Shown: one piece after another, positions 1 through 64,000 of the stretch
Position numbering within the stretch: position 1 is the stretch's first letter
Layout of the letters: every line of letters begins with the position of its first letter
IMG/VR virus record: IMGVR_UViG_3300022872_000001
Coordinates: 62,001 to 126,000 of that record
DNA from: a virus
Reading direction: 5' to 3' (one strand)
Length of the DNA stretch: 64,000 bases
The notes under the pieces: generated by a model
Database searches by the model: none
What the model was told of the DNA's origin: nothing
What the model saw: the letters and a program-made list of their open reading frames with translations, nothing else
Program-made: the position numbers and the translations under genes

Positions 1-90
1 GCTTCTCAATATCCTTTGCGGCATATTCAGGTATCTGTGTACGAGGACAACATCAACGGCGCTACTTTGGAATATACGGCAGAGGCTTGA
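1..90 (+). CDS. C-terminal end of an unidentified protein (5' truncated)
   Basis: The first frame is open from base 1 to a TGA at 88-90 and gives 29 residues ending in ATLEYTAEA. The next gene starts one base later, the tight spacing seen throughout this operon, so this is probably a real gene end. Too little remains to assign a function. Confidence 0.6.
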   Translation, partial: ASQYPLRHIQVSVYEDNINGATLEYTAEA

Positions 91-91
91 C

Positions 92-901
92 ATGTCTAAA
101 CTAAACTTTGCGGACTTCACATTCCTCACCACTACATATGAAGGACGTGTTCCTCTTCTCATAAGTACCTTAACCTGCGTAATGAATTCGGTTGTTAATG
201 GTGAATTCCAGGTTCAGTGGTACGATGATCAAACCTCTACTAACCTTGTAGCCTATAGCTATGCGAAAGACATGCTGTTGCGTATCGCGCGTGCCACAGG
301 CAATATGGTATGCATCGTTCCTATCAACGAAGCTTTGTCCGTTGCTCACTCCAAGAAAATTAGTCTTAAACGGAATTATTTCGTTAATTTGGATGATGAT
401 CTGATTATCTCTCCGAGGTCCCTGGAACGTTTATTGGAATCCACACAGAAAGGCATTGCTGACGTTATTACGATCGGCGTTATGGATGCCGATAATTCCC
501 GAGGCTTTAAGGATTTTGATGAGGTTCGCTATACCTCAATGGAACATTTCCTACAGCATCATCCTCCAGGTAAAGCAAAGCATCATTATTTTGCTAACGA
601 ATTTACGTTCCATAATCAAAAATGGATCTCTCAGTTATATTGCATGACCCAAGAGGTTTACCAAGACATGATAATTTGGCGTCCGGTATTGGATAAATTC
701 ACGCAACGCGGCATCCGTGGCTACGACATTGTCCTTGAAAACCAGCTAGCTGCTAGCAAGTATTCCATCGCTTTGCATTCAGGTAACGAGGCGATCCATA
801 TTGGTCTAGAAGAGCCTTACATTGGTGGTCAATGGACAGGGACAGATTCGATTGCTACAACGGTGGTATCCACCAAGGATGGTTTCAATGTCAGTCAGTA
901 A
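92..901 (+). CDS. GT-A type glycosyltransferase (family 2-like)
   Basis: A 269-residue protein with a glycosyltransferase family 2 pattern: an N-terminal strand (FTFLTTTYEGRVPLL), followed by a DxD-type metal/nucleotide-sugar site, NLDDDL, at residues 99-104. It has no signal peptide or membrane segment, so it should act in the cytoplasm on a soluble acceptor, phage DNA or a glycan precursor. It is first in a run that also holds a DUF2264 protein, a PP-loop protein, a PIG-L deacetylase and a second glycosyltransferase, which suggests a common sugar-modification pathway. The sugar and acceptor cannot be read from the sequence. Confidence 0.75.
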   Translation: MSKLNFADFTFLTTTYEGRVPLLISTLTCVMNSVVNGEFQVQWYDDQTSTNLVAYSYAKDMLLRIARATGNMVCIVPINEALSVAHSKKISLKRNYFVNLDDDLIISPRSLERLLESTQKGIADVITIGVMDADNSRGFKDFDEVRYTSMEHFLQHHPPGKAKHHYFANEFTFHNQKWISQLYCMTQEVYQDMIIWRPVLDKFTQRGIRGYDIVLENQLAASKYSIALHSGNEAIHIGLEEPYIGGQWTGTDSIATTVVSTKDGFNVSQ

Positions 902-2033
902 TCAAATAGAATATCCAACTCGGCATTTCTGGTTGAATGAAATGCAGAAAATGGTCAAACCCGTTCTGACCCGACTCTCAGAAATGCCATTGGTAAATTC
1001 AGGATCCTTGAATAGGGATTCCTGCACTCACCTAGAGGCTTTAGGCAGAGTGCTATGCGGTATAGCCCCTTGGTTGGAGGCCTACCTGGAAGATAGTGAT
1101 GAAAGAGATATTCGAAATGAATATCTCCATCTATCCTATTTAGCTATTATCGAATATTTTGCAATTGATAAAAAACCCGAGAAGCAAAATATCATCGATT
1201 TTGGATACCTGTGCCAAGCCTTTATTCGATGTCCTTCCTTATGGCGTAGTCTTCCAGATTCCACACAATTCCTTATTCGTGATTTTAATGCCAAGTTGGA
1301 TACCTTATTGCCTATAGCAAATAATTGGGTGGTCATGGATGCGATGCCCTCTGCTTTCTTCCTGAGCCTAGGTGAATCCATTAATCCAGCCAAGATTGAT
1401 TTAGCCTTACGTTTAACAGATACTTGGTATAAAGGGGATGGCATATACGGGGACGGCATTAACCTACAAAATGATTACTATAATTCATTGGTAATGCATC
1501 CCGGTTTGGATGATATTGCAGAGGTTATTTTTTATTCTTTTTATAAAGAGGAGTGGCACAAATTTCCGAGGTATATTCGTGCCCGGGCTTACCGATATTC
1601 GGAAATCCAGGAGCGTATGATATCTCCTGAAGGTACGTACCCTGTTCAAGGTCGGTCAATTACTTATCGGTTTGGTGTGTTTCACGCCTTGTCCCATGCT
1701 TTATGGAAAGGCTATTATCCCGGCAATCGTGCAGCCGCCAATCACGCTCTGGCAACCGTAGTGTCTCGCTTTATTCCTACAATGTATGATTCAAACGGTT
1801 GGTTAAAAATAGGATTCATTGGTGACGAGAATAAAGCAATCGCTGAACCGTATATCTCCACAGGTAGCTTGTATGCCGCTGCTCTAATCTTTCCTATACT
1901 GGGTACCTCTACCAGAGATCCTGTGTGGATATCTCCTACAAATACGGAGTGGACGTCACAATTAGCCTTCGGTGGTTCTTCCTTTCATAAGTACGTCGCC
2001 CTAGGTGATCCTGACCCTAAGCCCTTAGTCTAG
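888..2033 (+). CDS. DUF2264-family protein
   Basis: A 381-residue protein resembling DUF2264, a family predicted to form an alpha/alpha toroid like glycan hydrolases or lyases. Family-like blocks are the TYPVQGRSITYRFG segment, the ISTGSLY segment and a C-terminal DPVW. I chose the ATG at 888 because AAGGA lies 7 bases upstream; an earlier in-frame ATG at 822 has no ribosome site. The gene overlaps the preceding glycosyltransferase by 14 bases, so the two are translationally coupled. The substrate is unknown; a carbohydrate is likely from the context. Confidence 0.75.
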   Translation: MSVSNQIEYPTRHFWLNEMQKMVKPVLTRLSEMPLVNSGSLNRDSCTHLEALGRVLCGIAPWLEAYLEDSDERDIRNEYLHLSYLAIIEYFAIDKKPEKQNIIDFGYLCQAFIRCPSLWRSLPDSTQFLIRDFNAKLDTLLPIANNWVVMDAMPSAFFLSLGESINPAKIDLALRLTDTWYKGDGIYGDGINLQNDYYNSLVMHPGLDDIAEVIFYSFYKEEWHKFPRYIRARAYRYSEIQERMISPEGTYPVQGRSITYRFGVFHALSHALWKGYYPGNRAAANHALATVVSRFIPTMYDSNGWLKIGFIGDENKAIAEPYISTGSLYAAALIFPILGTSTRDPVWISPTNTEWTSQLAFGGSSFHKYVALGDPDPKPLV

Positions 2034-2070
2034 TAAATACTACATGTCAATATTGATTTAAAGGAACATT

Positions 2071-2670
2071 ATGTCTCTCATCTTTTCCAAGCTTACTGAA
2101 GCAAATAAGAAACATTTTTTGGGATTTATCGGAGTTGATCCTGCTGAATTCTTGGCAGCACAATCCGAGGTACCAGCTAAGGTAGCTACCGCTGTGCAGC
2201 GCATTAAAAACATGCCATTCGCTATTGAATCCACTTACGTTGGTCACTCCGGTGGCAAGGATTCAGTTCTGGTTCGGTACCTGGCGGATTTGGCAATTGA
2301 TTATTTGCCGACGGTACATTCAACCAAACTAGAGGGGGTTCCGAATGAAGTTCATCCTTTAACGCGTGAATTTTTGTATGAACAACCTCGCGTCATTACA
2401 TATTCTCCTTTGGATCTTATGCCTTCACTAGGCTATAAGACTCAGATTGATGGCACGCGCATTGCTGAGCACGATCGTTCCAATGGTCGCGCTGTGGACG
2501 TTGTGATTGACGGTAAGCAGGTCAGTCGTAAGGAACTACCGTTGTATTTGGAGAATGGTCTGTTCGGTTTAAACTTTGTTTATCCTATCTACGACTGGTC
2601 TGACGCTGAAGTATGGGCAGCCATTGCTCATTACGATATCCCATTTTCGGAGGAATATTTGTATGGCTAA
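2071..2670 (+). CDS. PAPS reductase-like PP-loop protein
   Basis: A 199-residue protein with the PP-loop motif SGGKDS at residues 60-65 and a C-terminal YPIYDWSDAEVW block typical of the phosphoadenosine phosphosulfate reductase family. These enzymes bind ATP or PAPS, and many phage relatives are thought to act in sulfur transfer or nucleotide activation instead of assimilatory sulfate reduction. The start has AAGGA 6 bases upstream. The sequence is not QueC-like enough to call it the missing preQ0 synthase, although both share the PP-loop fold. It overlaps the deacetylase gene by 8 bases. Confidence 0.8.
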   Translation: MSLIFSKLTEANKKHFLGFIGVDPAEFLAAQSEVPAKVATAVQRIKNMPFAIESTYVGHSGGKDSVLVRYLADLAIDYLPTVHSTKLEGVPNEVHPLTREFLYEQPRVITYSPLDLMPSLGYKTQIDGTRIAEHDRSNGRAVDVVIDGKQVSRKELPLYLENGLFGLNFVYPIYDWSDAEVWAAIAHYDIPFSEEYLYG

Positions 2671-3352
2671 TAAATATGGATCTATCATTTTTGCTCCTCA
2701 CGTGGATGATGAGATAATCGGATGCTGGAGGTATCTCAAACCTCCATGCGCACATACGAAGGTTTTTTACTTTTATGAATTGTCAGCCACACGTCGGCGG
2801 GAGGCATTCGAAAGTAGCCTGGCTTTAGGTTTCGATATTAGTTTTGAACCTACTGAAAAAGAAATCCTCGCTCATGTAGAATCTGCGTTTATCGTTCTTG
2901 TACCTAGTCGCAAGGATAGCCACGCTGACCATAAAAAAATTAATGCCAAATATCGGCATTTGGCCACATCTTTTTATTCGGTGGATATGGTTGATGCTTT
3001 AACTCTTCCAGAGAAGGAAGCTAAGGATAAATTGGATGTACTGAATAAGTATTATCCATCCCAGGCTGAGCTGTGGCAGTCGAATGCCAAATACTATCTG
3101 TTTGAGAGTGTTCACAAAACAGATTATGATTCGTATTCGACCTGGACATTCCTAGATAACAATGAGGTAATTGGTAACCTTAAAATAACGGTAAAAACCG
3201 AATATAAGGAACAGGTGAGTGCTGCCTTGGATAAGCTACACGCCGTAGGTTGTTATTCGTTGAGCCATTTAATGGATATCGCCCTCAGTAATGCCCCGTC
3301 AGGTAAGGTCATTATTACAGACCCCGTAAATAACATTCGATTGGAAGCATAA
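2663..3352 (+). CDS. PIG-L/LmbE-family N-acetyl-sugar deacetylase
   Basis: A 229-residue protein with the two zinc-binding signatures of the PIG-L family: APHVDDE at residues 11-17 (family PHPDDE) and HADH at 87-90. Such enzymes remove acetyl groups from GlcNAc-like sugars. The ATG at 2663 is preferred because AGGA lies 8 bases upstream and it overlaps the PP-loop gene; the longer frame upstream is antisense-like shadow. About 130 residues after the catalytic blocks are not recognised. Its position between two glycosyltransferases suggests that an amino sugar is made or attached. Confidence 0.8.
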   Translation: MANKYGSIIFAPHVDDEIIGCWRYLKPPCAHTKVFYFYELSATRRREAFESSLALGFDISFEPTEKEILAHVESAFIVLVPSRKDSHADHKKINAKYRHLATSFYSVDMVDALTLPEKEAKDKLDVLNKYYPSQAELWQSNAKYYLFESVHKTDYDSYSTWTFLDNNEVIGNLKITVKTEYKEQVSAALDKLHAVGCYSLSHLMDIALSNAPSGKVIITDPVNNIRLEA

Positions 3353-3793
3353 ATGAAAATCGGAATTGAAGTTGAAGGACGTTTACGTGGTATCAAAACG
3401 ATCTTCATTGATCATACAGAGACTACCTCTCTTAAAGATTTATTGGATACGGATGCGCGTCTTGCTCATATAGGTCATATCTATATTTCGGATATTCCTT
3501 CGACTTGGGATGAATCTAACCTTATGCCCTTGGGTTGGGTATTTGATGGTTACACAATAACAATGGAGGTAACCAATAGCTTAATGGATAGATCCGTGTT
3601 GCCATCCAATATTTCCTTGATGTTGAATGTTGAAGGTATAGGTGACGACGGTTCTTCTTTTTATGAGCACATTGAAAACCTTCTACCTGATGACCAGGTA
3701 AAGTTCAATAACGGATTGAATGTTCTGTGCGTAAGCAAGCGGCATTTTATCCAAACCACTCCTGCTGAATTCCTGGATGATACGGAGATTTAA
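3353..3793 (+). CDS. hypothetical protein in the sugar/modification cluster
   Basis: A 146-residue protein, no family recognised. It begins directly after the deacetylase stop codon and ends directly before the next glycosyltransferase, so it is co-transcribed and probably co-translated with them. It starts MKIGIEVEGRLRG, is mixed alpha/beta in appearance and acidic toward the C-terminus, with no membrane segment or metal-binding cluster. Confidence 0.7.
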   Translation: MKIGIEVEGRLRGIKTIFIDHTETTSLKDLLDTDARLAHIGHIYISDIPSTWDESNLMPLGWVFDGYTITMEVTNSLMDRSVLPSNISLMLNVEGIGDDGSSFYEHIENLLPDDQVKFNNGLNVLCVSKRHFIQTTPAEFLDDTEI

Positions 3794-4942
3794 ATGACTG
3801 ATCTTATAATCGTGCCACTGGAGCCCCTGGTTGAAAGATATACGGGAGCCTGGTACGAACATATACCAACCGAATTCCGGCGTGTAAACTTTAACGTCAA
3901 GGTAATTGATGGCGTTACACTTGCATCCGAAGTAGTAGTTGGTACGTTTTTGGATATTAACTCTACTGCAAATTACAAATTCTCGCAGTTGATGGTAATC
4001 TCCAAGATGTTTCACAATAAGGAAATTAAGGACGGTACCGTATTCTTCTTTTCGGATATCGAATTCTGGGGATTGGAATCCGTTCGCCTTCTTGCGCAGA
4101 TGAATGGTATCAAAGTATTTTTGACAGGTTTCCTACACGCGGCTTCCTACACCAAGGAAGACGCTTTTGCCATTGCGGCACCTTATCAGCAATACACTGA
4201 ACTTGGCTGGTTGGCTGCTTTGGATTTGATCTTCGTTGGTTCGCTATATCACAAGAAGCAGGTACTCAATCTCCGTATTCTACCTCTTGCACAATCGGAA
4301 AGGGAGGTCGTTTCCATGGGAAATAAGATTCGCGTAACAAAGAATCCTATATTCCTGCAAGATTACCCTGCACTTGATACAGGCAATAAAAAGAAGAAGG
4401 TCCTGTTGACCAATCGCTTTGATATTGAAAAACGTCCGAATGAAACGTTGGAATTATTCTTCCGACTGAAAATTGAATTTCCAGAATGGGAATTTGTGGT
4501 GACTACTTCCAGGTCTTCCTTCAAAGGCAATAATCAGTTGATTATTAAGGAAGCCTTGCAGTTAGAGAATGAAGGTGTAATCACCATCAAGGCAGGACTA
4601 ACCAAACTCCAGTATTATCAGGAGCTAGCCGAATCAGCAATTATGGTAACGCATTCAATTGAAGAGAACTACGGCTATTGCATAGCTGAATCTCTGATTT
4701 ACGGTTGTGCCCCTTTGATGCGTAAGGGGTTAAGTCACTCAGAATTTACCGACACTGATGCTTTACTATTTGATTCATCCGGTGCCGCTCCTTACATAGT
4801 AGCAGACCCCGGTTCGGATTACGTTAAGCTTCGGACGCTTATGGCTACCTTCGGTACTCCTGCTTTCCCTAAAATACCATTCTTGGATACTTCAGGTATG
4901 GCTAACATCATCAAAGAGATACAGAACCTCACGGGAACATAA
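3794..4942 (+). CDS. GT-B type glycosyltransferase (GT4-like)
   Basis: A 382-residue protein. The C-terminal half has the donor-binding pattern of GT4-type glycosyltransferases: a Rossmann-like KKKVLLTNRFDIEKRPNE start near residue 200 and the EENYGYCIAESLIYGC block around residues 295-310, which corresponds to the family's E-x7-E nucleotide-sugar site. There is no membrane anchor. It is the second glycosyltransferase of the cluster and sits directly before dpdA, so a link to DNA decoration is possible but not shown. Confidence 0.75.
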   Translation: MTDLIIVPLEPLVERYTGAWYEHIPTEFRRVNFNVKVIDGVTLASEVVVGTFLDINSTANYKFSQLMVISKMFHNKEIKDGTVFFFSDIEFWGLESVRLLAQMNGIKVFLTGFLHAASYTKEDAFAIAAPYQQYTELGWLAALDLIFVGSLYHKKQVLNLRILPLAQSEREVVSMGNKIRVTKNPIFLQDYPALDTGNKKKKVLLTNRFDIEKRPNETLELFFRLKIEFPEWEFVVTTSRSSFKGNNQLIIKEALQLENEGVITIKAGLTKLQYYQELAESAIMVTHSIEENYGYCIAESLIYGCAPLMRKGLSHSEFTDTDALLFDSSGAAPYIVADPGSDYVKLRTLMATFGTPAFPKIPFLDTSGMANIIKEIQNLTGT

Positions 4943-4943
4943 C

Positions 4944-6254
4944 ATGTCAGTCAATTACGTTGCAGCTGGAATCGAAGCTTACTCTGGCACACCTGGGCAG
5001 CTTCACGTTACGTATGAAGCCAACGAAAAAGAATCCTCTCACTTTGGTAGGAAATATAAACAATGGCTTACCACAGATAAGACGATAACGTACGCCAAAG
5101 GAGGTGGTAAGAAATCCATTATGGCTGCACCCTCTGACGTAATGGTACCTATCGGTTCCGCTGCTTTCGTTAAGGCATGTGGCTTAACTAAGATTCTGGC
5201 AAATCCTATCCATAAGAGTTTTGATAAGACCGCGTTTGAAGCTTTAGGTATTGAATCTATTGTGGATTCAGGAGGCTTCCAGATGTTGAAAGGAACTGTG
5301 CCTTTCGTACATCCGGATGATGTGGTCAAACGCTATAACGACACAGCCAATATTGGTATGCCCTTGGACTTACCTGTGCGTGGTTCTGTTGAGCATCTGT
5401 ATTTTGATCCGGTATCCAAGATGATCAAAGCCAACGATAAATATATTCTGGATAGGCTGAATCCGGGTATTGATCTGGCTTTGATTAGTCATGGTACGTC
5501 CTTGGAAAGGCGCAAACGTCGCTTGGATGTCCTTGATCGGGATGCGAAAGTTATAGCCATTGCAGGTTTGAACATTAAACCTGCGCCGGGTGTTGACCAT
5601 GTCTACAATTCAGTAGAGAATTTGATGTACGTCATCCATAGGTATCATAAGACTGCACGATACTTCCACGTCCTAGGTGTTACGTCCAAGCTATGGATTT
5701 TTATATACGCACTTCTGGACGCTACAGGCTATGTGAAGTCTATTGGTGGAGATTCGGTCAGCCATAGACTGGGTGCCTTAGTAGGTATGTACGACACCTA
5801 TGATTTTGACTCAGTAGAATTGAATCGTAAGACGCCTTACAAAACATCTCTTCCATGCAATTGCCCTATCTGCTCGGTAGTAGATGATTCGCGCATCATT
5901 CAGGAATCTATGATCTTGGAGAGTCACAATCTATGGGTTAGGTCTAAGCAGACAGAATTACTGAGCGATATGGCAAAATCTTATGTCAAGGGAACCTTGC
6001 CTATACGGGAGGTTTATAAGATTCTCCGTCTCACCATGGGTGAACCTCGTTTCGTTGCCATGATTCGTTACATAGAGGAAATCATGGTGACCAATAAATT
6101 CAAACCATTAAGGCATGGTAAAAAGGCTGGCTCCTTATTTGCAGTAGCCCCCAAACATGAAATCTCGGATTCAACCAAAGCCTTAAGCGGTCACTACAAA
6201 GAGGTACTTTCGAAATATGAAAAATTCCACAAAGTTAGTTTCTTCAAAAAATAA
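4944..6254 (+). CDS. dpdA: DpdA-like DNA-guanine transglycosylase
   Basis: A 436-residue member of the tRNA-guanine transglycosylase superfamily. Visible signature residues: DSGGFQ at 108-113 (base-binding loop with the catalytic Asp), LDLPVRG around Asp142, a GGDS block with Asp270 where the nucleophile is expected, and a zinc site C305-x-C-x2-C310 with His328 as likely fourth ligand. In phages such paralogues (DpdA) exchange guanine in DNA for preQ0-type 7-deazaguanines instead of acting on tRNA. The nearby folE and queE genes support that role, which protects phage DNA from restriction. A tRNA-directed activity is not excluded. Confidence 0.85.
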   Translation: MSVNYVAAGIEAYSGTPGQLHVTYEANEKESSHFGRKYKQWLTTDKTITYAKGGGKKSIMAAPSDVMVPIGSAAFVKACGLTKILANPIHKSFDKTAFEALGIESIVDSGGFQMLKGTVPFVHPDDVVKRYNDTANIGMPLDLPVRGSVEHLYFDPVSKMIKANDKYILDRLNPGIDLALISHGTSLERRKRRLDVLDRDAKVIAIAGLNIKPAPGVDHVYNSVENLMYVIHRYHKTARYFHVLGVTSKLWIFIYALLDATGYVKSIGGDSVSHRLGALVGMYDTYDFDSVELNRKTPYKTSLPCNCPICSVVDDSRIIQESMILESHNLWVRSKQTELLSDMAKSYVKGTLPIREVYKILRLTMGEPRFVAMIRYIEEIMVTNKFKPLRHGKKAGSLFAVAPKHEISDSTKALSGHYKEVLSKYEKFHKVSFFKK

Positions 6255-6654
6255 GAAGGATAAGAGTAAAAATAAGAGTAAAAATAAGAGTAAGGATAAA
6301 ACCAAGAAGAAACCGTTGGTACGCACCTTAGGTGGTTTGGTATTTTATCCGAAACTTAAGAAAACCCGCACTGATATTTTTTATTCAGTTGCAGAATGGA
6401 TAGAAGCTAAGAAGCCAGACAATGTTTATATCCATGATGCCCTGGAAACCTTGAATACAGCGAACATTGAAATAGTTGACGCTGTGTGTCACAGAGGTGT
6501 TTATACGAAAACCATAGTTCGACCTATGGTTACAACCACAGTAAATAAGATAGGATTACGCAATTTGCATCCGCGACAAAGTCCTACAATGGTTAAAACT
6601 ATGGCCGGCATTCACGTTGCTGACGTGCGCGACCATCACAAAATGGTCTACTAA
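6217..6654 (+). CDS. hypothetical protein with lysine-rich repeated N-terminus
   Basis: A 145-residue protein, family not recognised. Residues 10-33 are almost entirely Lys/Ser/Asn/Asp, encoded by near-perfect 12-base tandem repeats (AGTAAAAATAAG) at about 6264-6300. The rest looks globular. The ATG at 6217 overlaps the end of dpdA by 38 bases and has no clear ribosome site, so coupling or an internal start is possible. It lies between dpdA and folE, and a DNA-binding accessory role would fit the basic arm, but this is inference. Confidence 0.6.
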   Translation: MKNSTKLVSSKNKKDKSKNKSKNKSKDKTKKKPLVRTLGGLVFYPKLKKTRTDIFYSVAEWIEAKKPDNVYIHDALETLNTANIEIVDAVCHRGVYTKTIVRPMVTTTVNKIGLRNLHPRQSPTMVKTMAGIHVADVRDHHKMVY

Positions 6655-6667
6655 CAAGGAATTATTT

Positions 6668-7330
6668 ATGCAATATTCAAAAGATGTGGAAGTAGGAATG
6701 GCTGTTCATGAACACCTAATTGCGCGTGGTGTTGAGACTCCCTTCACTTTCAAAGAGCCTAATAAGGCCTCGATTGAACAGCATTTCATCGGCATCATGC
6801 AGGAGATCGGTTTGGACCTAGCAGATGATTCATTGATCGAAACACCAAAACGATTAGCCAAGCTATACACTACCGAGTTCTGTTCTGGTTTAGACTATCG
6901 TAATTTCCCCAAAGCTACCGTGGTAGAAAACAAGATGTGCTATGACGAAATGGTTCTGGAACGGAATGTACAGGTATACAGTCTCTGTGAACATCATTTT
7001 TTACCTGTGGTAGGCGGAGCCTTCGTGGCTTACATTCCGAATGAAAAGGTAATCGGTCTGTCCAAGCTTAATCGTATCGTTGACTTCTTTAGCCGTCGTC
7101 CTCAGATTCAGGAACGGTTAACTGCGCAGATTCAGGAGACCCTTAAGTTTCTTTTGGAAACGGATAACGTTGCGGTAGTCATTCAAGCTGAACATATGTG
7201 CGTTAAGCTGCGTGGTGTTGAGGATGCTTGCAGTGACACTACAACATCGAAATTGAGCGGCACATTCAAGACCAATCCTACTACGCGGGCTGAATTCTTC
7301 TCCCTGTGCAAAGGCTTGTTGCCTGTATGA
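6668..7330 (+). CDS. folE: GTP cyclohydrolase I
   Basis: A 220-residue FolE. It converts GTP to 7,8-dihydroneopterin triphosphate, the first step toward preQ0. Zinc and catalytic residues are intact: CEHH at 107-110 and HMCVKLRG at 176-183, followed by the expected RGVEDA and the C-terminal TRAEFF segment. The ATG at 6668 has AAGGA 7 bases upstream; longer starts have none. With queE and dpdA in the same operon it should feed 7-deazaguanine synthesis for DNA modification. QueD, needed for the next step, was not found in the window. Confidence 0.95.
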   Translation: MQYSKDVEVGMAVHEHLIARGVETPFTFKEPNKASIEQHFIGIMQEIGLDLADDSLIETPKRLAKLYTTEFCSGLDYRNFPKATVVENKMCYDEMVLERNVQVYSLCEHHFLPVVGGAFVAYIPNEKVIGLSKLNRIVDFFSRRPQIQERLTAQIQETLKFLLETDNVAVVIQAEHMCVKLRGVEDACSDTTTSKLSGTFKTNPTTRAEFFSLCKGLLPV

Positions 7331-7356
7331 TATCACCTGATTCCGAAGGACACATA

Positions 7357-7821
7357 ATGGCCATCCTTGAATTAACAAATAAGCCTATCATTGCAGATAT
7401 CGACGGATGCTGTTTAGATCCTGAGGAACGTATTCCTAACGCTGAGGCTAAGGATTGGGAAGGATACCATGCATTATGGCGCACAGACACGCCAATTATG
7501 GCGGGTTGCCTTACCTACGCCTTGTTCATCGAGTCAGGTCACAATCTGATTTTCGTTACAGCCCGGGAAGAAAAAGCCAGGGAATACACTCTGTTCCAAC
7601 TTCGGAAGTTCATATCACCTAACGTAACCTCTGATATGTTGTTGATGCGGCCCAATGACAGCTATTCCATTCCGGATGTGGTATTGAAACCCCAATTGGT
7701 TCAGGACGCAGGTTACAAAATTGAGGATATCTTGATGGTATTCGAAGACCGAACTGTAATGGTTAATGAGTGGCGACGATTGGGTGTCATCTGTTATCAA
7801 ACCGCACAACGCGACGATTAA
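7357..7821 (+). CDS. HAD-superfamily phosphatase (polynucleotide kinase 3'-phosphatase-like)
   Basis: A 154-residue protein with HAD motifs in order: IADIDGC near residue 11 (nucleophile Asp of DxD), VTARE (motif II Thr) and a C-terminal VFEDR (motif IV acidic residue). The size and VTAR motif resemble the 3'-phosphatase domain of phage polynucleotide kinases or 5'-nucleotidases, without a kinase half. The ATG at 7357 has AAGGA 7 bases upstream. It sits between folE and queE, so it could dephosphorylate a pterin or nucleotide intermediate; end repair of nucleic acid is equally possible. Confidence 0.75.
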   Translation: MAILELTNKPIIADIDGCCLDPEERIPNAEAKDWEGYHALWRTDTPIMAGCLTYALFIESGHNLIFVTAREEKAREYTLFQLRKFISPNVTSDMLLMRPNDSYSIPDVVLKPQLVQDAGYKIEDILMVFEDRTVMVNEWRRLGVICYQTAQRDD

Positions 7822-7828
7822 GGCTCCT

Positions 7829-8089
7829 ATGGCTTTCTCTCTGTTTCCCAAATTGGTATATGGAATACAAAAGGTAACGTTTCATCCTAAATCAGCTATA
7901 GATTATATACTGGGTGATACGGTATACGTAATTATGGATCCCTTGGAACCTAGCATGGGAGCAGAGGGAATAATAACCCTAGTTTATCCGGATGACACAT
8001 ATCAGGTTGTTCTCACAGGTTTGAATGTTGGCGTATCTTTGCGCGTAAATAAGAAACAGTTAATAAATAAAAGGTTTGAAAATGAGTAA
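7829..8089 (+). CDS. hypothetical small protein
   Basis: An 86-residue protein starting at the ATG after AAGG (7819-7822). The middle is rich in beta-type segments (GDTVYVIM, GIITLVYPDDTYQVVL), which resembles an SH3/KOW-like barrel. It overlaps queE by 8 bases, so it belongs to the same operon. No function can be assigned. Confidence 0.6.
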   Translation: MAFSLFPKLVYGIQKVTFHPKSAIDYILGDTVYVIMDPLEPSMGAEGIITLVYPDDTYQVVLTGLNVGVSLRVNKKQLINKRFENE

Positions 8090-8888
8090 AGTTATCCCTA
8101 TAGTTTCTGTCATTCAAAATGTGGATCGTAACGTAAAAGCTAAGGAATATGATGCATTAGATGGCGATCTTCTCGTCACTTCCATATTCCGCACCATTCA
8201 AGGCGAAGGTCCCTACGCAGGTTACCCTTCTGTCTTCGTTCGGTTAGCTGGTTGCAACTTTGGTTCCAAGGATTCCAATTGCCAGTTTTGTGATTCTTTT
8301 TTCGGATTCGATCAAGGCCGGCGTGTTTCTTCCTTGCAGCTACTTGAAGAACTTACCAGTCTGCCAGGTTATAACTCTCAGGATGTGTTGGTCGTCACAG
8401 GCGGCGAGCCAACGCTGCAACTCGCACTTATCGAATTGTTGGTTAAGGCTAACCTGTATTTCGCGCATGTGCAGATTGAAACGAATGGTACTCAGTCTGG
8501 ATTCTTTAAGCGCGTAGAAGAATTGAATGTCCAGCGTCAGTTCATGACCGTGGTGAGCCCTAAGGCATCCTACCTAGCTAAGCGCTATTCGGAGCTTTCT
8601 CCTATCGTTATGTGGAACGCTACCTGTTTGAAGTTTGTTGTTGATTCCGATCCTGAAAGTCCACATCATATCGTGCCTCAATGGGCTTTTGATTCGCAGA
8701 AGAAGATCTACGTTTCTCCTATGGCAGTGTATCTCAAACCTTATGCTGGTGAAGTATCCAGCATCTGGGAGGACGGTTTGATCGATAAGGCAGCTACTGA
8801 AAAGAACTACAAATATGCGGCTGAGTACGCAATGAAACATAATGTCCTACTGTCGGTACAGACACATTTATTCCTGGGGTTGGCATAA
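8082..8888 (+). CDS. queE: 7-carboxy-7-deazaguanine synthase (radical SAM)
   Basis: A 268-residue QueE. It rearranges 6-carboxytetrahydropterin to 7-carboxy-7-deazaguanine. Signature blocks: FRTIQGEGPYAG at about 36-47, a cluster-binding C58-x8-C67-x2-C70 and a SAM-binding GGEP at 107-110. The spacing between the first two cysteines is longer than the classic CX3CX2C, as in several QueE subtypes. The ATG at 8082 has AAAGG 7 bases upstream. The gene lies in an operon with folE and dpdA and overlaps both neighbours by a few bases. Confidence 0.92.
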   Translation: MSKVIPIVSVIQNVDRNVKAKEYDALDGDLLVTSIFRTIQGEGPYAGYPSVFVRLAGCNFGSKDSNCQFCDSFFGFDQGRRVSSLQLLEELTSLPGYNSQDVLVVTGGEPTLQLALIELLVKANLYFAHVQIETNGTQSGFFKRVEELNVQRQFMTVVSPKASYLAKRYSELSPIVMWNATCLKFVVDSDPESPHHIVPQWAFDSQKKIYVSPMAVYLKPYAGEVSSIWEDGLIDKAATEKNYKYAAEYAMKHNVLLSVQTHLFLGLA

Positions 8889-9133
8889 TGGATGACGATC
8901 AACTTCTTCCGTACATAGATACGGTAGCACCTACTCATGAGCGCTTGAGCTGTACGGATACCTCGCCGTGCAACTCGCGCTATGCACCTGATGATTTTGG
9001 TGGTTGTTATCGGTGCACCTTGCTTGCAGCACGTAGGCAAGGTATAGAGGAGGCTGCGCAGTTTATTCTTACTCATCCAAAGAAGAATTCGCCCCGCGCC
9101 AAGTTGGTTAAAGACCTATTGGAGATACCATGA
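8888..9133 (+). CDS. small cysteine-containing hypothetical protein
   Basis: An 81-residue protein that starts on the last base of the queE stop codon (TAATG). It has two cysteine pairs, C-x5-C and C-x2-C (CYRC), in its first half, compatible with a zinc knuckle, and a basic C-terminal helix. The overlap ties its translation to queE. Function unknown. Confidence 0.6.
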   Translation: MDDDQLLPYIDTVAPTHERLSCTDTSPCNSRYAPDDFGGCYRCTLLAARRQGIEEAAQFILTHPKKNSPRAKLVKDLLEIP

Positions 9134-9236
9134 CCTCTGCTTCTAATCCGGTAATAATAAGGTGCACAATACCAAGGGTGACCGCAAGGCTAAAGCTAAA
9201 CAAGCAAAACAGTCACGCAAGAGGAATAGAAAATGA
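9131..9236 (+). pseudogene. small basic-tail gene, apparently frameshifted
   Basis: An ATG at 9131 overlaps the preceding stop (ATGA) and opens a frame starting MTSASNPVII. A second frame, open from 9162 (GTG) to a TGA at 9234-9236, encodes KQSRKRNRK at its end, the same basic tail as the next two genes. Joining the two frames needs a one-base shift near GTAATAATAAGG (9151-9162). The gene may therefore be frameshifted, or the 24-residue GTG product may be made alone. Confidence 0.4.
9216..9236 (+). repeat. C-terminus/RBS/start repeat, copy 1 (copy 2 at 9461-9481)
   Basis: These 21 bases recur at 9461-9481 with one mismatch, and a diverged form lies at about 9688-9708. Each copy encodes the end of one small basic protein (RKRNRK or RRRNRK), and the same bases supply the ribosome site (GAGG/GGAGG) and the ATGA overlap of the next gene. 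The arrangement suggests tandem duplication of a small gene followed by divergence. Confidence 0.7.
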
Positions 9237-9481
9237 GTCCATTAGATGACGACGATCCTTTAATTACCCAGCCTACTGTAATTGATGAATCTTCTATTCT
9301 CCCAATATATCGTGCACCTACGGTAGATGATGAAATGGGTGGTATAGACGGGCGTAACCATAACGGTTTCTTTAAGAACTACGTAGAGCGCATTGGTAAT
9401 AATAAAGCACATCGCCCTATAAAGAAACGTAGGACTTTAGCCAAGCTGGTAAAGCAATCGCGCAGGAGGAATAGAAAATGA
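9233..9481 (+). CDS. hypothetical protein with basic C-terminus
   Basis: An 82-residue protein with an acidic N-terminus (MSPLDDDDPL) and a very basic tail (KKRRTLAKLVKQSRRRNRK). It overlaps its neighbours by ATGA on both sides. The tail matches that of the preceding and following small genes, so the three are probably paralogues or share a module. Nucleic-acid binding is possible; no family recognised. Confidence 0.6.
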   Translation: MSPLDDDDPLITQPTVIDESSILPIYRAPTVDDEMGGIDGRNHNGFFKNYVERIGNNKAHRPIKKRRTLAKLVKQSRRRNRK

Positions 9482-9708
9482 ATACCCCAAGATATAACTT
9501 TATGTTGGCAGCCATAGCTGCATTAGGTACTGTAGGTACACCCGTAGAGCGTAAGGAATATCAGCCACCTAGTGAACCTAGTGCGGTTTACAAAGGCCCT
9601 GAAGGTGTTTGTCGCTGCGGTAACAACAAGAAATTCAAAACCTTTGATGAGCGTAAGGCGAAGAAGGCTGCAAAGAAGAGTCGGCAGCGTAATCGGAGAA
9701 TGAAATGA
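9478..9708 (+). CDS. hypothetical protein with CxC motif and basic tail
   Basis: A 76-residue protein with a VCRCGNNKKFK block and the tail KKAAKKSRQRNRRMK. The block resembles half of a SEC-C-like zinc motif (CxCG-x-KKFK), but the second metal-binding half is missing, so this is only a resemblance. It is translationally coupled by ATGA overlap to the genes on both sides. Confidence 0.55.
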   Translation: MNTPRYNFMLAAIAALGTVGTPVERKEYQPPSEPSAVYKGPEGVCRCGNNKKFKTFDERKAKKAAKKSRQRNRRMK

Positions 9709-10232
9709 AACGCTGGAAAAGAACGGATGGATACGTTCGCTATTATAAACCGGACATATCAAGATCAAAACGCCGCAAGCACTATCAATCCAAAGGTCGT
9801 GGTTACAATGTACGTAGATCGGATCGCCCTCGTTATACCTCGAAGGCGTATAAGGAATACGTAGCTTTCTATTCGGCTGAATACCGTGGTTACACATTAG
9901 GTGAACTAATGGCAACCGAGCTTTACGAAGAATCCAATAGGCCTGGTTTTATGAGTCGCATCCTAGGGCTTAAGAATGTTATGACTCCCGAAACTCCTGA
10001 AGAGAAGGAACGTCGTATACGGAGAGAGATTTATAAGGAACACACAAAGCCGTATGATCGCCGTAAGAGTTATAAACTGACCGATGAAATGCGGGAAACC
10101 TACAAACGTAAGAAATCGGAAGCCGATGCGAAGTCTCCAGGAATGTTTCCTATACTCTCTTCTTGGTTAACAAATTCAACAGGTATGCGTCTGGAAGAAA
10201 TTCTACGGGACTCTTTCAAAAATTACCCATAA
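9705..10232 (+). CDS. hypothetical, strongly basic protein
   Basis: A 175-residue protein dominated by Lys, Arg and Tyr (KRWKRTDGYVRYYKP at the start, DRRKSYKL later), with no membrane segment. The composition suggests binding to DNA or RNA, or a structural internal protein. It begins with an ATGA overlap. No family recognised. Confidence 0.6.
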   Translation: MKRWKRTDGYVRYYKPDISRSKRRKHYQSKGRGYNVRRSDRPRYTSKAYKEYVAFYSAEYRGYTLGELMATELYEESNRPGFMSRILGLKNVMTPETPEEKERRIRREIYKEHTKPYDRRKSYKLTDEMRETYKRKKSEADAKSPGMFPILSSWLTNSTGMRLEEILRDSFKNYP

Positions 10233-10245
10233 CTAAGGAATTATT

Positions 10246-10596
10246 ATGACTCAAATTTATAAAGACCACAACGGCGTTACTGTCACAGCTATTCCAGCGT
10301 CTGTTAAGATTGAAAATCTTCCTGTACAAGAGGGGCACGTCTACACTGTGGATTCAGGGATTCGCCAACAAGTTATTCACTTTCAGTCTGGTCCTGTCCC
10401 TACAAGTGGTGTCAACGGTTTGACCAACGAAGCTTTGCTAACCATCCTTATTCACCGTACAAAGATTCTTGATGCCAAATTCGGATGCGATGAGAACAAA
10501 CGTGCTATCCAACATATGGAAGAAGCCCTCGTAAACCTTGAGGTACGCACAGCACGTCGTATGGTTAGAGGTGTCGAAGGTAAGGAAGTTACATGA
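10246..10596 (+). CDS. Acb2/Tad1-type hairpin-domain protein
   Basis: A 116-residue protein. Residues 46-112 match the C-terminal helical-hairpin pattern seen in phage cyclic-nucleotide sponges: a FQSGP segment, GVNGLTNEALL, a helix rich in conserved charged residues (CDENKRAIQHMEEAL) and the terminal RTARRMVRGVEG. Proteins with this hairpin (Acb2, Tad1) sequester cyclic oligonucleotide or ADPR signals and so block CBASS or Thoeris defence. Many family members are untested, so signal binding here is inference. AAGGA lies 7 bases before the ATG. Confidence 0.7.
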   Translation: MTQIYKDHNGVTVTAIPASVKIENLPVQEGHVYTVDSGIRQQVIHFQSGPVPTSGVNGLTNEALLTILIHRTKILDAKFGCDENKRAIQHMEEALVNLEVRTARRMVRGVEGKEVT

Positions 10597-10712
10597 TTAA
10601 ATGTGAGGTTATAACTCCCTCTTTATCCTCTGCTGTAGCTGATTGGTATCAAAGGGCTGCCAATTCTCTAGAAGTTTCCCGTTTCCTATCTGGTTCCTCA
10701 TCTGTCTTTTGA
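10593..10712 (+). CDS. hypothetical protein, upstream part of an apparently frameshifted gene
   Basis: A 39-codon frame starts with an ATGA overlap at the end of the hairpin gene and stops at TGA 10710-10712 in the context GTC TTT TGA C. Dropping one T (or a +1 shift on TTT) joins it to the frame that runs through 10711-11109, giving about 172 residues. The site resembles the UUU/CUU UGA C type of +1 shift. A simple mutation or a sequence error in the T run is equally possible. Confidence 0.5.
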   Translation: MIKCEVITPSLSSAVADWYQRAANSLEVSRFLSGSSSVF

Positions 10713-10749
10713 CCTACCTCCGGACAGCACCTGGACTAAAACATTTATA

Positions 10750-11109
10750 ATGGATACGTATCAGGAGGGACTTGCTATTCTAAGTACAGATAGAGCTTTC
10801 CCAGGTACAGTAAGCATTTGTCTTCATGTATTGCCTAGCACCCGTCAGAAATTGACCGCAGGTTCTCTAATAGCATTCTCTCATGACTATGCGAGATTCA
10901 ATCTTGCTTGTAAATACTTGGAATGGACGGTACATGGTACCAACGATAAGTGTCTATCTCTGTCCTTGATTAAAGCCACTCAGTGGGGACAGCGTGATGA
11001 CGTAATGTGGGATTCTGAATTAGGTGAGAGTGTTGCTGCTCATTCCTTCCGTTATAAATTAAAAGATAAGAGGTTATACCGTGGAAAAAGAAGTAATCAA
11101 GTTTCTTGA
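10750..11109 (+). CDS. hypothetical protein, downstream part of an apparently frameshifted gene
   Basis: A 119-residue frame from the ATG at 10750. It has no ribosome site, and the frame is already open and protein-like upstream (DLPPDSTWTKTF from 10711), which argues that translation normally enters from the 10593 frame. The sequence has hydrophobic beta-type segments and no recognised motif. The last bases overlap the next gene by 29. Confidence 0.55.
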   Translation: MDTYQEGLAILSTDRAFPGTVSICLHVLPSTRQKLTAGSLIAFSHDYARFNLACKYLEWTVHGTNDKCLSLSLIKATQWGQRDDVMWDSELGESVAAHSFRYKLKDKRLYRGKRSNQVS

Positions 11110-11524
11110 AACTGCCTGCAAACGTGCAGATTACAATCCTGCATTAACCATTTTGGTGGTGACTGCGCGGGAAGATGTTTTTGATGACATTCGCAAAGCA
11201 GTGCACAACATCTGTTTAACCGCCCTCAAGGCATCCTGGGCCTCGGATAACGGAGACTTTGATGAATTCTCCGTAGAACCTGTATCCACAGTTTGGCTTA
11301 CTCCCAATGATGAGTTCACACCGCGCGGGCACTCGTCAATTGCAGCCATTGTTGATGCTGAAACTAAACCTACTCCAGGTACGGTAAAAGCGATTGCCCT
11401 TTCCTTGGCCGATAAATCTCGTTCCTTGAAACTTGATGTTAAATCGATGATTCTGGAGGCTTCCTTATTTGGAGGCTACAGTAGAAACGATTGGACATCC
11501 GATGATCCTAAGGAATCAGCATGA
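11081..11524 (+). CDS. hypothetical protein (GTG start)
   Basis: A 147-residue protein beginning with GTG at 11081, preceded by AAGAGG 7 bases upstream; no ATG fits. It is mixed alpha/beta with no recognised motif. The end overlaps the next gene by ATGA. Function unknown. Confidence 0.6.
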   Translation: MEKEVIKFLETACKRADYNPALTILVVTAREDVFDDIRKAVHNICLTALKASWASDNGDFDEFSVEPVSTVWLTPNDEFTPRGHSSIAAIVDAETKPTPGTVKAIALSLADKSRSLKLDVKSMILEASLFGGYSRNDWTSDDPKESA

Positions 11525-11736
11525 GTTACGGTGAAGGTCCCGTAATATACAGCCTTCCTAAACTTATCTTAGATAAGGAATATCAGGAACAGATTACTTC
11601 CACCTCTGTGTATTTGAACGGTAGGTGGGTACCTGCTCGCTGCACCCAACGTATCCCCGGTTTCTTCGGAAAACTTAAACTTGCCTATGGTGTATTCACA
11701 GGTAAATACGATGTTCTGGATTGGGACGGTCAGTAA
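11521..11736 (+). CDS. small hypothetical protein with WVPA/RC block
   Basis: A 71-residue protein containing NGRWVPARC, similar to the DTWVPC segment of the protein at 17286-17534, so the two may be distant relatives. It overlaps neighbours on both sides (ATGA, TAATG). Function unknown. Confidence 0.55.
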   Translation: MSYGEGPVIYSLPKLILDKEYQEQITSTSVYLNGRWVPARCTQRIPGFFGKLKLAYGVFTGKYDVLDWDGQ

Positions 11737-11975
11737 TGGACAATAAGACACGGAAGAAACTAGCTAAACAGGTCATCAAGAATGTGTTTGGTGAATTACG
11801 GAATGATAATCCAAAAGAAGTAATTGACGCATTGGAAGATGCACATAAGGATAATGTCAAACTTATTAAGGATAACTCAAGACTTGAAAAGGAGAATGCT
11901 ATCTTAGCTGCTGAAAACCGTGAGCTGAAAACTAAACTTGGCTTACCTGTACCTACTTTGTCGGAACACGATTAA
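11736..11975 (+). CDS. small coiled-coil protein
   Basis: A 79-residue protein starting on the last base of the previous stop codon. Residues 30-70 form a strongly predicted coiled coil by eye (DNVKLIKDNSRLEKENAIL and following heptads). It is probably a dimeric adaptor or regulator; no family recognised. Confidence 0.55.
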   Translation: MDNKTRKKLAKQVIKNVFGELRNDNPKEVIDALEDAHKDNVKLIKDNSRLEKENAILAAENRELKTKLGLPVPTLSEHD

Positions 11976-11984
11976 GGAGTTATC

Positions 11985-12305
11985 ATGGCTGATTTCTTCA
12001 TTACTGAATCACAGGTTATTGGTAAGGTTCATGCTCTACGTAGTACTTGTAAACAGCATCATTTGAATCTTAAATACGGCTTTGTTATTGACGCTTTGTC
12101 TCGTGCCGTGGGCTGTAAGAGCCATGCTGATTTTCTAACGACAATCCGAAACCACAAACCAGTTAAGGCTTTCAGTTTATCTGTATTCATAGAACGCCTA
12201 TCTAGTCTAACCTCTCTTGAATTTGCAATTAAGGTAGAGGCAGTTCTTATTGATACGCAGTACGCAGAGAATTTTAATAACCATATCAAAGAAGCCGAGG
12301 AATAA
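11985..12305 (+). CDS. hypothetical helical protein
   Basis: A 106-residue mostly helical protein with a GCKSHADFL block, typical of small phage proteins of unknown function. AAGGAG lies 7 bases before the ATG. Unusually, the bases directly after its TAA stop stay open in the same frame for 21 codons and encode two CxxC pairs (see findings). Confidence 0.6.
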   Translation: MADFFITESQVIGKVHALRSTCKQHHLNLKYGFVIDALSRAVGCKSHADFLTTIRNHKPVKAFSLSVFIERLSSLTSLEFAIKVEAVLIDTQYAENFNNHIKEAEE

Positions 12306-12456
12306 ACATATACGTGCTACAGATGCGGCCTCTATGAACAAAGCACATGTTCATCCTGTAATTCGAATTAATGCGCTGGATGATTTTCAGATCGAAACAA
12401 TATCGAACATCAATAAGCTTATCAAAAGTCTTAAAGATCAACTCAAGGAAATTAAA

Positions 12457-13134
12457 ATGCCTCAAGAAATTAAAGTTTTAAATCATGGATCCATTCGTTT
12501 GGTAGATCACATGGGTAGTGACCTTTCTGTTGTTAGGTCGGCCCGTGTTAGTTATGATGCTGAATGGCGCGCAGGGGAAGACGCAGGTAAAGATGCAAAA
12601 CTCATTAACTACCTGATGAAAAATCATCATACTTCTCCTTTCGAATCTGTTACCTTTACCTTTGAAGTCAAAGCCCCTATATTTGTGTTTCGCCAGTGGC
12701 ATCGTCATCGCACCTGGTCTTTCAATGAAATCTCTGCGCGTTACTCGGAATTACCGGAAGAGTATTACGTACCTGAGGTGTGCAAGATTACAAGCCAATC
12801 TGTAAATAATAAGCAGCAGCGAACTGAAGAAATTATTGAGTCAGCTATCTATGTAAAAGATCTTATAGATAGACAATGCGCGGGCGCGTTTGCTACCTAT
12901 AAAGAACTACTAGCCAAAGGTTGCCCGCGTGAACTTGCCCGAGGTGTTTTGCCAGTTAATACCTACAGTAAAATGTTTGCCACAATTGATCTGCATAACC
13001 TTCTTGGATTCATTCGTTTGCGTGATCATAGCCATGCCCAATATGAGATTCAGGTATATGCTCAAGCCATGCTGGAACTGATTGAACCTATTGTACCAGA
13101 ATCAATTAAGGCTTTTAAATCAACCTTGGTTTAA
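12457..13134 (+). CDS. thyX: flavin-dependent thymidylate synthase
   Basis: A 225-residue ThyX. It makes dTMP from dUMP using FAD and methylenetetrahydrofolate. The signature RHR-x7-S is at residues 83-93 (RHRTWSFNEIS), followed by the conserved ARYSE. The ATG at 12457 has AAGGAA 7 bases upstream. The frame is open back to 12334 (MNKAHVH...), so a 41-residue N-terminal extension is possible but has no ribosome site. Directly downstream lies a 3' remnant of the unrelated synthase ThyA, which suggests that thyX has replaced thyA here. Confidence 0.93.
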   Translation: MPQEIKVLNHGSIRLVDHMGSDLSVVRSARVSYDAEWRAGEDAGKDAKLINYLMKNHHTSPFESVTFTFEVKAPIFVFRQWHRHRTWSFNEISARYSELPEEYYVPEVCKITSQSVNNKQQRTEEIIESAIYVKDLIDRQCAGAFATYKELLAKGCPRELARGVLPVNTYSKMFATIDLHNLLGFIRLRDHSHAQYEIQVYAQAMLELIEPIVPESIKAFKSTLV

Positions 13135-13179
13135 GAACGTTATGACCCCCTTAATGGTTCCGATCTACCTCTGGATGAA

Positions 13180-13299
13180 ATGCGCAGTTACCGTCCTGTT
13201 GAATTTTTAATGCCTAAGGACGATGAGGTTTCAGCTCATCTCTATCTAAACCGAATGAACGTGCCACGTTACACGTTAAGCTGTCAACTTTACCAGCGT
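13180..13299 (+). pseudogene. thyA: thyA remnant, exon 1
   Basis: This frame ends in YTLSCQLYQR, the conserved stretch just before the catalytic Cys of thymidylate synthase ThyA. Upstream residues (EFLMPKDDEVSAHLYLN...) do not look like ThyA, and about 130 N-terminal residues of the enzyme, including its phosphate-binding Arg loop, are missing. The only in-frame starts (13180, 13210, 13246) lack good ribosome sites. The frame continues back to the thyX stop. Joined to exon 2 it gives at most about 137 residues, so catalytic activity is unlikely. Confidence 0.7.
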
Positions 13300-14454
13300 T
13301 CGATTCACTGAGCGCCTTTTCACAGTAATGTGATTAGCAAACCTTGTTAAACGGGGGATAGCTCACGTAGCCAATCCCGTGCTAACTTTCTAATTAATTG
13401 TAGGTGTACATTTTAGGTATCCAATTTAATATCGTTATTATTTAGCGAGGTTAATATGGATATACTATGTGGTGTTTATAAGATAACTAGTAAGGCGACA
13501 AAAAGGTTTTATTACGGAAGTTCTGCTAATATGCGTAAACGTAAGAAAGGTCACTTAAAGGCACTTTCAAACAATAGACATCATAATAGTAGACTACAGG
13601 CAGTGTACAACTCTTACGGGTTACATGACCTATCTTTTACCGTAGTAAAGCTATGTAGTATTACTAGAGCGCGAAAATTAGAGCAACAATACATTACTGA
13701 TAATTGTAAAAATAAGAAAATGCTAAATATAGGCTTAGGCGCCATAGGTGGTGATAACTTAACTAACAATCCAAACCGTAAAACTATAGTTGCGAAAATT
13801 ACTAAAGCTGTGCAGGACCGTATGAATACAATGACCAAGGCAGAACGAGTTGAAGCTTTTGGTAGACAAGGTCCTGCAAATGGTATGTATGGTAAAACTC
13901 ATACAAAAGAAGCTAGAGCAAAAATATCTAAAAACAATACTGGTAAAACTATAGATCATAGTGGTTGGGTTCCAACTTCTGAAAATGTCGCTAACTATCA
14001 AAAGGCAGCAAGACTAAGAGTTGCACAAGAGGATTACGTAAACCCTTTCACAGATAAAGTACACAGTAAGAAGACTTTAAAACATTTGTCTAACCTTGCT
14101 AAAGCTCGGTATGCTTCAGGCATACTTCCAGGTAATACACGCAAAGTTAAGATAGAAGGTAAAGTATATGAAAGTGTTTCTGCTGCAAGCCGAGCAATCG
14201 GCAAAGGTAAACCTACTATCGTATATCGCTTAAAATCTCCTTACTGGGACTACATATATTTAGATTAAATGCCTAACGACTATCGAACGCACGTATTAAA
14301 TACGGAAGCTAGTAGAGTAGAGCCAAGTGGCTCGAAGTGCAAGGATTCCTTTAGTTAGGAATGTGATATAGTCTACTCTGCATAGTGATATGCAGCAGCC
14401 TGTAACTGAGGACGACAGGCGGTTATAGTCTAACGAACTATAGCGAATATAATG
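13300..14454 (+). mobile_element. group I intron in the thyA remnant
   Basis: A 1155-base intron splits ThyA between Arg and Ser of the QRSC active-site motif. P1 can be drawn: exon/intron bases 13296-13302 (GCGTTCG) pair with 13309-13315 (TGAGCGC), with a U.G wobble at the 5' splice site after T13299. The 3' end is G14454, as expected for the terminal guanosine. Core-like elements include AATCCCGTGCTAAC near 13373-13386, GATATAGTCT near 14365-14374 and a P8-like hairpin 14378-14384/14389-14395. It carries a GIY-YIG gene, like the T4 td intron, but sits about 20 bases upstream of the T4 insertion point as I recall it. Confidence 0.88.
13456..14268 (+). CDS. GIY-YIG homing endonuclease of the group I intron
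   Basis: A 270-residue protein. The N-terminal catalytic domain shows GVYKITSKATKRFYYGSS (the two Tyr blocks of GIY-YIG) and a following Arg/His-rich region. The C-terminal part has NUMOD3-like DNA-binding repeats (GKTHTKEARAKIS) and a final helix-turn-helix-like AASRAIGKGKPTIVYRL. It lies wholly inside the intron, with GCGAGG 6 bases before the ATG. Such enzymes cut intronless alleles and spread the intron. Its codon use is more AT-rich than that of neighbouring genes, in keeping with a mobile origin. Confidence 0.93.
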   Translation: MDILCGVYKITSKATKRFYYGSSANMRKRKKGHLKALSNNRHHNSRLQAVYNSYGLHDLSFTVVKLCSITRARKLEQQYITDNCKNKKMLNIGLGAIGGDNLTNNPNRKTIVAKITKAVQDRMNTMTKAERVEAFGRQGPANGMYGKTHTKEARAKISKNNTGKTIDHSGWVPTSENVANYQKAARLRVAQEDYVNPFTDKVHSKKTLKHLSNLAKARYASGILPGNTRKVKIEGKVYESVSAASRAIGKGKPTIVYRLKSPYWDYIYLD

Positions 14455-14748
14455 TCTTGTGATTCCTTCCTCAGCGTTCCGTTCAACATCGCCAGCTATG
14501 CATTGCTAACTGAAATGATGGCACAACAGGTAAACATGGTTGCTGATGAATTTATCTGGACAGGCGGCGACTGCCATATCTACTCCAATCATTACGAACA
14601 GGTGGAAGAACAGTTATCGCGTGAACCATTCCCGTATCCAACATTGAAGCTCAATAAAGCTGCATCAATTTTCGATTATAAATTTGAAGATATTGTTATC
14701 GAGGACTATCAATGTCATCCAGCGATCAAAGCGCCAGTAGCCGTATGA
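14455..14748 (+). pseudogene. thyA: thyA remnant, exon 2 (catalytic-Cys to C-terminus)
   Basis: The frame from 14455 reads [18 protein letters not shown] and runs to a conserved ThyA C-terminus: [32 protein letters not shown] and [10 protein letters not shown]. It holds the catalytic Cys, the dUMP-binding His/Tyr block and the C-terminal tail. An ATG spans the splice junction (14452-14454), so unspliced transcripts could also be translated from here. This half is well conserved, although the N-terminal half of the enzyme is absent. Confidence 0.8.
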
Positions 14749-15164
14749 CCTCCCTTACTGAATCTAACGCCAACGACTATTTAGTTTGGTCAGACATGGT
14801 TCAGGATTATGATCCTGATTTAACTTGGGAGCGCATAAAGAATGCCTGGAATACGATCCTGTTTAATCCTGACATATACGGATATTTGATAAGGGTGGAC
14901 AATCAGATCGTAGGCTTCGCGCATTTGGTGTACCATACATTCCCATTTGCGGTAGGCACTACGTGTTATTTATCCGATCTCTACGTTAAGCGTGAGTTTC
15001 GACGTAAAGGAATCGCTACCGAAGTTCTTAATCAATTTATTCAAATTGCGAAAGACAGTAAATGGGAAAGGTTATATTGGGTTACTGAACACGGTAACCC
15101 GGCGCGTACTCTATACGACTCAGTTGCAAAGTGTGAGTTTGTGCGCTACCACACAGATTTTTAG
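14712..15164 (+). CDS. GNAT-family N-acetyltransferase
   Basis: A 150-residue protein with the acetyl-CoA binding motif of GNAT enzymes, [15 protein letters not shown] (Q/R-x2-G-x-G/A pattern), followed by a [10 protein letters not shown] helix typical of motif B. GAGG lies about 8 bases before the ATG, inside thyA exon 2. The substrate is not predictable; phage acetyltransferases may modify host proteins, toxins or small molecules. Confidence 0.8.
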
Positions 15165-15171
15165 GAACAGT

Positions 15172-15543
15172 ATGGTCACCAAGGAATTCACCATAAGCTT
15201 GGATCTAATCAAAGACATAGGCCGGGGATACAATGACATCCTTACAGAGAGTATAACAATTACCGAAGGTCATCCGGAGGTTATTCGTCACATAGTAAAG
15301 AATGTCGTAAAGGGATATCTTCTAGCTTTGAATGCCAGTAACTTCCTGATTGATCAATTAACGGTTGATACGGCTATTCTTAACGTTGAAGGTGCCCTTG
15401 TCAGTTTCTTGCCTACCTTACTAGATACCATGACCATCCGCATTGTATGTAATAATCCTCCCAATGTTTTGGAGAAGAACCTGCTACGCTTATACGCGTA
15501 TTTTAGCTATGGTGACCAACCTTATGCAATCTATTTCAAATAG
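15172..15543 (+). CDS. hypothetical protein
   Basis: A 123-residue protein. AGGAA lies 5 bases before the ATG at 15172; the frame is open further upstream but only in the shadow of the acetyltransferase gene. It is mixed alpha/beta and not recognised. Confidence 0.6.
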   Translation: MVTKEFTISLDLIKDIGRGYNDILTESITITEGHPEVIRHIVKNVVKGYLLALNASNFLIDQLTVDTAILNVEGALVSFLPTLLDTMTIRIVCNNPPNVLEKNLLRLYAYFSYGDQPYAIYFK

Positions 15544-15555
15544 GCCTTTTCGAAA

Positions 15556-16437
15556 ATGTTAACCTCTCAGAGAGTAGTTAATCCGAACTCCCTAAAATTT
15601 CATCCGTATGATGATACCGATCTTGTTGAACTGCGCAATCAGGTAATTAGTAGTTCTAAGCTCCTTGTTGATTCTCAATTGTTTAGTGAGGAGCACTCAT
15701 TTGATGATCTTCTGGAAAAGATCTTTAAGTTTAAAGGCTCGACCGATGCGCAGGTACAGGAAAAGGTTGATAAGTTATTTCAGTTTTCAAAATTGCCTTT
15801 CGACCCTTTTGTTATTGAGCATGAGAAGGGATTATTTGTATTAACGAATTCCGATAAGGGCATCAAATTTAAAGCTATCCATTCAGATGGTTCAGTTCAT
15901 CCTTTTGGCGCTTCTTTAGACAGGATTGTTCGGGAGAACAGTAAGCTTTCTCTAAATGCGCACAGTATATGTTCTCCTAGATATGAACTGCATGTTCGTA
16001 ATTCCTATGCAGCTCATATAAATGGTACATTCCAAAAGTGTTCTAAAAACACCGAGGGTGCGCGTTCCTTACACGATTGCGAGGCTCAATGGTCGGTAAT
16101 GTGTCTGGTGCAGGTAATGTACATTCTGATGCTGTTGAATGCTAAGAATGTAGGAACCACCAAGATAAAGCCTTCAAATAAAGAGTCTCAAAATGTTCCT
16201 AAATTCCTGCGCCCAAAATTTGAATATCATATTCTAAATTTGGATAGGCGCGTTAAGGAATTAAAAACATTAATGGATGTACAAAACTATTTTCTACATA
16301 TCCCTTCAGATCGTAGAATGCATATGGTGCGAGGTCATTTCAAATGTTTGAATGGTAATTTACATTGGTGGTCTCCCCACTTGCGCAATAAGACAGCTAA
16401 TGAGTTCCTGGACAAAGATTACAAATTAATTGTATGA
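15556..16437 (+). CDS. hypothetical protein with C-terminal VRGHFK block
   Basis: A 293-residue protein without a recognised family. The C-terminus has a pattern found in many phage and plasmid proteins of unknown function: MHMVRGHFK followed by WWSPHLRN. The N-terminal half is helical and charged. There is no good ribosome site before the ATG. Confidence 0.65.
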   Translation: MLTSQRVVNPNSLKFHPYDDTDLVELRNQVISSSKLLVDSQLFSEEHSFDDLLEKIFKFKGSTDAQVQEKVDKLFQFSKLPFDPFVIEHEKGLFVLTNSDKGIKFKAIHSDGSVHPFGASLDRIVRENSKLSLNAHSICSPRYELHVRNSYAAHINGTFQKCSKNTEGARSLHDCEAQWSVMCLVQVMYILMLLNAKNVGTTKIKPSNKESQNVPKFLRPKFEYHILNLDRRVKELKTLMDVQNYFLHIPSDRRMHMVRGHFKCLNGNLHWWSPHLRNKTANEFLDKDYKLIV

Positions 16438-16446
16438 AAGATTTTC

Positions 16447-16683
16447 ATGACCTATAAAATCTTTTTCGCCGATACGATAGAAGAACTAGAAGCTATCGTA
16501 AATCAGAAACGCACAGAAGGGTGGAACTACGTAGGTGGTCCTGCTATTGTTCCTTCTCGCGCATTTGCTGTAGGTGCTTTAAAGGATATTAGAGATGACG
16601 TTGTTCTAAACCTTCAAGACTATAGCTATAAATTAACGTTCATGCAAGCCATGGACGATAAACCTATTGAACCTCAAAACTAA
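16447..16683 (+). CDS. small hypothetical protein
   Basis: A 78-residue protein beginning MTYKIFFADTIEELEAIVNQ, with an alternating helix/strand pattern. No motif recognised. It sits in a row of small genes with near-zero spacing. Confidence 0.55.
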   Translation: MTYKIFFADTIEELEAIVNQKRTEGWNYVGGPAIVPSRAFAVGALKDIRDDVVLNLQDYSYKLTFMQAMDDKPIEPQN

Positions 16684-16693
16684 GGAGTATTAA

Positions 16694-16996
16694 ATGATTA
16701 CAACCGATCAAATTCGAATTATTGAAGTTCTTGATAACAATATCTGGGTGCAGGCTCAGTTGGTTCAAATGGAGGCGGGGGATATTTTCCGTATGACAGA
16801 ACCTGATGGTACACGTCTGACTTGCGCTCTACCTGACGGAAGCACTACCGAATTATTCCAGGCTACTTCTCAGGCACAGATTGGTTGTGAACCGTTCGTT
16901 CTAGGAGGTTTGCCATCTGCACCACCTTCAACAGATCAAGCACCTATTGACGGCCTTTCCTCGGGAGCTGATAATGCCCCTATCTCGGGAAGTTAA
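16694..16996 (+). CDS. small protein with W-x(n)-GDIFRM block
   Basis: A 100-residue protein. Residues 15-40 (IWVQAQLVQMEAGDIFRM) match a block in the protein at 17286-17534 (WVPCTWNQLEYGDLFRI), so the two are paralogues. The C-terminal third is low-complexity Pro/Ser/Asp. AAGGAG lies 7 bases before the ATG. Confidence 0.6.
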   Translation: MITTDQIRIIEVLDNNIWVQAQLVQMEAGDIFRMTEPDGTRLTCALPDGSTTELFQATSQAQIGCEPFVLGGLPSAPPSTDQAPIDGLSSGADNAPISGS

Positions 16997-17258
16997 AATC
17001 TTCTATGCGTTTCTGCTAAAGGAAGATGAAAGTACAAGTTCTTATGTAACCTCTGCAACTGCCACTATTTGCAAGGCAACTCGATTAGCTATAGATGCAA
17101 ATGGTAAGTGCCATGCTTTTAACAAACGTCCAGCCTTTGATGGTAAAGCATGGCAGCCTGCGAATCGTCATAAGGTATTTGTATTTACTCTTCCTAAGCA
17201 GGTTCCTTTCGTAGCTGCCGATACGCAATTCCAGTTTAGGAAGCAGGCTAATAAATGA
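16974..17258 (+). CDS. small hypothetical protein
   Basis: A 94-residue protein. The ATG at 16974 is chosen because GGAG lies 7 bases upstream; it overlaps the previous gene by 23 bases. Mostly beta-type segments; not recognised. Confidence 0.55.
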   Translation: MPLSREVKIFYAFLLKEDESTSSYVTSATATICKATRLAIDANGKCHAFNKRPAFDGKAWQPANRHKVFVFTLPKQVPFVAADTQFQFRKQANK

Positions 17259-17285
17259 CGCTATCCTGCCTACAGGGATTAAGAT

Positions 17286-17534
17286 ATGAAAATAGAACAG
17301 GTAATCAATGTTGAATGTAAGATTTTCGATACCTGGGTTCCATGCACGTGGAACCAACTGGAGTACGGAGACTTATTCCGTATTAAAGATTCATTTGGCA
17401 TGCCTGTTCTTCACAATGGTAGAGACGAACTAATATTTGTTTCGCAAACAATCATTGTAGACTATCCTAAGTCCGAACGTACACTATGGCACCGTATCAA
17501 ATCCTTCTTTACTCCTAAAACAATTCTCCTTTAA
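17286..17534 (+). CDS. small protein with WVPC/GDLFRI block
   Basis: An 82-residue paralogue of the 16694-16996 product, sharing the aromatic-GD-x-FR block around residues 17-35. The C-terminus is basic (RTLWHRIKSFF). Function unknown. Confidence 0.55.
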   Translation: MKIEQVINVECKIFDTWVPCTWNQLEYGDLFRIKDSFGMPVLHNGRDELIFVSQTIIVDYPKSERTLWHRIKSFFTPKTILL

Positions 17535-17544
17535 GGATTTTCAA

Positions 17545-18138
17545 ATGGCTGCAAAATTGATTGCCTTCTCCGGTGCGCACTCTACGGGTAAAACGTCTAC
17601 ACTTGATGCTATTAAGGCTGCGAATATATTCGATATCTACGTGGATGACTTCAAGGCTAGTCGGCAAGCTCAGGCAGAACTCGGCATGGAATTATCGGAT
17701 ATCATTGCTGATCCGAAACTGATGCGTGAATTTCAAACACGGATTTTGTATTCCAAATGGGAGCACGAGAAGGAATTGATTAAATCCCGGGAAGGTATCA
17801 TTCTGGTAGATCGTTCTCCAGCTGATATCTACGCGTATACGTATATGTGGAATGAGCAGCATCCAAATTTGACGTGGTTTGAGCCTTATGAGTTACGTCT
17901 CACCGTTATGATTCAGGAATATGCCTTCATTGTTGATTTTCCCATTATCGATGAAGTTCCCTTTGTTGAGGAATCTGGAAGAGCTACCTTGGAAACTCGT
18001 GCCCGGCATTCTCGCCTAACTACAGGATTCCTAAAACTTCGAGCACCCAATTCCCATCACAGGCTGAGCGCTGTATCTATAGACGAAAGAGTCACTGAGA
18101 TTGTTACCTTGGCTAATATCCTTCAAGTTGCAGCTTAA
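17545..18138 (+). CDS. P-loop nucleotide/nucleoside kinase-like ATPase
   Basis: A 197-residue protein with a Walker A motif GAHSTGKTS at residues 10-18 and a later VDRSPADIYAYTY block of the type seen in NadR-like and thymidylate/deoxynucleoside kinases. It is a good candidate for phosphorylating a nucleotide precursor, in line with thyX upstream. The exact substrate is unclear. The ribosome site AAGGA precedes the ATG by 7 bases. Confidence 0.75.
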   Translation: MAAKLIAFSGAHSTGKTSTLDAIKAANIFDIYVDDFKASRQAQAELGMELSDIIADPKLMREFQTRILYSKWEHEKELIKSREGIILVDRSPADIYAYTYMWNEQHPNLTWFEPYELRLTVMIQEYAFIVDFPIIDEVPFVEESGRATLETRARHSRLTTGFLKLRAPNSHHRLSAVSIDERVTEIVTLANILQVAA

Positions 18139-18141
18139 ATT

Positions 18142-18474
18142 ATGGCTGATCTCCTTCAAGACAAATTCAACGTATTGGATAAACGAGTTAAGGAATTGGA
18201 AGTCCAGCTATCCCTGGCCCGTTCGGAAGTTGTTATGTACCGCAGGCAATTGGGCGATTTATTTCCTATAGACATAACCGTACTAAAGGTGGATTCCCAG
18301 GAGCTCCTGGAGGACATTGAAACCTTGCAGGACGCTTTGAGTAATACTGCGAAGAATATGTACATCGATGCAGGTAATATGGTAGGTCTAATTTCTGGCA
18401 AACATCGTAAGTTTCGTTTCTCCTCGCAACAAGCCAAGATTTTTAACGGCATAGTTATAATGGAAGACCTGTAA
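18142..18474 (+). CDS. small coiled-coil protein
   Basis: A 110-residue protein whose first 35 residues (KFNVLDKRVKELEVQLSLAR...) look like a coiled coil. It follows the kinase-like gene at a distance of 3 bases. No family recognised. Confidence 0.55.
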   Translation: MADLLQDKFNVLDKRVKELEVQLSLARSEVVMYRRQLGDLFPIDITVLKVDSQELLEDIETLQDALSNTAKNMYIDAGNMVGLISGKHRKFRFSSQQAKIFNGIVIMEDL

Positions 18475-18511
18475 CAGTCTCAGGTATAAGTTGGCATTCT
18501 AGGAGAATAGA

Positions 18512-18925
18512 TTGGTAAAAGGCACTCTTTTTAATATCAACATGAATCTCTGTTCCAATCTTTTGATGGACATATGCGAGATGATAACGAACACTCGCAG
18601 GAAGATGCTTGTAGAAAAGGCAGTGGAACCGTGGGTCGATGAAATCTTTACCAACATATGTGATGAGTATATCCGAATACTGGCATCCTGCCTACTAAAG
18701 AACATTCCAACGGATATAATCCAAGGTGCCATAGAATCCAAGGTACGCTCTGCTGTTATCCGAACTCTTCTAAAGAATGACATTAAGATTCAGTACGAAA
18801 AGATTGTGGTAGTATGCGATAACTCCTTGATGACAAAACAGGATATAGAGGAGGATTATTATCTGTTCACAGCAGAATTCGCCGCAGGTCCTTCCTACTA
18901 TAGTATCAACTTCCGAAGGAAATAA
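18512..18925 (+). CDS. hypothetical protein (probable TTG start)
   Basis: A 137-residue protein. A TTG at 18512 with GGAG 8 bases upstream is the best start; the first ATG (18542) has no ribosome site. The octamer TATAAGTT at 18485-18492 lies 20 bases before the start and resembles a T4-type late promoter. The protein is helical with several cysteines; function unknown. Confidence 0.5.
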   Translation: MVKGTLFNINMNLCSNLLMDICEMITNTRRKMLVEKAVEPWVDEIFTNICDEYIRILASCLLKNIPTDIIQGAIESKVRSAVIRTLLKNDIKIQYEKIVVVCDNSLMTKQDIEEDYYLFTAEFAAGPSYYSINFRRK

Positions 18926-18943
18926 TGATCCATATAACCTATC

Positions 18944-19378
18944 ATGCCAAAGTCTAAGAACAAACGCAAACAAGGCAGACCGGCCGCACCTCCCCGCATT
19001 CCTATTCTGTTAAGAATTAATCAGGAAACAAATGCAGGTATGAGTGCTCTTATAGGCTACGCAGAATTCACCAAACTAGAGCAGCGTGTACCTGATGAAG
19101 GTACCTGGCATCGTCTAGCCTTGCGCTTGAATATCGGTTCCCGCCTGTCTCTTATTTTCAATGATCCCATAATTAGTGAAGACATGCTGAAAAGTTTGGA
19201 CATGCTAATAAAGGTACATGAACGCTTTACCCGTACAGGCATTATGGTTGCAGGAGATCCTGAACTGCAGGTAATTCACCAAGGCCTCCGGTATGTAGAG
19301 GCTCTGCAGGCTAGGTGTACCGCCCGTGAAATTCAGGAAGCCTACAATTATGTATTAAAGCACGCAGCCACTACGTAG
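18944..19378 (+). CDS. hypothetical protein
   Basis: A 144-residue, mostly helical protein with a basic N-terminus (MPKSKNKRKQGRP). Proteins of this type are common in phages without assigned function. No ribosome site is obvious. Confidence 0.6.
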   Translation: MPKSKNKRKQGRPAAPPRIPILLRINQETNAGMSALIGYAEFTKLEQRVPDEGTWHRLALRLNIGSRLSLIFNDPIISEDMLKSLDMLIKVHERFTRTGIMVAGDPELQVIHQGLRYVEALQARCTAREIQEAYNYVLKHAATT

Positions 19379-19410
19379 AATTTCATGTGTGATCTACCTA
19401 GGAGTCAATA

Positions 19411-19857
19411 ATGGCAACGAAGAAACCTGCAGTCAAGAATCAAGGGATGACCTTATCCCAATTAGCGGCTCGAACCACCATGGATCGGATTGAAAGATCT
19501 CGATACGTTAAGCTCCTGAAGACCAAAATGGGACATGACGCAAATGGTTATGGTTTCATAGCCGCGCAAACTACGACTACAAAAGTTGTAGACCAATCTG
19601 GGCGTTTGGTACGTCACGTGGGCAGTAAATATATAACGATGGTAACGTTCTTCGATAAACAATTACATTGCCGCGTTTCTTGCTCCTGCGATGATAATCT
19701 GTTTCGATGGGAGGTTGCGAATACCAAACGCAATGCAGCAGAGATTGAATACTCAAATGGCGAACGTCCCAAGGTTACCAATCCCACCATGAATCCCGGA
19801 CTCTGTAAGCACTTATATGCGCTCTATGTCAGTGTGAGATTTAAACTACCTAAATGA
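19411..19857 (+). CDS. SWIM-type zinc-finger protein
   Basis: A 148-residue protein with a split SWIM-like metal site: VSCSCDD near residue 90 and GLCKHLYALY near residue 130, separated by a conserved-looking RWE...EYSNGERPKVTNP segment. SWIM domains bind DNA or protein. AGGAG lies 7 bases before the ATG. It ends one base from the inverted endonuclease relic. Confidence 0.7.
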   Translation: MATKKPAVKNQGMTLSQLAARTTMDRIERSRYVKLLKTKMGHDANGYGFIAAQTTTTKVVDQSGRLVRHVGSKYITMVTFFDKQLHCRVSCSCDDNLFRWEVANTKRNAAEIEYSNGERPKVTNPTMNPGLCKHLYALYVSVRFKLPK

Positions 19858-19858
19858 G

Positions 19859-20629
19859 TCAAGAAACGTATTCGATGTCAGGAAAGTTCTCTGAGTTTAA
19901 CTGATAGTGCATTGAGCTGCCATTAATTCCCAAATATTTGGCAGCAGAGGTCAGTGTACTAAAAATTTTAGAACCGATCCTGACATTTCTCCCATTCAAT
20001 TCAGTTTGAGCTTTTACCATGCGCTGTTTTGTTTCTTCTGAGAGTTTACGCCCTCTATTGGCTATACTAATCTTTCTACGAGATTCTCTTGACATTACCT
20101 TTAGGCTTGAGCGTTTTCCTATCAAGGCTTTTGTCTCAGCTGAGTGTTTCTTTCCGCGCTTCGCGTTTCCTATGTTTTTTACACCACTCCGGAGTTCTTT
20201 CCATATTCTTCATGAATCTGGACATACGCTTACGCGTCTTTGGTGACATGTTAATTACACCTTCACCACCGTCAGTTAAGTTAGTGAGCGGACCTGTGCC
20301 AAGATCGTAACGACCAATAGTTTTAATTAATTCTTTTTCACGTTTTATAACTTTGGACTTACTCTTTGTAGTAGGTGTGCGTACCACTATCACTTCGTGT
20401 CCTTCTTTCAGTATTTTTCGTATCTTATTGCACTTATGATCCTTGTACACAAAAGAATTTCTATTCGGCGTTGGGCCGCTCGCACATGAATTTCACTCCG
20501 ACTACCTTGACCTAAACCTACGTAGAAAGGTTCGTGGGTAAAATGAGTTTTTGAATCGTATCGAAATTTGGTTTTAGAGGGCTTCCTTGGGTCTAATAGG
20601 GCGTAACAATAATATTGATTTTTAGACAT
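19859..20629 (-). pseudogene. frameshifted GIY-YIG/NUMOD homing endonuclease relic
   Basis: Three overlapping minus-strand frames read as one broken gene. The first (20629 down to about 20470) has YYCYALLD and FYVGLGQGSRSEIH, a GIY-YIG domain; the second (to about 20175) has KELIKTIGRYDLGTGPLTNLTDGGEG and SPKTRKRMS; the third (to 19859) has KKHSAETKALIGKRSS, RKLSEETKQRM and a final NUMOD1-like AAKYLGINGSS. Two single-base shifts, near 20460-20475 and at the A/T homopolymer 20175-20180, break it. It lies against the direction of all neighbours, as expected for a free-standing endonuclease that inserted and decayed. Confidence 0.75.
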
Positions 20630-20663
20630 AATGTACTCTCGTAAAGTAATTAACAGTAGATAT

Positions 20664-20735
20664 CAGCTTTGTGATCTAGGTATGGTAGTTACGAGCTACA
20701 TCCAAGGGGATCAGTCCTCATCGTATCACAAGCTG
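20664..20735 (+). other. candidate structured RNA (three-way junction) before the sigma gene
   Basis: Bases 20664-20675 (CAGCTTTGTGAT) pair with 20725-20735 (ATCACAAGCTG) with one bulge. Inside, GTAG/CTAC (20685-20688/20696-20699) closes a 7-base loop and GGGGA/TCCTC (about 20706-20719) closes a 4-base loop. The element ends 24 bases before the sigma-like gene, which has no clear ribosome site. It does not fit a tRNA or a riboswitch class that I can recognise. It could be a regulatory leader or a leftover of the endonuclease insertion. Confidence 0.35.
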
Positions 20736-20759
20736 ACAAAATTAAATTAAACAAATCTT

Positions 20760-21776
20760 ATGTCTCAAAAACCGTACAGCCATAGTTTTGCTTTTGATAA
20801 AATGAAAAGAACCAAGGAAGAGATAACAGGCAATCTTACGAGCGCCCAGTATCTTCAAACCCTGGATCTTTTCATCTGGAATGCATTATCGCCAATAGCC
20901 GCCGAGTGCCCCTCCTTATTCCTGAATTACCTCGCCAAGGTGATTGCCCGTCAATCGCTTAAGGCTTCTGCAAAATATAGCTCCGACGATAGGACCCAAC
21001 TTCCTATCAGGTTATTTAATACCTTAACTTGCCAAGATCCTACGGTAATGATTAAGAATGCTCGGAAGCTTTATATCAACCGCGGTCTATTGCTAGGGTT
21101 CCTAACCCTATTTCAACGCCGCCTCATTTTCTATTCCAAATTGTGTTCAGGTACCAAACTGCCATATTCAGATCTAAACCGTAAGATACTTATTCTCAAC
21201 ATTGAGCGTTCCATAGGATTACGCGAAGGTGGCATGCTTTATCCTGCCTTAATGGAGGTAGAGTTCTGGGAAAAGAAGGCGCGTAACTTTAAGGCAGCTA
21301 TCGTCCAGAAATACACCAGACTAGCCTTGAATCATGCAAAGGGCGCGTATGAGGATTATTCACACGAAGTTGAGCTGAATGATATCGTGCAGATTTATCT
21401 AATTGTCGTTAACCGTGCCATTGATCGATGTGATTCTCGCCAAGGCGTTCTCACCATCTTCCTTACGAATTGGTTTAAATCTGCAAGGTCCGCAGTAGCT
21501 GAAATGGCTAAGGAGCAGAGACATCAATCCTACGAAGCTCTTACCGAGGAGTTAGGTGATTCAATCCATGAAGCTATTGGTGTCACTCTTCCTGACCTCG
21601 AATGGGAACTACAGCAACATATCGCCTATGTATCCAAGAATATTGATAAAACAGGATTGGTGCGTATTGCTTTAGGCATAAATGAATTTATTACCAAACC
21701 TCAGCAGGCTATACTGCACATGATGGCTTTGGAAACAGACCCTGATATGTACGAAACTCAGGAAACTTCCATATAA
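20760..21776 (+). CDS. late sigma-like transcription factor (T4 gp55 type)
   Basis: A 338-residue protein. Residues of about 175-245 show a sigma-70 region 2 pattern: a helix reading QKYTRLALNHAKGAYEDYSH, then VELNDIVQIYLIVVNRAIDRCDSRQG and IFLTNWFKSAR, equivalent to the DLxQxGxxxLxxAxxxFDxxxG and core-binding helices. The N-terminal half has no clear sigma homology. Phages of this type use such factors to direct host RNA polymerase to late promoters. It lies directly upstream of recombination, packaging and morphogenesis genes. Confidence 0.75.
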   Translation: MSQKPYSHSFAFDKMKRTKEEITGNLTSAQYLQTLDLFIWNALSPIAAECPSLFLNYLAKVIARQSLKASAKYSSDDRTQLPIRLFNTLTCQDPTVMIKNARKLYINRGLLLGFLTLFQRRLIFYSKLCSGTKLPYSDLNRKILILNIERSIGLREGGMLYPALMEVEFWEKKARNFKAAIVQKYTRLALNHAKGAYEDYSHEVELNDIVQIYLIVVNRAIDRCDSRQGVLTIFLTNWFKSARSAVAEMAKEQRHQSYEALTEELGDSIHEAIGVTLPDLEWELQQHIAYVSKNIDKTGLVRIALGINEFITKPQQAILHMMALETDPDMYETQETSI

Positions 21777-21785
21777 GGACATCTT

Positions 21786-22250
21786 ATGGTAAATCAAAAA
21801 GTTGAGGAACTCCGGGAGAAACAACGCGTTCAATCAATCGCCTCCCTAAACGTCCTTGTTGATGCCTTAAAATCTACGGTAAGTGACTACCTTATTCGTG
21901 CAGGTCAGGCAGAGGAACTTGCTGGTGTTTTGCTTAATGAGAAACTTACACCGGAGCAGTTATTCGAATTGGCTAGTATCACCATAGGCAAGCATGTTAG
22001 AGACAAAGCGAACGAACGCGCTGTTCACCAACAACAGATATTGCAGACCACTTCGCTTGCAGTAAATAATGTACAACAAATGCTAATTATGTCCGATGAA
22101 CACCTGGATATAATTAAGATTCGTAGTGCAGTAAATATCATAGTACAAGGGTTAGCAACAGCCCTAGGCAATATGAAACACTTTGAGAAGGCAGTGAAGC
22201 TTCCAAGGTCCGATCAACAATCAACGCAATCAACAACGGAGAATTCCTGA
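21786..22250 (+). CDS. hypothetical helical protein
   Basis: A 154-residue, almost entirely helical protein with a Ser/Thr/Gln-rich tail. It lies between the sigma factor and the ssDNA-binding-type gene and overlaps the latter by one base (TGATG). No family recognised. Confidence 0.6.
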   Translation: MVNQKVEELREKQRVQSIASLNVLVDALKSTVSDYLIRAGQAEELAGVLLNEKLTPEQLFELASITIGKHVRDKANERAVHQQQILQTTSLAVNNVQQMLIMSDEHLDIIKIRSAVNIIVQGLATALGNMKHFEKAVKLPRSDQQSTQSTTENS

Positions 22251-23797
22251 TGGGACAACAAGGGACGAGCCTAGAAGAGATGCGGGGTCCAGGTGGTAAG
22301 GATAAACCTCGCGTTGAAGATCAGGTTCAACTGTACAAATTCCCCAAGCAGAAATATGTGGAAGTTCGAATCTTCGGACCTGTATTCACATACGGTGGCT
22401 TTTGGGTGAACACCACACGCAAGGATGGCAAATCGAAGACCCAGTTCTTCGTCAACGCTCCTTCTTACGACCCAAAGACTCAGACACTTGATAGCTCGGT
22501 GTATGATCCTTGGCGTGATCTGTATGAACAACAGAAGGATTTGCCAAAGGAAGAACGGCAAGTTTCTTTCACAGTAAATGCGTATGTGAATGCAATTCAT
22601 CGGGCGACTCAAAAACAGGCTCCTAAGCATATGCCTAAGCCTACAAAGGCTGAACGCAAGTCTGGTTTTAAGGACAAAGATTCTGATTCATATACGCCGG
22701 TGGTGGCTCTTCGTTTACCATCTAGCGCAATTACCAAGCTCAAAGAGCAAGGTGCTTTGAATGTGCGTACAAAGAAAGGTGAAACTAAAACATATCCTTT
22801 GACGCACGAAAAATATGGCTGCAATGTTCGCGTTAAGTACGATGAAGAAAAATCCCCTGCGGATCGTTATTCGGTAGTTATCGGGGACAAGGCGGCCTTG
22901 ACTGAAAAAGAGTTGGAACTCTTGAAATGGGATTTATCGAATCTCGTTGAAAAGGAAACCGACGAAGAAGTGAAACGCAATTTTGAATCCTGGGCTAAAC
23001 GTAACGGAGTAGATATGGCAACCAAAGCAAAGAAACGCAAATCAGAAGAAGTTGAATTGGACGAAGATGAGGATGAGGACGAAGAAGAGACCTCCTCCAG
23101 CAAAAAGAAGGGTAAGGGCAAGAAAGCTGCCAAGTCCAAGAAGAAAGGTAAGTCCCGTGATGAGGACGACGAAGAAGATGAGGACGACGATGAGGACCTT
23201 GACGAGGACGAGGACGACGAGGATGAGCCTAAGAAGTCCAAAGGTAAAGCCAAGGCTAAATCTAAGTCCAAGGGCAAGAAATCTTCCAGTTCTGATGAGG
23301 ATGAGGATGAAGATGAAGATGAAGATGAGGACGACCTCGATGACGACGAGGACGATGAGGATGACGACGAGGACGACGAGGACGATGAGCCTAAGAAAAA
23401 AGGCAAGTCCAAGGTAAAGGCTAAGTCCAAGGGCAAGAAATCCAAGTCTGAAGATGAAGATGAAGATGAGGACGACGAGGACGAGGACGACGACGAGGAT
23501 GATCTCGATGAGGATGATGAGGATGATGAAGATGAGGATGATGAAGATGAGGATGATGAGCCTAAGAAAAAAGGCAAGTCCAAGTCCAAGGTAAAGGCTA
23601 AGTCCAAGAAATCTTCCAAGTCGGACGACGAGGACGAAGATGAGGACGAAGATGAGGACGAAGATGAGGATGACCTCGATGAGGATGAGGATGACGAAGA
23701 TGAGGATGAGGATGATGAGCCTAAGAAAAAAGGCAAGTCCAAGGTGAAAGCTAAATCCAAACCTGAAAAGAAAGCCGCAAAGAAGAAAAAGAAGTAA
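22250..23797 (+). CDS. ssDNA-binding-type protein with long acidic/basic repeat tail
   Basis: A 515-residue protein. Residues 1-260 look like a globular nucleic-acid binding domain with aromatic/basic strands (LYKFPKQKYVEVRIFGP, GGFWVNTTRKDGKSKTQFF). From about 265 to the end there are alternating blocks of Asp/Glu (up to about 30 acidic residues) and Lys/Ser (KKKGKSKVKAKSK). Acidic tails are typical of phage ssDNA-binding proteins, and the position before recA supports this role, but the tail is far longer than usual. GGAG lies 7 bases before the ATG. Assignment is by context and layout, not by a diagnostic motif. Confidence 0.6.
   Translation: MGQQGTSLEEMRGPGGKDKPRVEDQVQLYKFPKQKYVEVRIFGPVFTYGGFWVNTTRKDGKSKTQFFVNAPSYDPKTQTLDSSVYDPWRDLYEQQKDLPKEERQVSFTVNAYVNAIHRATQKQAPKHMPKPTKAERKSGFKDKDSDSYTPVVALRLPSSAITKLKEQGALNVRTKKGETKTYPLTHEKYGCNVRVKYDEEKSPADRYSVVIGDKAALTEKELELLKWDLSNLVEKETDEEVKRNFESWAKRNGVDMATKAKKRKSEEVELDEDEDEDEEETSSSKKKGKGKKAAKSKKKGKSRDEDDEEDEDDDEDLDEDEDDEDEPKKSKGKAKAKSKSKGKKSSSSDEDEDEDEDEDEDDLDDDEDDEDDDEDDEDDEPKKKGKSKVKAKSKGKKSKSEDEDEDEDDEDEDDDEDDLDEDDEDDEDEDDEDEDDEPKKKGKSKSKVKAKSKKSSKSDDEDEDEDEDEDEDEDDLDEDEDDEDEDEDDEPKKKGKSKVKAKSKPEKKAAKKKKK
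23040..23790 (+). repeat. degenerate tandem repeats encoding D/E and K/S blocks
   Basis: GAxGAx-rich runs alternate with copies of CCTAAGAAAAAAGGCAAGTC, at about 23390, 23560 and 23720, with shorter variants between. The repeats are in frame and encode the tail of the 22250-23797 protein. Such arrays change length easily by slippage or unequal recombination, so copy number may vary between isolates. Long open frames on the opposite strand here are by-products of the repeats. Confidence 0.85.
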
Positions 23798-23825
23798 CCT
23801 GTTCGGCTGAATAGGTGTAGTCACG

Positions 23826-23860
23826 ACCCAGCCCTGATGGAAATCTCGGCTGGGTTTTTC
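23826..23860 (+). terminator. Rho-independent terminator after the ssDNA-binding-type gene
   Basis: ACCCAGCC (23826-23833) pairs with GGCTGGGT (23848-23855), with a further GAT/ATC pairing and a GGAA loop inside, followed by a T run. It separates the acidic-tail protein from the recA gene, so the two are probably set to different levels. Confidence 0.85.
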
Positions 23861-23879
23861 GTTTCCACTGGAGTAATTA

Positions 23880-26489
23880 ATGGCCAAAGACAAGAAAGTA
23901 TCTAAATCGAAAGATGAGGATAAGAAGTCTAAGAAAACCAAAGCGGTAAAGCCGGAGAAGGTAGTAAAGGAAAAGAAATCTGCCAAGAAAGAAAAGGCAG
24001 GTTTTGATATGAATTCATTCATGGACAATACTCTTGATAGTATTGCCAAACGACAAGGATTCGAATCGTCTTCTCTTGAAGTATCTCCTCCCATGTCCAC
24101 AGGCTTGCTAGCCTTGGATCTGATTACAGGAGGAGGCATTCGTCCTTGCATGTTGACAGCCGCAGGCGGAGAACAGTGTGCGAAGACCACAGTCGCCTTG
24201 ACGGCTATGGGTGCAGCTATTCAAGAAAATATTCCATTGATTGCCTTCATCGATTATGAGGGCTGCGTTACTTCGGATACCTTAATAGGATATGGCAAAG
24301 GAAAACACGCACGTTTAGATGATCTCTTTGATCTTTCTATGGTTGGTACTTGGAAATCGGGCACCTGGCCAGGCCAAGTTCGTCGAGATATAGATACAGT
24401 TGAGCCGGGACATCGTTATGGAGGCACAGGTGTTCGTACCGGAGAACTCTTCTATAAGGGATTAAAGTCCACTACTGAGGTATCCTTTAACACAGGACAT
24501 AAACTTCGAGGCCATGGACATAAGATGTATGTACTCCGTAACGGCTATGCTACTGTTGTACCTCTCGAGAATTTGTGTGTAGGCGAACAAGTTCTCGTAC
24601 TCCGTTCTTCCAGTATCGAGGAAATATGGAAGCCTGTATTTGGGTATGGTAAGAAGATTTCTCAACGCTACGAAATATCTAATCTCGGGAATGTGCGTTC
24701 CCTAGACATGTTAACCGAGGATAGCCTAACCTCTTCCACAGGAAAAGCCTTTACCCGTAAGCGTCAAGTTAAAGGACGCATGTTGAAACCGCAGGCTGTA
24801 AAAGATGGACACGTGTGGGTATCACTCTGCGATGGAACAATTCAGAAGAAAGTTTTGGTACATCGTTTAGTTGCGCGGGCCTTTATAGGACCTGTTCCTG
24901 CAAATTCTCCTTTGGTTCTCCATTGGAACGATGATCCAAAAGACAATCGTGTTTCGAATTTGCGTTATGGAGACGAGATCGATAACGCCATGGATCGTAA
25001 GGTACGTGGACGTGCGTCAAAAGGTGCAGAAGTACACACCTCAGTTCTCACAGAAACTAAAGTTAAAAAGATTCAAGCCCTGAATGGCACAACCACCCTT
25101 CAGAAAACTGCTGATAAATTTGGGGTTTCGAATGCCACAATCTATCAGATATGGGCAGGTAATGCCTGGGAACATCTAAATGAGGAGCGTATTAGTCTTG
25201 ACCTGACTCAAGAAATTCTTGATGACTACGAAGTCGCATCCGTAGTATGCGTTAAGAAAACGGGCAAGAAGGAACACGTTTTTGATATTTCCTTGCGCGG
25301 TGTTGCTAACGATATCATGCCTCATTCAATCATAACTAATGGTGTTGTAACACATAACTCTACCAAAAACTCGAAAACCTATGTCCACAGCATCCTTAAG
25401 GGAATGGGCATCAAGCTCTCTATGGATGAGGTATTTGGTAAACAAGGTAAGGATGGCAAATGGGAGATTGCTCCTCGTGTGCGTTATCGTGCGGAGACAA
25501 TTCTTGAGCGATTCTATGAATGGTTAGGTTCCATTCTCCGTGAACTGCCTGATAAGCGCTATGTAGAAGGTGGTTGGTGGTTAGTATTTGAGGATAACAA
25601 AAAGAATAAACTGAAACTAGCCAACGACATGGACACTTCCATGACACGCAAATACGGCAATGGTATTTGGGTTCAGGCACAGGATGGAAAATTGCAAGGT
25701 ATCGTGTTCCTGGATTCCTACACTGCCATGAATCCAGAAGCAAAGGATGAGGAAGACATTAGCAATCAACTGTCTGTAAAAGCTTCGGCGTTCTCCAAGC
25801 AACTAGAGCGCATCAAGGGGCGCATGGCTCAAAAGATGGTTACCGTATATGGATTGAATCATCTACGGGATAATCCCATGGCTATGTTTGGTCCAAAGGA
25901 AACTGAAAAGGGCGGTAAAGCCTTGCAGCAGTTCTCTGACGTGCGTTTTCGTCAGACCTCTCGTGCCTTGTCCGCTCCACCCTTTAGCCCTAAGGCAGGT
26001 AAAAAGGCAGGCAAGGCTATCTACGATGAGGTAGAGAAATCGGCTGAGTTTGAGGGGGTTGATGTGTATCGTTACGTGCATGTCAAGGCTATCAAGAACA
26101 AACTGTGGACTCCTCAGCGGGAGTGCTATCTTCGTATCTGGGTAGAAGATGGGGCTGGTATTGCGCGGGGTATCGATCCGGTATTCGATACTATTTTCTA
26201 CCTCCGGGAAACTGGTCAGCTCTCTGGTAAACGTAAGGCATTCAAACTGGACATTGATGGTTTAGGTAAAGCTAAGAAACCTATTCCTTGGGAATTCCTG
26301 AAAAAATGGATTCTTGGTAACAAGGAAACGATGACCAAAATTTCCGCCGCAATGGGATATAAGCCAGTTAATCTACGCAAATATTGTTTCAAGCAAATTG
26401 TGAACGGTTCTGGAGAACGTCTTTTCATTGAATCTCAAACGGCAAGGCAAGGGGCTGTAGGTGGTGATGAAGAAGGGGATGACGAATAA
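23880..26489 (+). CDS. RecA/UvsX-like recombinase precursor with intein
   Basis: An 869-residue precursor; removal of a 365-residue intein leaves 504 residues. The N-terminal 40 residues are Lys-rich. A RecA-type P-loop, GGEQCAKTT, lies near residue 100, with Ala in place of the usual Gly before Lys. The FIDYEG strand follows and is cut by the intein; the mature protein would read FIDYEGSTKN. Later blocks include GIVFLDSYTAMNP and VYGLNHLRDNP, typical of the RecA core. It catalyses strand exchange in phage recombination-dependent replication. GGAG precedes the ATG. The terminator at 23826-23860 lies just upstream. Confidence 0.85.
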   Translation: MAKDKKVSKSKDEDKKSKKTKAVKPEKVVKEKKSAKKEKAGFDMNSFMDNTLDSIAKRQGFESSSLEVSPPMSTGLLALDLITGGGIRPCMLTAAGGEQCAKTTVALTAMGAAIQENIPLIAFIDYEGCVTSDTLIGYGKGKHARLDDLFDLSMVGTWKSGTWPGQVRRDIDTVEPGHRYGGTGVRTGELFYKGLKSTTEVSFNTGHKLRGHGHKMYVLRNGYATVVPLENLCVGEQVLVLRSSSIEEIWKPVFGYGKKISQRYEISNLGNVRSLDMLTEDSLTSSTGKAFTRKRQVKGRMLKPQAVKDGHVWVSLCDGTIQKKVLVHRLVARAFIGPVPANSPLVLHWNDDPKDNRVSNLRYGDEIDNAMDRKVRGRASKGAEVHTSVLTETKVKKIQALNGTTTLQKTADKFGVSNATIYQIWAGNAWEHLNEERISLDLTQEILDDYEVASVVCVKKTGKKEHVFDISLRGVANDIMPHSIITNGVVTHNSTKNSKTYVHSILKGMGIKLSMDEVFGKQGKDGKWEIAPRVRYRAETILERFYEWLGSILRELPDKRYVEGGWWLVFEDNKKNKLKLANDMDTSMTRKYGNGIWVQAQDGKLQGIVFLDSYTAMNPEAKDEEDISNQLSVKASAFSKQLERIKGRMAQKMVTVYGLNHLRDNPMAMFGPKETEKGGKALQQFSDVRFRQTSRALSAPPFSPKAGKKAGKAIYDEVEKSAEFEGVDVYRYVHVKAIKNKLWTPQRECYLRIWVEDGAGIARGIDPVFDTIFYLRETGQLSGKRKAFKLDIDGLGKAKKPIPWEFLKKWILGNKETMTKISAAMGYKPVNLRKYCFKQIVNGSGERLFIESQTARQGAVGGDEEGDDE
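24264..25358 (+). mobile_element. intein with NUMOD4/HNH homing endonuclease inside recA
   Basis: The insert spans precursor residues Cys129 to Asn493 and is followed by Ser494. The N-terminal splice block begins CVTSDTLI; the C-terminal blocks read EHVFDISLRG and IITNGVVTHN, ending in the required His-Asn. Between them, residues 246-275 look like NUMOD4 (EEIWKPVFGY...YEISNLGNVRSL) and residues 326-375 like an HNH nuclease (VHRLVARAFIG...VLHWNDDPKDNRVSNL). Protein splicing should restore recombinase. Insertion into the conserved active-site strand of RecA limits precise loss, a common intein niche. Confidence 0.9.
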
Positions 26490-26499
26490 AGGATAAGTA

Positions 26500-27204
26500 A
26501 TGCTCACAGTGAAATCGAAGAAGGTTAGAACTCAAGCTGAGGAATTGATCCTAACAGATCAAACGGAGATGGATAATGCAGACGCTGCCCTTCTTTCGAT
26601 TTCCGAACTTGCGTATTCTACCAAAGTCACCCCACCTAAATCTAAGGAAGCGCGGTCCGAAAGATCGCGTTTCTTTTTCACACCTAGTGAATCTCTGGAT
26701 GAGGAAATTAAACGTAGGAAGAAGCAATTCAAAAAACCTATAATATCTCATGTAGATACTCCTATACAAAAACGGGTTAAAAAATATAAGAAGCAAGTTC
26801 CCAAGGTACTTAAAGCAAATATTACAGTTGTTCGGGAATTCTTTCTGAAGGAAATTGCTCCTCGTACCCTGGCTATGGACGCAGGTTCCACGCAAGCGCG
26901 CGCTGTTGTACAGGAAATGCTAAAGACGGAAGTAGATGTAACCATGTTTAATCGTTTCGAACGCATGGTGAATTCCGCAGCCAATATTTCCATGGCTACA
27001 TTTATAGCCGCGTACTTTGGTTTGCCTAAACAGGCAGCAAACCAACTATTAGCTGAGCTAAATTTTAAACCACAGTTCATGTCTATGCCTCCCATACCGC
27101 AACTACAGCCTATGCCTGCGCCTAGGAATCGTAGGCATTCAACTACGCCCATGATGTCGAAACCTCGTAGGAGAAAAGAGCGTGAAGAAGAATTCGAGTT
27201 CTAG
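26500..27204 (+). CDS. hypothetical protein upstream of terminase (possible small-terminase role)
   Basis: A 234-residue protein with a basic middle (KRVKKYKKQVPKVLK), a helical domain around residues 110-190 and a Pro-rich, very basic end (PRRRKEREEEFEF). It overlaps the large terminase by 23 bases, and small terminases often sit in this place, but no helix-turn-helix is recognisable, so this is only a suggestion. Confidence 0.55.
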   Translation: MLTVKSKKVRTQAEELILTDQTEMDNADAALLSISELAYSTKVTPPKSKEARSERSRFFFTPSESLDEEIKRRKKQFKKPIISHVDTPIQKRVKKYKKQVPKVLKANITVVREFFLKEIAPRTLAMDAGSTQARAVVQEMLKTEVDVTMFNRFERMVNSAANISMATFIAAYFGLPKQAANQLLAELNFKPQFMSMPPIPQLQPMPAPRNRRHSTTPMMSKPRRRKEREEEFEF

Positions 27205-29563
27205 TGTATTTACCATATTTGACTCAGCACGTCCCAAGAAAAAGAAAATAGTTGAGGAAGTACCTAAAAAGAAAAAGAAGAAAATCAAAACGTCTGAGTT
27301 AGTTGATAGGATCGTAGATGCCCCTGCTCTACACCTGAAAAAGAAAACTAATAAGGATTACGAAAAATCTTCCAAGAAACAGGATAAGAATGCTGCGGTA
27401 TTTGCCCAACTCTTTCCGTCCTTGGTAAATGAAGAGGACATAGAATCCGCACGGCGTTATAAACGCAGGATGGAGAAATTGAGTAGTTCCAAGGGAGGAT
27501 TGAATTCAATTGATGATATGTATTCGATTGATCCGAACACAGGAATTGCTATTCCAAAGGATAAGGAATTGATCCTCCCTGAGGATTTTGATATTCGTAC
27601 CTTAATGAACGAAGCTACGGATCCGGTAACTGGCGTGGTGCGTGATTTAAAGATTGATGATCGTGATCTTCCTTTAGCAAAAAATTATTATGATTTTGCT
27701 TTTGTTATCATTGGCAAAGATGCCCATCCTCCCTGGGCACGCCAGATGTGGACAGGCTTGATGCTATTTGGAGAAGTATGTCCCTGTTGTTCTAATCCTA
27801 AATATTTAGATATTCAGAATATATCTAAAACCATGCCAGCAAAGAATATTAAGGAACATCTGGTATTACTTGAGCATGGAAAATGTCCTAAATGCAAAAG
27901 GGAAAAATGGGATTTAATCAAGAATCATGGCTTACGTAATTATCAGCAACTGGTAAATCTACTTGGTCAGCGATCAGGTAAGTCATCTAGTGCGGCTTCC
28001 TACGCTGCGTACCTGACTCACCGTTACCTAAAGTTTCCTAATTTGGCAAGTCTTAGCACCTCAATGCAGGCATCAACGGAACTTACCTGTACCTTTGTTT
28101 CATTGAGCTTGACGAAAGCTATTGGTGTTCTTTGGACACCTTATCGGAAAATGATCGAAAAATCTAAATGGTTTTCCGAGTATTTTTCCTTGCTCGATAA
28201 TTACCGTGAAAAATATGGTAAAGAGTTGTACAGGGATTCCACTCTTTATCTTCGTGTATTTCATAAGAATTTGCATTTCTATCCTTCCGGTCCTCGTTCT
28301 TCTACTTTGCGGGGCGACACTCGTATATGCGCTCTGCTTGATGAATTGGGTTTGTTTCCTTTACCTAAAGGTGATGATGACGAAGATGAGACAAGTGAAA
28401 GAGCTAATGCCGACGAGGCTCACAAATCACTGATGAATTCCCTTACCACCGTACAGTCGGTAAGTATTAAACTTTTGAAGGAAGGCTATAATTCCGTACC
28501 TCCTGCTTTGATGATGTCTGTGTCTTCTCCTGCCTCCCAACGTGACAAAATGATGCGATTGCTTCGTGAATCCCGCACAGAGGCAGGAAGGGAATATATC
28601 TTAGGTATTAACCTTCCAACGTGGGAAGCCAATCCAGATATTGATAGAGATAATCCAATCATTGTTATGGCTTACAACTCAAATGCTGAAAAGGCAGAGC
28701 GTGACTTTGGAGCTAATCCTCCTATGGTTCACTCTACCTTCATCAAGCGCCACGTTGTTGAAACAGGTTTATTTATTGGTGGGCAAAATTCTCACATACT
28801 GAAATACTGTCTTGATAAACCTGGAGAATTGTACGGTACTATTGAACGAGTAAGGACAGTAAATTGGCCATCCATTATCTCCATTGATGCCGGACACGTC
28901 AATAATTCATTTACCATAACTGCAGGACATTTTGATTTTGTCACGCATAAAACCGTGGTATCTACCATTCTGGAATGCATGCCAATGGAAGGTCGAAGGA
29001 TCAACTTTAACCTTTTGTACCAATATGTGATTTTGCCATTAGCTAAGGATGTGAACGCTGTAGGACTAATTGCCGACCAATGGCAATCCATTGATCTACT
29101 GTATCGATTAGCAGACGATATGGGGAATAATCCATTGCAGAAACCAAGAGTTAAATCGGTGCAGTATTCGCCGCGCCGTAAGGATTTCACAAACTCTTTA
29201 GCCACTATGGAGAACAGAAATATTATTCTCCCTACGGTTAATAGCGAGGTAGCTCAAAGAATCTTTGATGGTAACATCGAGGATTATAGAATTGAGATGA
29301 AGGATCGTCCTGTGGAACATTTGATGCTTCAAATGCTTACCATTAAGGACGAAGGCGAAACCAAGACGCCTGGCAAGGGCGATGGTTTTACAGATGATAT
29401 TTACCGTGCCTTCGTTTTGATTGCATCTAAAATACACGATCCGAAAGTTATGGCTCGCCTGCAGGAAGCCCGTTCGTGGAAGTACGACGGTACGTCTAAC
29501 CGTAGAGGTATGCCGATGCCCGCCTTTGCCGGTCGTTCTGGTATGGGTTTCCGCGGTCGTTAA
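27182..29563 (+). CDS. terL: large terminase subunit
   Basis: A 793-residue packaging motor. Walker A is GQRSGKSS at 262-269, Walker B ends ICALLDE with Asp387/Glu388, and the RNase H-like nuclease acidic residues are SIDAGH (Asp569), IADQW (Asp632) and GFTDDIYRAF (Asp738/739). Between the N-terminal region and Walker A there is a cysteine cluster, CPCC at 200-203 and CPKC at 235-238, a likely zinc site that many terminases lack. The first 70 residues are Lys-rich. The start is GTG at 27182 with AGGAG about 9 bases upstream. Confidence 0.93.
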   Translation: MKKNSSSSVFTIFDSARPKKKKIVEEVPKKKKKKIKTSELVDRIVDAPALHLKKKTNKDYEKSSKKQDKNAAVFAQLFPSLVNEEDIESARRYKRRMEKLSSSKGGLNSIDDMYSIDPNTGIAIPKDKELILPEDFDIRTLMNEATDPVTGVVRDLKIDDRDLPLAKNYYDFAFVIIGKDAHPPWARQMWTGLMLFGEVCPCCSNPKYLDIQNISKTMPAKNIKEHLVLLEHGKCPKCKREKWDLIKNHGLRNYQQLVNLLGQRSGKSSSAASYAAYLTHRYLKFPNLASLSTSMQASTELTCTFVSLSLTKAIGVLWTPYRKMIEKSKWFSEYFSLLDNYREKYGKELYRDSTLYLRVFHKNLHFYPSGPRSSTLRGDTRICALLDELGLFPLPKGDDDEDETSERANADEAHKSLMNSLTTVQSVSIKLLKEGYNSVPPALMMSVSSPASQRDKMMRLLRESRTEAGREYILGINLPTWEANPDIDRDNPIIVMAYNSNAEKAERDFGANPPMVHSTFIKRHVVETGLFIGGQNSHILKYCLDKPGELYGTIERVRTVNWPSIISIDAGHVNNSFTITAGHFDFVTHKTVVSTILECMPMEGRRINFNLLYQYVILPLAKDVNAVGLIADQWQSIDLLYRLADDMGNNPLQKPRVKSVQYSPRRKDFTNSLATMENRNIILPTVNSEVAQRIFDGNIEDYRIEMKDRPVEHLMLQMLTIKDEGETKTPGKGDGFTDDIYRAFVLIASKIHDPKVMARLQEARSWKYDGTSNRRGMPMPAFAGRSGMGFRGR

Positions 29564-29580
29564 CTACAAGGAAATTCATC

Positions 29581-30024
29581 ATGACTCAAACACCAAACGT
29601 AAATCACGTAACGATCAGCCGCTTCGAGCATCTGCAATGGCTGATTGATAACCACATGAAGTCGCTGTTCGATATCGTGAAGCAGAATCATGCCATCTGG
29701 ATGCCTGATGTGCAAAAGGCTTATACGGCAATGCTCGAAGATGTCCGATGGCGAGTCATGCGCGACTACTGTACAGTTCGCGTCGGTCTGCCACAACGCT
29801 CCGGCCTGTCAGCATGGGCTAAGCGCAACATGACGGAAGAAGATTTGTTCGTTGGCATGTCGGGTGACGAAGGGAAAGCCTATACCTTGGCAAGCGCTCC
29901 AGAAGGATTCGTGCCGCGTTGGATCGTGATTCAGGATGCGAGTGTCCGCGCAACTCTGGTCGACTCGCTGTACAAGACTTTCGGCAGGGATCCCAAGCTG
30001 CAACTCTTCATCCTATTGAGGTAA
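29581..30024 (+). CDS. hypothetical protein with atypical codon use
   Basis: A 147-residue protein between terminase and the RuvC-like gene. AAGGAA lies 8 bases before the ATG. Its codons are visibly richer in G/C at third positions than those of its neighbours (many CTG, CGC, AAG, ATC). This can mean recent acquisition or selection for high expression. Mostly helical; no motif recognised. Confidence 0.65.
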   Translation: MTQTPNVNHVTISRFEHLQWLIDNHMKSLFDIVKQNHAIWMPDVQKAYTAMLEDVRWRVMRDYCTVRVGLPQRSGLSAWAKRNMTEEDLFVGMSGDEGKAYTLASAPEGFVPRWIVIQDASVRATLVDSLYKTFGRDPKLQLFILLR

Positions 30025-30041
30025 GCAATACAATTTCATCG

Positions 30042-30049
30042 TATAAGTA
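30042..30049 (+). promoter_or_regulatory. candidate T4-type late promoter octamer
   Basis: TATAAGTA lies 20 bases before the RuvC-like gene, in a 44-base gap. It differs by one base from the T4 late consensus TATAAATA. A second octamer, TATAAGTT at 18485-18492, also lies 20 bases before a start codon. The sigma-like gene at 20760 is a possible reader. Two sites are weak evidence in an AT-rich genome. Confidence 0.25.
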
Positions 30050-30068
30050 ATTTGCGAGAGAAATCCAA

Positions 30069-30698
30069 ATGGCTAAAAAGAAACCAAGGAAGCCTAATGC
30101 AGCATACATGCTTCCTGACAAACCTTCAAAAAAATATGTAAAATGCCTTCTTGCTCTTGATCCAGGTAGCCGCAATATGGGAATTAGTTGCGTAGGAGTT
30201 ACCAAGAAGGGCAAGGTTCGTGTCCTTGCCAATTCCATTCTCACCAATCCTTTTACGACCATGGTTGGAGATATCAAGGAACAGAAACAACTTTTCCTTG
30301 GAGAGATTGATTCCTGGGTTAAGTTGTATAAACCTAACGGCATTATCATGGAGCGTTTCCAGTCCCGAGGCGGAATGGGTCCCTTGATCGAGTTGGTTAC
30401 TCTAATGCTAGGTATCCTAGTTGGCACCTATAATCTTCCAATCAAGATGATTACCGCCGCTACATGGAAAAACGCCTGGCATCGGAAGAATGAGGAAGAG
30501 TTGAATGATATGTACAAAGAATGCTTAACAACACCTCACCAGCTGGATTCGATTCTTATAGGTTGTTATGGTTTGCACGTAGCCACTGGTATGCCGACCA
30601 TAGGTAGTGCCAAAGGAATTATGAGACAGGCAGCCGATACATCTCTGTTACCATTGATTAAACGTAAGGGACTAAAATGCTTAAAGCCAAAGAATTGA
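30069..30698 (+). CDS. RuvC/RNase H-fold Holliday junction resolvase-like nuclease
   Basis: A 209-residue protein with the acidic residues of the RuvC fold: LALDPGSRNMGIS (Asp31), IIMERFQSR (Glu95) and HQLDSILIG (Asp160). It would resolve branched DNA before packaging, and it is placed directly after terminase. The last residues overlap the next gene by 22 bases. AGAG precedes the ATG by 8 bases. Confidence 0.82.
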   Translation: MAKKKPRKPNAAYMLPDKPSKKYVKCLLALDPGSRNMGISCVGVTKKGKVRVLANSILTNPFTTMVGDIKEQKQLFLGEIDSWVKLYKPNGIIMERFQSRGGMGPLIELVTLMLGILVGTYNLPIKMITAATWKNAWHRKNEEELNDMYKECLTTPHQLDSILIGCYGLHVATGMPTIGSAKGIMRQAADTSLLPLIKRKGLKCLKPKN

Positions 30699-30958
30699 AA
30701 ATGCCAGAAGTCTGGACGGCATCGAAGAAACCTGTTATTGCCTCAACCAAGGTTACTGCCCGCATTGATATGTCAGCCGAAGTTGCTGGTAAGGGTTTGT
30801 GCCCAGACTGTCGTGAGCCTATGGAAGACTCGCATACTTCGGGTATACCTGTAATTGCCTGCCACCCGTGTCGTATCGTTCTACCTAAACCTGATACTGA
30901 AGAATATAAACTTGAGATCGCCAAGAAAAAGGAAGAATCCAAGGAAGGTACTGAATAA
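30677..30958 (+). CDS. small zinc-ribbon protein
   Basis: A 93-residue protein with two cysteine pairs, CPDC near residue 43 and CHPC near 62, that should form a zinc ribbon, followed by a charged tail. It overlaps the resolvase gene, so the two are probably made together. The role is unknown. Confidence 0.65.
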   Translation: MLKAKELKMPEVWTASKKPVIASTKVTARIDMSAEVAGKGLCPDCREPMEDSHTSGIPVIACHPCRIVLPKPDTEEYKLEIAKKKEESKEGTE

Positions 30959-30981
30959 ATTCATAATGAATTGAGGTGACA

Positions 30982-31155
30982 ATGTTGGATTATAACTACT
31001 ATCATATTGATTCCCCGTTAGACGAAAGTGAGGTACGTTTAATGGAACAGGAACGGTATGAGAAACAGACTGCTGATATTTCCCGAGCCATGGAAAGCGC
31101 TATCAATAAGGAGCGTAAGCAGGCACGATTCCACAAAGCACAAAGGTTAGAATAA
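30982..31155 (+). CDS. small hypothetical protein
   Basis: A 57-residue protein starting MLDYNYYHIDSPLDESE, with a charged helical second half. GAGGTG lies 4 bases before the ATG, and the stop is two bases before the next start, which supports a real gene. Function unknown. Confidence 0.55.
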   Translation: MLDYNYYHIDSPLDESEVRLMEQERYEKQTADISRAMESAINKERKQARFHKAQRLE

Positions 31156-31156
31156 G

Positions 31157-31819
31157 ATGTCAATGATAAAAAAATCAGCGCGTAAAGCCTCCCTTCCCGG
31201 AGGTGTGCAGAAGAGTGGTGATGTAAGAGTTAAGGCTGGCTTGGTAGAATACACAGGATCCCTTAGTGGTGAGGTAGCCCCTAGGAAGATTTCCAAGCTC
31301 AAGAACGTTAAGAAGATGCGATCTATTGTTGGTGACTCCTCTGAGCAAATTTCTCAGTTGTTGGAATCCAATGAGACAGATCAGGCAGTTTCCTTAATGT
31401 ACAAAAGAATGCTCCAGACGCTTCTCGATCTGTTGTCGTATTCTGAACAGTACGTTAGAAAAACTAAGGCAGCCAAAGGTGTCTATCAGGTTAACGCGTT
31501 GATATCCAATATCCGTGAGTTAATGACCGACATCCAATCAGCGCAGGACAGGGGCATGCTTGGTGATGCCATGATTGAACGTATCCTTCAACCGTCCTTC
31601 CGCGAGATTGGTAGCCAGTTCGTCCAAGAATTCGCCACATTGGAATCGGATATACGGACTATTACGAATGCATCCATACAGACGGGTAATGCTTTAACCA
31701 AGGAAGATCAGAAAGAGATCAAGAAAGAGATCCTTGAAACGCGTGGTCACCTGGCTAGTGTTATGCAGACACAATATGAAGATATGAAGATGCAGATTGT
31801 TCAATTCCTACAGAGATAA
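31157..31819 (+). CDS. hypothetical helical protein
   Basis: A 220-residue protein with a basic first quarter and a long helical remainder. It lies in the terminase-portal interval, so a packaging or scaffold-like role is possible; there is no recognised motif. Confidence 0.6.
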   Translation: MSMIKKSARKASLPGGVQKSGDVRVKAGLVEYTGSLSGEVAPRKISKLKNVKKMRSIVGDSSEQISQLLESNETDQAVSLMYKRMLQTLLDLLSYSEQYVRKTKAAKGVYQVNALISNIRELMTDIQSAQDRGMLGDAMIERILQPSFREIGSQFVQEFATLESDIRTITNASIQTGNALTKEDQKEIKKEILETRGHLASVMQTQYEDMKMQIVQFLQR

Positions 31820-31822
31820 AAC

Positions 31823-32473
31823 ATGGCAAGGTATCGTAGGTCCCGTAAGCGCCGTAATCATGAATCCGTAATTCAAGCCAACGCATCCTTGCAAGCAACA
31901 GCTACGAAACAGAAACGGGATGTCAGTGAATCGGAAAGACTGAGACACGCTATAGCAATGAAGTTCATGCCTAAGGGTTATGCCATCCACTACGAAGTGG
32001 GTTTGAATAAGAGTGGTAGATTACGTGCAGACATAATTGCGCTTAGCATGGGCGGCGTAATTACCATAGGTGAGGTAAAATCTTCGGTGGCTGATTTCCG
32101 AAATGACAAGAAGTGGCGTAAGTATCTAAAATACGCACACAGGTTTTCCTTTATTTTTAATGAGAATACCTATGAAAAGGTAAAGGATGAAGTCCCTAAA
32201 GGTATAGGTGTGTACGTAGTTGATGCCAACGGTAATGCCAAGTCAGTACAGAATTGTAAGCAGCGTGAAATGGGAGAGGCTTTTAACCTTCAGGTTGTTA
32301 CGCGCATTGCGTATAGGTCAGCAACCCTAAAGTCCATGCAACATAAAAACGCGCTAACCATTCCGTCCTTGCTTCTTAAGGACGTGCAATTACGGTTAAA
32401 GAATATTGATCCTCAAATACTGGATCAGGTTAAGGAAGCTCTAAGCGCCTCCATTCAAAGAATTACAGAATAA
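31823..32473 (+). CDS. MmcB-like PD-(D/E)xK nuclease family protein
   Basis: A 216-residue protein with a nuclease-like core: RADIIALSMGG (Asp70), then GEVKSS (Glu84, Lys86) and DFRNDKKW, the pattern of MmcB-type DNA-repair proteins. The first 13 residues are an Arg-rich arm. It could trim or repair DNA during packaging or replication. Its place between packaging genes and portal is unusual for a repair nuclease. Confidence 0.7.
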   Translation: MARYRRSRKRRNHESVIQANASLQATATKQKRDVSESERLRHAIAMKFMPKGYAIHYEVGLNKSGRLRADIIALSMGGVITIGEVKSSVADFRNDKKWRKYLKYAHRFSFIFNENTYEKVKDEVPKGIGVYVVDANGNAKSVQNCKQREMGEAFNLQVVTRIAYRSATLKSMQHKNALTIPSLLLKDVQLRLKNIDPQILDQVKEALSASIQRITE

Positions 32474-32482
32474 GGATTCAAT

Positions 32483-34372
32483 ATGTTCCCAAAGAACAAA
32501 GTTACTGGAGTTGTAGGATCACGTATCAAAACTGATCATGGTTATAATGGTGCAAGTTTAGCACCTGTATCCTCTGGCCGTAACTATCAGGAGAACGGGT
32601 CCAAGGTTACCGCAGGTATGGCAGGTACTGGTCCTGTATCCTCCGGAGGAGGAGCTTCCTTATCCACCAATACATATTGGAATTCGCAGTACCAGTATAT
32701 GCTTACTGGTATTCTTCCTGCGGATCCTCAGTTTACCGACTCCTCGAGCTTAGCCCTTTTCTACCGTGACATCTATTTGTTCGATAACGTGGCCGGTTCA
32801 GCCGTAGACATCCAATCTACATTCCCTTTCTCGGATTACGAATTACGTGGTCTTGAAGATAAGGAATTGGATATTTATCGAGAAGCTCTAGACCAGCTGA
32901 ATATATCCCGTCATCTTCCAGAGATATCCAAAGCGTACCTGGTAGATGGCTTCTTTTGTGGCACACTGGTTTTTGATGCCAAAGCCAAGAAGTTTATGGA
33001 TACCTTGGTGCATGATGCTTTGCAGTGCACCGTCATTCCTGCCCCTCTATTCAATGTTCAACCTTCTATTCACGTTAGAGTCGGTTCAGCCACACAGCAG
33101 TACATGCATGCAGATGATCCGTATGCCCGCCGTACTATGGCATCGTTACCTCGTGAATTCCAACAAATGCTACGCGACGGCGATTTTCGTTTGAATCCTG
33201 TATCTACCTTGTACCTTGGTCGACGTTCTTTAACCGACCGTGCCTACGTGTCGTTCCTACATCGTATTCTTCCAATGTACCTTATTGAGAAGACGATGTT
33301 CCGAGGCACTTTGGTAGAAGCTGCTCGTCGCCAACGTGCTACCACTCACCTTACGGCAGGTGATGATTTATGGACTCCTACTTCCGAGGAATTGCAGGCA
33401 TTGGTACAACAATTCCAATTAGCCGAATATGATCCCTTAGGCGGTTGGGTATCTACTCGTAATGCTGTTCAAGCTACAGATATCCGCCCTGGTGGAGATT
33501 TCTGGAAATGGACGGACATGGCCGATATTCTTGTCCCTTACAAACTTCGTGCTTTAGGTATTTCAGAATCATTCCTGTCAGGTGATGCTTCCTACGCCAG
33601 TGCAGAGTCTGCCTATTCGACATTTTTGGAGACCATGAATGCTTATCGGAATGATCTGACCAACTCGATTTTCTACTCTACCTTGTTCCCTTTGATTGCT
33701 GTTGCTAATGGCTTGTATAAGGATGCTAAAGTTAAGGTACAAGGTAATGATGTATCAGGATTCTTACGCAACGCCTCGAATCGCGCGAACCTGAAAATGC
33801 CTCAGATCATTTGGCATAAATCTCTGGAAGCCAAAGGCGAGGACAACAAATTCGATATGTTGGAAAAGGCATCAGAGAAAGGTGTTCCAGTTCCATTGAA
33901 AACCTGGATGGCTGCCGCAGGTGTCGATCCAGAAGTCCTAGAAAAGGATTTGAAAGACGATAAAGAATACCGTGCGCAACTTGCAAAGTACACAGGTAAA
34001 GATACAACGCATGAAGGTGAAGACGAGGCAGGTAATGATCATTATGATCCTGAGGAAGCCTTGGAAGCCGCAGCTGGACAGTTTACCAGCCAGTCTATGA
34101 ATGCAGGATACCGTACACGTAAGCCTTTGTTATCGAGGGACTTCGGGAATTCGGCATCTATGGAATTCGGCAAAACAGGTAAGCCTAAATTTGTCCATAA
34201 CGCTCGAATGAAGCAACGAGATATCAATGGTATGATTGCCAAGGTTTCAGCAAGGGCGGAGCGCGATCCAGAGTATGCTCGTGAATTGGCACACTTTAAT
34301 AAGAAGCACGGCAAACCTGTAACTATGCCGTTCGCTAATGGGGGTGATGTGAAAGTTGGGAGGAAGCGTTAA
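32483..34372 (+). CDS. portal protein
   Basis: A 629-residue protein recognised by order (after terminase), size and blocks such as FRGTLVEAARRQRATTHL and PGGDFWKWTDMADILVPYKLRALGIS, followed by a SYASAES helix of the kind that precedes the portal crown. It forms the dodecameric ring at one capsid vertex through which DNA passes. AAGGA lies 6 bases before the ATG. The capsid genes are not next to it in this window. Confidence 0.82.
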   Translation: MFPKNKVTGVVGSRIKTDHGYNGASLAPVSSGRNYQENGSKVTAGMAGTGPVSSGGGASLSTNTYWNSQYQYMLTGILPADPQFTDSSSLALFYRDIYLFDNVAGSAVDIQSTFPFSDYELRGLEDKELDIYREALDQLNISRHLPEISKAYLVDGFFCGTLVFDAKAKKFMDTLVHDALQCTVIPAPLFNVQPSIHVRVGSATQQYMHADDPYARRTMASLPREFQQMLRDGDFRLNPVSTLYLGRRSLTDRAYVSFLHRILPMYLIEKTMFRGTLVEAARRQRATTHLTAGDDLWTPTSEELQALVQQFQLAEYDPLGGWVSTRNAVQATDIRPGGDFWKWTDMADILVPYKLRALGISESFLSGDASYASAESAYSTFLETMNAYRNDLTNSIFYSTLFPLIAVANGLYKDAKVKVQGNDVSGFLRNASNRANLKMPQIIWHKSLEAKGEDNKFDMLEKASEKGVPVPLKTWMAAAGVDPEVLEKDLKDDKEYRAQLAKYTGKDTTHEGEDEAGNDHYDPEEALEAAAGQFTSQSMNAGYRTRKPLLSRDFGNSASMEFGKTGKPKFVHNARMKQRDINGMIAKVSARAERDPEYARELAHFNKKHGKPVTMPFANGGDVKVGRKR

Positions 34373-34623
34373 TGTTTTCATATGTCGTTGCTCGCGTCAA
34401 GCCAGAATCAGATTACCAATGGTACGTTTTCACTGGACCGAAACCTGTTAGTTTGGAGTTTAGAGGCAATCCTATTGTCATCCATAAAGGTGAACGCTTT
34501 GGTGTGCGTAAGTCGTCCAACAATAAGGAGATCCGACTAGTTCGAGATAATGATATTACTCGGGTTCTAACGATCTCCTTAGACCAAGCTAAGAAATTAG
34601 CTAAACAGGTAAAAGCGGAGTAA
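34372..34623 (+). CDS. small hypothetical protein
   Basis: An 83-residue protein starting on the last base of the portal stop codon (TAATG). It has beta-type segments and a basic C-terminal helix. Co-translation with the portal is likely. Function unknown. Confidence 0.6.
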   Translation: MFSYVVARVKPESDYQWYVFTGPKPVSLEFRGNPIVIHKGERFGVRKSSNNKEIRLVRDNDITRVLTISLDQAKKLAKQVKAE

Positions 34624-34625
34624 TT

Positions 34626-35090
34626 ATGCCAACCAAAGTAAACGCCAAGATTGTAGGCAAGGATTTCTTCTTTGGGGTGAAATGGGATTCTTATACACCT
34701 CAGGTTGAGGCACAGCTTACTAAAGATCTCATCGCCATGTCTACGCAAGCGCGTGGACTAAACTTCGTAATGGTGTGTGACTCGAACGAAGCTGATCGTT
34801 TGTTAATCTCTATGAGAGTCAAGCGTATTACAGCATCCACCTTTGCCACAATGTGGATTATGTATCGTACTCAGGAAGAATCACATATTGAGATTCCTGA
34901 GCATGCTGTAACGATTCTGGAACGGGATATGTCTATGGATGTGGCTGCTCCTGTAATTGATCCAGGAACTCATTCAGGTTACGCCCTGACGCCACAAGGA
35001 CGGGTTGCTCCGGATCGTATTGGAATAAATCGTCCTGCACCCAATTCTTCCGCAAAGCCGGATTATGCATTGATAATGCTCTGGAGCTGA
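34626..35090 (+). CDS. hypothetical protein
   Basis: A 154-residue protein, the last gene before a 215-base gap. GGAG lies 5 bases before the ATG. It has no recognised motif; the C-terminal 50 residues are rich in Pro/Gly/Ala. Confidence 0.6.
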   Translation: MPTKVNAKIVGKDFFFGVKWDSYTPQVEAQLTKDLIAMSTQARGLNFVMVCDSNEADRLLISMRVKRITASTFATMWIMYRTQEESHIEIPEHAVTILERDMSMDVAAPVIDPGTHSGYALTPQGRVAPDRIGINRPAPNSSAKPDYALIMLWS

Positions 35091-35161
35091 CACTCAATTT
35101 AATAGTGTTATGTATCATCTTCGATACGCTTGTCTAAGGGTTCATGCATGGGAAGGATGCA

Positions 35162-35190
35162 TTGACGAGTGTATTTTCGGAACAGTTAAT
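35162..35190 (+). promoter_or_regulatory. candidate sigma-70-type promoter for the tail operon
   Basis: TTGACG at 35162-35167 and GTTAAT at 35185-35190 are separated by 17 bases. The match to the -35 box is good and to the -10 box moderate. The element overlaps the left arm of a terminator-like hairpin, so it may be fortuitous. It lies about 115 bases before the first tail gene in the largest gap of this arm. Confidence 0.3.
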
Positions 35191-35229
35191 CAAGACCGCA
35201 GCGAAGGCTTTAGACTGTTCCGTCTTTTT
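35178..35229 (+). terminator. terminator-like hairpin between portal-region and tail genes
   Basis: CGGAACAGT (35178-35186) pairs with ACTGTTCCG (35214-35222), with a smaller inner helix, followed by TCTTTTT. A second hairpin, CAGGAGT/ATTCCTG, follows at about 35235-35257. The 35091-35305 gap holds no credible gene; it seems to be a transcription boundary. Confidence 0.6.
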
Positions 35230-35305
35230 ATTCCCAGGAGTATGGCTTGATTCCTGAGGGTCCAATATCAGCCGTACTCCACGATCCTTTTCAAAAGGAA
35301 ACATC

Positions 35306-36334
35306 GTGTCGTCTTTAACAGATATCATCTCGCAAGCAAAACAAGGTGTGCAGCTCCAAGTTAAGGGAGCTCAGAATCAATTAACATCAGGTGTTACCGG
35401 TGCGGTTTCTAATGCCAAGAATAACATTGTTACTGGCATTACCACCATTAGTCACGCAGCTATAAGTGGTGGTATTAACGCCGTAGTAGGTGCCGCAGGT
35501 CAAGCTTTATTGGGTAACTTTAGTGGCGCAGCTACCACATTGGAAAGCGCAGGATCTAACCTAGTCAATACGGTATCTACGGTTACAGGTATAAGTTTTG
35601 GTTCCTCTTTATCAGATAATTCAGGTATCTCCTACTCCTCGCAGCCTTCTAGCAATGGTGGCGTTACACCGGGGGATCCTTTTGGCGGTATCAATGCTCG
35701 TCCTGATCCTGTATTAGCTTTCAATTGGTACACAGAATTACCTATGATCATTCCTGCCGCAGGTACCGCTGCATCCTTGCCGTGGTATTATGTTGAGGAA
35801 GTCAATCTTCCTCAACGTACTGTGGAAGTTCGTTCTATATTCAGGGAAGGTCGTAATAAACATTTCCCCGGATCCTACTCGATAGATCCTTTACGCTTAA
35901 CCATATACGCGGATATAAACAATAACGCCATTAGCTATATAGAAGCTTGGCGAGGATTGGTTCTTAATCCCACTACAAGTGCTAATGCTGCCTCCTATGG
36001 AGGTGGGTACGGTCAGGCATCCAAGTTCCAGAAGTCTATCAAGACCTTTGTTCTGGCAGCGGATAAAAGTACACTTGTGGAATTTGAGTATACCGAATGC
36101 TGGCCTATTTCAGTTGAATCTGTAAATTTAATATCTGGTAATACGGAACGTGTAGTATGGCATGTAGGTTTCTCCGTAGGCGATGTATTTGCTACCATTT
36201 ATAATCTAAGCAATTCTGCAAACTCAGGATTTCTTGGAACGTCTGGTGTAGTACCTACAATTCAACAAACGGTAGGTGCGGTATATTCCAGTCTTACTGG
36301 TGCAGCTACCAGTGCAATTAAGAGTTTGTTTTAA
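35306..36334 (+). CDS. tail-tube-fold structural protein (T4 gp19/gp54-like)
   Basis: A 342-residue protein with a GTG start at 35306 and AAAAGGAA 6 bases upstream. The first 130 residues are low-complexity Ala/Gly/Ser/Thr. The rest has the tube-like pattern: PWYYVEEVNLPQRTVEVRS, an RNKHFPGSY loop and WHVGFSV strands. It probably forms or initiates the tail tube on the baseplate. It opens the baseplate gene run. Confidence 0.65.
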   Translation: MSSLTDIISQAKQGVQLQVKGAQNQLTSGVTGAVSNAKNNIVTGITTISHAAISGGINAVVGAAGQALLGNFSGAATTLESAGSNLVNTVSTVTGISFGSSLSDNSGISYSSQPSSNGGVTPGDPFGGINARPDPVLAFNWYTELPMIIPAAGTAASLPWYYVEEVNLPQRTVEVRSIFREGRNKHFPGSYSIDPLRLTIYADINNNAISYIEAWRGLVLNPTTSANAASYGGGYGQASKFQKSIKTFVLAADKSTLVEFEYTECWPISVESVNLISGNTERVVWHVGFSVGDVFATIYNLSNSANSGFLGTSGVVPTIQQTVGAVYSSLTGAATSAIKSLF

Positions 36335-36407
36335 TGGCTTAATTTCAGGAATCTGATCGAAGCCTAGCAGTAAATAGTGTAGTTACCCCTAAACTCTGGA
36401 GCGTCGT

Positions 36408-37712
36408 ATGCCCAATCAGATTGACCCTAATAACCCACACGGTAAAGGGGAGTTTCATGCCTTCCCTGCAGCACGTGTGGCTAGTATAGAGCAGAAACAG
36501 CAAGAAACTGCTCCCTACATACCTCCCAACAGTCCTTCCAATCCAAAAAATATGAACAAACCTGGATTCATCCCGCAGTCTGCTTCGGAGAATCAGCGTA
36601 GGGCAATGAAGAACATTACCGACAGTGCTACGCCTCCTGCGCCTGTAGTTGTACAACCTCAAGTAGCGCAACAGATATCAAAGGAGTTGCCAGGGTTTTC
36701 AATGAACACCAAACCTTCGCAGGTCTCAAATGTAGGTACGGCAGGCACCTTTGATAATTATGCACAAGCTCCTGTTACCATTAAACCTCCGGTATCTCGT
36801 GCACAGGCACATGCGCATCAAGGCACTACGATTGACATGCCTGAACCTGGCTTACATCCTGAACAGGTTCCAATAGTAACACCGGGTTTCACGCGTCCTG
36901 TATCGAGCGCAGAAGCAATCAGTTTAGATCTTCCTTCGCGCTTCGCATATTATCCTTTCAAGGATTTATATGTTAAACCTTTTAGTAATCGGCATCTTGC
37001 CAAGTTGTCGAGGGCTAATGCGGAGAAGTCTTTCCTCCCTACGGTAGAAGCAGTATCATCCGTGCTTTCTACCTCGGAAGGTCACACCAATATAGCATTC
37101 AACCTGACAATTCCGGATTACTATTTTGTACTGTACTGGTTGCGTCAAAACTCCTATACGAAGTCTACCTTCACCCACACCACACACTGCACGGCTCAAA
37201 AGCATTTTGACATGATTGAGCGTGGTGAGAAGACGCTGGAATCTCTTAAGGTTCTTGAGGTGGTTAATCGTACTACCCTCCAGGTAAATATGCTGGATCA
37301 GATTCCTAATCCTGCGGTGTATACCATTACCGATCCTTACGCGACTCTGCGTCCAGCTTTGGTACGGGATATGCTTGAGATCTCGATGAGTCCTAATATC
37401 ATCGATCCTGAGTTTGAGTGGAATGCTGAGATGGCATCCTATCTTACCATCATAGCTCCTATGCCTGTATTCGACGATAAGGGCGGTATCATAGGAAGTG
37501 TAACACGCGAGTTAAATCTCGAAGAGCGTATTGAACGTATGGGTAATGAAGAGCTTTATAGTGCAGATGATGCATTCACTATCAAGCAATTCTCCAAGAC
37601 GTTGGATAAATACGGTGTGCAGGAATCAATCAAAGTTAGATGTAAGGAGTGCGGCGCTTCCTGGGACAGTAAAATGTCCCTTGAAGCCCATTCGTTTCTT
37701 TCCGCTGCATAA
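36408..37712 (+). CDS. baseplate hub assembly protein (T4 gp26/gp51-like)
   Basis: A 434-residue protein. Residues 1-170 are a Pro/Gln-rich linker. After it comes LPSRFAYYPFKDLYVKPF, a block of T4-type baseplate hub assembly proteins, then a helical domain and a C-terminal CKECGASW zinc-like knuckle. GGAG lies 8 bases before the ATG. The role is inferred from the block and from its place beside hub genes. Confidence 0.6.
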   Translation: MPNQIDPNNPHGKGEFHAFPAARVASIEQKQQETAPYIPPNSPSNPKNMNKPGFIPQSASENQRRAMKNITDSATPPAPVVVQPQVAQQISKELPGFSMNTKPSQVSNVGTAGTFDNYAQAPVTIKPPVSRAQAHAHQGTTIDMPEPGLHPEQVPIVTPGFTRPVSSAEAISLDLPSRFAYYPFKDLYVKPFSNRHLAKLSRANAEKSFLPTVEAVSSVLSTSEGHTNIAFNLTIPDYYFVLYWLRQNSYTKSTFTHTTHCTAQKHFDMIERGEKTLESLKVLEVVNRTTLQVNMLDQIPNPAVYTITDPYATLRPALVRDMLEISMSPNIIDPEFEWNAEMASYLTIIAPMPVFDDKGGIIGSVTRELNLEERIERMGNEELYSADDAFTIKQFSKTLDKYGVQESIKVRCKECGASWDSKMSLEAHSFLSAA

Positions 37713-37713
37713 T

Positions 37714-37878
37714 ATGAACGAAGTAATGGATCGGCATGAGATCCTCGCGTCAGAATTTCATATATATCTGAACGAGGATACACCGATCCTTCATTTTATG
37801 CAGCTATCGGATCGTGCAAATGCGATTCGAGAAGAGAAGAGAAAAGCCGCGAAGGACGGCAAAACTTATATTGGGTAA
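37714..37878 (+). CDS. small hypothetical protein after the hub assembly gene
   Basis: A 54-residue protein starting two bases after the preceding stop codon. It is helical and charged, with a DRANAIREEKRKAAKDG segment. It may be a baseplate chaperone fragment or partner. There is no ribosome site, so it depends on coupling. Confidence 0.5.
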   Translation: MNEVMDRHEILASEFHIYLNEDTPILHFMQLSDRANAIREEKRKAAKDGKTYIG

Positions 37879-37917
37879 TTAGTAATCATCAAACGCGGAT
37901 ACGGCTAAAGGTTAATC

Positions 37918-39816
37918 ATGGCAAAGTTCAAAAGTGATACAGAATCAAAGAAATGGAAATCCCTTGAGGCGACCACTAGCACATCTTTCCACAAGATGTT
38001 GCAAGGTACAGCTACCGAATCGGATTTTAAATCTGTGTCAAAGATATTGGAACAACAGAGTGCTTTGGCCAAATCTGTGTTTGATGAAGGTGTAAAGTCT
38101 ATTGAAGCGACAGCAGATGAACTCCTGGATAAAGTGAACCAAGGTCGTATTGAGTCAGGTAAGCGTCCATTAACACAGCAGGCGCATAACAGACTGCATA
38201 AGAGTACCATGCAAGATGTCATGCGTAACTATGCTCCTGACATCATAGCCAGTCTTAAGGATATCATTGATGATAGGTTCGATGAGATAGCCCAAGGTAA
38301 TGTTGAGGCTATTACAAAGGGTTTTGATAAACTATCTGGTTATAGCCCTACACGTAAACCAGTAGATACTCCCTCCACCGACGATATAATTGCTTTGCAG
38401 GAAGCCGCAAGCGAGGATGCTGATAATAAGGATAACGCCAAATGGCCTGACCGATTAGCGGACATCAAGAAAGCCGTCGGGGATGCGGTAGAGAATTCGT
38501 TATTAGAAATAATAAAACGCGTTAAAGGTAATCAATCTAAACCGGGTATGCAGGAAACTTCGCCTGCGTTGGGTTATAGTCCAACTGCCCGGGCGAATGC
38601 GAATAATTGGGAATTGATGGACGCAGACGGCGGTAGTAGCGCAATGTCTCAGGCTACTGCTACCAGCCCTACTGTCCAGCTTACACCGAAGACGGAAGCT
38701 GCCATCTATGAAGCCACCGATGAGCAGAAAACGTTCATGGGTAGTATTCGAGATATGCTAGCCAACCTTGGTAACAAGGATAAAGAAAAGGATTCTCCTG
38801 AGGAAGAGGAGAAGAAAGCATCTTCGTGGCTTCGCAAAATGGGTTCTTGGATGAAGGATAAAATGCCATCCAAGAAAAGTAGAGGCACGATTATGTCTAT
38901 AATTAAAGGCATAGGCCAAGGTTTGTTCCTAGCTTTAACCGCACCTTCCCTAATTAAAGGTATTGCGGGAGCCGCAAAAGAATTTCTAACCTTAGATAAT
39001 CTTGAAAAAGTTATCAAGACCACGTGGGACACCATATATGGCATAGGTGGGTCCATAGTAAGCGGTATTTTGAAGGAATTCGGACTCAAAGGATCTCCAA
39101 ATCCTGATGTCAAGAAACCTGCCTTAGAAAGAATGGACACGCAAATATCTAATGCACAAACTAAGTTAAAGAGTGCGCAAGATGCCAAAGCCAAGGCAGG
39201 TGGTGACGAATCCAAATTGACTGATAGGCAACGTCAAGATCTAGCAGGTCTTCCTGAGTTTATCAAACGTTTACAGGCAGGTCGTACAGAGGAAGCAGCT
39301 AAGGAAAATAAGGGTAAACCGCCAGGTACAACCGCACCCTCTGCAAGTGCAGGAACCCTACCTGGTGGAGGAAGTGCCACGACTACCGTAGGTTCTTCAC
39401 CTGTAGCTAGTGCCAAGTCTGCAATTGTTCCGGCGGGTGCCTCTCCTACAGTACCGTCTCAATTAACAGCAGTCAATCAAACGGCCGTTACGGATTCTGG
39501 AGGCTATACCTATGACGCTGCCAGTGGTAAGATAGTAAAGTTGGATTCTCAAGCCAACCCTACCAATTCAACGGTAGGTGGAGATAACTACCTCAGAAGT
39601 TCTGGTAATACGACTGTTGCTCCCGCCACGAGTCCTACTACAGGTAAGGGTTTAACCGTTCCCGATCCTGCTTTACAGACGGCGCAGGCAGATACTACTC
39701 CATCTCGACCTGGTGGAGGTATGCAGTCATCTACAGCTATTACTCTTGCATCCTTCGGTATGCATGCAGGTGTGGATGATACGTTACAACTTATGAATGT
39801 AGGAGCAATTGCATGA
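37918..39816 (+). CDS. tail/baseplate-associated structural protein, coiled-coil and low-complexity
   Basis: A 632-residue protein, not recognised. It has helical segments (residues 1-130, 190-210), a Lys/Glu-rich stretch, a hydrophobic segment (IGQGLFLALTAPSLIKGIAG, around 337-356), another helix, and an extended Gly/Ser/Thr/Pro-rich C-terminus. It overlaps the tail lysozyme gene by ATGA. A tape-measure-like or central-hub role is possible. Confidence 0.55.
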   Translation: MAKFKSDTESKKWKSLEATTSTSFHKMLQGTATESDFKSVSKILEQQSALAKSVFDEGVKSIEATADELLDKVNQGRIESGKRPLTQQAHNRLHKSTMQDVMRNYAPDIIASLKDIIDDRFDEIAQGNVEAITKGFDKLSGYSPTRKPVDTPSTDDIIALQEAASEDADNKDNAKWPDRLADIKKAVGDAVENSLLEIIKRVKGNQSKPGMQETSPALGYSPTARANANNWELMDADGGSSAMSQATATSPTVQLTPKTEAAIYEATDEQKTFMGSIRDMLANLGNKDKEKDSPEEEEKKASSWLRKMGSWMKDKMPSKKSRGTIMSIIKGIGQGLFLALTAPSLIKGIAGAAKEFLTLDNLEKVIKTTWDTIYGIGGSIVSGILKEFGLKGSPNPDVKKPALERMDTQISNAQTKLKSAQDAKAKAGGDESKLTDRQRQDLAGLPEFIKRLQAGRTEEAAKENKGKPPGTTAPSASAGTLPGGGSATTTVGSSPVASAKSAIVPAGASPTVPSQLTAVNQTAVTDSGGYTYDAASGKIVKLDSQANPTNSTVGGDNYLRSSGNTTVAPATSPTTGKGLTVPDPALQTAQADTTPSRPGGGMQSSTAITLASFGMHAGVDDTLQLMNVGAIA

Positions 39817-41237
39817 GTTATTCTCCAACTCGCGCGTTGTTACTTGTGCGGGATAAGGATCTTCCTGAAGAGAAAACTCAGATGGATCTAATCCATCATA
39901 TAACACAATCCGCAAGCCAAGACTCTGTGTTTAGTAGTCTGTCAGCCATAATAAAGGCACAGAGTAAAAGTAAAAAATCAGATGTTATTGCCAAAACTAT
40001 GTTATCCAACCTCATCAAGGTGCTAATCAAAAATAGTGCCTCCGATGAGGAAGATGATATAAAGGAAGGAATAGTACACCTGGTAAAACACGAGTTAGAA
40101 AAACTTGGTAAAAAAATAATTAAAACAGTGGTTAAAGAGGTGATTAAAAAGGCTTGGCGTATTGTTACCTGGGTTATAGAATTTGCGGTTAAGCTGACCA
40201 CGGAAGTAATACTTCCCATCATAGAAGGCATATTAGCTTTTGTGATAGCGAATCCTATCTTAGCATTAGCCGGTTTGGCATTGGGAGGTTTAGCTTGGTG
40301 GGCGTGGGATAAGTATTTGAAACCTACGATAAACGAACCTTTACCTCCAGGTCAGGTTACTGAAACATTCCTTCCAGGTACACAGACACAGCAACGAGCC
40401 ACCCAAAATGTAATTGGTACCCAGCCTATTGTTCCAACTACACAACCTGCGTATAGTCCTATAAAGATTGCGACGGAAAAATTGAAACCACAGAAAACTA
40501 CTTTTACAGGATTTGGTACAGATATCGACTCCTACATACGTGAGGCTGCCCAAATGTATGCCTTGCCTGAGGATGTTCTGAGAGGTTTCGTCAAGATGGA
40601 GGCAGGCTGGACAGGCGCTATGTCTCCCTCAGGCGCTATCGGTACTGGTCAGTTCATTGTATCTACTTGGAATAGTTTAGCCAAAACGCCGGCAGGTAAA
40701 GCGATCGGTATGGTTTCTATTACTATGGGAACGAACGGTACCTTTAGAACTGCACAGGATCCTCGATATAACATGAGGATCAATACATTGGCTACTGCAT
40801 TGCTGGCACGTTTGAATGCGGATATATTGGTGAAAAACAAATTACCTGTAACTGGTGAAAACCTGTATATGCTGCATAATATTGGACCAGGTATTATCAA
40901 CGTAATGCTAGGTCGTCCTGTTGCAGCTTCCACCATACAAGCCATGGAGCAGAATGGTATGAAGGCCGGTATGAGTCCTCAGGATTTTCTGGCTTATCAG
41001 AAGGCACGGTTCAATGCACAATACCAAATTGCCAATGCCACACCCTCTAATAACACGCAGTTGGCAGACACTTCCACTACCAATACTCCACTAACCGTGC
41101 CTGCACCACCGCCAAAGAAAACTGCGGTGGCTACTGCTCCCTCAAGTGCTCCCTCAGGAACCGTTGCTCAGGTATCTGGAGGAGAGAAGACCTTGGTAAA
41201 AGGCCAGGGGAACACTCTAATAGCTGTGAAAGCCTAA
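39813..41237 (+). CDS. tail lysozyme: membrane-anchored SLT-type transglycosylase
   Basis: A 474-residue protein. A hydrophobic segment lies at about 135-165 (ILAFVIANPILALAGLALGG). From about 230 an SLT-type lytic domain follows: KMEAGW with catalytic Glu263, then SPSGAIGTGQFI and NLYMLHNIGPG. The C-terminus is Pro/Thr-rich. It would cut peptidoglycan during DNA injection. It is coupled to the previous gene by ATGA overlap. Confidence 0.8.
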   Translation: MSYSPTRALLLVRDKDLPEEKTQMDLIHHITQSASQDSVFSSLSAIIKAQSKSKKSDVIAKTMLSNLIKVLIKNSASDEEDDIKEGIVHLVKHELEKLGKKIIKTVVKEVIKKAWRIVTWVIEFAVKLTTEVILPIIEGILAFVIANPILALAGLALGGLAWWAWDKYLKPTINEPLPPGQVTETFLPGTQTQQRATQNVIGTQPIVPTTQPAYSPIKIATEKLKPQKTTFTGFGTDIDSYIREAAQMYALPEDVLRGFVKMEAGWTGAMSPSGAIGTGQFIVSTWNSLAKTPAGKAIGMVSITMGTNGTFRTAQDPRYNMRINTLATALLARLNADILVKNKLPVTGENLYMLHNIGPGIINVMLGRPVAASTIQAMEQNGMKAGMSPQDFLAYQKARFNAQYQIANATPSNNTQLADTSTTNTPLTVPAPPPKKTAVATAPSSAPSGTVAQVSGGEKTLVKGQGNTLIAVKA

Positions 41238-41238
41238 T

Positions 41239-41970
41239 ATGCCAGTCCTAAATTCTGATTATTTGGTGCGTATCATACAGACAGAGACCTCAACCGTGGT
41301 TACTGCTCCTATGCCAGAATCTTTCATGTTTGATTCTGCTGCAAGCTACGAAGCACCTTACGCTCAAGGTTTATTTGGTAACGGAGCTTTATCGCAATTA
41401 GCAAAACTTGGAGGCTTGCGATTAACCTCCCAAGCATTGACGGCTCAGGTATGGCAAGGATCAAATGATACTCAACTTAGTGTTGAATTAGAATTCCAGT
41501 CGGAAACAGATCCCTTGACAGAGGTACGCGATCCTATATTGGCTTTATTAAAGCTGGCGACGCCTTCGGTATTGAATGATCTTATTTTGTCACCGGGACC
41601 TCAATTAGACCTGGAGACCTTGAAAGCCGCAGCTAATGATGTGAGTACTACCGCTACGTCACTCCTAAATAACTCTTCAACGACTACCAATAATGGTGCT
41701 AATCAATCTAGTAGCACTACGAGTACATCGAGCACCAGCGCCACATCAAATAATACCTGGCGGAAGAAGATCAAAAATCAGGTAACTATTCAGATTGGTA
41801 ACTATGCCTATTTTGAATCCGTAGTGATTACAAATGTGCAGAAGACATACACCTCCCAGATTGATGTTTTAACTGGATGGCCTCAACACGCCCGGGTATC
41901 GGTTCAGTTTAAGCCTTTATTTATGCTGGTTCAATCTGATCTTGATAACATCTTTAAACATGCGAGGTGA
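41239..41970 (+). CDS. baseplate protein, unassigned
   Basis: A 243-residue protein with a Ser/Thr/Asn linker at about 145-170 that separates two beta-rich domains. Its order, between the tail lysozyme and a gp53-like wedge gene, makes a baseplate role likely. No specific family recognised. Confidence 0.6.
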   Translation: MPVLNSDYLVRIIQTETSTVVTAPMPESFMFDSAASYEAPYAQGLFGNGALSQLAKLGGLRLTSQALTAQVWQGSNDTQLSVELEFQSETDPLTEVRDPILALLKLATPSVLNDLILSPGPQLDLETLKAAANDVSTTATSLLNNSSTTTNNGANQSSSTTSTSSTSATSNNTWRKKIKNQVTIQIGNYAYFESVVITNVQKTYTSQIDVLTGWPQHARVSVQFKPLFMLVQSDLDNIFKHAR

Positions 41971-41973
41971 TTC

Positions 41974-42309
41974 ATGTCTACCGATTACGATTACTCCAAA
42001 TACACACCGTTGGATAGCACAGGTATTGACTATGATGTTTTTAAGTCTGCCTATAAGAATATCCGATTTGCCTTGCCTACCGCACAGAAACATTCCGTTA
42101 CCGATGCCGATATGGCTAATCTCCCAGGTATTAGTTACCTGTATTATGGGGATGTTTCATTGTGGCGTATCATTCTGTACTTCAATGGTTTGACAGATGC
42201 TTTGCAGGATGTTTATCCAGGTATGACGCTTAATATTGCCGCTAAGTCCGATATCATTAACTACGTATCTAAGCAGCAAAATAATAGCCCAATGAATATT
42301 ATTATTTAA
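41974..42309 (+). CDS. baseplate wedge protein, gp53/LysM-like
   Basis: A 111-residue protein with the YYGDVSLWRIILYFNG block followed by YPGMTLNI, the pattern of the LysM-like fold in T4 gp53-type wedge proteins. It should join wedges in the baseplate. It lies among baseplate genes with 3-8 base spacing. Confidence 0.65.
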   Translation: MSTDYDYSKYTPLDSTGIDYDVFKSAYKNIRFALPTAQKHSVTDADMANLPGISYLYYGDVSLWRIILYFNGLTDALQDVYPGMTLNIAAKSDIINYVSKQQNNSPMNIII

Positions 42310-42320
42310 TAGGCGCAGTG

Positions 42321-43442
42321 ATGTCATACATTATACAAAACAAGATTGAGATTTCGATCTTCATCGACGGCAATGAGTATCCATTATCCACAATTAACTC
42401 CCTGAACTTTTTACATATGGGAGCTAGTGCTGCGATGGATTTTCCAACCTGCTGTTTCCAGATTGTAGATCAATCCCGTACCATAGACAGTATGGGATTA
42501 CAGGATGGTATACCCTTAAGAATTGTCGTTAGGTCAGGTCAGTCGAACTCACAGACATTTAATTTCCGTAAATTCAATCACCTTAAAGACTCCAGCGGCC
42601 CTTTCGCAGTTTATACCATCGATGGCTACTACGATTCTCCTTTATGGTTCACCGGGACAACCAATCAGAATATTCGGAGTACCTCGGGTGGGATTCTGTC
42701 TACGATTGCTAGCCAATGCGGATTAAATTACGACGGAGTGGACACAAATGATTCCCAATTGTGGACACCTCAAAATAAGAAGTGGAGGCAGTTCGCAAAA
42801 GAAACAACCATGAATGCCTACGTGGACGATACTTCTTGCATGTGTTCTGCTCTTGACTTCAGTGGCACCTTGCGTTTCAAGGATATAAATAATCTCCCTG
42901 ACGCTACACAAAAGATTATTGCTTATCAATATTCCACAGATGCAATAACAGCCGTAGCTTTTCAGAATAAGGCAGGTTCAGGTTTCAATAATTCCGTTAC
43001 TGGGTATTCGAACACCCGTGTTAGTCAGTCCATAACGGCCGATCAAACCTACACCACGATTAATCAATTGCAATTCGAATCTGACTCTCGCGCACCCTTA
43101 TACAATACTGCGGTTCGGGATAAAGCTAAGAATGGCCCTGTTAGATTCTCACCAATCGATGTAGGTAATAATCATCCTAATTATGAAAGAGCCTCTTATC
43201 AGAATAATCGATATAGGAATCTGTTTTCAATGGGATTGGAAATCCTAATCCCTCAACAAACGCAGTTCCAATTATTTGATAAGATTAATTTCTCTGTTCA
43301 GAAAGAGGATACCTCTCAAGATACCTCGGCCTCCGGTGAGTACACTATATCAGGTCGAGCTATCTATGTACAAGGTTCCAATTATGCGGAGAAGCTCCAA
43401 GTGATTCGTCATGGAACAAATGAAACTTATGTGGAGGGCTAG
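42321..43442 (+). CDS. baseplate hub protein (gp27/gpD-like)
   Basis: A 373-residue protein by the ATG at 42321; a GTG three bases upstream is also possible. Size, beta-rich layout and position directly before the spike gene match tail hub proteins of the gp27/gpD type. A GILSTIASQCGLN block resembles the part of these proteins that precedes the second tube-like domain. Assignment rests mainly on order. Confidence 0.65.
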   Translation: MSYIIQNKIEISIFIDGNEYPLSTINSLNFLHMGASAAMDFPTCCFQIVDQSRTIDSMGLQDGIPLRIVVRSGQSNSQTFNFRKFNHLKDSSGPFAVYTIDGYYDSPLWFTGTTNQNIRSTSGGILSTIASQCGLNYDGVDTNDSQLWTPQNKKWRQFAKETTMNAYVDDTSCMCSALDFSGTLRFKDINNLPDATQKIIAYQYSTDAITAVAFQNKAGSGFNNSVTGYSNTRVSQSITADQTYTTINQLQFESDSRAPLYNTAVRDKAKNGPVRFSPIDVGNNHPNYERASYQNNRYRNLFSMGLEILIPQQTQFQLFDKINFSVQKEDTSQDTSASGEYTISGRAIYVQGSNYAEKLQVIRHGTNETYVEG

Positions 43443-44057
43443 ATGAGCCTACAAAGTGCTAACGATAAGATGAGCGAGGCTATTGATGATAGCCAAGAGA
43501 AGAATTATATCCTAGGTACTGTGACCGAAAATGCAGATCCTTTAGGTATAAATCGCATCCAGGTATCTGCACCCGGCCTCTTTGATCCTTCCCAAGGTGA
43601 GCAGCCCTGGATTGCTCCTCATCCATATTCTCCTTTTGGACAAGGTCCTAACTATGGAGTGTACGGCACCCCTGCAAAGGGATCTATCGTTAAGGTTAGG
43701 TTACAAGATAACGATGTAAACCAGGCTAACTACGAAGCTTCCGCCTATTTAGCTGCGAATGCTAATCCTATATTTGCTTCACCTTCCATATACGGCTATC
43801 AGGATCCTAAAGGTAATAAGTTAGTGGTGAACCTAGAAACCGGTGACTGGACCTGGACGCATAACTCAGGATATATTCTGGCCTATAGTTCGTCAGGTGT
43901 AACTGTTACAGCTCCTTCCAATGTAACGGAAAACATAACTGGAAATCTCCAGTTCAACGTTACGGGAAACGTAGATATAAACTCCACAGGAGGTAATGTA
44001 AATGTTGCTGCCACAGGTGCGGTGGTTATTACAGGTACAACCATTAGTTTGAATTGA
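43443..44057 (+). CDS. membrane-puncturing spike protein (gp5/gpV-like)
   Basis: A 204-residue protein. Residues 20-110 form an OB-fold-like domain (ILGTVTENADPLGINRIQV, PAKGSIVKVRLQDND). After GDWTWTHNSG the sequence becomes a Thr/Val/Asn-rich repetitive stretch (NITGNLQFNVTGNVDINSTG) typical of the trimeric beta-helix needle. A PAAR protein follows at once, as expected for the tip. Confidence 0.8.
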   Translation: MSLQSANDKMSEAIDDSQEKNYILGTVTENADPLGINRIQVSAPGLFDPSQGEQPWIAPHPYSPFGQGPNYGVYGTPAKGSIVKVRLQDNDVNQANYEASAYLAANANPIFASPSIYGYQDPKGNKLVVNLETGDWTWTHNSGYILAYSSSGVTVTAPSNVTENITGNLQFNVTGNVDINSTGGNVNVAATGAVVITGTTISLN

Positions 44058-44064
44058 GGTTACT

Positions 44065-44364
44065 ATGTCTGGTATTGGCGGAATAGGATCTATGGGAATC
44101 GGCACATGCCCGTGCCATAAGACTCCACAGAATTACATAACCACCTTAATTACAGGAGCACCTACTGTCCTTGTTAATGGTACAGGCGCAGGTCAGGTAG
44201 GTTCCATAGGGGTATCGTCCTGCGGGCACCCTACGGTAGCTATCACAGGGTCGTCCACAGTTTTTGCAGATGGAGAACCTGTACATAGGGTGGGCGATAC
44301 GGGAGTCAATTGCGGACAATACGTATTAATCGAAGGTAGTCCTAACGTAACGAATTCATTGTGA
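44065..44364 (+). CDS. PAAR-domain spike tip
   Basis: A 99-residue protein with the PAAR layout: Gly-rich N-terminus, TCPCHKTP, GAPTVLVNGTGAG and a final VFADGEPVHRVGDTG followed by Cys. Cys and His residues should bind the metal at the sharp tip of the spike. AGG lies 7 bases before the ATG. Confidence 0.85.
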   Translation: MSGIGGIGSMGIGTCPCHKTPQNYITTLITGAPTVLVNGTGAGQVGSIGVSSCGHPTVAITGSSTVFADGEPVHRVGDTGVNCGQYVLIEGSPNVTNSL

Positions 44365-44371
44365 GTATTAA

Positions 44372-45004
44372 ATGGTAAATGCAAATTCAGTAATTCCTAT
44401 ATGGCTCAATACTTTCAATCCAGCCTTCTACACAGCCATAACGAATCAGGAGGACTGGTCATATACCAATGTAGGTGTAAGCGCGTGGCAACCTTTATTC
44501 CAGCAACTTGCCAATGCTTTAAGTGCCTACAAAACCTTTGATCGCTCGGCTGAGGTACAAAATTTTATGTTTAATGCATACAGCTATGTTGCATTAGACG
44601 TCCAGTTTGGAACAGGTAGTTCCTTACTCCCTTCATTTAACGCGACCAGTGTATATAGCCTTGCAGGATTTATGGCTGCATCTATCTCACGTCCAGTAAA
44701 TTACTACAACGATCTGGTTTTTCCAATTCCACCAGATACTGCCTATACCTCTGCCCTTATGGCCGCAGACGTAGCCACGGTGACGGCGGCACCTGCTTCG
44801 GAGACAGCAAATATAACAGCCTTGGTCGATGACGCACACTCTACCGTTCAATCGTGGACTAATGCAGGATTATGGGACGCACCTGTATCTACAGGGGTTC
44901 CTGTAACCAGACCTTACATGAAAAATGAATTCTTTATTACGCTAAACTGGAAGTTTGCAATCGAAGCTTTAGGCATCGGTTATCCAATTCCTCCAGGAGT
45001 TTAG
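44372..45004 (+). CDS. hypothetical baseplate-region protein
   Basis: A 210-residue protein between the PAAR tip and gp25-like genes. It is helical with aromatic residues; no motif recognised. The position suggests a virion component. Confidence 0.55.
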   Translation: MVNANSVIPIWLNTFNPAFYTAITNQEDWSYTNVGVSAWQPLFQQLANALSAYKTFDRSAEVQNFMFNAYSYVALDVQFGTGSSLLPSFNATSVYSLAGFMAASISRPVNYYNDLVFPIPPDTAYTSALMAADVATVTAAPASETANITALVDDAHSTVQSWTNAGLWDAPVSTGVPVTRPYMKNEFFITLNWKFAIEALGIGYPIPPGV

Positions 45005-45013
45005 GAGACATAA

Positions 45014-45436
45014 ATGGCAGCAGCAACCGCGTACCAAATATCTACAGCAGGAGCTACCTGGATTGACGTGAACACTGACGTTACTCAAAATACGTTACCT
45101 GATCGTTTACCTGATACATTGGCGATCACTCGGTGCTCCTTGATTAATCTTTTCAATTGCCCCATAGGTTCGCGTGGCCGAATATTCCAGCCTACGTATG
45201 GTTCAATGTGGTACCAATTCCTACAAGAACCTATTGATGATATAACAGCCGGGAACATGCGTATTGCCATGATTCAAGCAATATCGAAATGGGAGCCACG
45301 CATTACCTTGGATTATTCAAATACCTCCATTACGCCGGATTTAACGATTCCAGGTTACGTGGTTAAAATATCGGGCACCGATTCCACATCAGGTGACGTT
45401 GTATCTATGCAGTTCACACAAGACCTCTCCTCGTAA
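45014..45436 (+). CDS. baseplate wedge protein gp25-like
   Basis: A 140-residue protein with the gp25/GpW lysozyme-like wedge signature: LFNCPIGSRGRIFQPTYGS, then FLQEPIDD and a helix ending SKWEPRI. This family joins wedge to sheath and triggers contraction. AGGAG precedes the ATG by 7 bases. Confidence 0.85.
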   Translation: MAAATAYQISTAGATWIDVNTDVTQNTLPDRLPDTLAITRCSLINLFNCPIGSRGRIFQPTYGSMWYQFLQEPIDDITAGNMRIAMIQAISKWEPRITLDYSNTSITPDLTIPGYVVKISGTDSTSGDVVSMQFTQDLSS

Positions 45437-45444
45437 GGATTATT

Positions 45445-47193
45445 ATGGCAGATGAAATTCTAACTCTTTCGGATGTGACCGCAGACTTCTCGCAGTTCGT
45501 CACGCAGATGGAGAATGCACTTAACACCACAGGTACATGGAAAGGTAATCTTACTACTCAGACTTCGCAAGCTATCATTGAATTGGTCTCTACGGTAGGT
45601 ACTTTTGCACAAGGTAAGATTCTTCGTGTGTACGAAAATGCTTTCGCAGAGACTGCACAATCTGATTCAGCTATCCTTGCCAATACGCAGATGCAAGGTA
45701 TTCGGATGGCGCGTAAATTACCTGCAGGTATTACAGCTTCTATCCTGTCTACCTTGAATGTTACGGTTCCGCCTTTAACTCAGTTCCTTGTAGCTTCAAC
45801 CTACTACTTCACTCGTGAACAAATTACTCTGAGTGCTAATGTAGCTCAGAACATCACCTTGTTCCAGGGACAAATGACGGTAATCAGTACCTCAGGTTTA
45901 GGTACTGATTCACAAACCTTTGAATCCCAAGAAGATACCTTTACTGTAAGCGACCAGGACGTACAGGTATCCCTAAATGGTACAGTTCTGCCTAAGGCGC
46001 TAGGGGACCTTTGGAACTTCCGTGGAAAATCAGGCTATTCTGATCTGACGACAGCGGATGGTCGTTTGCTTTTAGTATTTGGTTCTACCGTATTCGGTAC
46101 CATACCAGGTGTCAATGACACGGTACAAATTAGTTATCCAGTTACCATAGGTGAAGCATCGAATAACCAAACGTTACTGGGTAAACCTATTTCTGTATCA
46201 GGTTACAGCACTATTTCAGGAACGGTCACATCCAATCCCTCGGGAGGAGGTGATGAAAAGCCAGTATTGGCTTATAAGAATTTGTCGTCTGGTGCGTTTG
46301 GCACCTACCTATCCGCAGTTACCCCTTCTCAATACAAGACTCTAGTTGGTGTCTACCCCGGTATTATTGATGCGTGCACTCAGGCACAACGCGAAATTAA
46401 TCCGGCTGCCGTAGAATGGATGAACATTATCCGGGTATCTGGTTTAACTGCGACACCTTGGACACAGCAGCAGAAGTTGGATTTTTGTGTCTACATGCAA
46501 ACAGTAACAATGTACTCTGGACGTTTCATCTGGACAGATGCGATTGCCATACCTCGGGACGTTTCCATTAATGTGTATTGCTTTAATACAGCAACCCTTT
46601 CAGAAGTGGAGTCCTTGGTAGAAGCCGAAATCACCGCAATGTTCGCACCTCAGCAGGGAATCCTGCAAACTAATTTCTACGAGTCTGATCTGATCGAAGC
46701 CGCGCGTATAGCAAGTAACGGTGCCATGTCTTATGCCATTGTTATCGCACCTACTTATCCCATGATCGTCACTGCACCTGAATCTCCCGTACCTACCTAC
46801 ACCTTGATTCCAGGGGGAGGTGTTCTTGGTGAGTATCAGTATGCATACGGCATATCTACAGTAAATACCGCAGGAGAAGAGGGACCTCCCGTTAATTGGG
46901 TAACTCCTCAGGTGGTTAGCACAACCAACTCCTACGCGATTCAAATCACCTGGCCAGAGGTAGATGGAACAGCTACGTATCATATATGGGGGCGCAAACC
47001 AGGCGCTATCGGTTTGCTGGCTTCCGTTGTAGCAGGTAGTCCTTTGACTTTTACAGATGATGGTTCGATTACTCCTACCGGTACTCCTCCCAATCTGTTG
47101 TCTGAGGTACCTATCCGATACAATTCGTTGAATTCTTTAACCGTTACTGCCTACTTCTCAGAACGCCAACAGCGCATTTCTACTTCTTCCTAA
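45445..47193 (+). CDS. baseplate wedge protein gp6/gpJ-like
   Basis: A 582-residue protein directly after gp25, the usual order. The N-terminus (LVSTVGTFAQGKILRVYENA, then AFAETAQSDSAILANTQMQG) fits the gpJ family. The C-terminal 130 residues look like a separate fibronectin-type beta domain (YTLIPGGGVLGEYQYAYGIS), an addition often found on phage tail proteins. Confidence 0.78.
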   Translation: MADEILTLSDVTADFSQFVTQMENALNTTGTWKGNLTTQTSQAIIELVSTVGTFAQGKILRVYENAFAETAQSDSAILANTQMQGIRMARKLPAGITASILSTLNVTVPPLTQFLVASTYYFTREQITLSANVAQNITLFQGQMTVISTSGLGTDSQTFESQEDTFTVSDQDVQVSLNGTVLPKALGDLWNFRGKSGYSDLTTADGRLLLVFGSTVFGTIPGVNDTVQISYPVTIGEASNNQTLLGKPISVSGYSTISGTVTSNPSGGGDEKPVLAYKNLSSGAFGTYLSAVTPSQYKTLVGVYPGIIDACTQAQREINPAAVEWMNIIRVSGLTATPWTQQQKLDFCVYMQTVTMYSGRFIWTDAIAIPRDVSINVYCFNTATLSEVESLVEAEITAMFAPQQGILQTNFYESDLIEAARIASNGAMSYAIVIAPTYPMIVTAPESPVPTYTLIPGGGVLGEYQYAYGISTVNTAGEEGPPVNWVTPQVVSTTNSYAIQITWPEVDGTATYHIWGRKPGAIGLLASVVAGSPLTFTDDGSITPTGTPPNLLSEVPIRYNSLNSLTVTAYFSERQQRISTSS

Positions 47194-47207
47194 TATGGAG
47201 CACTACA

Positions 47208-48401
47208 ATGGCTGATGCTTACATCGAGCAGGTACGCTTAGGATATAAGGTCCCTCGTTCTGTTCTCTTGCCCCCATATATGTCTCAAAATCCATATTTT
47301 ATGGATTTGATGAACTCTATAGATACGGTATTTTCGACACAAGTGGATGCTAAGATCGATATCTTAGCCAACATACGTAATATGTGGGTTTCAAGTCCTG
47401 CGGTAGAGCAGATTATTGTAAACCAGGAATTGATTCCCTTCTCAGCTTGGCCTCAACCTGAACGCGCCATCTTATCCAAACAGACAAATCTTTTAGGTAT
47501 GAACTTCCAAAATGCGGGAGTTCTTTCTAATGATGCGTATCAACAGGTTAGCCGTAATGTAGGCTGCTATTGGTTTCAAAAGGGCACTCAGGCTTTCATT
47601 GAGTTTATCAATTATTGCCTAGGTACCAACCTTGTTGTCGTTAGTTTATGGACGGAGGATTACGTTACCTTCGTGCCGGAGGCTGACGCAGGAACGCCTA
47701 TATGGGAAGGTGGACCGTGGTACCCTACCACACATGTGCAGATACAAAGCTTCGGAGGTTTCCAGGGATTGGATTTGGTAACGTTGAATTCATTCTTTTA
47801 TGAGATTGCAAATTATAATCTCGTACTCTACTCCATTGATGCTGCATTTGATATGTACGTAGTAGATGTTATCGAACCTAACCACACTACATTGGACGTG
47901 GTTGCCATAGGTTTGTATGGGATCAATTCCTTGGTAATGAGCACAGAGTTTAGATATGGGGCTAATGCGCCTCCCTTCCAAAGCATTTCTCCTGCTATAC
48001 CAACGCAATACAGTGCAATAGGTGCACCTGTAGACTTTAGTGATGCCTATTTATTGGCTGATCCCTCATCCTTCATTTCAGATGAATCAGGAAATAAATA
48101 CGCAGTTTATAGCGTTGCAGACCAGGCGATAACGGTAAGTGATTCATTACCCACCCAACTAATGGGACCTGCATCTGATACCGGAAACTATACGGTTCTT
48201 TATGGTCCTGTCGAATGGGTGGGAATACCAGGGTCATCGAGGTCAGCAGCTCGTATTCCTGTTTATTCAACAGGTACCCCTACCGTGACCTCTGTAGACA
48301 CGATAAGCACACGAATGATAGGACACACAAGGTCAAATATTTTGGTTAATCCCAAAGGTTTTGCAGAAATATCCCCTGGTAAATTTACTCCCTATTGGTA
48401 G
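47208..48401 (+). CDS. baseplate/tail protein gpI-like
   Basis: A 397-residue protein in the position of P2 gpI, between gpJ-like and fibre genes. A block (TQAFIEFINYCLGTNLVVV) resembles the conserved middle of these proteins. The C-terminal half is beta-rich. It probably connects baseplate and fibres. Confidence 0.6.
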   Translation: MADAYIEQVRLGYKVPRSVLLPPYMSQNPYFMDLMNSIDTVFSTQVDAKIDILANIRNMWVSSPAVEQIIVNQELIPFSAWPQPERAILSKQTNLLGMNFQNAGVLSNDAYQQVSRNVGCYWFQKGTQAFIEFINYCLGTNLVVVSLWTEDYVTFVPEADAGTPIWEGGPWYPTTHVQIQSFGGFQGLDLVTLNSFFYEIANYNLVLYSIDAAFDMYVVDVIEPNHTTLDVVAIGLYGINSLVMSTEFRYGANAPPFQSISPAIPTQYSAIGAPVDFSDAYLLADPSSFISDESGNKYAVYSVADQAITVSDSLPTQLMGPASDTGNYTVLYGPVEWVGIPGSSRSAARIPVYSTGTPTVTSVDTISTRMIGHTRSNILVNPKGFAEISPGKFTPYW

Positions 48402-48409
48402 GAATAATA

Positions 48410-49510
48410 ATGACAGCAAATATCAATCCTCTTAAGTATGATGCAACCTCGAACACTCACATGCCATTGGCTACGGGAGATACCATTCTTCCTGCGGTAG
48501 TCCCCTTATCTGCACGGGATAGCAACCAGATCAAAATACTAACGGATGGTTTGTACGTAGGTCCTATACCTGCGTTACCTATCTATTACGTAGCCAATGA
48601 AGGCTCGGATATAACTACCAATGGTAGTGAAACATCTCCCATGAAAACATTGGATTACGCACTCCAACAAATTGTCGCTCAGTCCTTGCATGGGGATAGG
48701 ATAGAAGGTGTAGTTACCATTGCATTGAAGGCTGGTGAAACCTTTGCTCTGAATAACAGCTATACCGTGGCTGGCAAATTGCGCATCGCATTCTACGGTG
48801 ACACGAATTATGGGGATTTTAATAGCACTATCGTAGGTACAGGTGCCTACCCCTATAACATGATCGATCTGGCACGTCCGGTAATTTCCAATGTGGTCAC
48901 AACCTCTGTGCCTGAAGGCGCTACGGGATTACGTCTGGTTGATACTGGTACGGTAATCCTGACAGGTATTAAGATTAATTTCCCTGCGGCTCCTATACCG
49001 AATCCTCAGTTGACCGCATACGGCAATTTATGCGATTTTGTCACAGCCACTCCTTATAGCAAAGCCACATTAATCTTGGAAGGCATGATTGCCAACATGA
49101 CGGATGTCGCCGCAGTATACGGTTTAGCAGGTGTGCATGCTCGCGCATCGCTGAATTTAATGCAATACGCATCACAGTTCCAAGTGCTTGGGATCATTGC
49201 CAACGCATCTGCTCCTGTGGCTAACTTACCACCTCGTCCTTACATGCTCAAGATGTATGGTGATTATCCAGGGGCTAATCAGCAAGCAGGCGCCCTGTCA
49301 CCTACGACAGCTAATAGCTCTTCAGGTTCTGGTTTGATGTATCTGAATTGGACAGAGACACAGGCACAGTATGTAACATCAACCGCTACGAATCAGGCAT
49401 CGTACCCTATCAATTTTGATGTGAACTACGGTTTACGGAACTACATCACTAATATTATTCGGGATATGCAAAGCCGCCCTCTCAACGTTATTGCTTCGAT
49501 GCTGTTTTAA
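48410..49510 (+). CDS. tail protein with pectate-lyase-like repeats
   Basis: A 366-residue protein by the ATG at 48410, with GGAA 6 bases upstream. The YYVANEGSDITTNGSE...PMKTLDYALQ opening is the usual start of phage beta-helix surface proteins, followed by short strand repeats. It may be a spike or fibre base. A glycan-cutting activity is not shown. Confidence 0.65.
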   Translation: MTANINPLKYDATSNTHMPLATGDTILPAVVPLSARDSNQIKILTDGLYVGPIPALPIYYVANEGSDITTNGSETSPMKTLDYALQQIVAQSLHGDRIEGVVTIALKAGETFALNNSYTVAGKLRIAFYGDTNYGDFNSTIVGTGAYPYNMIDLARPVISNVVTTSVPEGATGLRLVDTGTVILTGIKINFPAAPIPNPQLTAYGNLCDFVTATPYSKATLILEGMIANMTDVAAVYGLAGVHARASLNLMQYASQFQVLGIIANASAPVANLPPRPYMLKMYGDYPGANQQAGALSPTTANSSSGSGLMYLNWTETQAQYVTSTATNQASYPINFDVNYGLRNYITNIIRDMQSRPLNVIASMLF

Positions 49511-49525
49511 TTAAAAGGATTATTC

Positions 49526-51133
49526 ATGGCCGCAACACCCTTATTTTTAGCCACGGACGTAGGCTTAGCTGCTGCAAGTGTTGCAACCCCTACCGGACCG
49601 TTTGTAGAGATTGTAGCCTTCAAAATTGGTTCTGCCTACGGATACAGTCCAAGTCGCAGTGATACAGGCCTTAATGGGGCTACCCTGTACTCAGGGGTTC
49701 CCATCTCCTATCAGAATATTGGAGATAATACGATCAACATTATCCTCCAAATTCCGCCTGAGGCAGGCCCCTTTGATTTTGGTGAGGTAGGTGTTTATCT
49801 GCCTAATGATGTTATGTTTGGTAAGGCAGTATTCGATACCTTGCAGACGAAATTCTCATCATTAGGTACCAATCTTCTATCTACCTATACCTTCAACTGT
49901 TTGATCAAGTTGGAGCAATCGACTGCAATCTTCCAGATTACTACTGCATCTGGAATTCCTCCAGCAATTTGGGATGTGTACGCTTGGTCGGATGTTTATC
50001 CTCCAGGAGTATCCGCTAATCCAGATACCCCTGCAATATTGATACATGAATTGGATGTATTAAATAACTCGACACTGCTGCATAAAGCAAACGATGATAA
50101 ATGGACTTTGGGAACCAACTATGCGCGCTATGGTGAGCGTGCCGTGGTATCAGGTACAACGTCATCCGTGCAATTCGCCCAATCCCAATTCCCTGCGTCC
50201 CCGGTTAATTCGGTAAATAACCAATTCGTTCTGGAGTTTTCGGATGGCTTCTATCGCTCAGTCTCTAGCGTAGTTGTTGCCGGTTCAAATTATCAATTCA
50301 ATCTGAACCCGGCTCCTTTGCTGTCCTTGCCTACAGCAGGCGATATCGTAATGCTGCACAATAACAACGGTTATAGCTTCACTGCATTAACCGATGTGCC
50401 ATTAGCTACTCAAACCATTCAAGGGATTGCTGAGTTCTCGCATGGTTTACAAATAGTTAGTCCTGGGATAATTGCTGTTAATGGTTTGAATCATGACGCA
50501 CCTAACACTGGACGGTTATTAACGAGTTCAGATGACCTTAACACAGCCACACTGGCATCAGGTATATACACGGTAACAGGAGGTCAAGGGTACCCTGGTA
50601 ATTATCCTCCAATCGGTGCCTTACCCGGGGTCATTCACAATTCCAATACTCAGTCGGTATCAGGTAACGGATCGATTGTCCAGACCTGGTACCCCACAGG
50701 TACAGGGGGAGGGGATGGATCAGGTACAGGGGGTCAGCCTGTATATTTCAGAACATTGATTAGCGCAGGTAGTTGGAGTGCGTGGTTTCCTTTCACGATG
50801 CCGGGTAAGGTAGGTACAGGTGGTACTCGAACAGCTATTTTCTCTGGATTGGTTCAAAACTATTCCTATACCAATCCTCATACATCCCCAGGATTTTACT
50901 CATTTGCTATCAGCAGTCTATCCTCATCTGGCGGTAATACCTCAACTAATGCCATTCAGGGAGATTTGTATATAAATGGATTAGGTATTACCTTATTGGA
51001 TGATCATAGTGGCAATGGTTCACACGCTGATACTGTATGCTGCGTGGCGTACCCTGGTGAGAGTATGTACATAAATACGACAACGTACTTTGGATATCCC
51101 TGCTATCTCAACGTTACCGAAACACTTATTTAA
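49526..51133 (+). CDS. tail fibre protein
   Basis: A 535-residue protein with an N-terminal attachment domain (EIVAFKIGSAYGYSPSRSD, then GPFDFGEVGVYLPNDVMFGKA) typical of fibre proteins that bind the baseplate, a middle of fibre repeats (FTALTDVPLATQTIQGIAEF) and a Gly/Ser/Thr-rich receptor-binding end. It is the first clear fibre gene of the plus-strand arm. Confidence 0.75.
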   Translation: MAATPLFLATDVGLAAASVATPTGPFVEIVAFKIGSAYGYSPSRSDTGLNGATLYSGVPISYQNIGDNTINIILQIPPEAGPFDFGEVGVYLPNDVMFGKAVFDTLQTKFSSLGTNLLSTYTFNCLIKLEQSTAIFQITTASGIPPAIWDVYAWSDVYPPGVSANPDTPAILIHELDVLNNSTLLHKANDDKWTLGTNYARYGERAVVSGTTSSVQFAQSQFPASPVNSVNNQFVLEFSDGFYRSVSSVVVAGSNYQFNLNPAPLLSLPTAGDIVMLHNNNGYSFTALTDVPLATQTIQGIAEFSHGLQIVSPGIIAVNGLNHDAPNTGRLLTSSDDLNTATLASGIYTVTGGQGYPGNYPPIGALPGVIHNSNTQSVSGNGSIVQTWYPTGTGGGDGSGTGGQPVYFRTLISAGSWSAWFPFTMPGKVGTGGTRTAIFSGLVQNYSYTNPHTSPGFYSFAISSLSSSGGNTSTNAIQGDLYINGLGITLLDDHSGNGSHADTVCCVAYPGESMYINTTTYFGYPCYLNVTETLI

Positions 51134-51142
51134 GGAACAGTA

Positions 51143-51730
51143 ATGACAGATCAATCAACTGAGGTAACGTCGGAAGTTACAACACCGAAGTATTTTCGGT
51201 ATAAGTACAATGCATTTTTTGTATTCACGGCAGCTATGGAAGCTACCGATAATACCACGGTAGTTGAGGGTACTTCGTTATGGGCTCCATATCCTGCTGC
51301 TACTGGTATGGATTCCTATTTCACAGGACACGGCTGGATTCAACTCAAGGCTTTTAGTCTCCTAACCGATGAAGTGTTCCTGTCGGCTAATACAGCATTG
51401 GCTGAATTGGATTTACAGAAAGGATTGGCAACCCTACAAGGTGCATATCCTGATGTTGAGGTGTCTACGTGGCCACGTCAAGAAGCAGATGCCATAGCCT
51501 ACCTAGCGGGTAGTCCGGCAACGGCATTCCTTTCTACTCTGGCTGCTTCAACCGGAGAGACAGTAGTTACCCTAGCTCCTAAGATTGTAGCTAAGGCTAA
51601 TGCCTACAACACACAATACGCAAACCTCTTGGGTGTCTACAAGACTGCTATTACCAACGTTACCGTTAGTGATACTTTGAAACAAAAGGTTCTCGGTAAT
51701 ATCCAATACCTACGCCATTTATTCAATTGA
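51143..51730 (+). CDS. tail-fibre-associated protein (DUF4376-type pattern)
   Basis: A 195-residue protein. The C-terminal half has a STWPRQEADAIAYLAGSP...FLSTLAAS block common in phage fibre-assembly or fibre-linked proteins. It follows the fibre gene, so a chaperone role is likely. Confidence 0.6.
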   Translation: MTDQSTEVTSEVTTPKYFRYKYNAFFVFTAAMEATDNTTVVEGTSLWAPYPAATGMDSYFTGHGWIQLKAFSLLTDEVFLSANTALAELDLQKGLATLQGAYPDVEVSTWPRQEADAIAYLAGSPATAFLSTLAASTGETVVTLAPKIVAKANAYNTQYANLLGVYKTAITNVTVSDTLKQKVLGNIQYLRHLFN

Positions 51731-51732
51731 TC

Positions 51733-52251
51733 ATGAAACATAAACTCCAAGCCTCTATCGAGTATCCGGCAATCTGGGACGCCGAGCGTGGTATGTATGT
51801 ATGGGCTATTCCAGATAGTAAATCTATGTTATCCCTAACAGGGCTATTGGCTAACGCGCCTTTCAAAACTAAGGACGGTACGGAGTTACACTGCACTATC
51901 CTGCATTGTAAACCAGGAACTACTCTTCCGGACTATCGATCAATCACACTTCCTGAGGATAAACCTCGGTACGGTTCTGTAGTTGGCGTTCTCCATTGGA
52001 TCGATCACAAGCAACGCGATATCTTTGTATTTGATATTAAGTCAGATGACTTAAGCGAGGTTCATGATCAATTGGTATCCGTAGGTTTTCAACACTCGCA
52101 TCCTGACTTCAATCCTCATATGTCCATAGGCAAAGAACTGGAATTAGATACAGCACAGCGTATTTGGTTTAAAACCATGAATGAGAAATTGAATAACACT
52201 CCTATTGAAATTACTTTCAATTCAGAGTTATACGCAACTTCCTTAGAGTAG
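51733..52251 (+). CDS. 2H phosphoesterase-like protein
   Basis: A 172-residue protein with the two His-x-Thr/Ser motifs of the 2H superfamily: HCT at 53-55 and HMS at 129-131 (context FNPHMSIG). The family cuts or forms 2',3'-cyclic phosphates and cyclic oligonucleotides; T4 Acb1, an anti-CBASS protein, belongs to it, as do RNA ligases and tRNA-related enzymes. A hydrolase of immune signals is an attractive guess, but an RNA-repair role is equally possible. It is the last gene before the main terminator and lacks a clear ribosome site. Confidence 0.7.
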   Translation: MKHKLQASIEYPAIWDAERGMYVWAIPDSKSMLSLTGLLANAPFKTKDGTELHCTILHCKPGTTLPDYRSITLPEDKPRYGSVVGVLHWIDHKQRDIFVFDIKSDDLSEVHDQLVSVGFQHSHPDFNPHMSIGKELELDTAQRIWFKTMNEKLNNTPIEITFNSELYATSLE

Positions 52252-52260
52252 GTAGACGTG

Positions 52261-52302
52261 AAAAAGCCCGGTTATCTTAATTGATAACCGGGCTTTTTTT
52301 TG
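52261..52302. terminator. bidirectional terminator between the converging arms
   Basis: A perfect 16-bp hairpin: 52261-52276 (AAAAAGCCCGGTTATC) pairs with 52283-52298, loop TTAATT. It has T runs on both strands, so it can end the plus-strand late operon and the minus-strand fibre operon. Confidence 0.95.
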
Positions 52303-52330
52303 GCTATACCTAAACTGGAACTAATTCCAA

Positions 52331-53251
52331 TTAGGCATATGTACCTTCATCCAGGGACAATTCTGGAATGTCTGCTGCAACCAAAGCACGGAAGGTTGGA
52401 TCAGCAGCCGAGCCACTACCTGGACCGGCAAACACAGTGTTAGCTGTTTGTGTAGCCAAGGAAACGGCCAGGGTTCCTGAAGTAGTGATTGGCGAACCAG
52501 TCACAGACAAGAACGATGGCACCGACATCGCCACCGAAGTAACCGAGCCAGTTCCCAGACCTGAAATCAACGCTTCAACTTGACCCAGATTGGTAGCTTC
52601 ACCGCTGGTAGTAGCAGTCGCAACAGTAAGTGGAACGCTGAAGGTAGTTGCACCTGCAACAGTACCACCTGTGGTCAGATCCAAGGCGTTGACATCACTG
52701 GAGGTCAGAACAACGGCACCAACCTGACCATTAACGCTTGACACCGCATTTTGAGCTTGCAAGCGCTCGTATGCTGTACCGTCCGACAGGACCCAGTCAC
52801 CAACTGCCAGTGTCAGACCTTGTTGGGTACCTGCTGCTGAAACAACCCAGTAGTTACCCTTGTTGGTAGTAGCTGCTGGCAAGGCCGGCGTATTGGTTGC
52901 GGCATTGTAAGTACCTTGGTAATCTAGTGCACCCAAAACAGCAGGTGGCAGATTACTTGTGGAGATCAAACCATTGACATCCAACGGAGCAACACCGTAG
53001 GTACCAATATCAGCAGCACCCAGAGTAATCGAGGTACCTGTCTTGCTGTTAATCGATTGAACCGCAGTACCTGCAGCAACTACAGCAGCAGCCGATGCGA
53101 TGGTATCAATAGCACCTGTACTGTCTTGGATAAAAATCTTCTTATCCGCAGTATTGATTGCAATCTGACCAACGCCCAATTGCAGAGCTGTTGGAACTGC
53201 ACCAGGTACAGCAGACCGCATGTGAATGAGTTTATTGCTAGTTAATGCCAT
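52331..53251 (-). CDS. tail fibre/adhesin protein ending in DEGTYA
   Basis: A 306-residue protein with fibre-type repeats: KLIHMRSAVPGAVPTALQLG at the start, an SSVNGQVGAVVLTSSDV block typical of phage fibre collagen-like regions, and a short Gly/Ser-rich end with LDEGTYA. GGAG lies 7 bases before the ATG. Its codons are more G/C-rich than those of the neighbours, which may mean high expression or a separate origin. Confidence 0.7.
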   Translation of the reverse strand: MALTSNKLIHMRSAVPGAVPTALQLGVGQIAINTADKKIFIQDSTGAIDTIASAAAVVAAGTAVQSINSKTGTSITLGAADIGTYGVAPLDVNGLISTSNLPPAVLGALDYQGTYNAATNTPALPAATTNKGNYWVVSAAGTQQGLTLAVGDWVLSDGTAYERLQAQNAVSSVNGQVGAVVLTSSDVNALDLTTGGTVAGATTFSVPLTVATATTSGEATNLGQVEALISGLGTGSVTSVAMSVPSFLSVTGSPITTSGTLAVSLATQTANTVFAGPGSGSAADPTFRALVAADIPELSLDEGTYA

Positions 53252-53280
53252 AATGATGCTCCTAAATTAAGAAAAAGAAA

Positions 53281-53610
53281 TTAGGCATAAGTGCCTTCAT
53301 CCGTGAACCCACCTACTACTTGCCATGCTCCGTCACTACGCACATAGCCATTACCATCTATCGGAGCTTCCGGAATACCACCACCTGACGTATCTGCAAC
53401 CCAGGTAACAAGATCCGATTGAAGTACATACGTTATTCCCGTATCTACCGCCCGTGCCGCCATACCTGCCTCTAATCGCAAAGGTGATATGGAGGCTAAT
53501 TCAGATTGAGATGCAACAGATATCCAACCACCCTTCCCGTATTCAGCATGGTGCGTCGGGAATGATCCATTATTTATGGGTACAAGATCACTAATAATTT
53601 CAATAGACAT
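53281..53610 (-). CDS. small tail-fibre-like protein ending in DEGTYA
   Basis: A 109-residue protein with GKGGWISVASQSELASI...RLEAGMAARAVDTGITYVL, a pattern of short phage fibre/adhesin domains. It shares the last six residues, DEGTYA, with the gene downstream. AGAGG precedes the ATG by 5 bases. Confidence 0.6.
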   Translation of the reverse strand: MSIEIISDLVPINNGSFPTHHAEYGKGGWISVASQSELASISPLRLEAGMAARAVDTGITYVLQSDLVTWVADTSGGGIPEAPIDGNGYVRSDGAWQVVGGFTDEGTYA

Positions 53611-53619
53611 GATCGCCTC

Positions 53620-54318
53620 TTATGCGTCCGTTACGGTTACATCTATCGCCCCCAACCCAGCATTATCAGATTCATACACATAGTAATTAAATGTTCCTTG
53701 TGGCGTAATTACGGGAACATCACCCTTGAGTACAAAGCCTCCAGTAAATCCATTAACTGCAAAATTGGATAAACCAAAGCTGTCTGGATAGCAGTAATAA
53801 ACCTTTTGACCATTCCCGGCTGTGGCAGAGAAGGAACGGTTCTTCACTCCCTGAACTGCGGTCAATGAGAGAACGAAGGCACTGTTATAAACTGAGGGAG
53901 GAGTCGCAGATCCATAATAGAAAGATTCAGCATAAAGATCATTCTGAACCTTCACTGTATAAATCTGAATTCGTGCCCTGTTGCTTGTGGTATTGGCCAA
54001 TACAAAACTAGCCAACGTCGAATCATATACAAGCATTTTGCTGATATTGATAACTACAAAATTACCATTTGCATCCGTGCCATTTAGAGTCAATGGCTCA
54101 CTTGTGGTAATAACCAAAGTGTTAATGGTTTCATTTGGATTCGAATGATATATACCATTAGCAATTAAATCTACGCTCTCTTTTACCGTAATCGAATTGT
54201 CTGCTACGTAGAGTGAATTCGCAGTTCCCATCGATTGCTGCAATTGATTAACACCTCTGGACACTTCCAGTTTCACACGCATGGAAGCACTGGGATATAC
54301 TGGAGCCGTGATAGCCAT
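53620..54318 (-). CDS. virion structural protein, unassigned
   Basis: A 232-residue beta-rich protein, repeated Val/Thr/Asn segments. AAGGAAG lies 5 bases before the ATG, which overlaps the upstream gene's stop. A surface protein is likely given the fibre context. Confidence 0.55.
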   Translation of the reverse strand: MAITAPVYPSASMRVKLEVSRGVNQLQQSMGTANSLYVADNSITVKESVDLIANGIYHSNPNETINTLVITTSEPLTLNGTDANGNFVVINISKMLVYDSTLASFVLANTTSNRARIQIYTVKVQNDLYAESFYYGSATPPSVYNSAFVLSLTAVQGVKNRSFSATAGNGQKVYYCYPDSFGLSNFAVNGFTGGFVLKGDVPVITPQGTFNYYVYESDNAGLGAIDVTVTDA

Positions 54319-54524
54319 TACCGCTTCCTTTTGATAAAATGTTCATACTCATTTCTGCAGGCTGGATCACAAAAATTACGATCCGTAAGAGGCTCCTCAC
54401 ATTTATGGTTATAACAAAAACCTTTAAACCTGAGCCCGCCTTTAGCTGCTTCGAGTCGTACCAATTCAACATACAATTCTGTTTGTTTTTCGGCCAACTC
54501 TGAGCCTGCATCAATTACGTCCAT
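54318..54524 (-). CDS. small zinc-finger protein (TraR/DksA-like layout)
   Basis: A 68-residue protein: a helix with DAGSELAEKQTE, then GFCYNHKCEEPL and NFCDPACRNEYE, a four-Cys zinc site with the layout of TraR/DksA-like phage proteins. The ATG at 54524 has GGAG 9 bases upstream; the earlier one at 54539 has none. Such proteins may bind RNA polymerase; the role here is open. Confidence 0.65.
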   Translation of the reverse strand: MDVIDAGSELAEKQTELYVELVRLEAAKGGLRFKGFCYNHKCEEPLTDRNFCDPACRNEYEHFIKRKR

Positions 54525-54559
54525 TGAGTATTTCTCCATTCGAAAATTTAGATTGTTAA

Positions 54560-54862
54560 TTACTTCTCGCCATAAGCCTTATGCAATGCATCCTTGGCGC
54601 CTTCAAGTCTTGATTTATCCGCATCTGAGAGATTCTCACCTCCCCGATTTATGTAAAAATTGAGACGAGACATAGCTTGTTTGAGATCCTTAGATTTAGC
54701 CTTTAAGCCACTAGCAATGGAAGATGCTGACCCATTCCAGAAACCTTCGGGGAAATCTCCTTTTTCTGCTGGAGTCTTTTTGTCTTCCTTCTTCTGAACA
54801 GGTGCAATCCATTTGTCACCCGCAGCTTTAATACGGGTCATTGCTTCGATTTTGAATATCAT
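54560..54862 (-). CDS. hypothetical protein with DUF3175-like pattern
   Basis: A 100-residue protein with a basic N-terminus and a helical end, DLKQAMSRLNFYINRGGENLS...RLEGAKDAL, which resembles DUF3175 as I recall it. GAGG lies 5 bases before the ATG. Function unknown. Confidence 0.55.
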   Translation of the reverse strand: MIFKIEAMTRIKAAGDKWIAPVQKKEDKKTPAEKGDFPEGFWNGSASSIASGLKAKSKDLKQAMSRLNFYINRGGENLSDADKSRLEGAKDALHKAYGEK

Positions 54863-54913
54863 AAGAACCTCTACTGTGTCATAAAATTGCGGGGATTGGT
54901 TTACACATAATTC

Positions 54914-55483
54914 TCAAATTAAACCAATTGATATGCCTTGTCCTGAATAAGGTGCGAAGAAGGTCGTATTGGCTAGGAAGTATGTTTGTGTTCCATCCCC
55001 ATAGTCATATTGGTATGTTAAAACCGACGAGTCTATAAGGGTAGACCCACTATAAATTCCAATAGAACGTCCGTTAAATACCCCATCTCCGTATGCAGAC
55101 CGAGTAATCCAGCATGTTTCTATGACGGTTACATATCCACTGTCAGGGTCACCTGTAGTTTCGGTGTAACTATACAAAGCGTTGGTTGTATAGCCTCCAA
55201 TTGAAGCTCCTGCTAGAGATCCGAACGTTTGATCTGAATAAGGAGGTCCGTCGAAGCCTCCTCCGTCACTGAATCCGTATGCAGCACCTCCACCATAGTT
55301 TTGAACGGATAGAGTGTTCAAAGTAAGGTACGATTTTCCTAGGAGACTCAGGATCGAGATCGCACCTGACGATATGCCGGCTAGGTTACGAACTGAAGTG
55401 TCATTGAGGGACATAGGGAGCCCTACCTGTGCCTCTGTGGCAATCTGTGACATGCTTAACGGAGGGCTTGCTGGTAGTGTCAT
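54914..55483 (-). CDS. Gly/Ser/Tyr-rich structural protein
   Basis: A 189-residue protein with the LPASPPLSMSQIATE start of phage adhesins and fibres, followed by a beta-rich, Tyr/Gly-rich domain (NYGGGAAYGFSDGGGFDGPP). A receptor-binding or fibre-tip role is likely. Confidence 0.6.
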   Translation of the reverse strand: MTLPASPPLSMSQIATEAQVGLPMSLNDTSVRNLAGISSGAISILSLLGKSYLTLNTLSVQNYGGGAAYGFSDGGGFDGPPYSDQTFGSLAGASIGGYTTNALYSYTETTGDPDSGYVTVIETCWITRSAYGDGVFNGRSIGIYSGSTLIDSSVLTYQYDYGDGTQTYFLANTTFFAPYSGQGISIGLI

Positions 55484-55485
55484 TA

Positions 55486-55794
55486 CTATTCTCCTACAGG
55501 TGCAGGGCCTTGGGCTTCAGCTAGACAATGGCCTTTACCAAAGAGAAAATCAATAAACTTGGAAGCAGGAACTGCCCAGGCTTTACCTGCAATCAAAGCT
55601 AATCCTGTGCGCCGAGAAATGGTTTGTTGAGGAGGTCCACCAAAGCCTGAATTCCCACACTCATCAATGGCTATTGCCATGGATAGTGCGCGTGTTTCCG
55701 AACCAAATAGCGCCTGTAATAGCATCAATATGGATAGGATAGGCAAAACTAACATACAGAATATCCATAACAAAACCAGTCGATATCTACTCAT
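55486..55794 (-). CDS. small membrane protein
   Basis: A 102-residue protein with one strong N-terminal membrane segment (LVLLWIFCMLVLPILSILML) and a conserved-looking GNSGFGG...TISRRTGLAL and HCLAEA end. Its pattern occurs in small phage proteins near tail or lysis genes. Neither a holin nor a spanin can be called with confidence. Confidence 0.6.
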   Translation of the reverse strand: MSRYRLVLLWIFCMLVLPILSILMLLQALFGSETRALSMAIAIDECGNSGFGGPPQQTISRRTGLALIAGKAWAVPASKFIDFLFGKGHCLAEAQGPAPVGE

Positions 55795-55817
55795 ACGTTT
55801 CTCCTTGAGATAAAAGA

Positions 55818-55851
55818 ATTCGCCATGTTAAAATAAATTAACATGGCGAAT
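55818..55851 (-). terminator. perfect inverted repeat, probable terminator
   Basis: Bases 55818-55830 pair perfectly with 55839-55851 (13 bp), loop AAATAAAT. On the minus strand the stem is followed by TCTTTTAT. It sits in a 69-base gap between two minus-strand genes and would reduce read-through into the membrane-protein gene. Confidence 0.65.
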
Positions 55852-55863
55852 ATTTATTAAAGA

Positions 55864-56316
55864 TCAGGTACTCGGTGTAGCAACCACGGTAGGCCAAGTG
55901 AAGGCGGGTATCATTGCCACAGCCTGGGCAGGTGTAGGCATAGGATTGGTACCTGCATTGACCGTAGCCAAATAGGCATAGCATGCAGCCCAGGTCAAGG
56001 ACATCCAAATCTGGAGGGCGTTACCTTCAAGACGAAACTTCTCGCACAAGGCAAAGTTAGGATCGGTGGAAGCAACTACCGCGGCAGGCGCAGCGTAGGC
56101 GCAGGCTGACTTGATATCGTCGTAACCATGGGATTGCGCCATTGTATCAAGAGCAGCTTGAATCTCTGTTTGCACGGAGGCTATTGCTGCGGCAGGATTG
56201 AGAACCCAGGCACCATTAGTCCAAACATAGTCCGTACCTGGGCGAGTTGGAACTTGCAGATCATTACCTACTTGATCGCCTTCGTAGTAGTTGCCATTGC
56301 TGTCGATATAACCCAT
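55864..56316 (-). CDS. tail-fibre-associated protein
   Basis: A 150-residue protein. The opening MGYIDSNGNYYEGDQVGNDL and a YVWTNGAWV block are typical of proteins beside phage fibres that carry a short adaptor or chaperone domain. AAGGAG lies 6 bases before the ATG. Confidence 0.6.
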   Translation of the reverse strand: MGYIDSNGNYYEGDQVGNDLQVPTRPGTDYVWTNGAWVLNPAAAIASVQTEIQAALDTMAQSHGYDDIKSACAYAAPAAVVASTDPNFALCEKFRLEGNALQIWMSLTWAACYAYLATVNAGTNPMPTPAQAVAMIPAFTWPTVVATPST

Positions 56317-56343
56317 TTGTTACTCCTTAAAAATTGAATGAAA

Positions 56344-57870
56344 TTAGAAATTACGGTTAACGTTTATAGCTAATTGTCCAGATGTTATGGTAGTACCTGA
56401 TACCGTGGTGGTAGATTGATTCGTTATCATGGAACTTATTACCGCTACTGCTGAGGTATTTCTCGATATGCCTGAAGTAGAATTGTAGGGCCATGCTCCG
56501 TTGTACGTCTGGGAGTTTTCATACCAAGGATAGTTAACGGCTGTTCGAACCATGAGTTTGGTATTGTAAAACTCTATAGGTAATCCGAGATTATGGCTAA
56601 ACGTGTATGTCGTACTCGCCGCAAATGTGGTTGGATTAGCTACGCTACTATACTTGCCGTTTAAGGCATAATTAACTACCGAGGAGACCGCGGCGGCTCC
56701 AGTAACCGCTTGCCCTACGTAGGTGCGATTCTTCGCAGTAAACGTTGGATTAGTTCCCGATACGGTAGACGCTGCACTAACCTGGTACATCGTCATTTGA
56801 GGAATACTAAACCAGTCACTCGCATATCCTTGAGTAGCCACATTAGATAAGGTTGTTTGCGGCGTGAATGTTATTCCAGCAGGGTGTTTGCAGTAAGGAA
56901 GGAATTCAAAACCTTGGATTGAGCCAGAGAAAAAGTTGGAAGGTGTAGTTACTGAATTTGCTCCTACACTTATATTGGAAACGGGACAAATGATACTAGT
57001 GCTGGTTATCGTTAAAGCTGAATCAGCTACGCCATTCAGATAGGTGTAATACTTACCTGTTACGGCATCATAGGTGAGCTCTAGGTCATAGGTTGTTCCA
57101 TTAACCAGCGTAGAAGTGCCAACTACCGCATTTGCAATATCCCAAGAAGAACCTGTTGAACTCAGGTAAAGATCTAATTTGCTTGATGATATGTATAACG
57201 TAGCTCCGTATCCTGTAAAATACCCTGCGTTGAATATGGTAGAAGTAGTACCTACCGCGGTTGGTATGAACTTGCAACGCAAAGTCCAACCTGCACTACC
57301 TAAAGTTGTGAATGCAGCAGAGCGTATATAGGAGGTCGTACCGTTAAACACTCCCATGTAAGTACCAGCAATTGCTGGACTGGAGTTACTAAAAGTTACC
57401 GCTGTATTAATCCATGAATTACCAAAGTCATCCAAGTTGGTATTGTTCAATGACAGGCAGGATTGGGCTGCCATATTATACGCATAGCCATACTGCGGTA
57501 ATGCCAACGAGGATCCCCAGGTAACCGAGGTAGCGCTTACCCAATCCTGAGATACAAACGATAGGTTAGTAGCCGGCAAAGTAACTGCGCCTGCAACGTC
57601 CGCACTCAGGGTGGCGATATAGTCCTGAACTCCAGCTGCGAAGGCTGTCTTCATTGGGACCGTGGTCGCCGCCAGATTAAGCGTTAACCCTGTACCTGCA
57701 CTCAACATGTTGGCATAGCCTGAATTATTAACAGCACCATACTGGACTGTCTGTCTAACCTGAGGAGCATTCTGCCCGCTAACCATACCGTTAGCATCAA
57801 ATACTAGTGATGCAGTACCATTAACTAGCAAACTTCCTTGAGTGGAACTCGGTGATAAAGTGACCGTCAT
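56344..57870 (-). CDS. lectin-like tail fibre paralogue A1 (NRNF tip)
   Basis: About 508 residues by the ATG at 57870, which has GGGAG 8 bases upstream. A first domain is shared by all paralogues (AAFAAGVQDYIATLSADVAG..LSFVSQDWV). The middle is a laminin-G/concanavalin-like domain (DDFGNSWINTAVTF, GWTLRCKF), and the C-terminal tip (YENSQTYNGAWPYNST, ending NVNRNF) matches that of paralogue A2. It probably binds host surface glycans. Confidence 0.75.
   Translation of the reverse strand: MTVTLSPSSTQGSLLVNGTASLVFDANGMVSGQNAPQVRQTVQYGAVNNSGYANMLSAGTGLTLNLAATTVPMKTAFAAGVQDYIATLSADVAGAVTLPATNLSFVSQDWVSATSVTWGSSLALPQYGYAYNMAAQSCLSLNNTNLDDFGNSWINTAVTFSNSSPAIAGTYMGVFNGTTSYIRSAAFTTLGSAGWTLRCKFIPTAVGTTSTIFNAGYFTGYGATLYISSSKLDLYLSSTGSSWDIANAVVGTSTLVNGTTYDLELTYDAVTGKYYTYLNGVADSALTITSTSIICPVSNISVGANSVTTPSNFFSGSIQGFEFLPYCKHPAGITFTPQTTLSNVATQGYASDWFSIPQMTMYQVSAASTVSGTNPTFTAKNRTYVGQAVTGAAAVSSVVNYALNGKYSSVANPTTFAASTTYTFSHNLGLPIEFYNTKLMVRTAVNYPWYENSQTYNGAWPYNSTSGISRNTSAVAVISSMITNQSTTTVSGTTITSGQLAINVNRNF
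56411..56562 (-). repeat. 152-base perfect direct repeat, copy 1 (copy 2 at 57965-58116)
   Basis: By reading both stretches side by side I find 152 identical bases at 56411-56562 and 57965-58116. They encode the fibre tip of paralogues A1 and A2. Flanking coding sequence is diverged, so identity at this level suggests recent gene conversion or strong exchange. Confidence 0.9.
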
Positions 57871-57891
57871 TATCATTACTCCCTGTGATTC

Positions 57892-59484
57892 CTAAAAATT
57901 ACGGTTGACTATGAAAGCAAATTGACCAGACGTACCGTTAGCGGTACTCGGGCTTAGGGATGTTGTAGATTGATTCGTTATCATGGAACTTATTACCGCT
58001 ACTGCTGAGGTATTTCTCGATATGCCTGAAGTAGAATTGTAGGGCCATGCTCCGTTGTACGTCTGGGAGTTTTCATACCAAGGATAGTTAACGGCTGTTC
58101 GAACCATGAGTTTGGTGTTGTAGCACTCTATAGGGACACCAAGATTGTGATTGTTGGAATATGTCGTGGACGCCGCAAATGTAGTTGGATTAGCAACGCT
58201 GCTATACGTACCATTGTAAGCATAACTGGTAAGACCTGTGAGGCTGCCAGTTCCTGTAGTCGCCTCGGCTACATAAACACGGTTCTTTGCTGTAAAGGTA
58301 GGATTCACTCCAGCAGCTACTGATGCTCCACTAATCTGGTACATGGTCATCAATGGAATCGAGAAGAAATCCGAAGCGTAGCCAGGTGTGCCTATGTTAG
58401 GGGCTTGTGTAGGAACCGCATATCCTACCCCATTGGGATTTTGGCAATAGGGCAGATACTCAAACTTATCTATGTAACCTGTAAAGAAGTAATTGGTGCT
58501 TTGAACTGTACCTCCTCCAATTTGCACCTTATTGAATCCCGACGCTACCTTGGACGCAGAGGTTGTAGAGGCTTCCTGAACACCGTTGACATATAAACGA
58601 TAAATTCCTGCCACTATGTCGTAGGTAAGTTCTACAAAATACCAGGTGCTAATTGTAGGTGTGGTTACTCCCTGAACGTTACTTGCTATATCCGCAGATG
58701 TTCCTGTAGAAGACAGATTGTAACTAAACTTGAGTGTTCCACTTATGTTTGAGAGGCACAGGGAAGCGCCGTATCCTGAACTAGTGGTAGCGGTAACAAT
58801 GGGAGTCGCATTACCAGACGTAGGCAACACTGTTGAGTACACCCAGGCTCTTAAAGACCATCCGGCCGGACCTAAGGTGGTGAATGAAGTGCTTGATATA
58901 TAATCACTGGAACCGTTTAAGGCATTAGAAGTACCTGCCCCACCTAAGGCTCCTGTACCAAACTTAAACTGGTTCGTCTGAACCTTAGCTCCACCATTAG
59001 CTATCCATGTATTTCCAAAATCATCTAGGAATGTAGTAGAACCTGAGGAACCTCCAAACTGGAGAACAGATTGGTTATTTTGTTGATAGCTATATCCGTA
59101 TTGAGGTTGAGCAAGGGTTGATGACCAAGTAACTGAGGTATTATTCACCCAGTCTTGGGTTACGTAAGACAAATTGTTTGCAGGAAGGGTTACGACGTTT
59201 TTTGTGTCTGCACTCAAGGTTGATACGTAGTCCCGTAGTCCTGCTGCAAAATTCGTCCGCATAGGAGTGGAGGTAGCTAGTAGACTTAAAGCCAAACCAG
59301 TTCCTACTACAAGAGGATTGGCGTACCCTAAGTTACTTGTTACTCCACTCTGCACCGTCTGCCGTAGCAAGGGTGCATTTAGTCCATTAACCACGCCATT
59401 GGCATCGAATACAACGGAATCAACTCCGTTAACCTGCACGCTGCCTTGCGTGCCATTAGGTTTGGCATATACTGCAAGGGTCAT
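57892..59484 (-). CDS. lectin-like tail fibre paralogue A2 (NRNF tip)
   Basis: A 530-residue paralogue of A1: the same N-terminal layout, a longer lectin-like domain with the insert GGAKVQTNQFKFGTGALGGAG shared with the B-type paralogues, and the A1-type tip. This mix of A-type tip and B-type body shows module exchange. AAGGAG lies 10 bases before the ATG. Confidence 0.78.
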   Translation of the reverse strand: MTLAVYAKPNGTQGSVQVNGVDSVVFDANGVVNGLNAPLLRQTVQSGVTSNLGYANPLVVGTGLALSLLATSTPMRTNFAAGLRDYVSTLSADTKNVVTLPANNLSYVTQDWVNNTSVTWSSTLAQPQYGYSYQQNNQSVLQFGGSSGSTTFLDDFGNTWIANGGAKVQTNQFKFGTGALGGAGTSNALNGSSDYISSTSFTTLGPAGWSLRAWVYSTVLPTSGNATPIVTATTSSGYGASLCLSNISGTLKFSYNLSSTGTSADIASNVQGVTTPTISTWYFVELTYDIVAGIYRLYVNGVQEASTTSASKVASGFNKVQIGGGTVQSTNYFFTGYIDKFEYLPYCQNPNGVGYAVPTQAPNIGTPGYASDFFSIPLMTMYQISGASVAAGVNPTFTAKNRVYVAEATTGTGSLTGLTSYAYNGTYSSVANPTTFAASTTYSNNHNLGVPIECYNTKLMVRTAVNYPWYENSQTYNGAWPYNSTSGISRNTSAVAVISSMITNQSTTSLSPSTANGTSGQFAFIVNRNF

Positions 59485-60110
59485 GGTAAGTACTCCTTAA
59501 TTGTAATGCGTGATGACATAAGTCCTCCTAACAGCAAGGAACCTCCGCTCCCATTAAGGTACGTTGTTCCTGCGGCTGTAGACCCGGCCCTAACTTTGAA
59601 TGTGGTTGCAGTAATTGTCCCTGCTACCATTAAATGTTTAAACGCAAGTTCGGTAATATTCCCTGAGGTGTAGTAACTCATACCACCTGCTAATCCATTG
59701 GCATTCGCATCTTGAAACAAGGCAGCAACGAAGGAAGCACTACCTAAGGATGAATTAGACAGGAATAACGCAACATCAATCTCTAATGTCGAACTAGCAT
59801 TCGTAGGCGTTATGGCTTGAGATAAAAATTGAATACCTGACGTATTTTGAGGAACCCCTGAACTAGCAAAGGTGGTTGTTCCCGTTTGCAAAGTTCCTAC
59901 CGTAGTGCTTACTACTTGAGCAATTAGGTTGGCACCTACAATTTTCATAGCGCCTGACGCAGGTACGGTAAAAATATCTTGAGTGGTTGAACCGTAATTA
60001 CCTCTCGATAACTTCATCGTCCCGTTTGCGGCAGCACTGGCAAGAACAAAATTCTGTGAGGCAGTTACGCTATCCCCGAGTTGAACCTGTGTTATGGTTG
60101 CACCTGCCAT
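59481..60110 (-). CDS. virion structural/fibre protein, paralogue C1
   Basis: A 209-residue protein closely similar to its neighbour C2: MAGATITQVQLGDSVTASQN at the start, AITPTNASSTLEI in the middle, ending ITIKEYLP. Beta-rich with no cysteine. It overlaps fibre A2 by ATGA, so it is probably assembled with it. Confidence 0.65.
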   Translation of the reverse strand: MAGATITQVQLGDSVTASQNFVLASAAANGTMKLSRGNYGSTTQDIFTVPASGAMKIVGANLIAQVVSTTVGTLQTGTTTFASSGVPQNTSGIQFLSQAITPTNASSTLEIDVALFLSNSSLGSASFVAALFQDANANGLAGGMSYYTSGNITELAFKHLMVAGTITATTFKVRAGSTAAGTTYLNGSGGSLLLGGLMSSRITIKEYLP

Positions 60111-60124
60111 TAAAATTCCTTAGG

Positions 60125-60754
60125 TTACGGTAAATACTCCCGAATTATCATACTGGACATAGGCGCAGTCCCACCGAATAAAACAGCTCCACTGGCGCCA
60201 TTGAATGAGGTAGTACCTGCGGCATTACCACCCGCATTAACAGTAAAGGTCAGTGCACTGGTTGTACCTGCTACCATCCAATATTTTAAGGCTAATTGAA
60301 CTGCACCACTCGTACTTGCTTGATACTCGGCTGCGGCTGTCAGTGCATTCGAATTACCTGATACAAACAAAGCTGCACTTATGTGATTCGCCGCAGTATT
60401 CGATAAAAGCAGATAGCATTCAATCTCCAAGATTGAGGACGCATTGGTTGGAGTAATTGCCAACGACATATATTGATTACCTGTAGATGTCGTAGGTAAG
60501 GCTGCTATAGGCATTGTTGTTGTACCTGTAGCCTGCGCACTATATGCCTGACGCACAGCCTGTGCCATTAGGTTAGCACCTACAATCTTGGCTGTGCCTG
60601 ATACCGGAACGGTAATTATATCCTGTGTGGTAGCTCCAAAATTACCACGTGATAACTTCATCGTTCCGTCAGCCGAAGCGCTGGTAAGCACAAAATTCTG
60701 TGATGCGGTTACGCTGTCACCAAGTTGTAATTGGGTAATTGTTGTCCCAGCCAT
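60125..60754 (-). CDS. virion structural/fibre protein, paralogue C2
   Basis: A 209-residue paralogue of C1 with the same length and the same start and end. The pair C1/C2 sits between two lectin-like fibres, which suggests duplication of a fibre plus partner unit. It overlaps the upstream stop codon by one base. Confidence 0.65.
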   Translation of the reverse strand: MAGTTITQLQLGDSVTASQNFVLTSASADGTMKLSRGNFGATTQDIITVPVSGTAKIVGANLMAQAVRQAYSAQATGTTTMPIAALPTTSTGNQYMSLAITPTNASSILEIECYLLLSNTAANHISAALFVSGNSNALTAAAEYQASTSGAVQLALKYWMVAGTTSALTFTVNAGGNAAGTTSFNGASGAVLFGGTAPMSSMIIREYLP

Positions 60755-62286
60755 TAGAAGCTCCTTCGTGTTTTGATTCTAAAAAATCCTGAGGTGATGG
60801 CAGCATTTGCCGTACTGTACCCTACGTTGGTAGCGAAACCTACCGAGCTTGAATTACGTGTTGATACTCCACCGTAGTATCCATAGTTTGCAAAGGCTGA
60901 TTGCGTCGCTATACGCTCATTGGTTCCATTTATATCGTCAGCTAATGTGGAATCCATATTCCACATAGTCGTGCCTAAATTATGCGATTTGGCATATACT
61001 GTACTAGCTGCTACCGCAAATAATCCAGAGTCATACCTGCCATTTAAGGCATAATTCACTACACTTGAAATTGCACTTGACGAAGTTACAGCTTCACCTA
61101 TGTAAACACGGTTCTTTGCAGTAAAGGTTGGAGTAGTACCCGCTCCTGTTGAAGCTCCTGACACCTGGTACATAGTCATTTGAGGAATACTAAAGAAATC
61201 TGCTGCATATCCTTGAGTAGCGACGTTTGGTGCGGCTGTAGGCACTGTATATGTGGTACCTGCAGGATGTTGGCAATAAGGGAGGTATTCAAACTTATCT
61301 ATGTAACCTGAGAAAAAGTTGCCTACAGTAGTAGCACTTCCTATTGACCATACGGGAACTGGACAAATCTTGGAGGAACTGGTAACCGTATAATCAAGCA
61401 CTCCATTTAAATATCCAAAATATTTTCCAGCCACAGGATCATAGGTAATTTCGATGAAGTTCCAAGTACCTGCGGTAAGTGTGGCAGTACCTGTACCTGC
61501 ACTTGCGATATCCCAACTAGTTGCGGTACTAGATAGGTAGTAACTCATCTTACTGGAAGCGATACCTACTGCGGCTCCATAGCCTGACGCTGATTGACCT
61601 GCCATTAAAATAGTTTGAAATGTGGCACTAGATACAGCTACAGGATTAAACCAACACCGCAGGGACCAACCACCCTGTCCTAAGGACGTAAAACTACTGG
61701 AACTTATATAGTCGCTAGAACCATTTAAAACATTGCTGGTACCTGCTCCCCCTAAAGCACCTGTACCGAATTTGAAAGAAGTAGTTTGAACTTTCGCACT
61801 TCCATGGGCAGTCCATGTATTCCCAAAATCATCTAGGAAAGTGGTGCTCCCTGCTGAACCCCCGAACTGAAGAACCGATTGTTGATTCTGAATATAGCTG
61901 TAACCATACTGAGGCTGAGCAAGGGTCGATGACCAAGTAACCGCACTAGGATTTACATAATCCTGACTAATGAAGGAAGTATTGCTCGCAGGAAGGGTTA
62001 CGACGCTCGCTACATCTGAAGTTAAAGTCGCTATGTAATCCTTAACTCCCAATGCAAACGCGGTCCTAACTGGAACAGTAGTAGCTGCCAGATTTATGGC
62101 TAGTCCTGTACCTGCACTTAGCATATTGGCATAGCCTGAACTATTGGTAGCGCCTGTTTGCACAGCCTGGCGTGCTCCCAAAACCATACCTGTTGTTATA
62201 CCGCCTACATTAAAAGACACGGAGTTCACACCGTTGGCTTGCAGACCTCCACCTCCTCCCGGATTCGATCCTACTAAAATGCTCAT
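60754..62286 (-). CDS. lectin-like tail fibre paralogue B1 (RRSF tip)
   Basis: A 510-residue paralogue. It shares the lectin-like domain with A2 (DDFGNTWTAHGSAKVQTTS) but has a different tip: YDSGLFAVAASTVYAKSHNLG... ending FRIKTRRSF. GGAG precedes the ATG, which overlaps the preceding stop (TAATG). Confidence 0.78.
   Translation of the reverse strand: MSILVGSNPGGGGGLQANGVNSVSFNVGGITTGMVLGARQAVQTGATNSSGYANMLSAGTGLAINLAATTVPVRTAFALGVKDYIATLTSDVASVVTLPASNTSFISQDYVNPSAVTWSSTLAQPQYGYSYIQNQQSVLQFGGSAGSTTFLDDFGNTWTAHGSAKVQTTSFKFGTGALGGAGTSNVLNGSSDYISSSSFTSLGQGGWSLRCWFNPVAVSSATFQTILMAGQSASGYGAAVGIASSKMSYYLSSTATSWDIASAGTGTATLTAGTWNFIEITYDPVAGKYFGYLNGVLDYTVTSSSKICPVPVWSIGSATTVGNFFSGYIDKFEYLPYCQHPAGTTYTVPTAAPNVATQGYAADFFSIPQMTMYQVSGASTGAGTTPTFTAKNRVYIGEAVTSSSAISSVVNYALNGRYDSGLFAVAASTVYAKSHNLGTTMWNMDSTLADDINGTNERIATQSAFANYGYYGGVSTRNSSSVGFATNVGYSTANAAITSGFFRIKTRRSF
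60994..61050 (-). repeat. 57-base perfect direct repeat, copy 1 (copy 2 at 62526-62582)
   Basis: Identical by direct reading at 60994-61050 and 62526-62582, inside the tips of paralogues B1 and B2. A further identical stretch of about 45 bases covers the 3' ends of the two genes (from 60754 and from 62286). Confidence 0.85.
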
Positions 62287-63836
62287 TAGAAGCTCCTTCG
62301 TGTTTTGATTCTAAAAAATCCTGAGGTGATAGCTGCGCTTGCAGTACTTACACCTACGTTGGTAGAGAATCCTAAACTAAATTGATTGCGAGATGCTGTA
62401 GCTCCATAATATCCATAGCTGCTACCTGAAATCTGAGTAGGGACCCGTTCATTGGTTCCACTAACATCATCAGCAATTGTAGGATCAATTGTGTACTGCA
62501 CTGTTCCTATATTATGTGTCTTGCTATATACTGTACTAGCTGCTACCGCAAATAATCCAGAGTCATACCTGCCATTTAAGGCGTAATTCACAACCGACGA
62601 TATGCCTGTAACACCTGCCGTTGTTTCTCCCACATAAACACGGTTCTTTGCTGTAAAGGTTGGATTAGTTCCTGATACACCAGACGCGCTTGATACTTGG
62701 TACATAGTCATCAATGGAATGCTAAACCAGTCACTGGCGTATCCCTGAGTAGCTACGTTAGGAGCTTGAGTTGGTACTGCGTAACCTACTCCGTTAGGAT
62801 GTTGGCAATAAGGCAGATACTCAAACTTATCTATGTAACCTGTAAAGAATCCCGCAGGTGTTGTACCGCCCTGTGCACCAACACATAAGGACGTGATAGG
62901 ACATATTACACTTGATGAGGTAGCTGAGGTTAATTGTGTGCCATTGACATAAAGACGATATACTCCTGCTACTGCATCGAATGTAAATTCAACAAAATAC
63001 CAAGTACCAACTACAGGAACCAAAGCCGCGGTAATCCCAGAAGCAATATCCCAGGACGTACCAGTACTGGACGCCCATGCTGAAAATGAATAAGTGCCAG
63101 CATTGTTGTAAACGCCAAATTCTACGCCGTACTTAGCATCATTGCATGCCCCAACTACAGTCGATAAAAATGTAGAAGCAGGAAGAACAGTTGGATTAAC
63201 CCATGCTCTTAAAGACCAACCAGTTTTACCTAGTGAGGTAAAACTGGTGCTCTTCAAATAATCACTGGAACCGTTTAAGGCATTGCTAGTTCCTCCACCA
63301 CCTAAAGCTCCAGTACCAAATTTAACCTGGTTAGTCTGGACTTTAGCTCCGCCTTGTGCTACCCATGTATTTCCAAAGTCATCTAGGAATGTAGTAGAAC
63401 CTGCCGAACCTCCAAATTGAAGGACAGATTGGCTGTTCTGCACATACAAGTATCCATACTGAGGTTGGGCTAGAGTGGAATTCCAGGTAACCGAGGTAGG
63501 GCTAACGTAATCTTGAGATATGAAAGACAAGGCACTAGCAGGCACACTAACCACGCTACTGGTATCGCTACTAAGAGTAGACACGTAATCTTGAACTCCA
63601 GCTGCGAATGCCGTCTTCATTGGGACCGTGGTGGCAGCAAGGTTGAGTGCCAATCCAGAACCTGATGAAAGCATGGAAGCATATCCACCTGTAGTAGAAC
63701 CTGATTGGACGGTTTGTCTAACACCTAACGTAAAACCACTCGTAATTCCTGAGGCATCAAATACTACTGCTGGCGTATCATTCACCTGCAGCGTTCCAGT
63801 TAACCCTGAGGAATCCGCTACTATTGTTGTAATCAT
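62286..63836 (-). CDS. lectin-like tail fibre paralogue B2 (RRSF tip)
   Basis: A 516-residue paralogue of B1 with the same three-part layout, the insert GGAKVQTNQVKFGTGALGGGG and a B-type tip that differs from B1 mainly between the shared tip start and the terminal FFRIKTRRSF. The difference is concentrated in a short window (YTIDPTIADDVSG...GSSYGYYGATASRN), where receptor contacts would be expected. Confidence 0.78.
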   Translation of the reverse strand: MITTIVADSSGLTGTLQVNDTPAVVFDASGITSGFTLGVRQTVQSGSTTGGYASMLSSGSGLALNLAATTVPMKTAFAAGVQDYVSTLSSDTSSVVSVPASALSFISQDYVSPTSVTWNSTLAQPQYGYLYVQNSQSVLQFGGSAGSTTFLDDFGNTWVAQGGAKVQTNQVKFGTGALGGGGTSNALNGSSDYLKSTSFTSLGKTGWSLRAWVNPTVLPASTFLSTVVGACNDAKYGVEFGVYNNAGTYSFSAWASSTGTSWDIASGITAALVPVVGTWYFVEFTFDAVAGVYRLYVNGTQLTSATSSSVICPITSLCVGAQGGTTPAGFFTGYIDKFEYLPYCQHPNGVGYAVPTQAPNVATQGYASDWFSIPLMTMYQVSSASGVSGTNPTFTAKNRVYVGETTAGVTGISSVVNYALNGRYDSGLFAVAASTVYSKTHNIGTVQYTIDPTIADDVSGTNERVPTQISGSSYGYYGATASRNQFSLGFSTNVGVSTASAAITSGFFRIKTRRSF

Positions 63837-64000
63837 TAAAAACTCCTTCGGGTACGTACTCTATAAAATCCTGTAGTTGCGCTTGCATTAGCAGTTGAAA
63901 TACCTGGAGCGGTACTTCCTGAAATAACAGATACCTGGTTTCGTGTAGCTGTTCCTCCTGAATACCCATAACCTGTAAAACTATTTGAAGTAGCTACTCT
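63836..64000 (-). CDS. C-terminal end of a further lectin-like fibre paralogue (partial)
   Basis: The minus strand is open from the window edge to a TAA at 63838-63836, giving 54 residues ending GFYRVRTRRSF. It is clearly B-type, with GYGYSGGTATRNQ aligned to the variable window of B1 and B2. The gene continues beyond the window, so the array has at least five lectin-like members. Confidence 0.8.
   Translation of the reverse strand, partial: RVATSNSFTGYGYSGGTATRNQVSVISGSTAPGISTANASATTGFYRVRTRRSF

Follow-up and report, generated by a model that had tools for sequence, protein, structure and literature searches.

Does a small gene in a run of unknown phage genes encode a sponge for the nucleotide signals of bacterial immunity, and to which sponge family would it then belong? 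The question is posed by one reading frame in a 64,000-nucleotide stretch of viral DNA (the window, which spans bases 62001-126000 of a virus record 192,170 bases long), in which a sequence-only reading saw a candidate sponge with an Acb2/Tad1 hairpin. The reading frame is real: it lies where it had been placed, on the plus strand, encodes 116 amino acids, and contains in its translation the motifs that had been quoted. A ribosome-binding-like stretch, AAGGAATT, stands shortly 5' of the ATG. Scans for a promoter and a terminator around the gene gave no signal above chance, and an Rfam search of the whole window returned 0 matches. Homologue pairs within the subfamily have dN/dS values of 0.10-0.14, that is, purifying selection, so the gene family is a true one; for the 116-aa protein against its own closest relatives the ratio is saturated.

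Table 1. Parts of the tad1-like gene and the reading frame that follows it (window coordinates).
Feature	Coordinates	Strand	Basis
tad1-like gene, 116 aa, from start ATG at 10246 through stop at 10596	10246..10596	+	ORF; PDB sequence search, profile, PHROG 2428, AlphaFold2, Foldseek
N-terminal beta domain, residues 1-50	10246..10395	+	AlphaFold2 model; CbTad1 N-terminus aligned by profile
Helix alpha1, residues 61-78, with conserved R71 and L75 (CbTad1 F82 position)	10426..10479	+	Model, alignment
Shortened alpha1-alpha2 loop LDAKFGCDEN, residues 75-84	10468..10497	+	Family alignment
Helix alpha2, residues 82-108, with conserved N84, R101 and R105	10489..10569	+	Model, alignment
Next ORF; its start codon overlaps the stop of tad1 (ATGA), and 39 codons precede its own in-frame stop	10593..10712	+	Sequence, translation

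The family of the protein is given by sequence comparison. All matches in a single-sequence phmmer search of the PDB were Tad1 proteins (CmTad1 8kbb, E = 8.2e-11; phiKZ gp184 8y6v, 1.8e-7; CbTad1 7uav, 0.02), and a profile built from 15 homologues matched CmTad1 at 1e-28, CbTad1 from residue 1 to its end at about 9e-24, and gp184 at 2.5e-18. The phage protein family PHROG 2428 matches the 116-aa protein with an E-value of 1.5e-30 and also contains, at 8e-47, the experimentally proven Tad1 of phage SBSphiJ7 (PMC12043709). Used as tblastn queries, the 116-aa protein and SBSphiJ7 Tad1 found 129 and 135 phage records, respectively, in nearly identical phage groups; a scan with the Tad1 of Thanatos-2 yielded no relative. 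The Pfam hairpin model PF24729 (Acb2_Tad1_hairpin) gave no match to the 116-aa protein at E<=1, and an NCBIfam search made no call for it. PF24729 places SBSphiJ7 Tad1 above its cut-off (34.2 bits) and f2b1 below it, and misses six of the eight Tad1 homologues tested, so the missing score reflects a narrow model. The ORF product is thus a full-length Tad1 homologue and not Acb2.

The predicted fold agrees with this assignment. Published Tad1 structures have an antiparallel sheet, beta1-beta4, followed by two long C-terminal helices, alpha1-alpha2 (PMC12043709), and an AlphaFold2 monomer model computed from a 57-row alignment (pLDDT 92.2, pTM 0.80) matches this architecture with four strands (residues 2-6, 12-15, 32-37 and 40-46) and two long helices (61-78 and 82-108). 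When the model was compared with the PDB by Foldseek, all 17 matches below an E-value of 1e-3 were CmTad1 or CbTad1, with TM scores of 0.71-0.81, and the next match followed at E 0.9; matches in BFVD carry the name 'Acb2/Tad1 hairpin domain-containing'. This comparison, named beforehand as a check on the sponge proposal, gave the Tad1 fold, and the core of the proposal is accordingly supported by the profile and by the predicted fold. The joint Acb2/Tad1 label stands in its Tad1 half, and its Acb2 half is dropped. Likewise, the first 45 residues do differ from the short Acb2, as had been observed; according to profile and model they are an ordinary Tad1 beta domain, and the difference exists because Tad1 has an N-terminal beta domain of its own.

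Could the protein nevertheless be something other than a Tad1 sponge? An Acb2-type sponge, short and all-helical, that carries an added N-terminal extension would be in keeping with Pfam, where a single model, PF24729, covers the hairpins of both families; this is very improbable, as that model gives the protein no score, the N-terminal region aligns with the beta domain of Tad1, and Acb2 chains appear neither among the PDB sequence matches at E<=1, with single sequence or profile, nor among the listed Foldseek matches. An all-helical protomer of the Acb2 type is also contradicted by the beta strands of the model and by the same lack of Acb2 in the sequence and listed fold matches. Another use of the Tad1 fold, for instance as part of the virion or in assembly, is suggested by the label 'structural protein' on orf71 of Lactococcus phage 1706 and on others, and by the copies in PspYZU05 and Thanatos, which adjoin capsid-related genes. 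We consider this improbable too: such labels are annotations and not tested functions, the functionally proven SBSphiJ7 protein (PMC12043709) belongs to the same PHROG, and the gene looks accessory, being found at unrelated places in unrelated phages and absent from Achromobacter phage Motura, where a homologue was searched for. Among the homologues of the protein, many bear the label hypothetical protein, ABC transporter ATPase or structural protein. A Tad1-family sponge is therefore the best explanation of the gene, with a probability of about 85%.

What would such a sponge do? Tad1 sequesters gcADPR as well as cyclic di- and trinucleotides; in characterised members, cADPR isomers share one set of pockets with cyclic dinucleotides, and the trimer interfaces of a hexamer hold the cyclic trinucleotides (PMC12043709). 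The oligomer, the ligands and the anti-defence effect of the 116-aa protein are extrapolated here from these members. Dimers would be expected to form by way of the beta domain and the helices, and these would probably assemble further into a hexamer. As a non-enzymatic sponge, by homology, the protein would hold nucleotide immune signals tightly and leave them uncleaved: TIR-made cADPR isomers might enter a pocket made up of conserved loops together with the C-terminal tail and the helices of the partner, and CBASS cyclic trinucleotides might be held at the trimer interfaces. The free signal would then drop during infection, and the effectors of Thoeris (ThsA) and/or CBASS would stay inactive. 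Most likely, the protein is a sponge for cADPR isomers and/or CBASS cyclic oligonucleotides. Carrying a sponge can also cost a phage, since the Panoptes system senses Acb2, a related sponge (PMC12657218).

The ligand preference of the protein is a separate matter, and it turns on the pocket. The positions of R109 and R113 of CbTad1 are invariant in all 113 rows of the family alignment (R101 and R105 in the 116-aa protein), and that of N92 is kept in 109 of them (N84). These three residues and F82 reportedly contact gcADPR in the structure study of CbTad1, and the residue numbers fit the CbTad1 sequence. The three are all retained in the 116-aa protein; at the F82 position the aromatic residue is absent, Leu75 standing in its place, and the adjoining helix-helix loop is shorter by one residue. 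An aromatic with an 11-residue F82-N92 segment occurs in 53 of the 113 rows, including SBSphiJ7, Cm, Cb and phiKZ Tad1, and Leu with a 10-residue segment in 42, including the 116-aa protein, proportions that are skewed by the scan patterns, one of which required Leu and another Phe. The Leu form was also found among matches carrying the neutral pattern KLEEALMW. On a tree built without the columns that define the split, at least four changes between the aromatic and Leu states are required, so that the paired substitution and deletion seem to have arisen or reverted more than once, although this tree rests on few columns and has many open forks. None of the solved Tad1 structures found by the PDB sequence and profile searches has the Leu form, which recurs in many uncharacterised homologues; given these many homologues, an aromatic at the F82 position is not established as a defining feature of Tad1.

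With the aromatic lost and the loop shortened, the gcADPR/cyclic dinucleotide pocket may function differently from that of the characterised Tad1 proteins. The change suggests a possible shift in the exact choice of ligand, and to judge from the alignment it would be a better reason than the N-terminus to expect a different preference. Does it go as far as a Tad1-fold sponge that has no gcADPR binding and counters only CBASS or type III CRISPR, through cyclic trinucleotides, or that takes a different ADPR isomer? The pairing of Leu with the deletion, its repeated occurrence on the tree and the absence of the Leu form among the solved structures all point that way, but the presumed pocket residues N84, R101 and R105 are kept and the two classes were sampled with a bias, and on balance we regard this as unlikely, though deserving of weight. 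That the Leu/short-loop proteins form a widespread functional class, whose remodelled pocket captures a signal other than that of the aromatic class (another ADPR-derived molecule or only cyclic oligonucleotides), is a tentative idea and probably wrong. The split offers a direct, testable prediction of ligand choice among Tad1 proteins.

The carrier of this Tad1-family gene is a BcepSauron/Motura-like large myovirus: the terminase of the record is about 56% identical to those of Burkholderia phages BcepSauron and BcepSaruman and 44% identical to that of Motura. Close relatives of the Tad1 gene are carried by a Polaromonas chromosome and by an uncultured betaproteobacterium, and together the phage and bacterial relatives make a betaproteobacterial host probable. 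Another close relative lies in a 222-kb viral contig, directly after queE and folE. In the window, the tad1-like gene is one of a series of small unknown genes, all in the same direction, that lies between queE (8076-8888) and thyX (12250-13134); none of eight neighbouring small ORFs reaches the Pfam cut-off, so the earlier description of the surroundings holds. The rest of the record was searched for another Tad1 and for Tad2, and neither was found. The overlapping ORF at the 3' end of the tad1-like gene is a probable operon partner. This 39-aa ORF continues in the +1 frame into the ORF at 10750-11109 at GTC TTT TGA C, a junction that resembles the prfB +1 frameshift site; the two may form a single gene of 171 aa, divided either by a programmed frameshift or through a sequencing error, and no homologue of it was found in the phage collection.

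Other genes in the window deserve mention in their own right. Positions 4944-8888 encode a tRNA-guanine transglycosylase-like protein (a weak match, 25% identical to the Motura TGT), FolE (PF01227) and a QueE-like radical SAM protein, a probable gene set for 7-deazaguanine DNA modification. A free-standing GIY-YIG homing endonuclease with an I-TevI-like DNA-binding domain and NUMOD3 is found at 13456-14268. The RecA gene (23880-26489) is broken by an intein-like insert with NUMOD4 and HNH endonuclease motifs; directly before it, at the position of the ssDNA-binding protein gene of Motura, 22250-23797 encodes a product whose C-terminal half consists of long acidic/lysine-rich repeats.

Variation is also seen among Tad1 homologues elsewhere. 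Burkholderia phage FLC9 gp131 (L013 739-1755) is an unusual fusion of a cyclophilin-type prolyl isomerase (PF00160, 2.5e-44) with a C-terminal Tad1 domain. The mostly Acinetobacter-type phage copies (loci L002, L007, L008, L044 and L046-L099) share an N-terminal extension, about 35-40 residues long (LLIDHFLGYA..ELEPQEID), and this form is also present in five plasmid-collection records, all from A. baumannii. In IMG/VR contigs L139-L178, the same C-terminal hairpin stands behind several very different N-terminal regions, so that the hairpin looks like a mobile module. Since PF24729 fails to recognise many relatives of Tad1, sponge-gene counts that rely on this Pfam hairpin model are too low.

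The 116-aa protein is an ordinary but well-supported addition to the known Tad1 family, and it places a Tad1-type counter-defence gene in the BcepSauron/Motura-like phage group. It resembles the Tad1 proteins of SBSphiJ7, Cm, Cb and phiKZ in its full-length profile match and shares with CmTad1 and CbTad1 the fold of a beta-sheet and two helices (TM about 0.7-0.8). It differs from all four in having Leu75 for Phe/Tyr and an alpha1-alpha2 loop shorter by one residue, from the Tad1 norm in having Asn97 where Trp is usual, and from SBSphiJ7 Tad1 (142 aa) in its smaller size and shorter N-terminal region. With Acb2 it has in common the proposed sponge role and the helical hairpin described for both families, but Acb2 has no beta domain and is absent from the sequence matches at E<=1 and from the listed fold matches. 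Tad2 (PF11195), whose published fold differs from that of Tad1, is comparable in the proposed outcome, namely sequestration of the signal.
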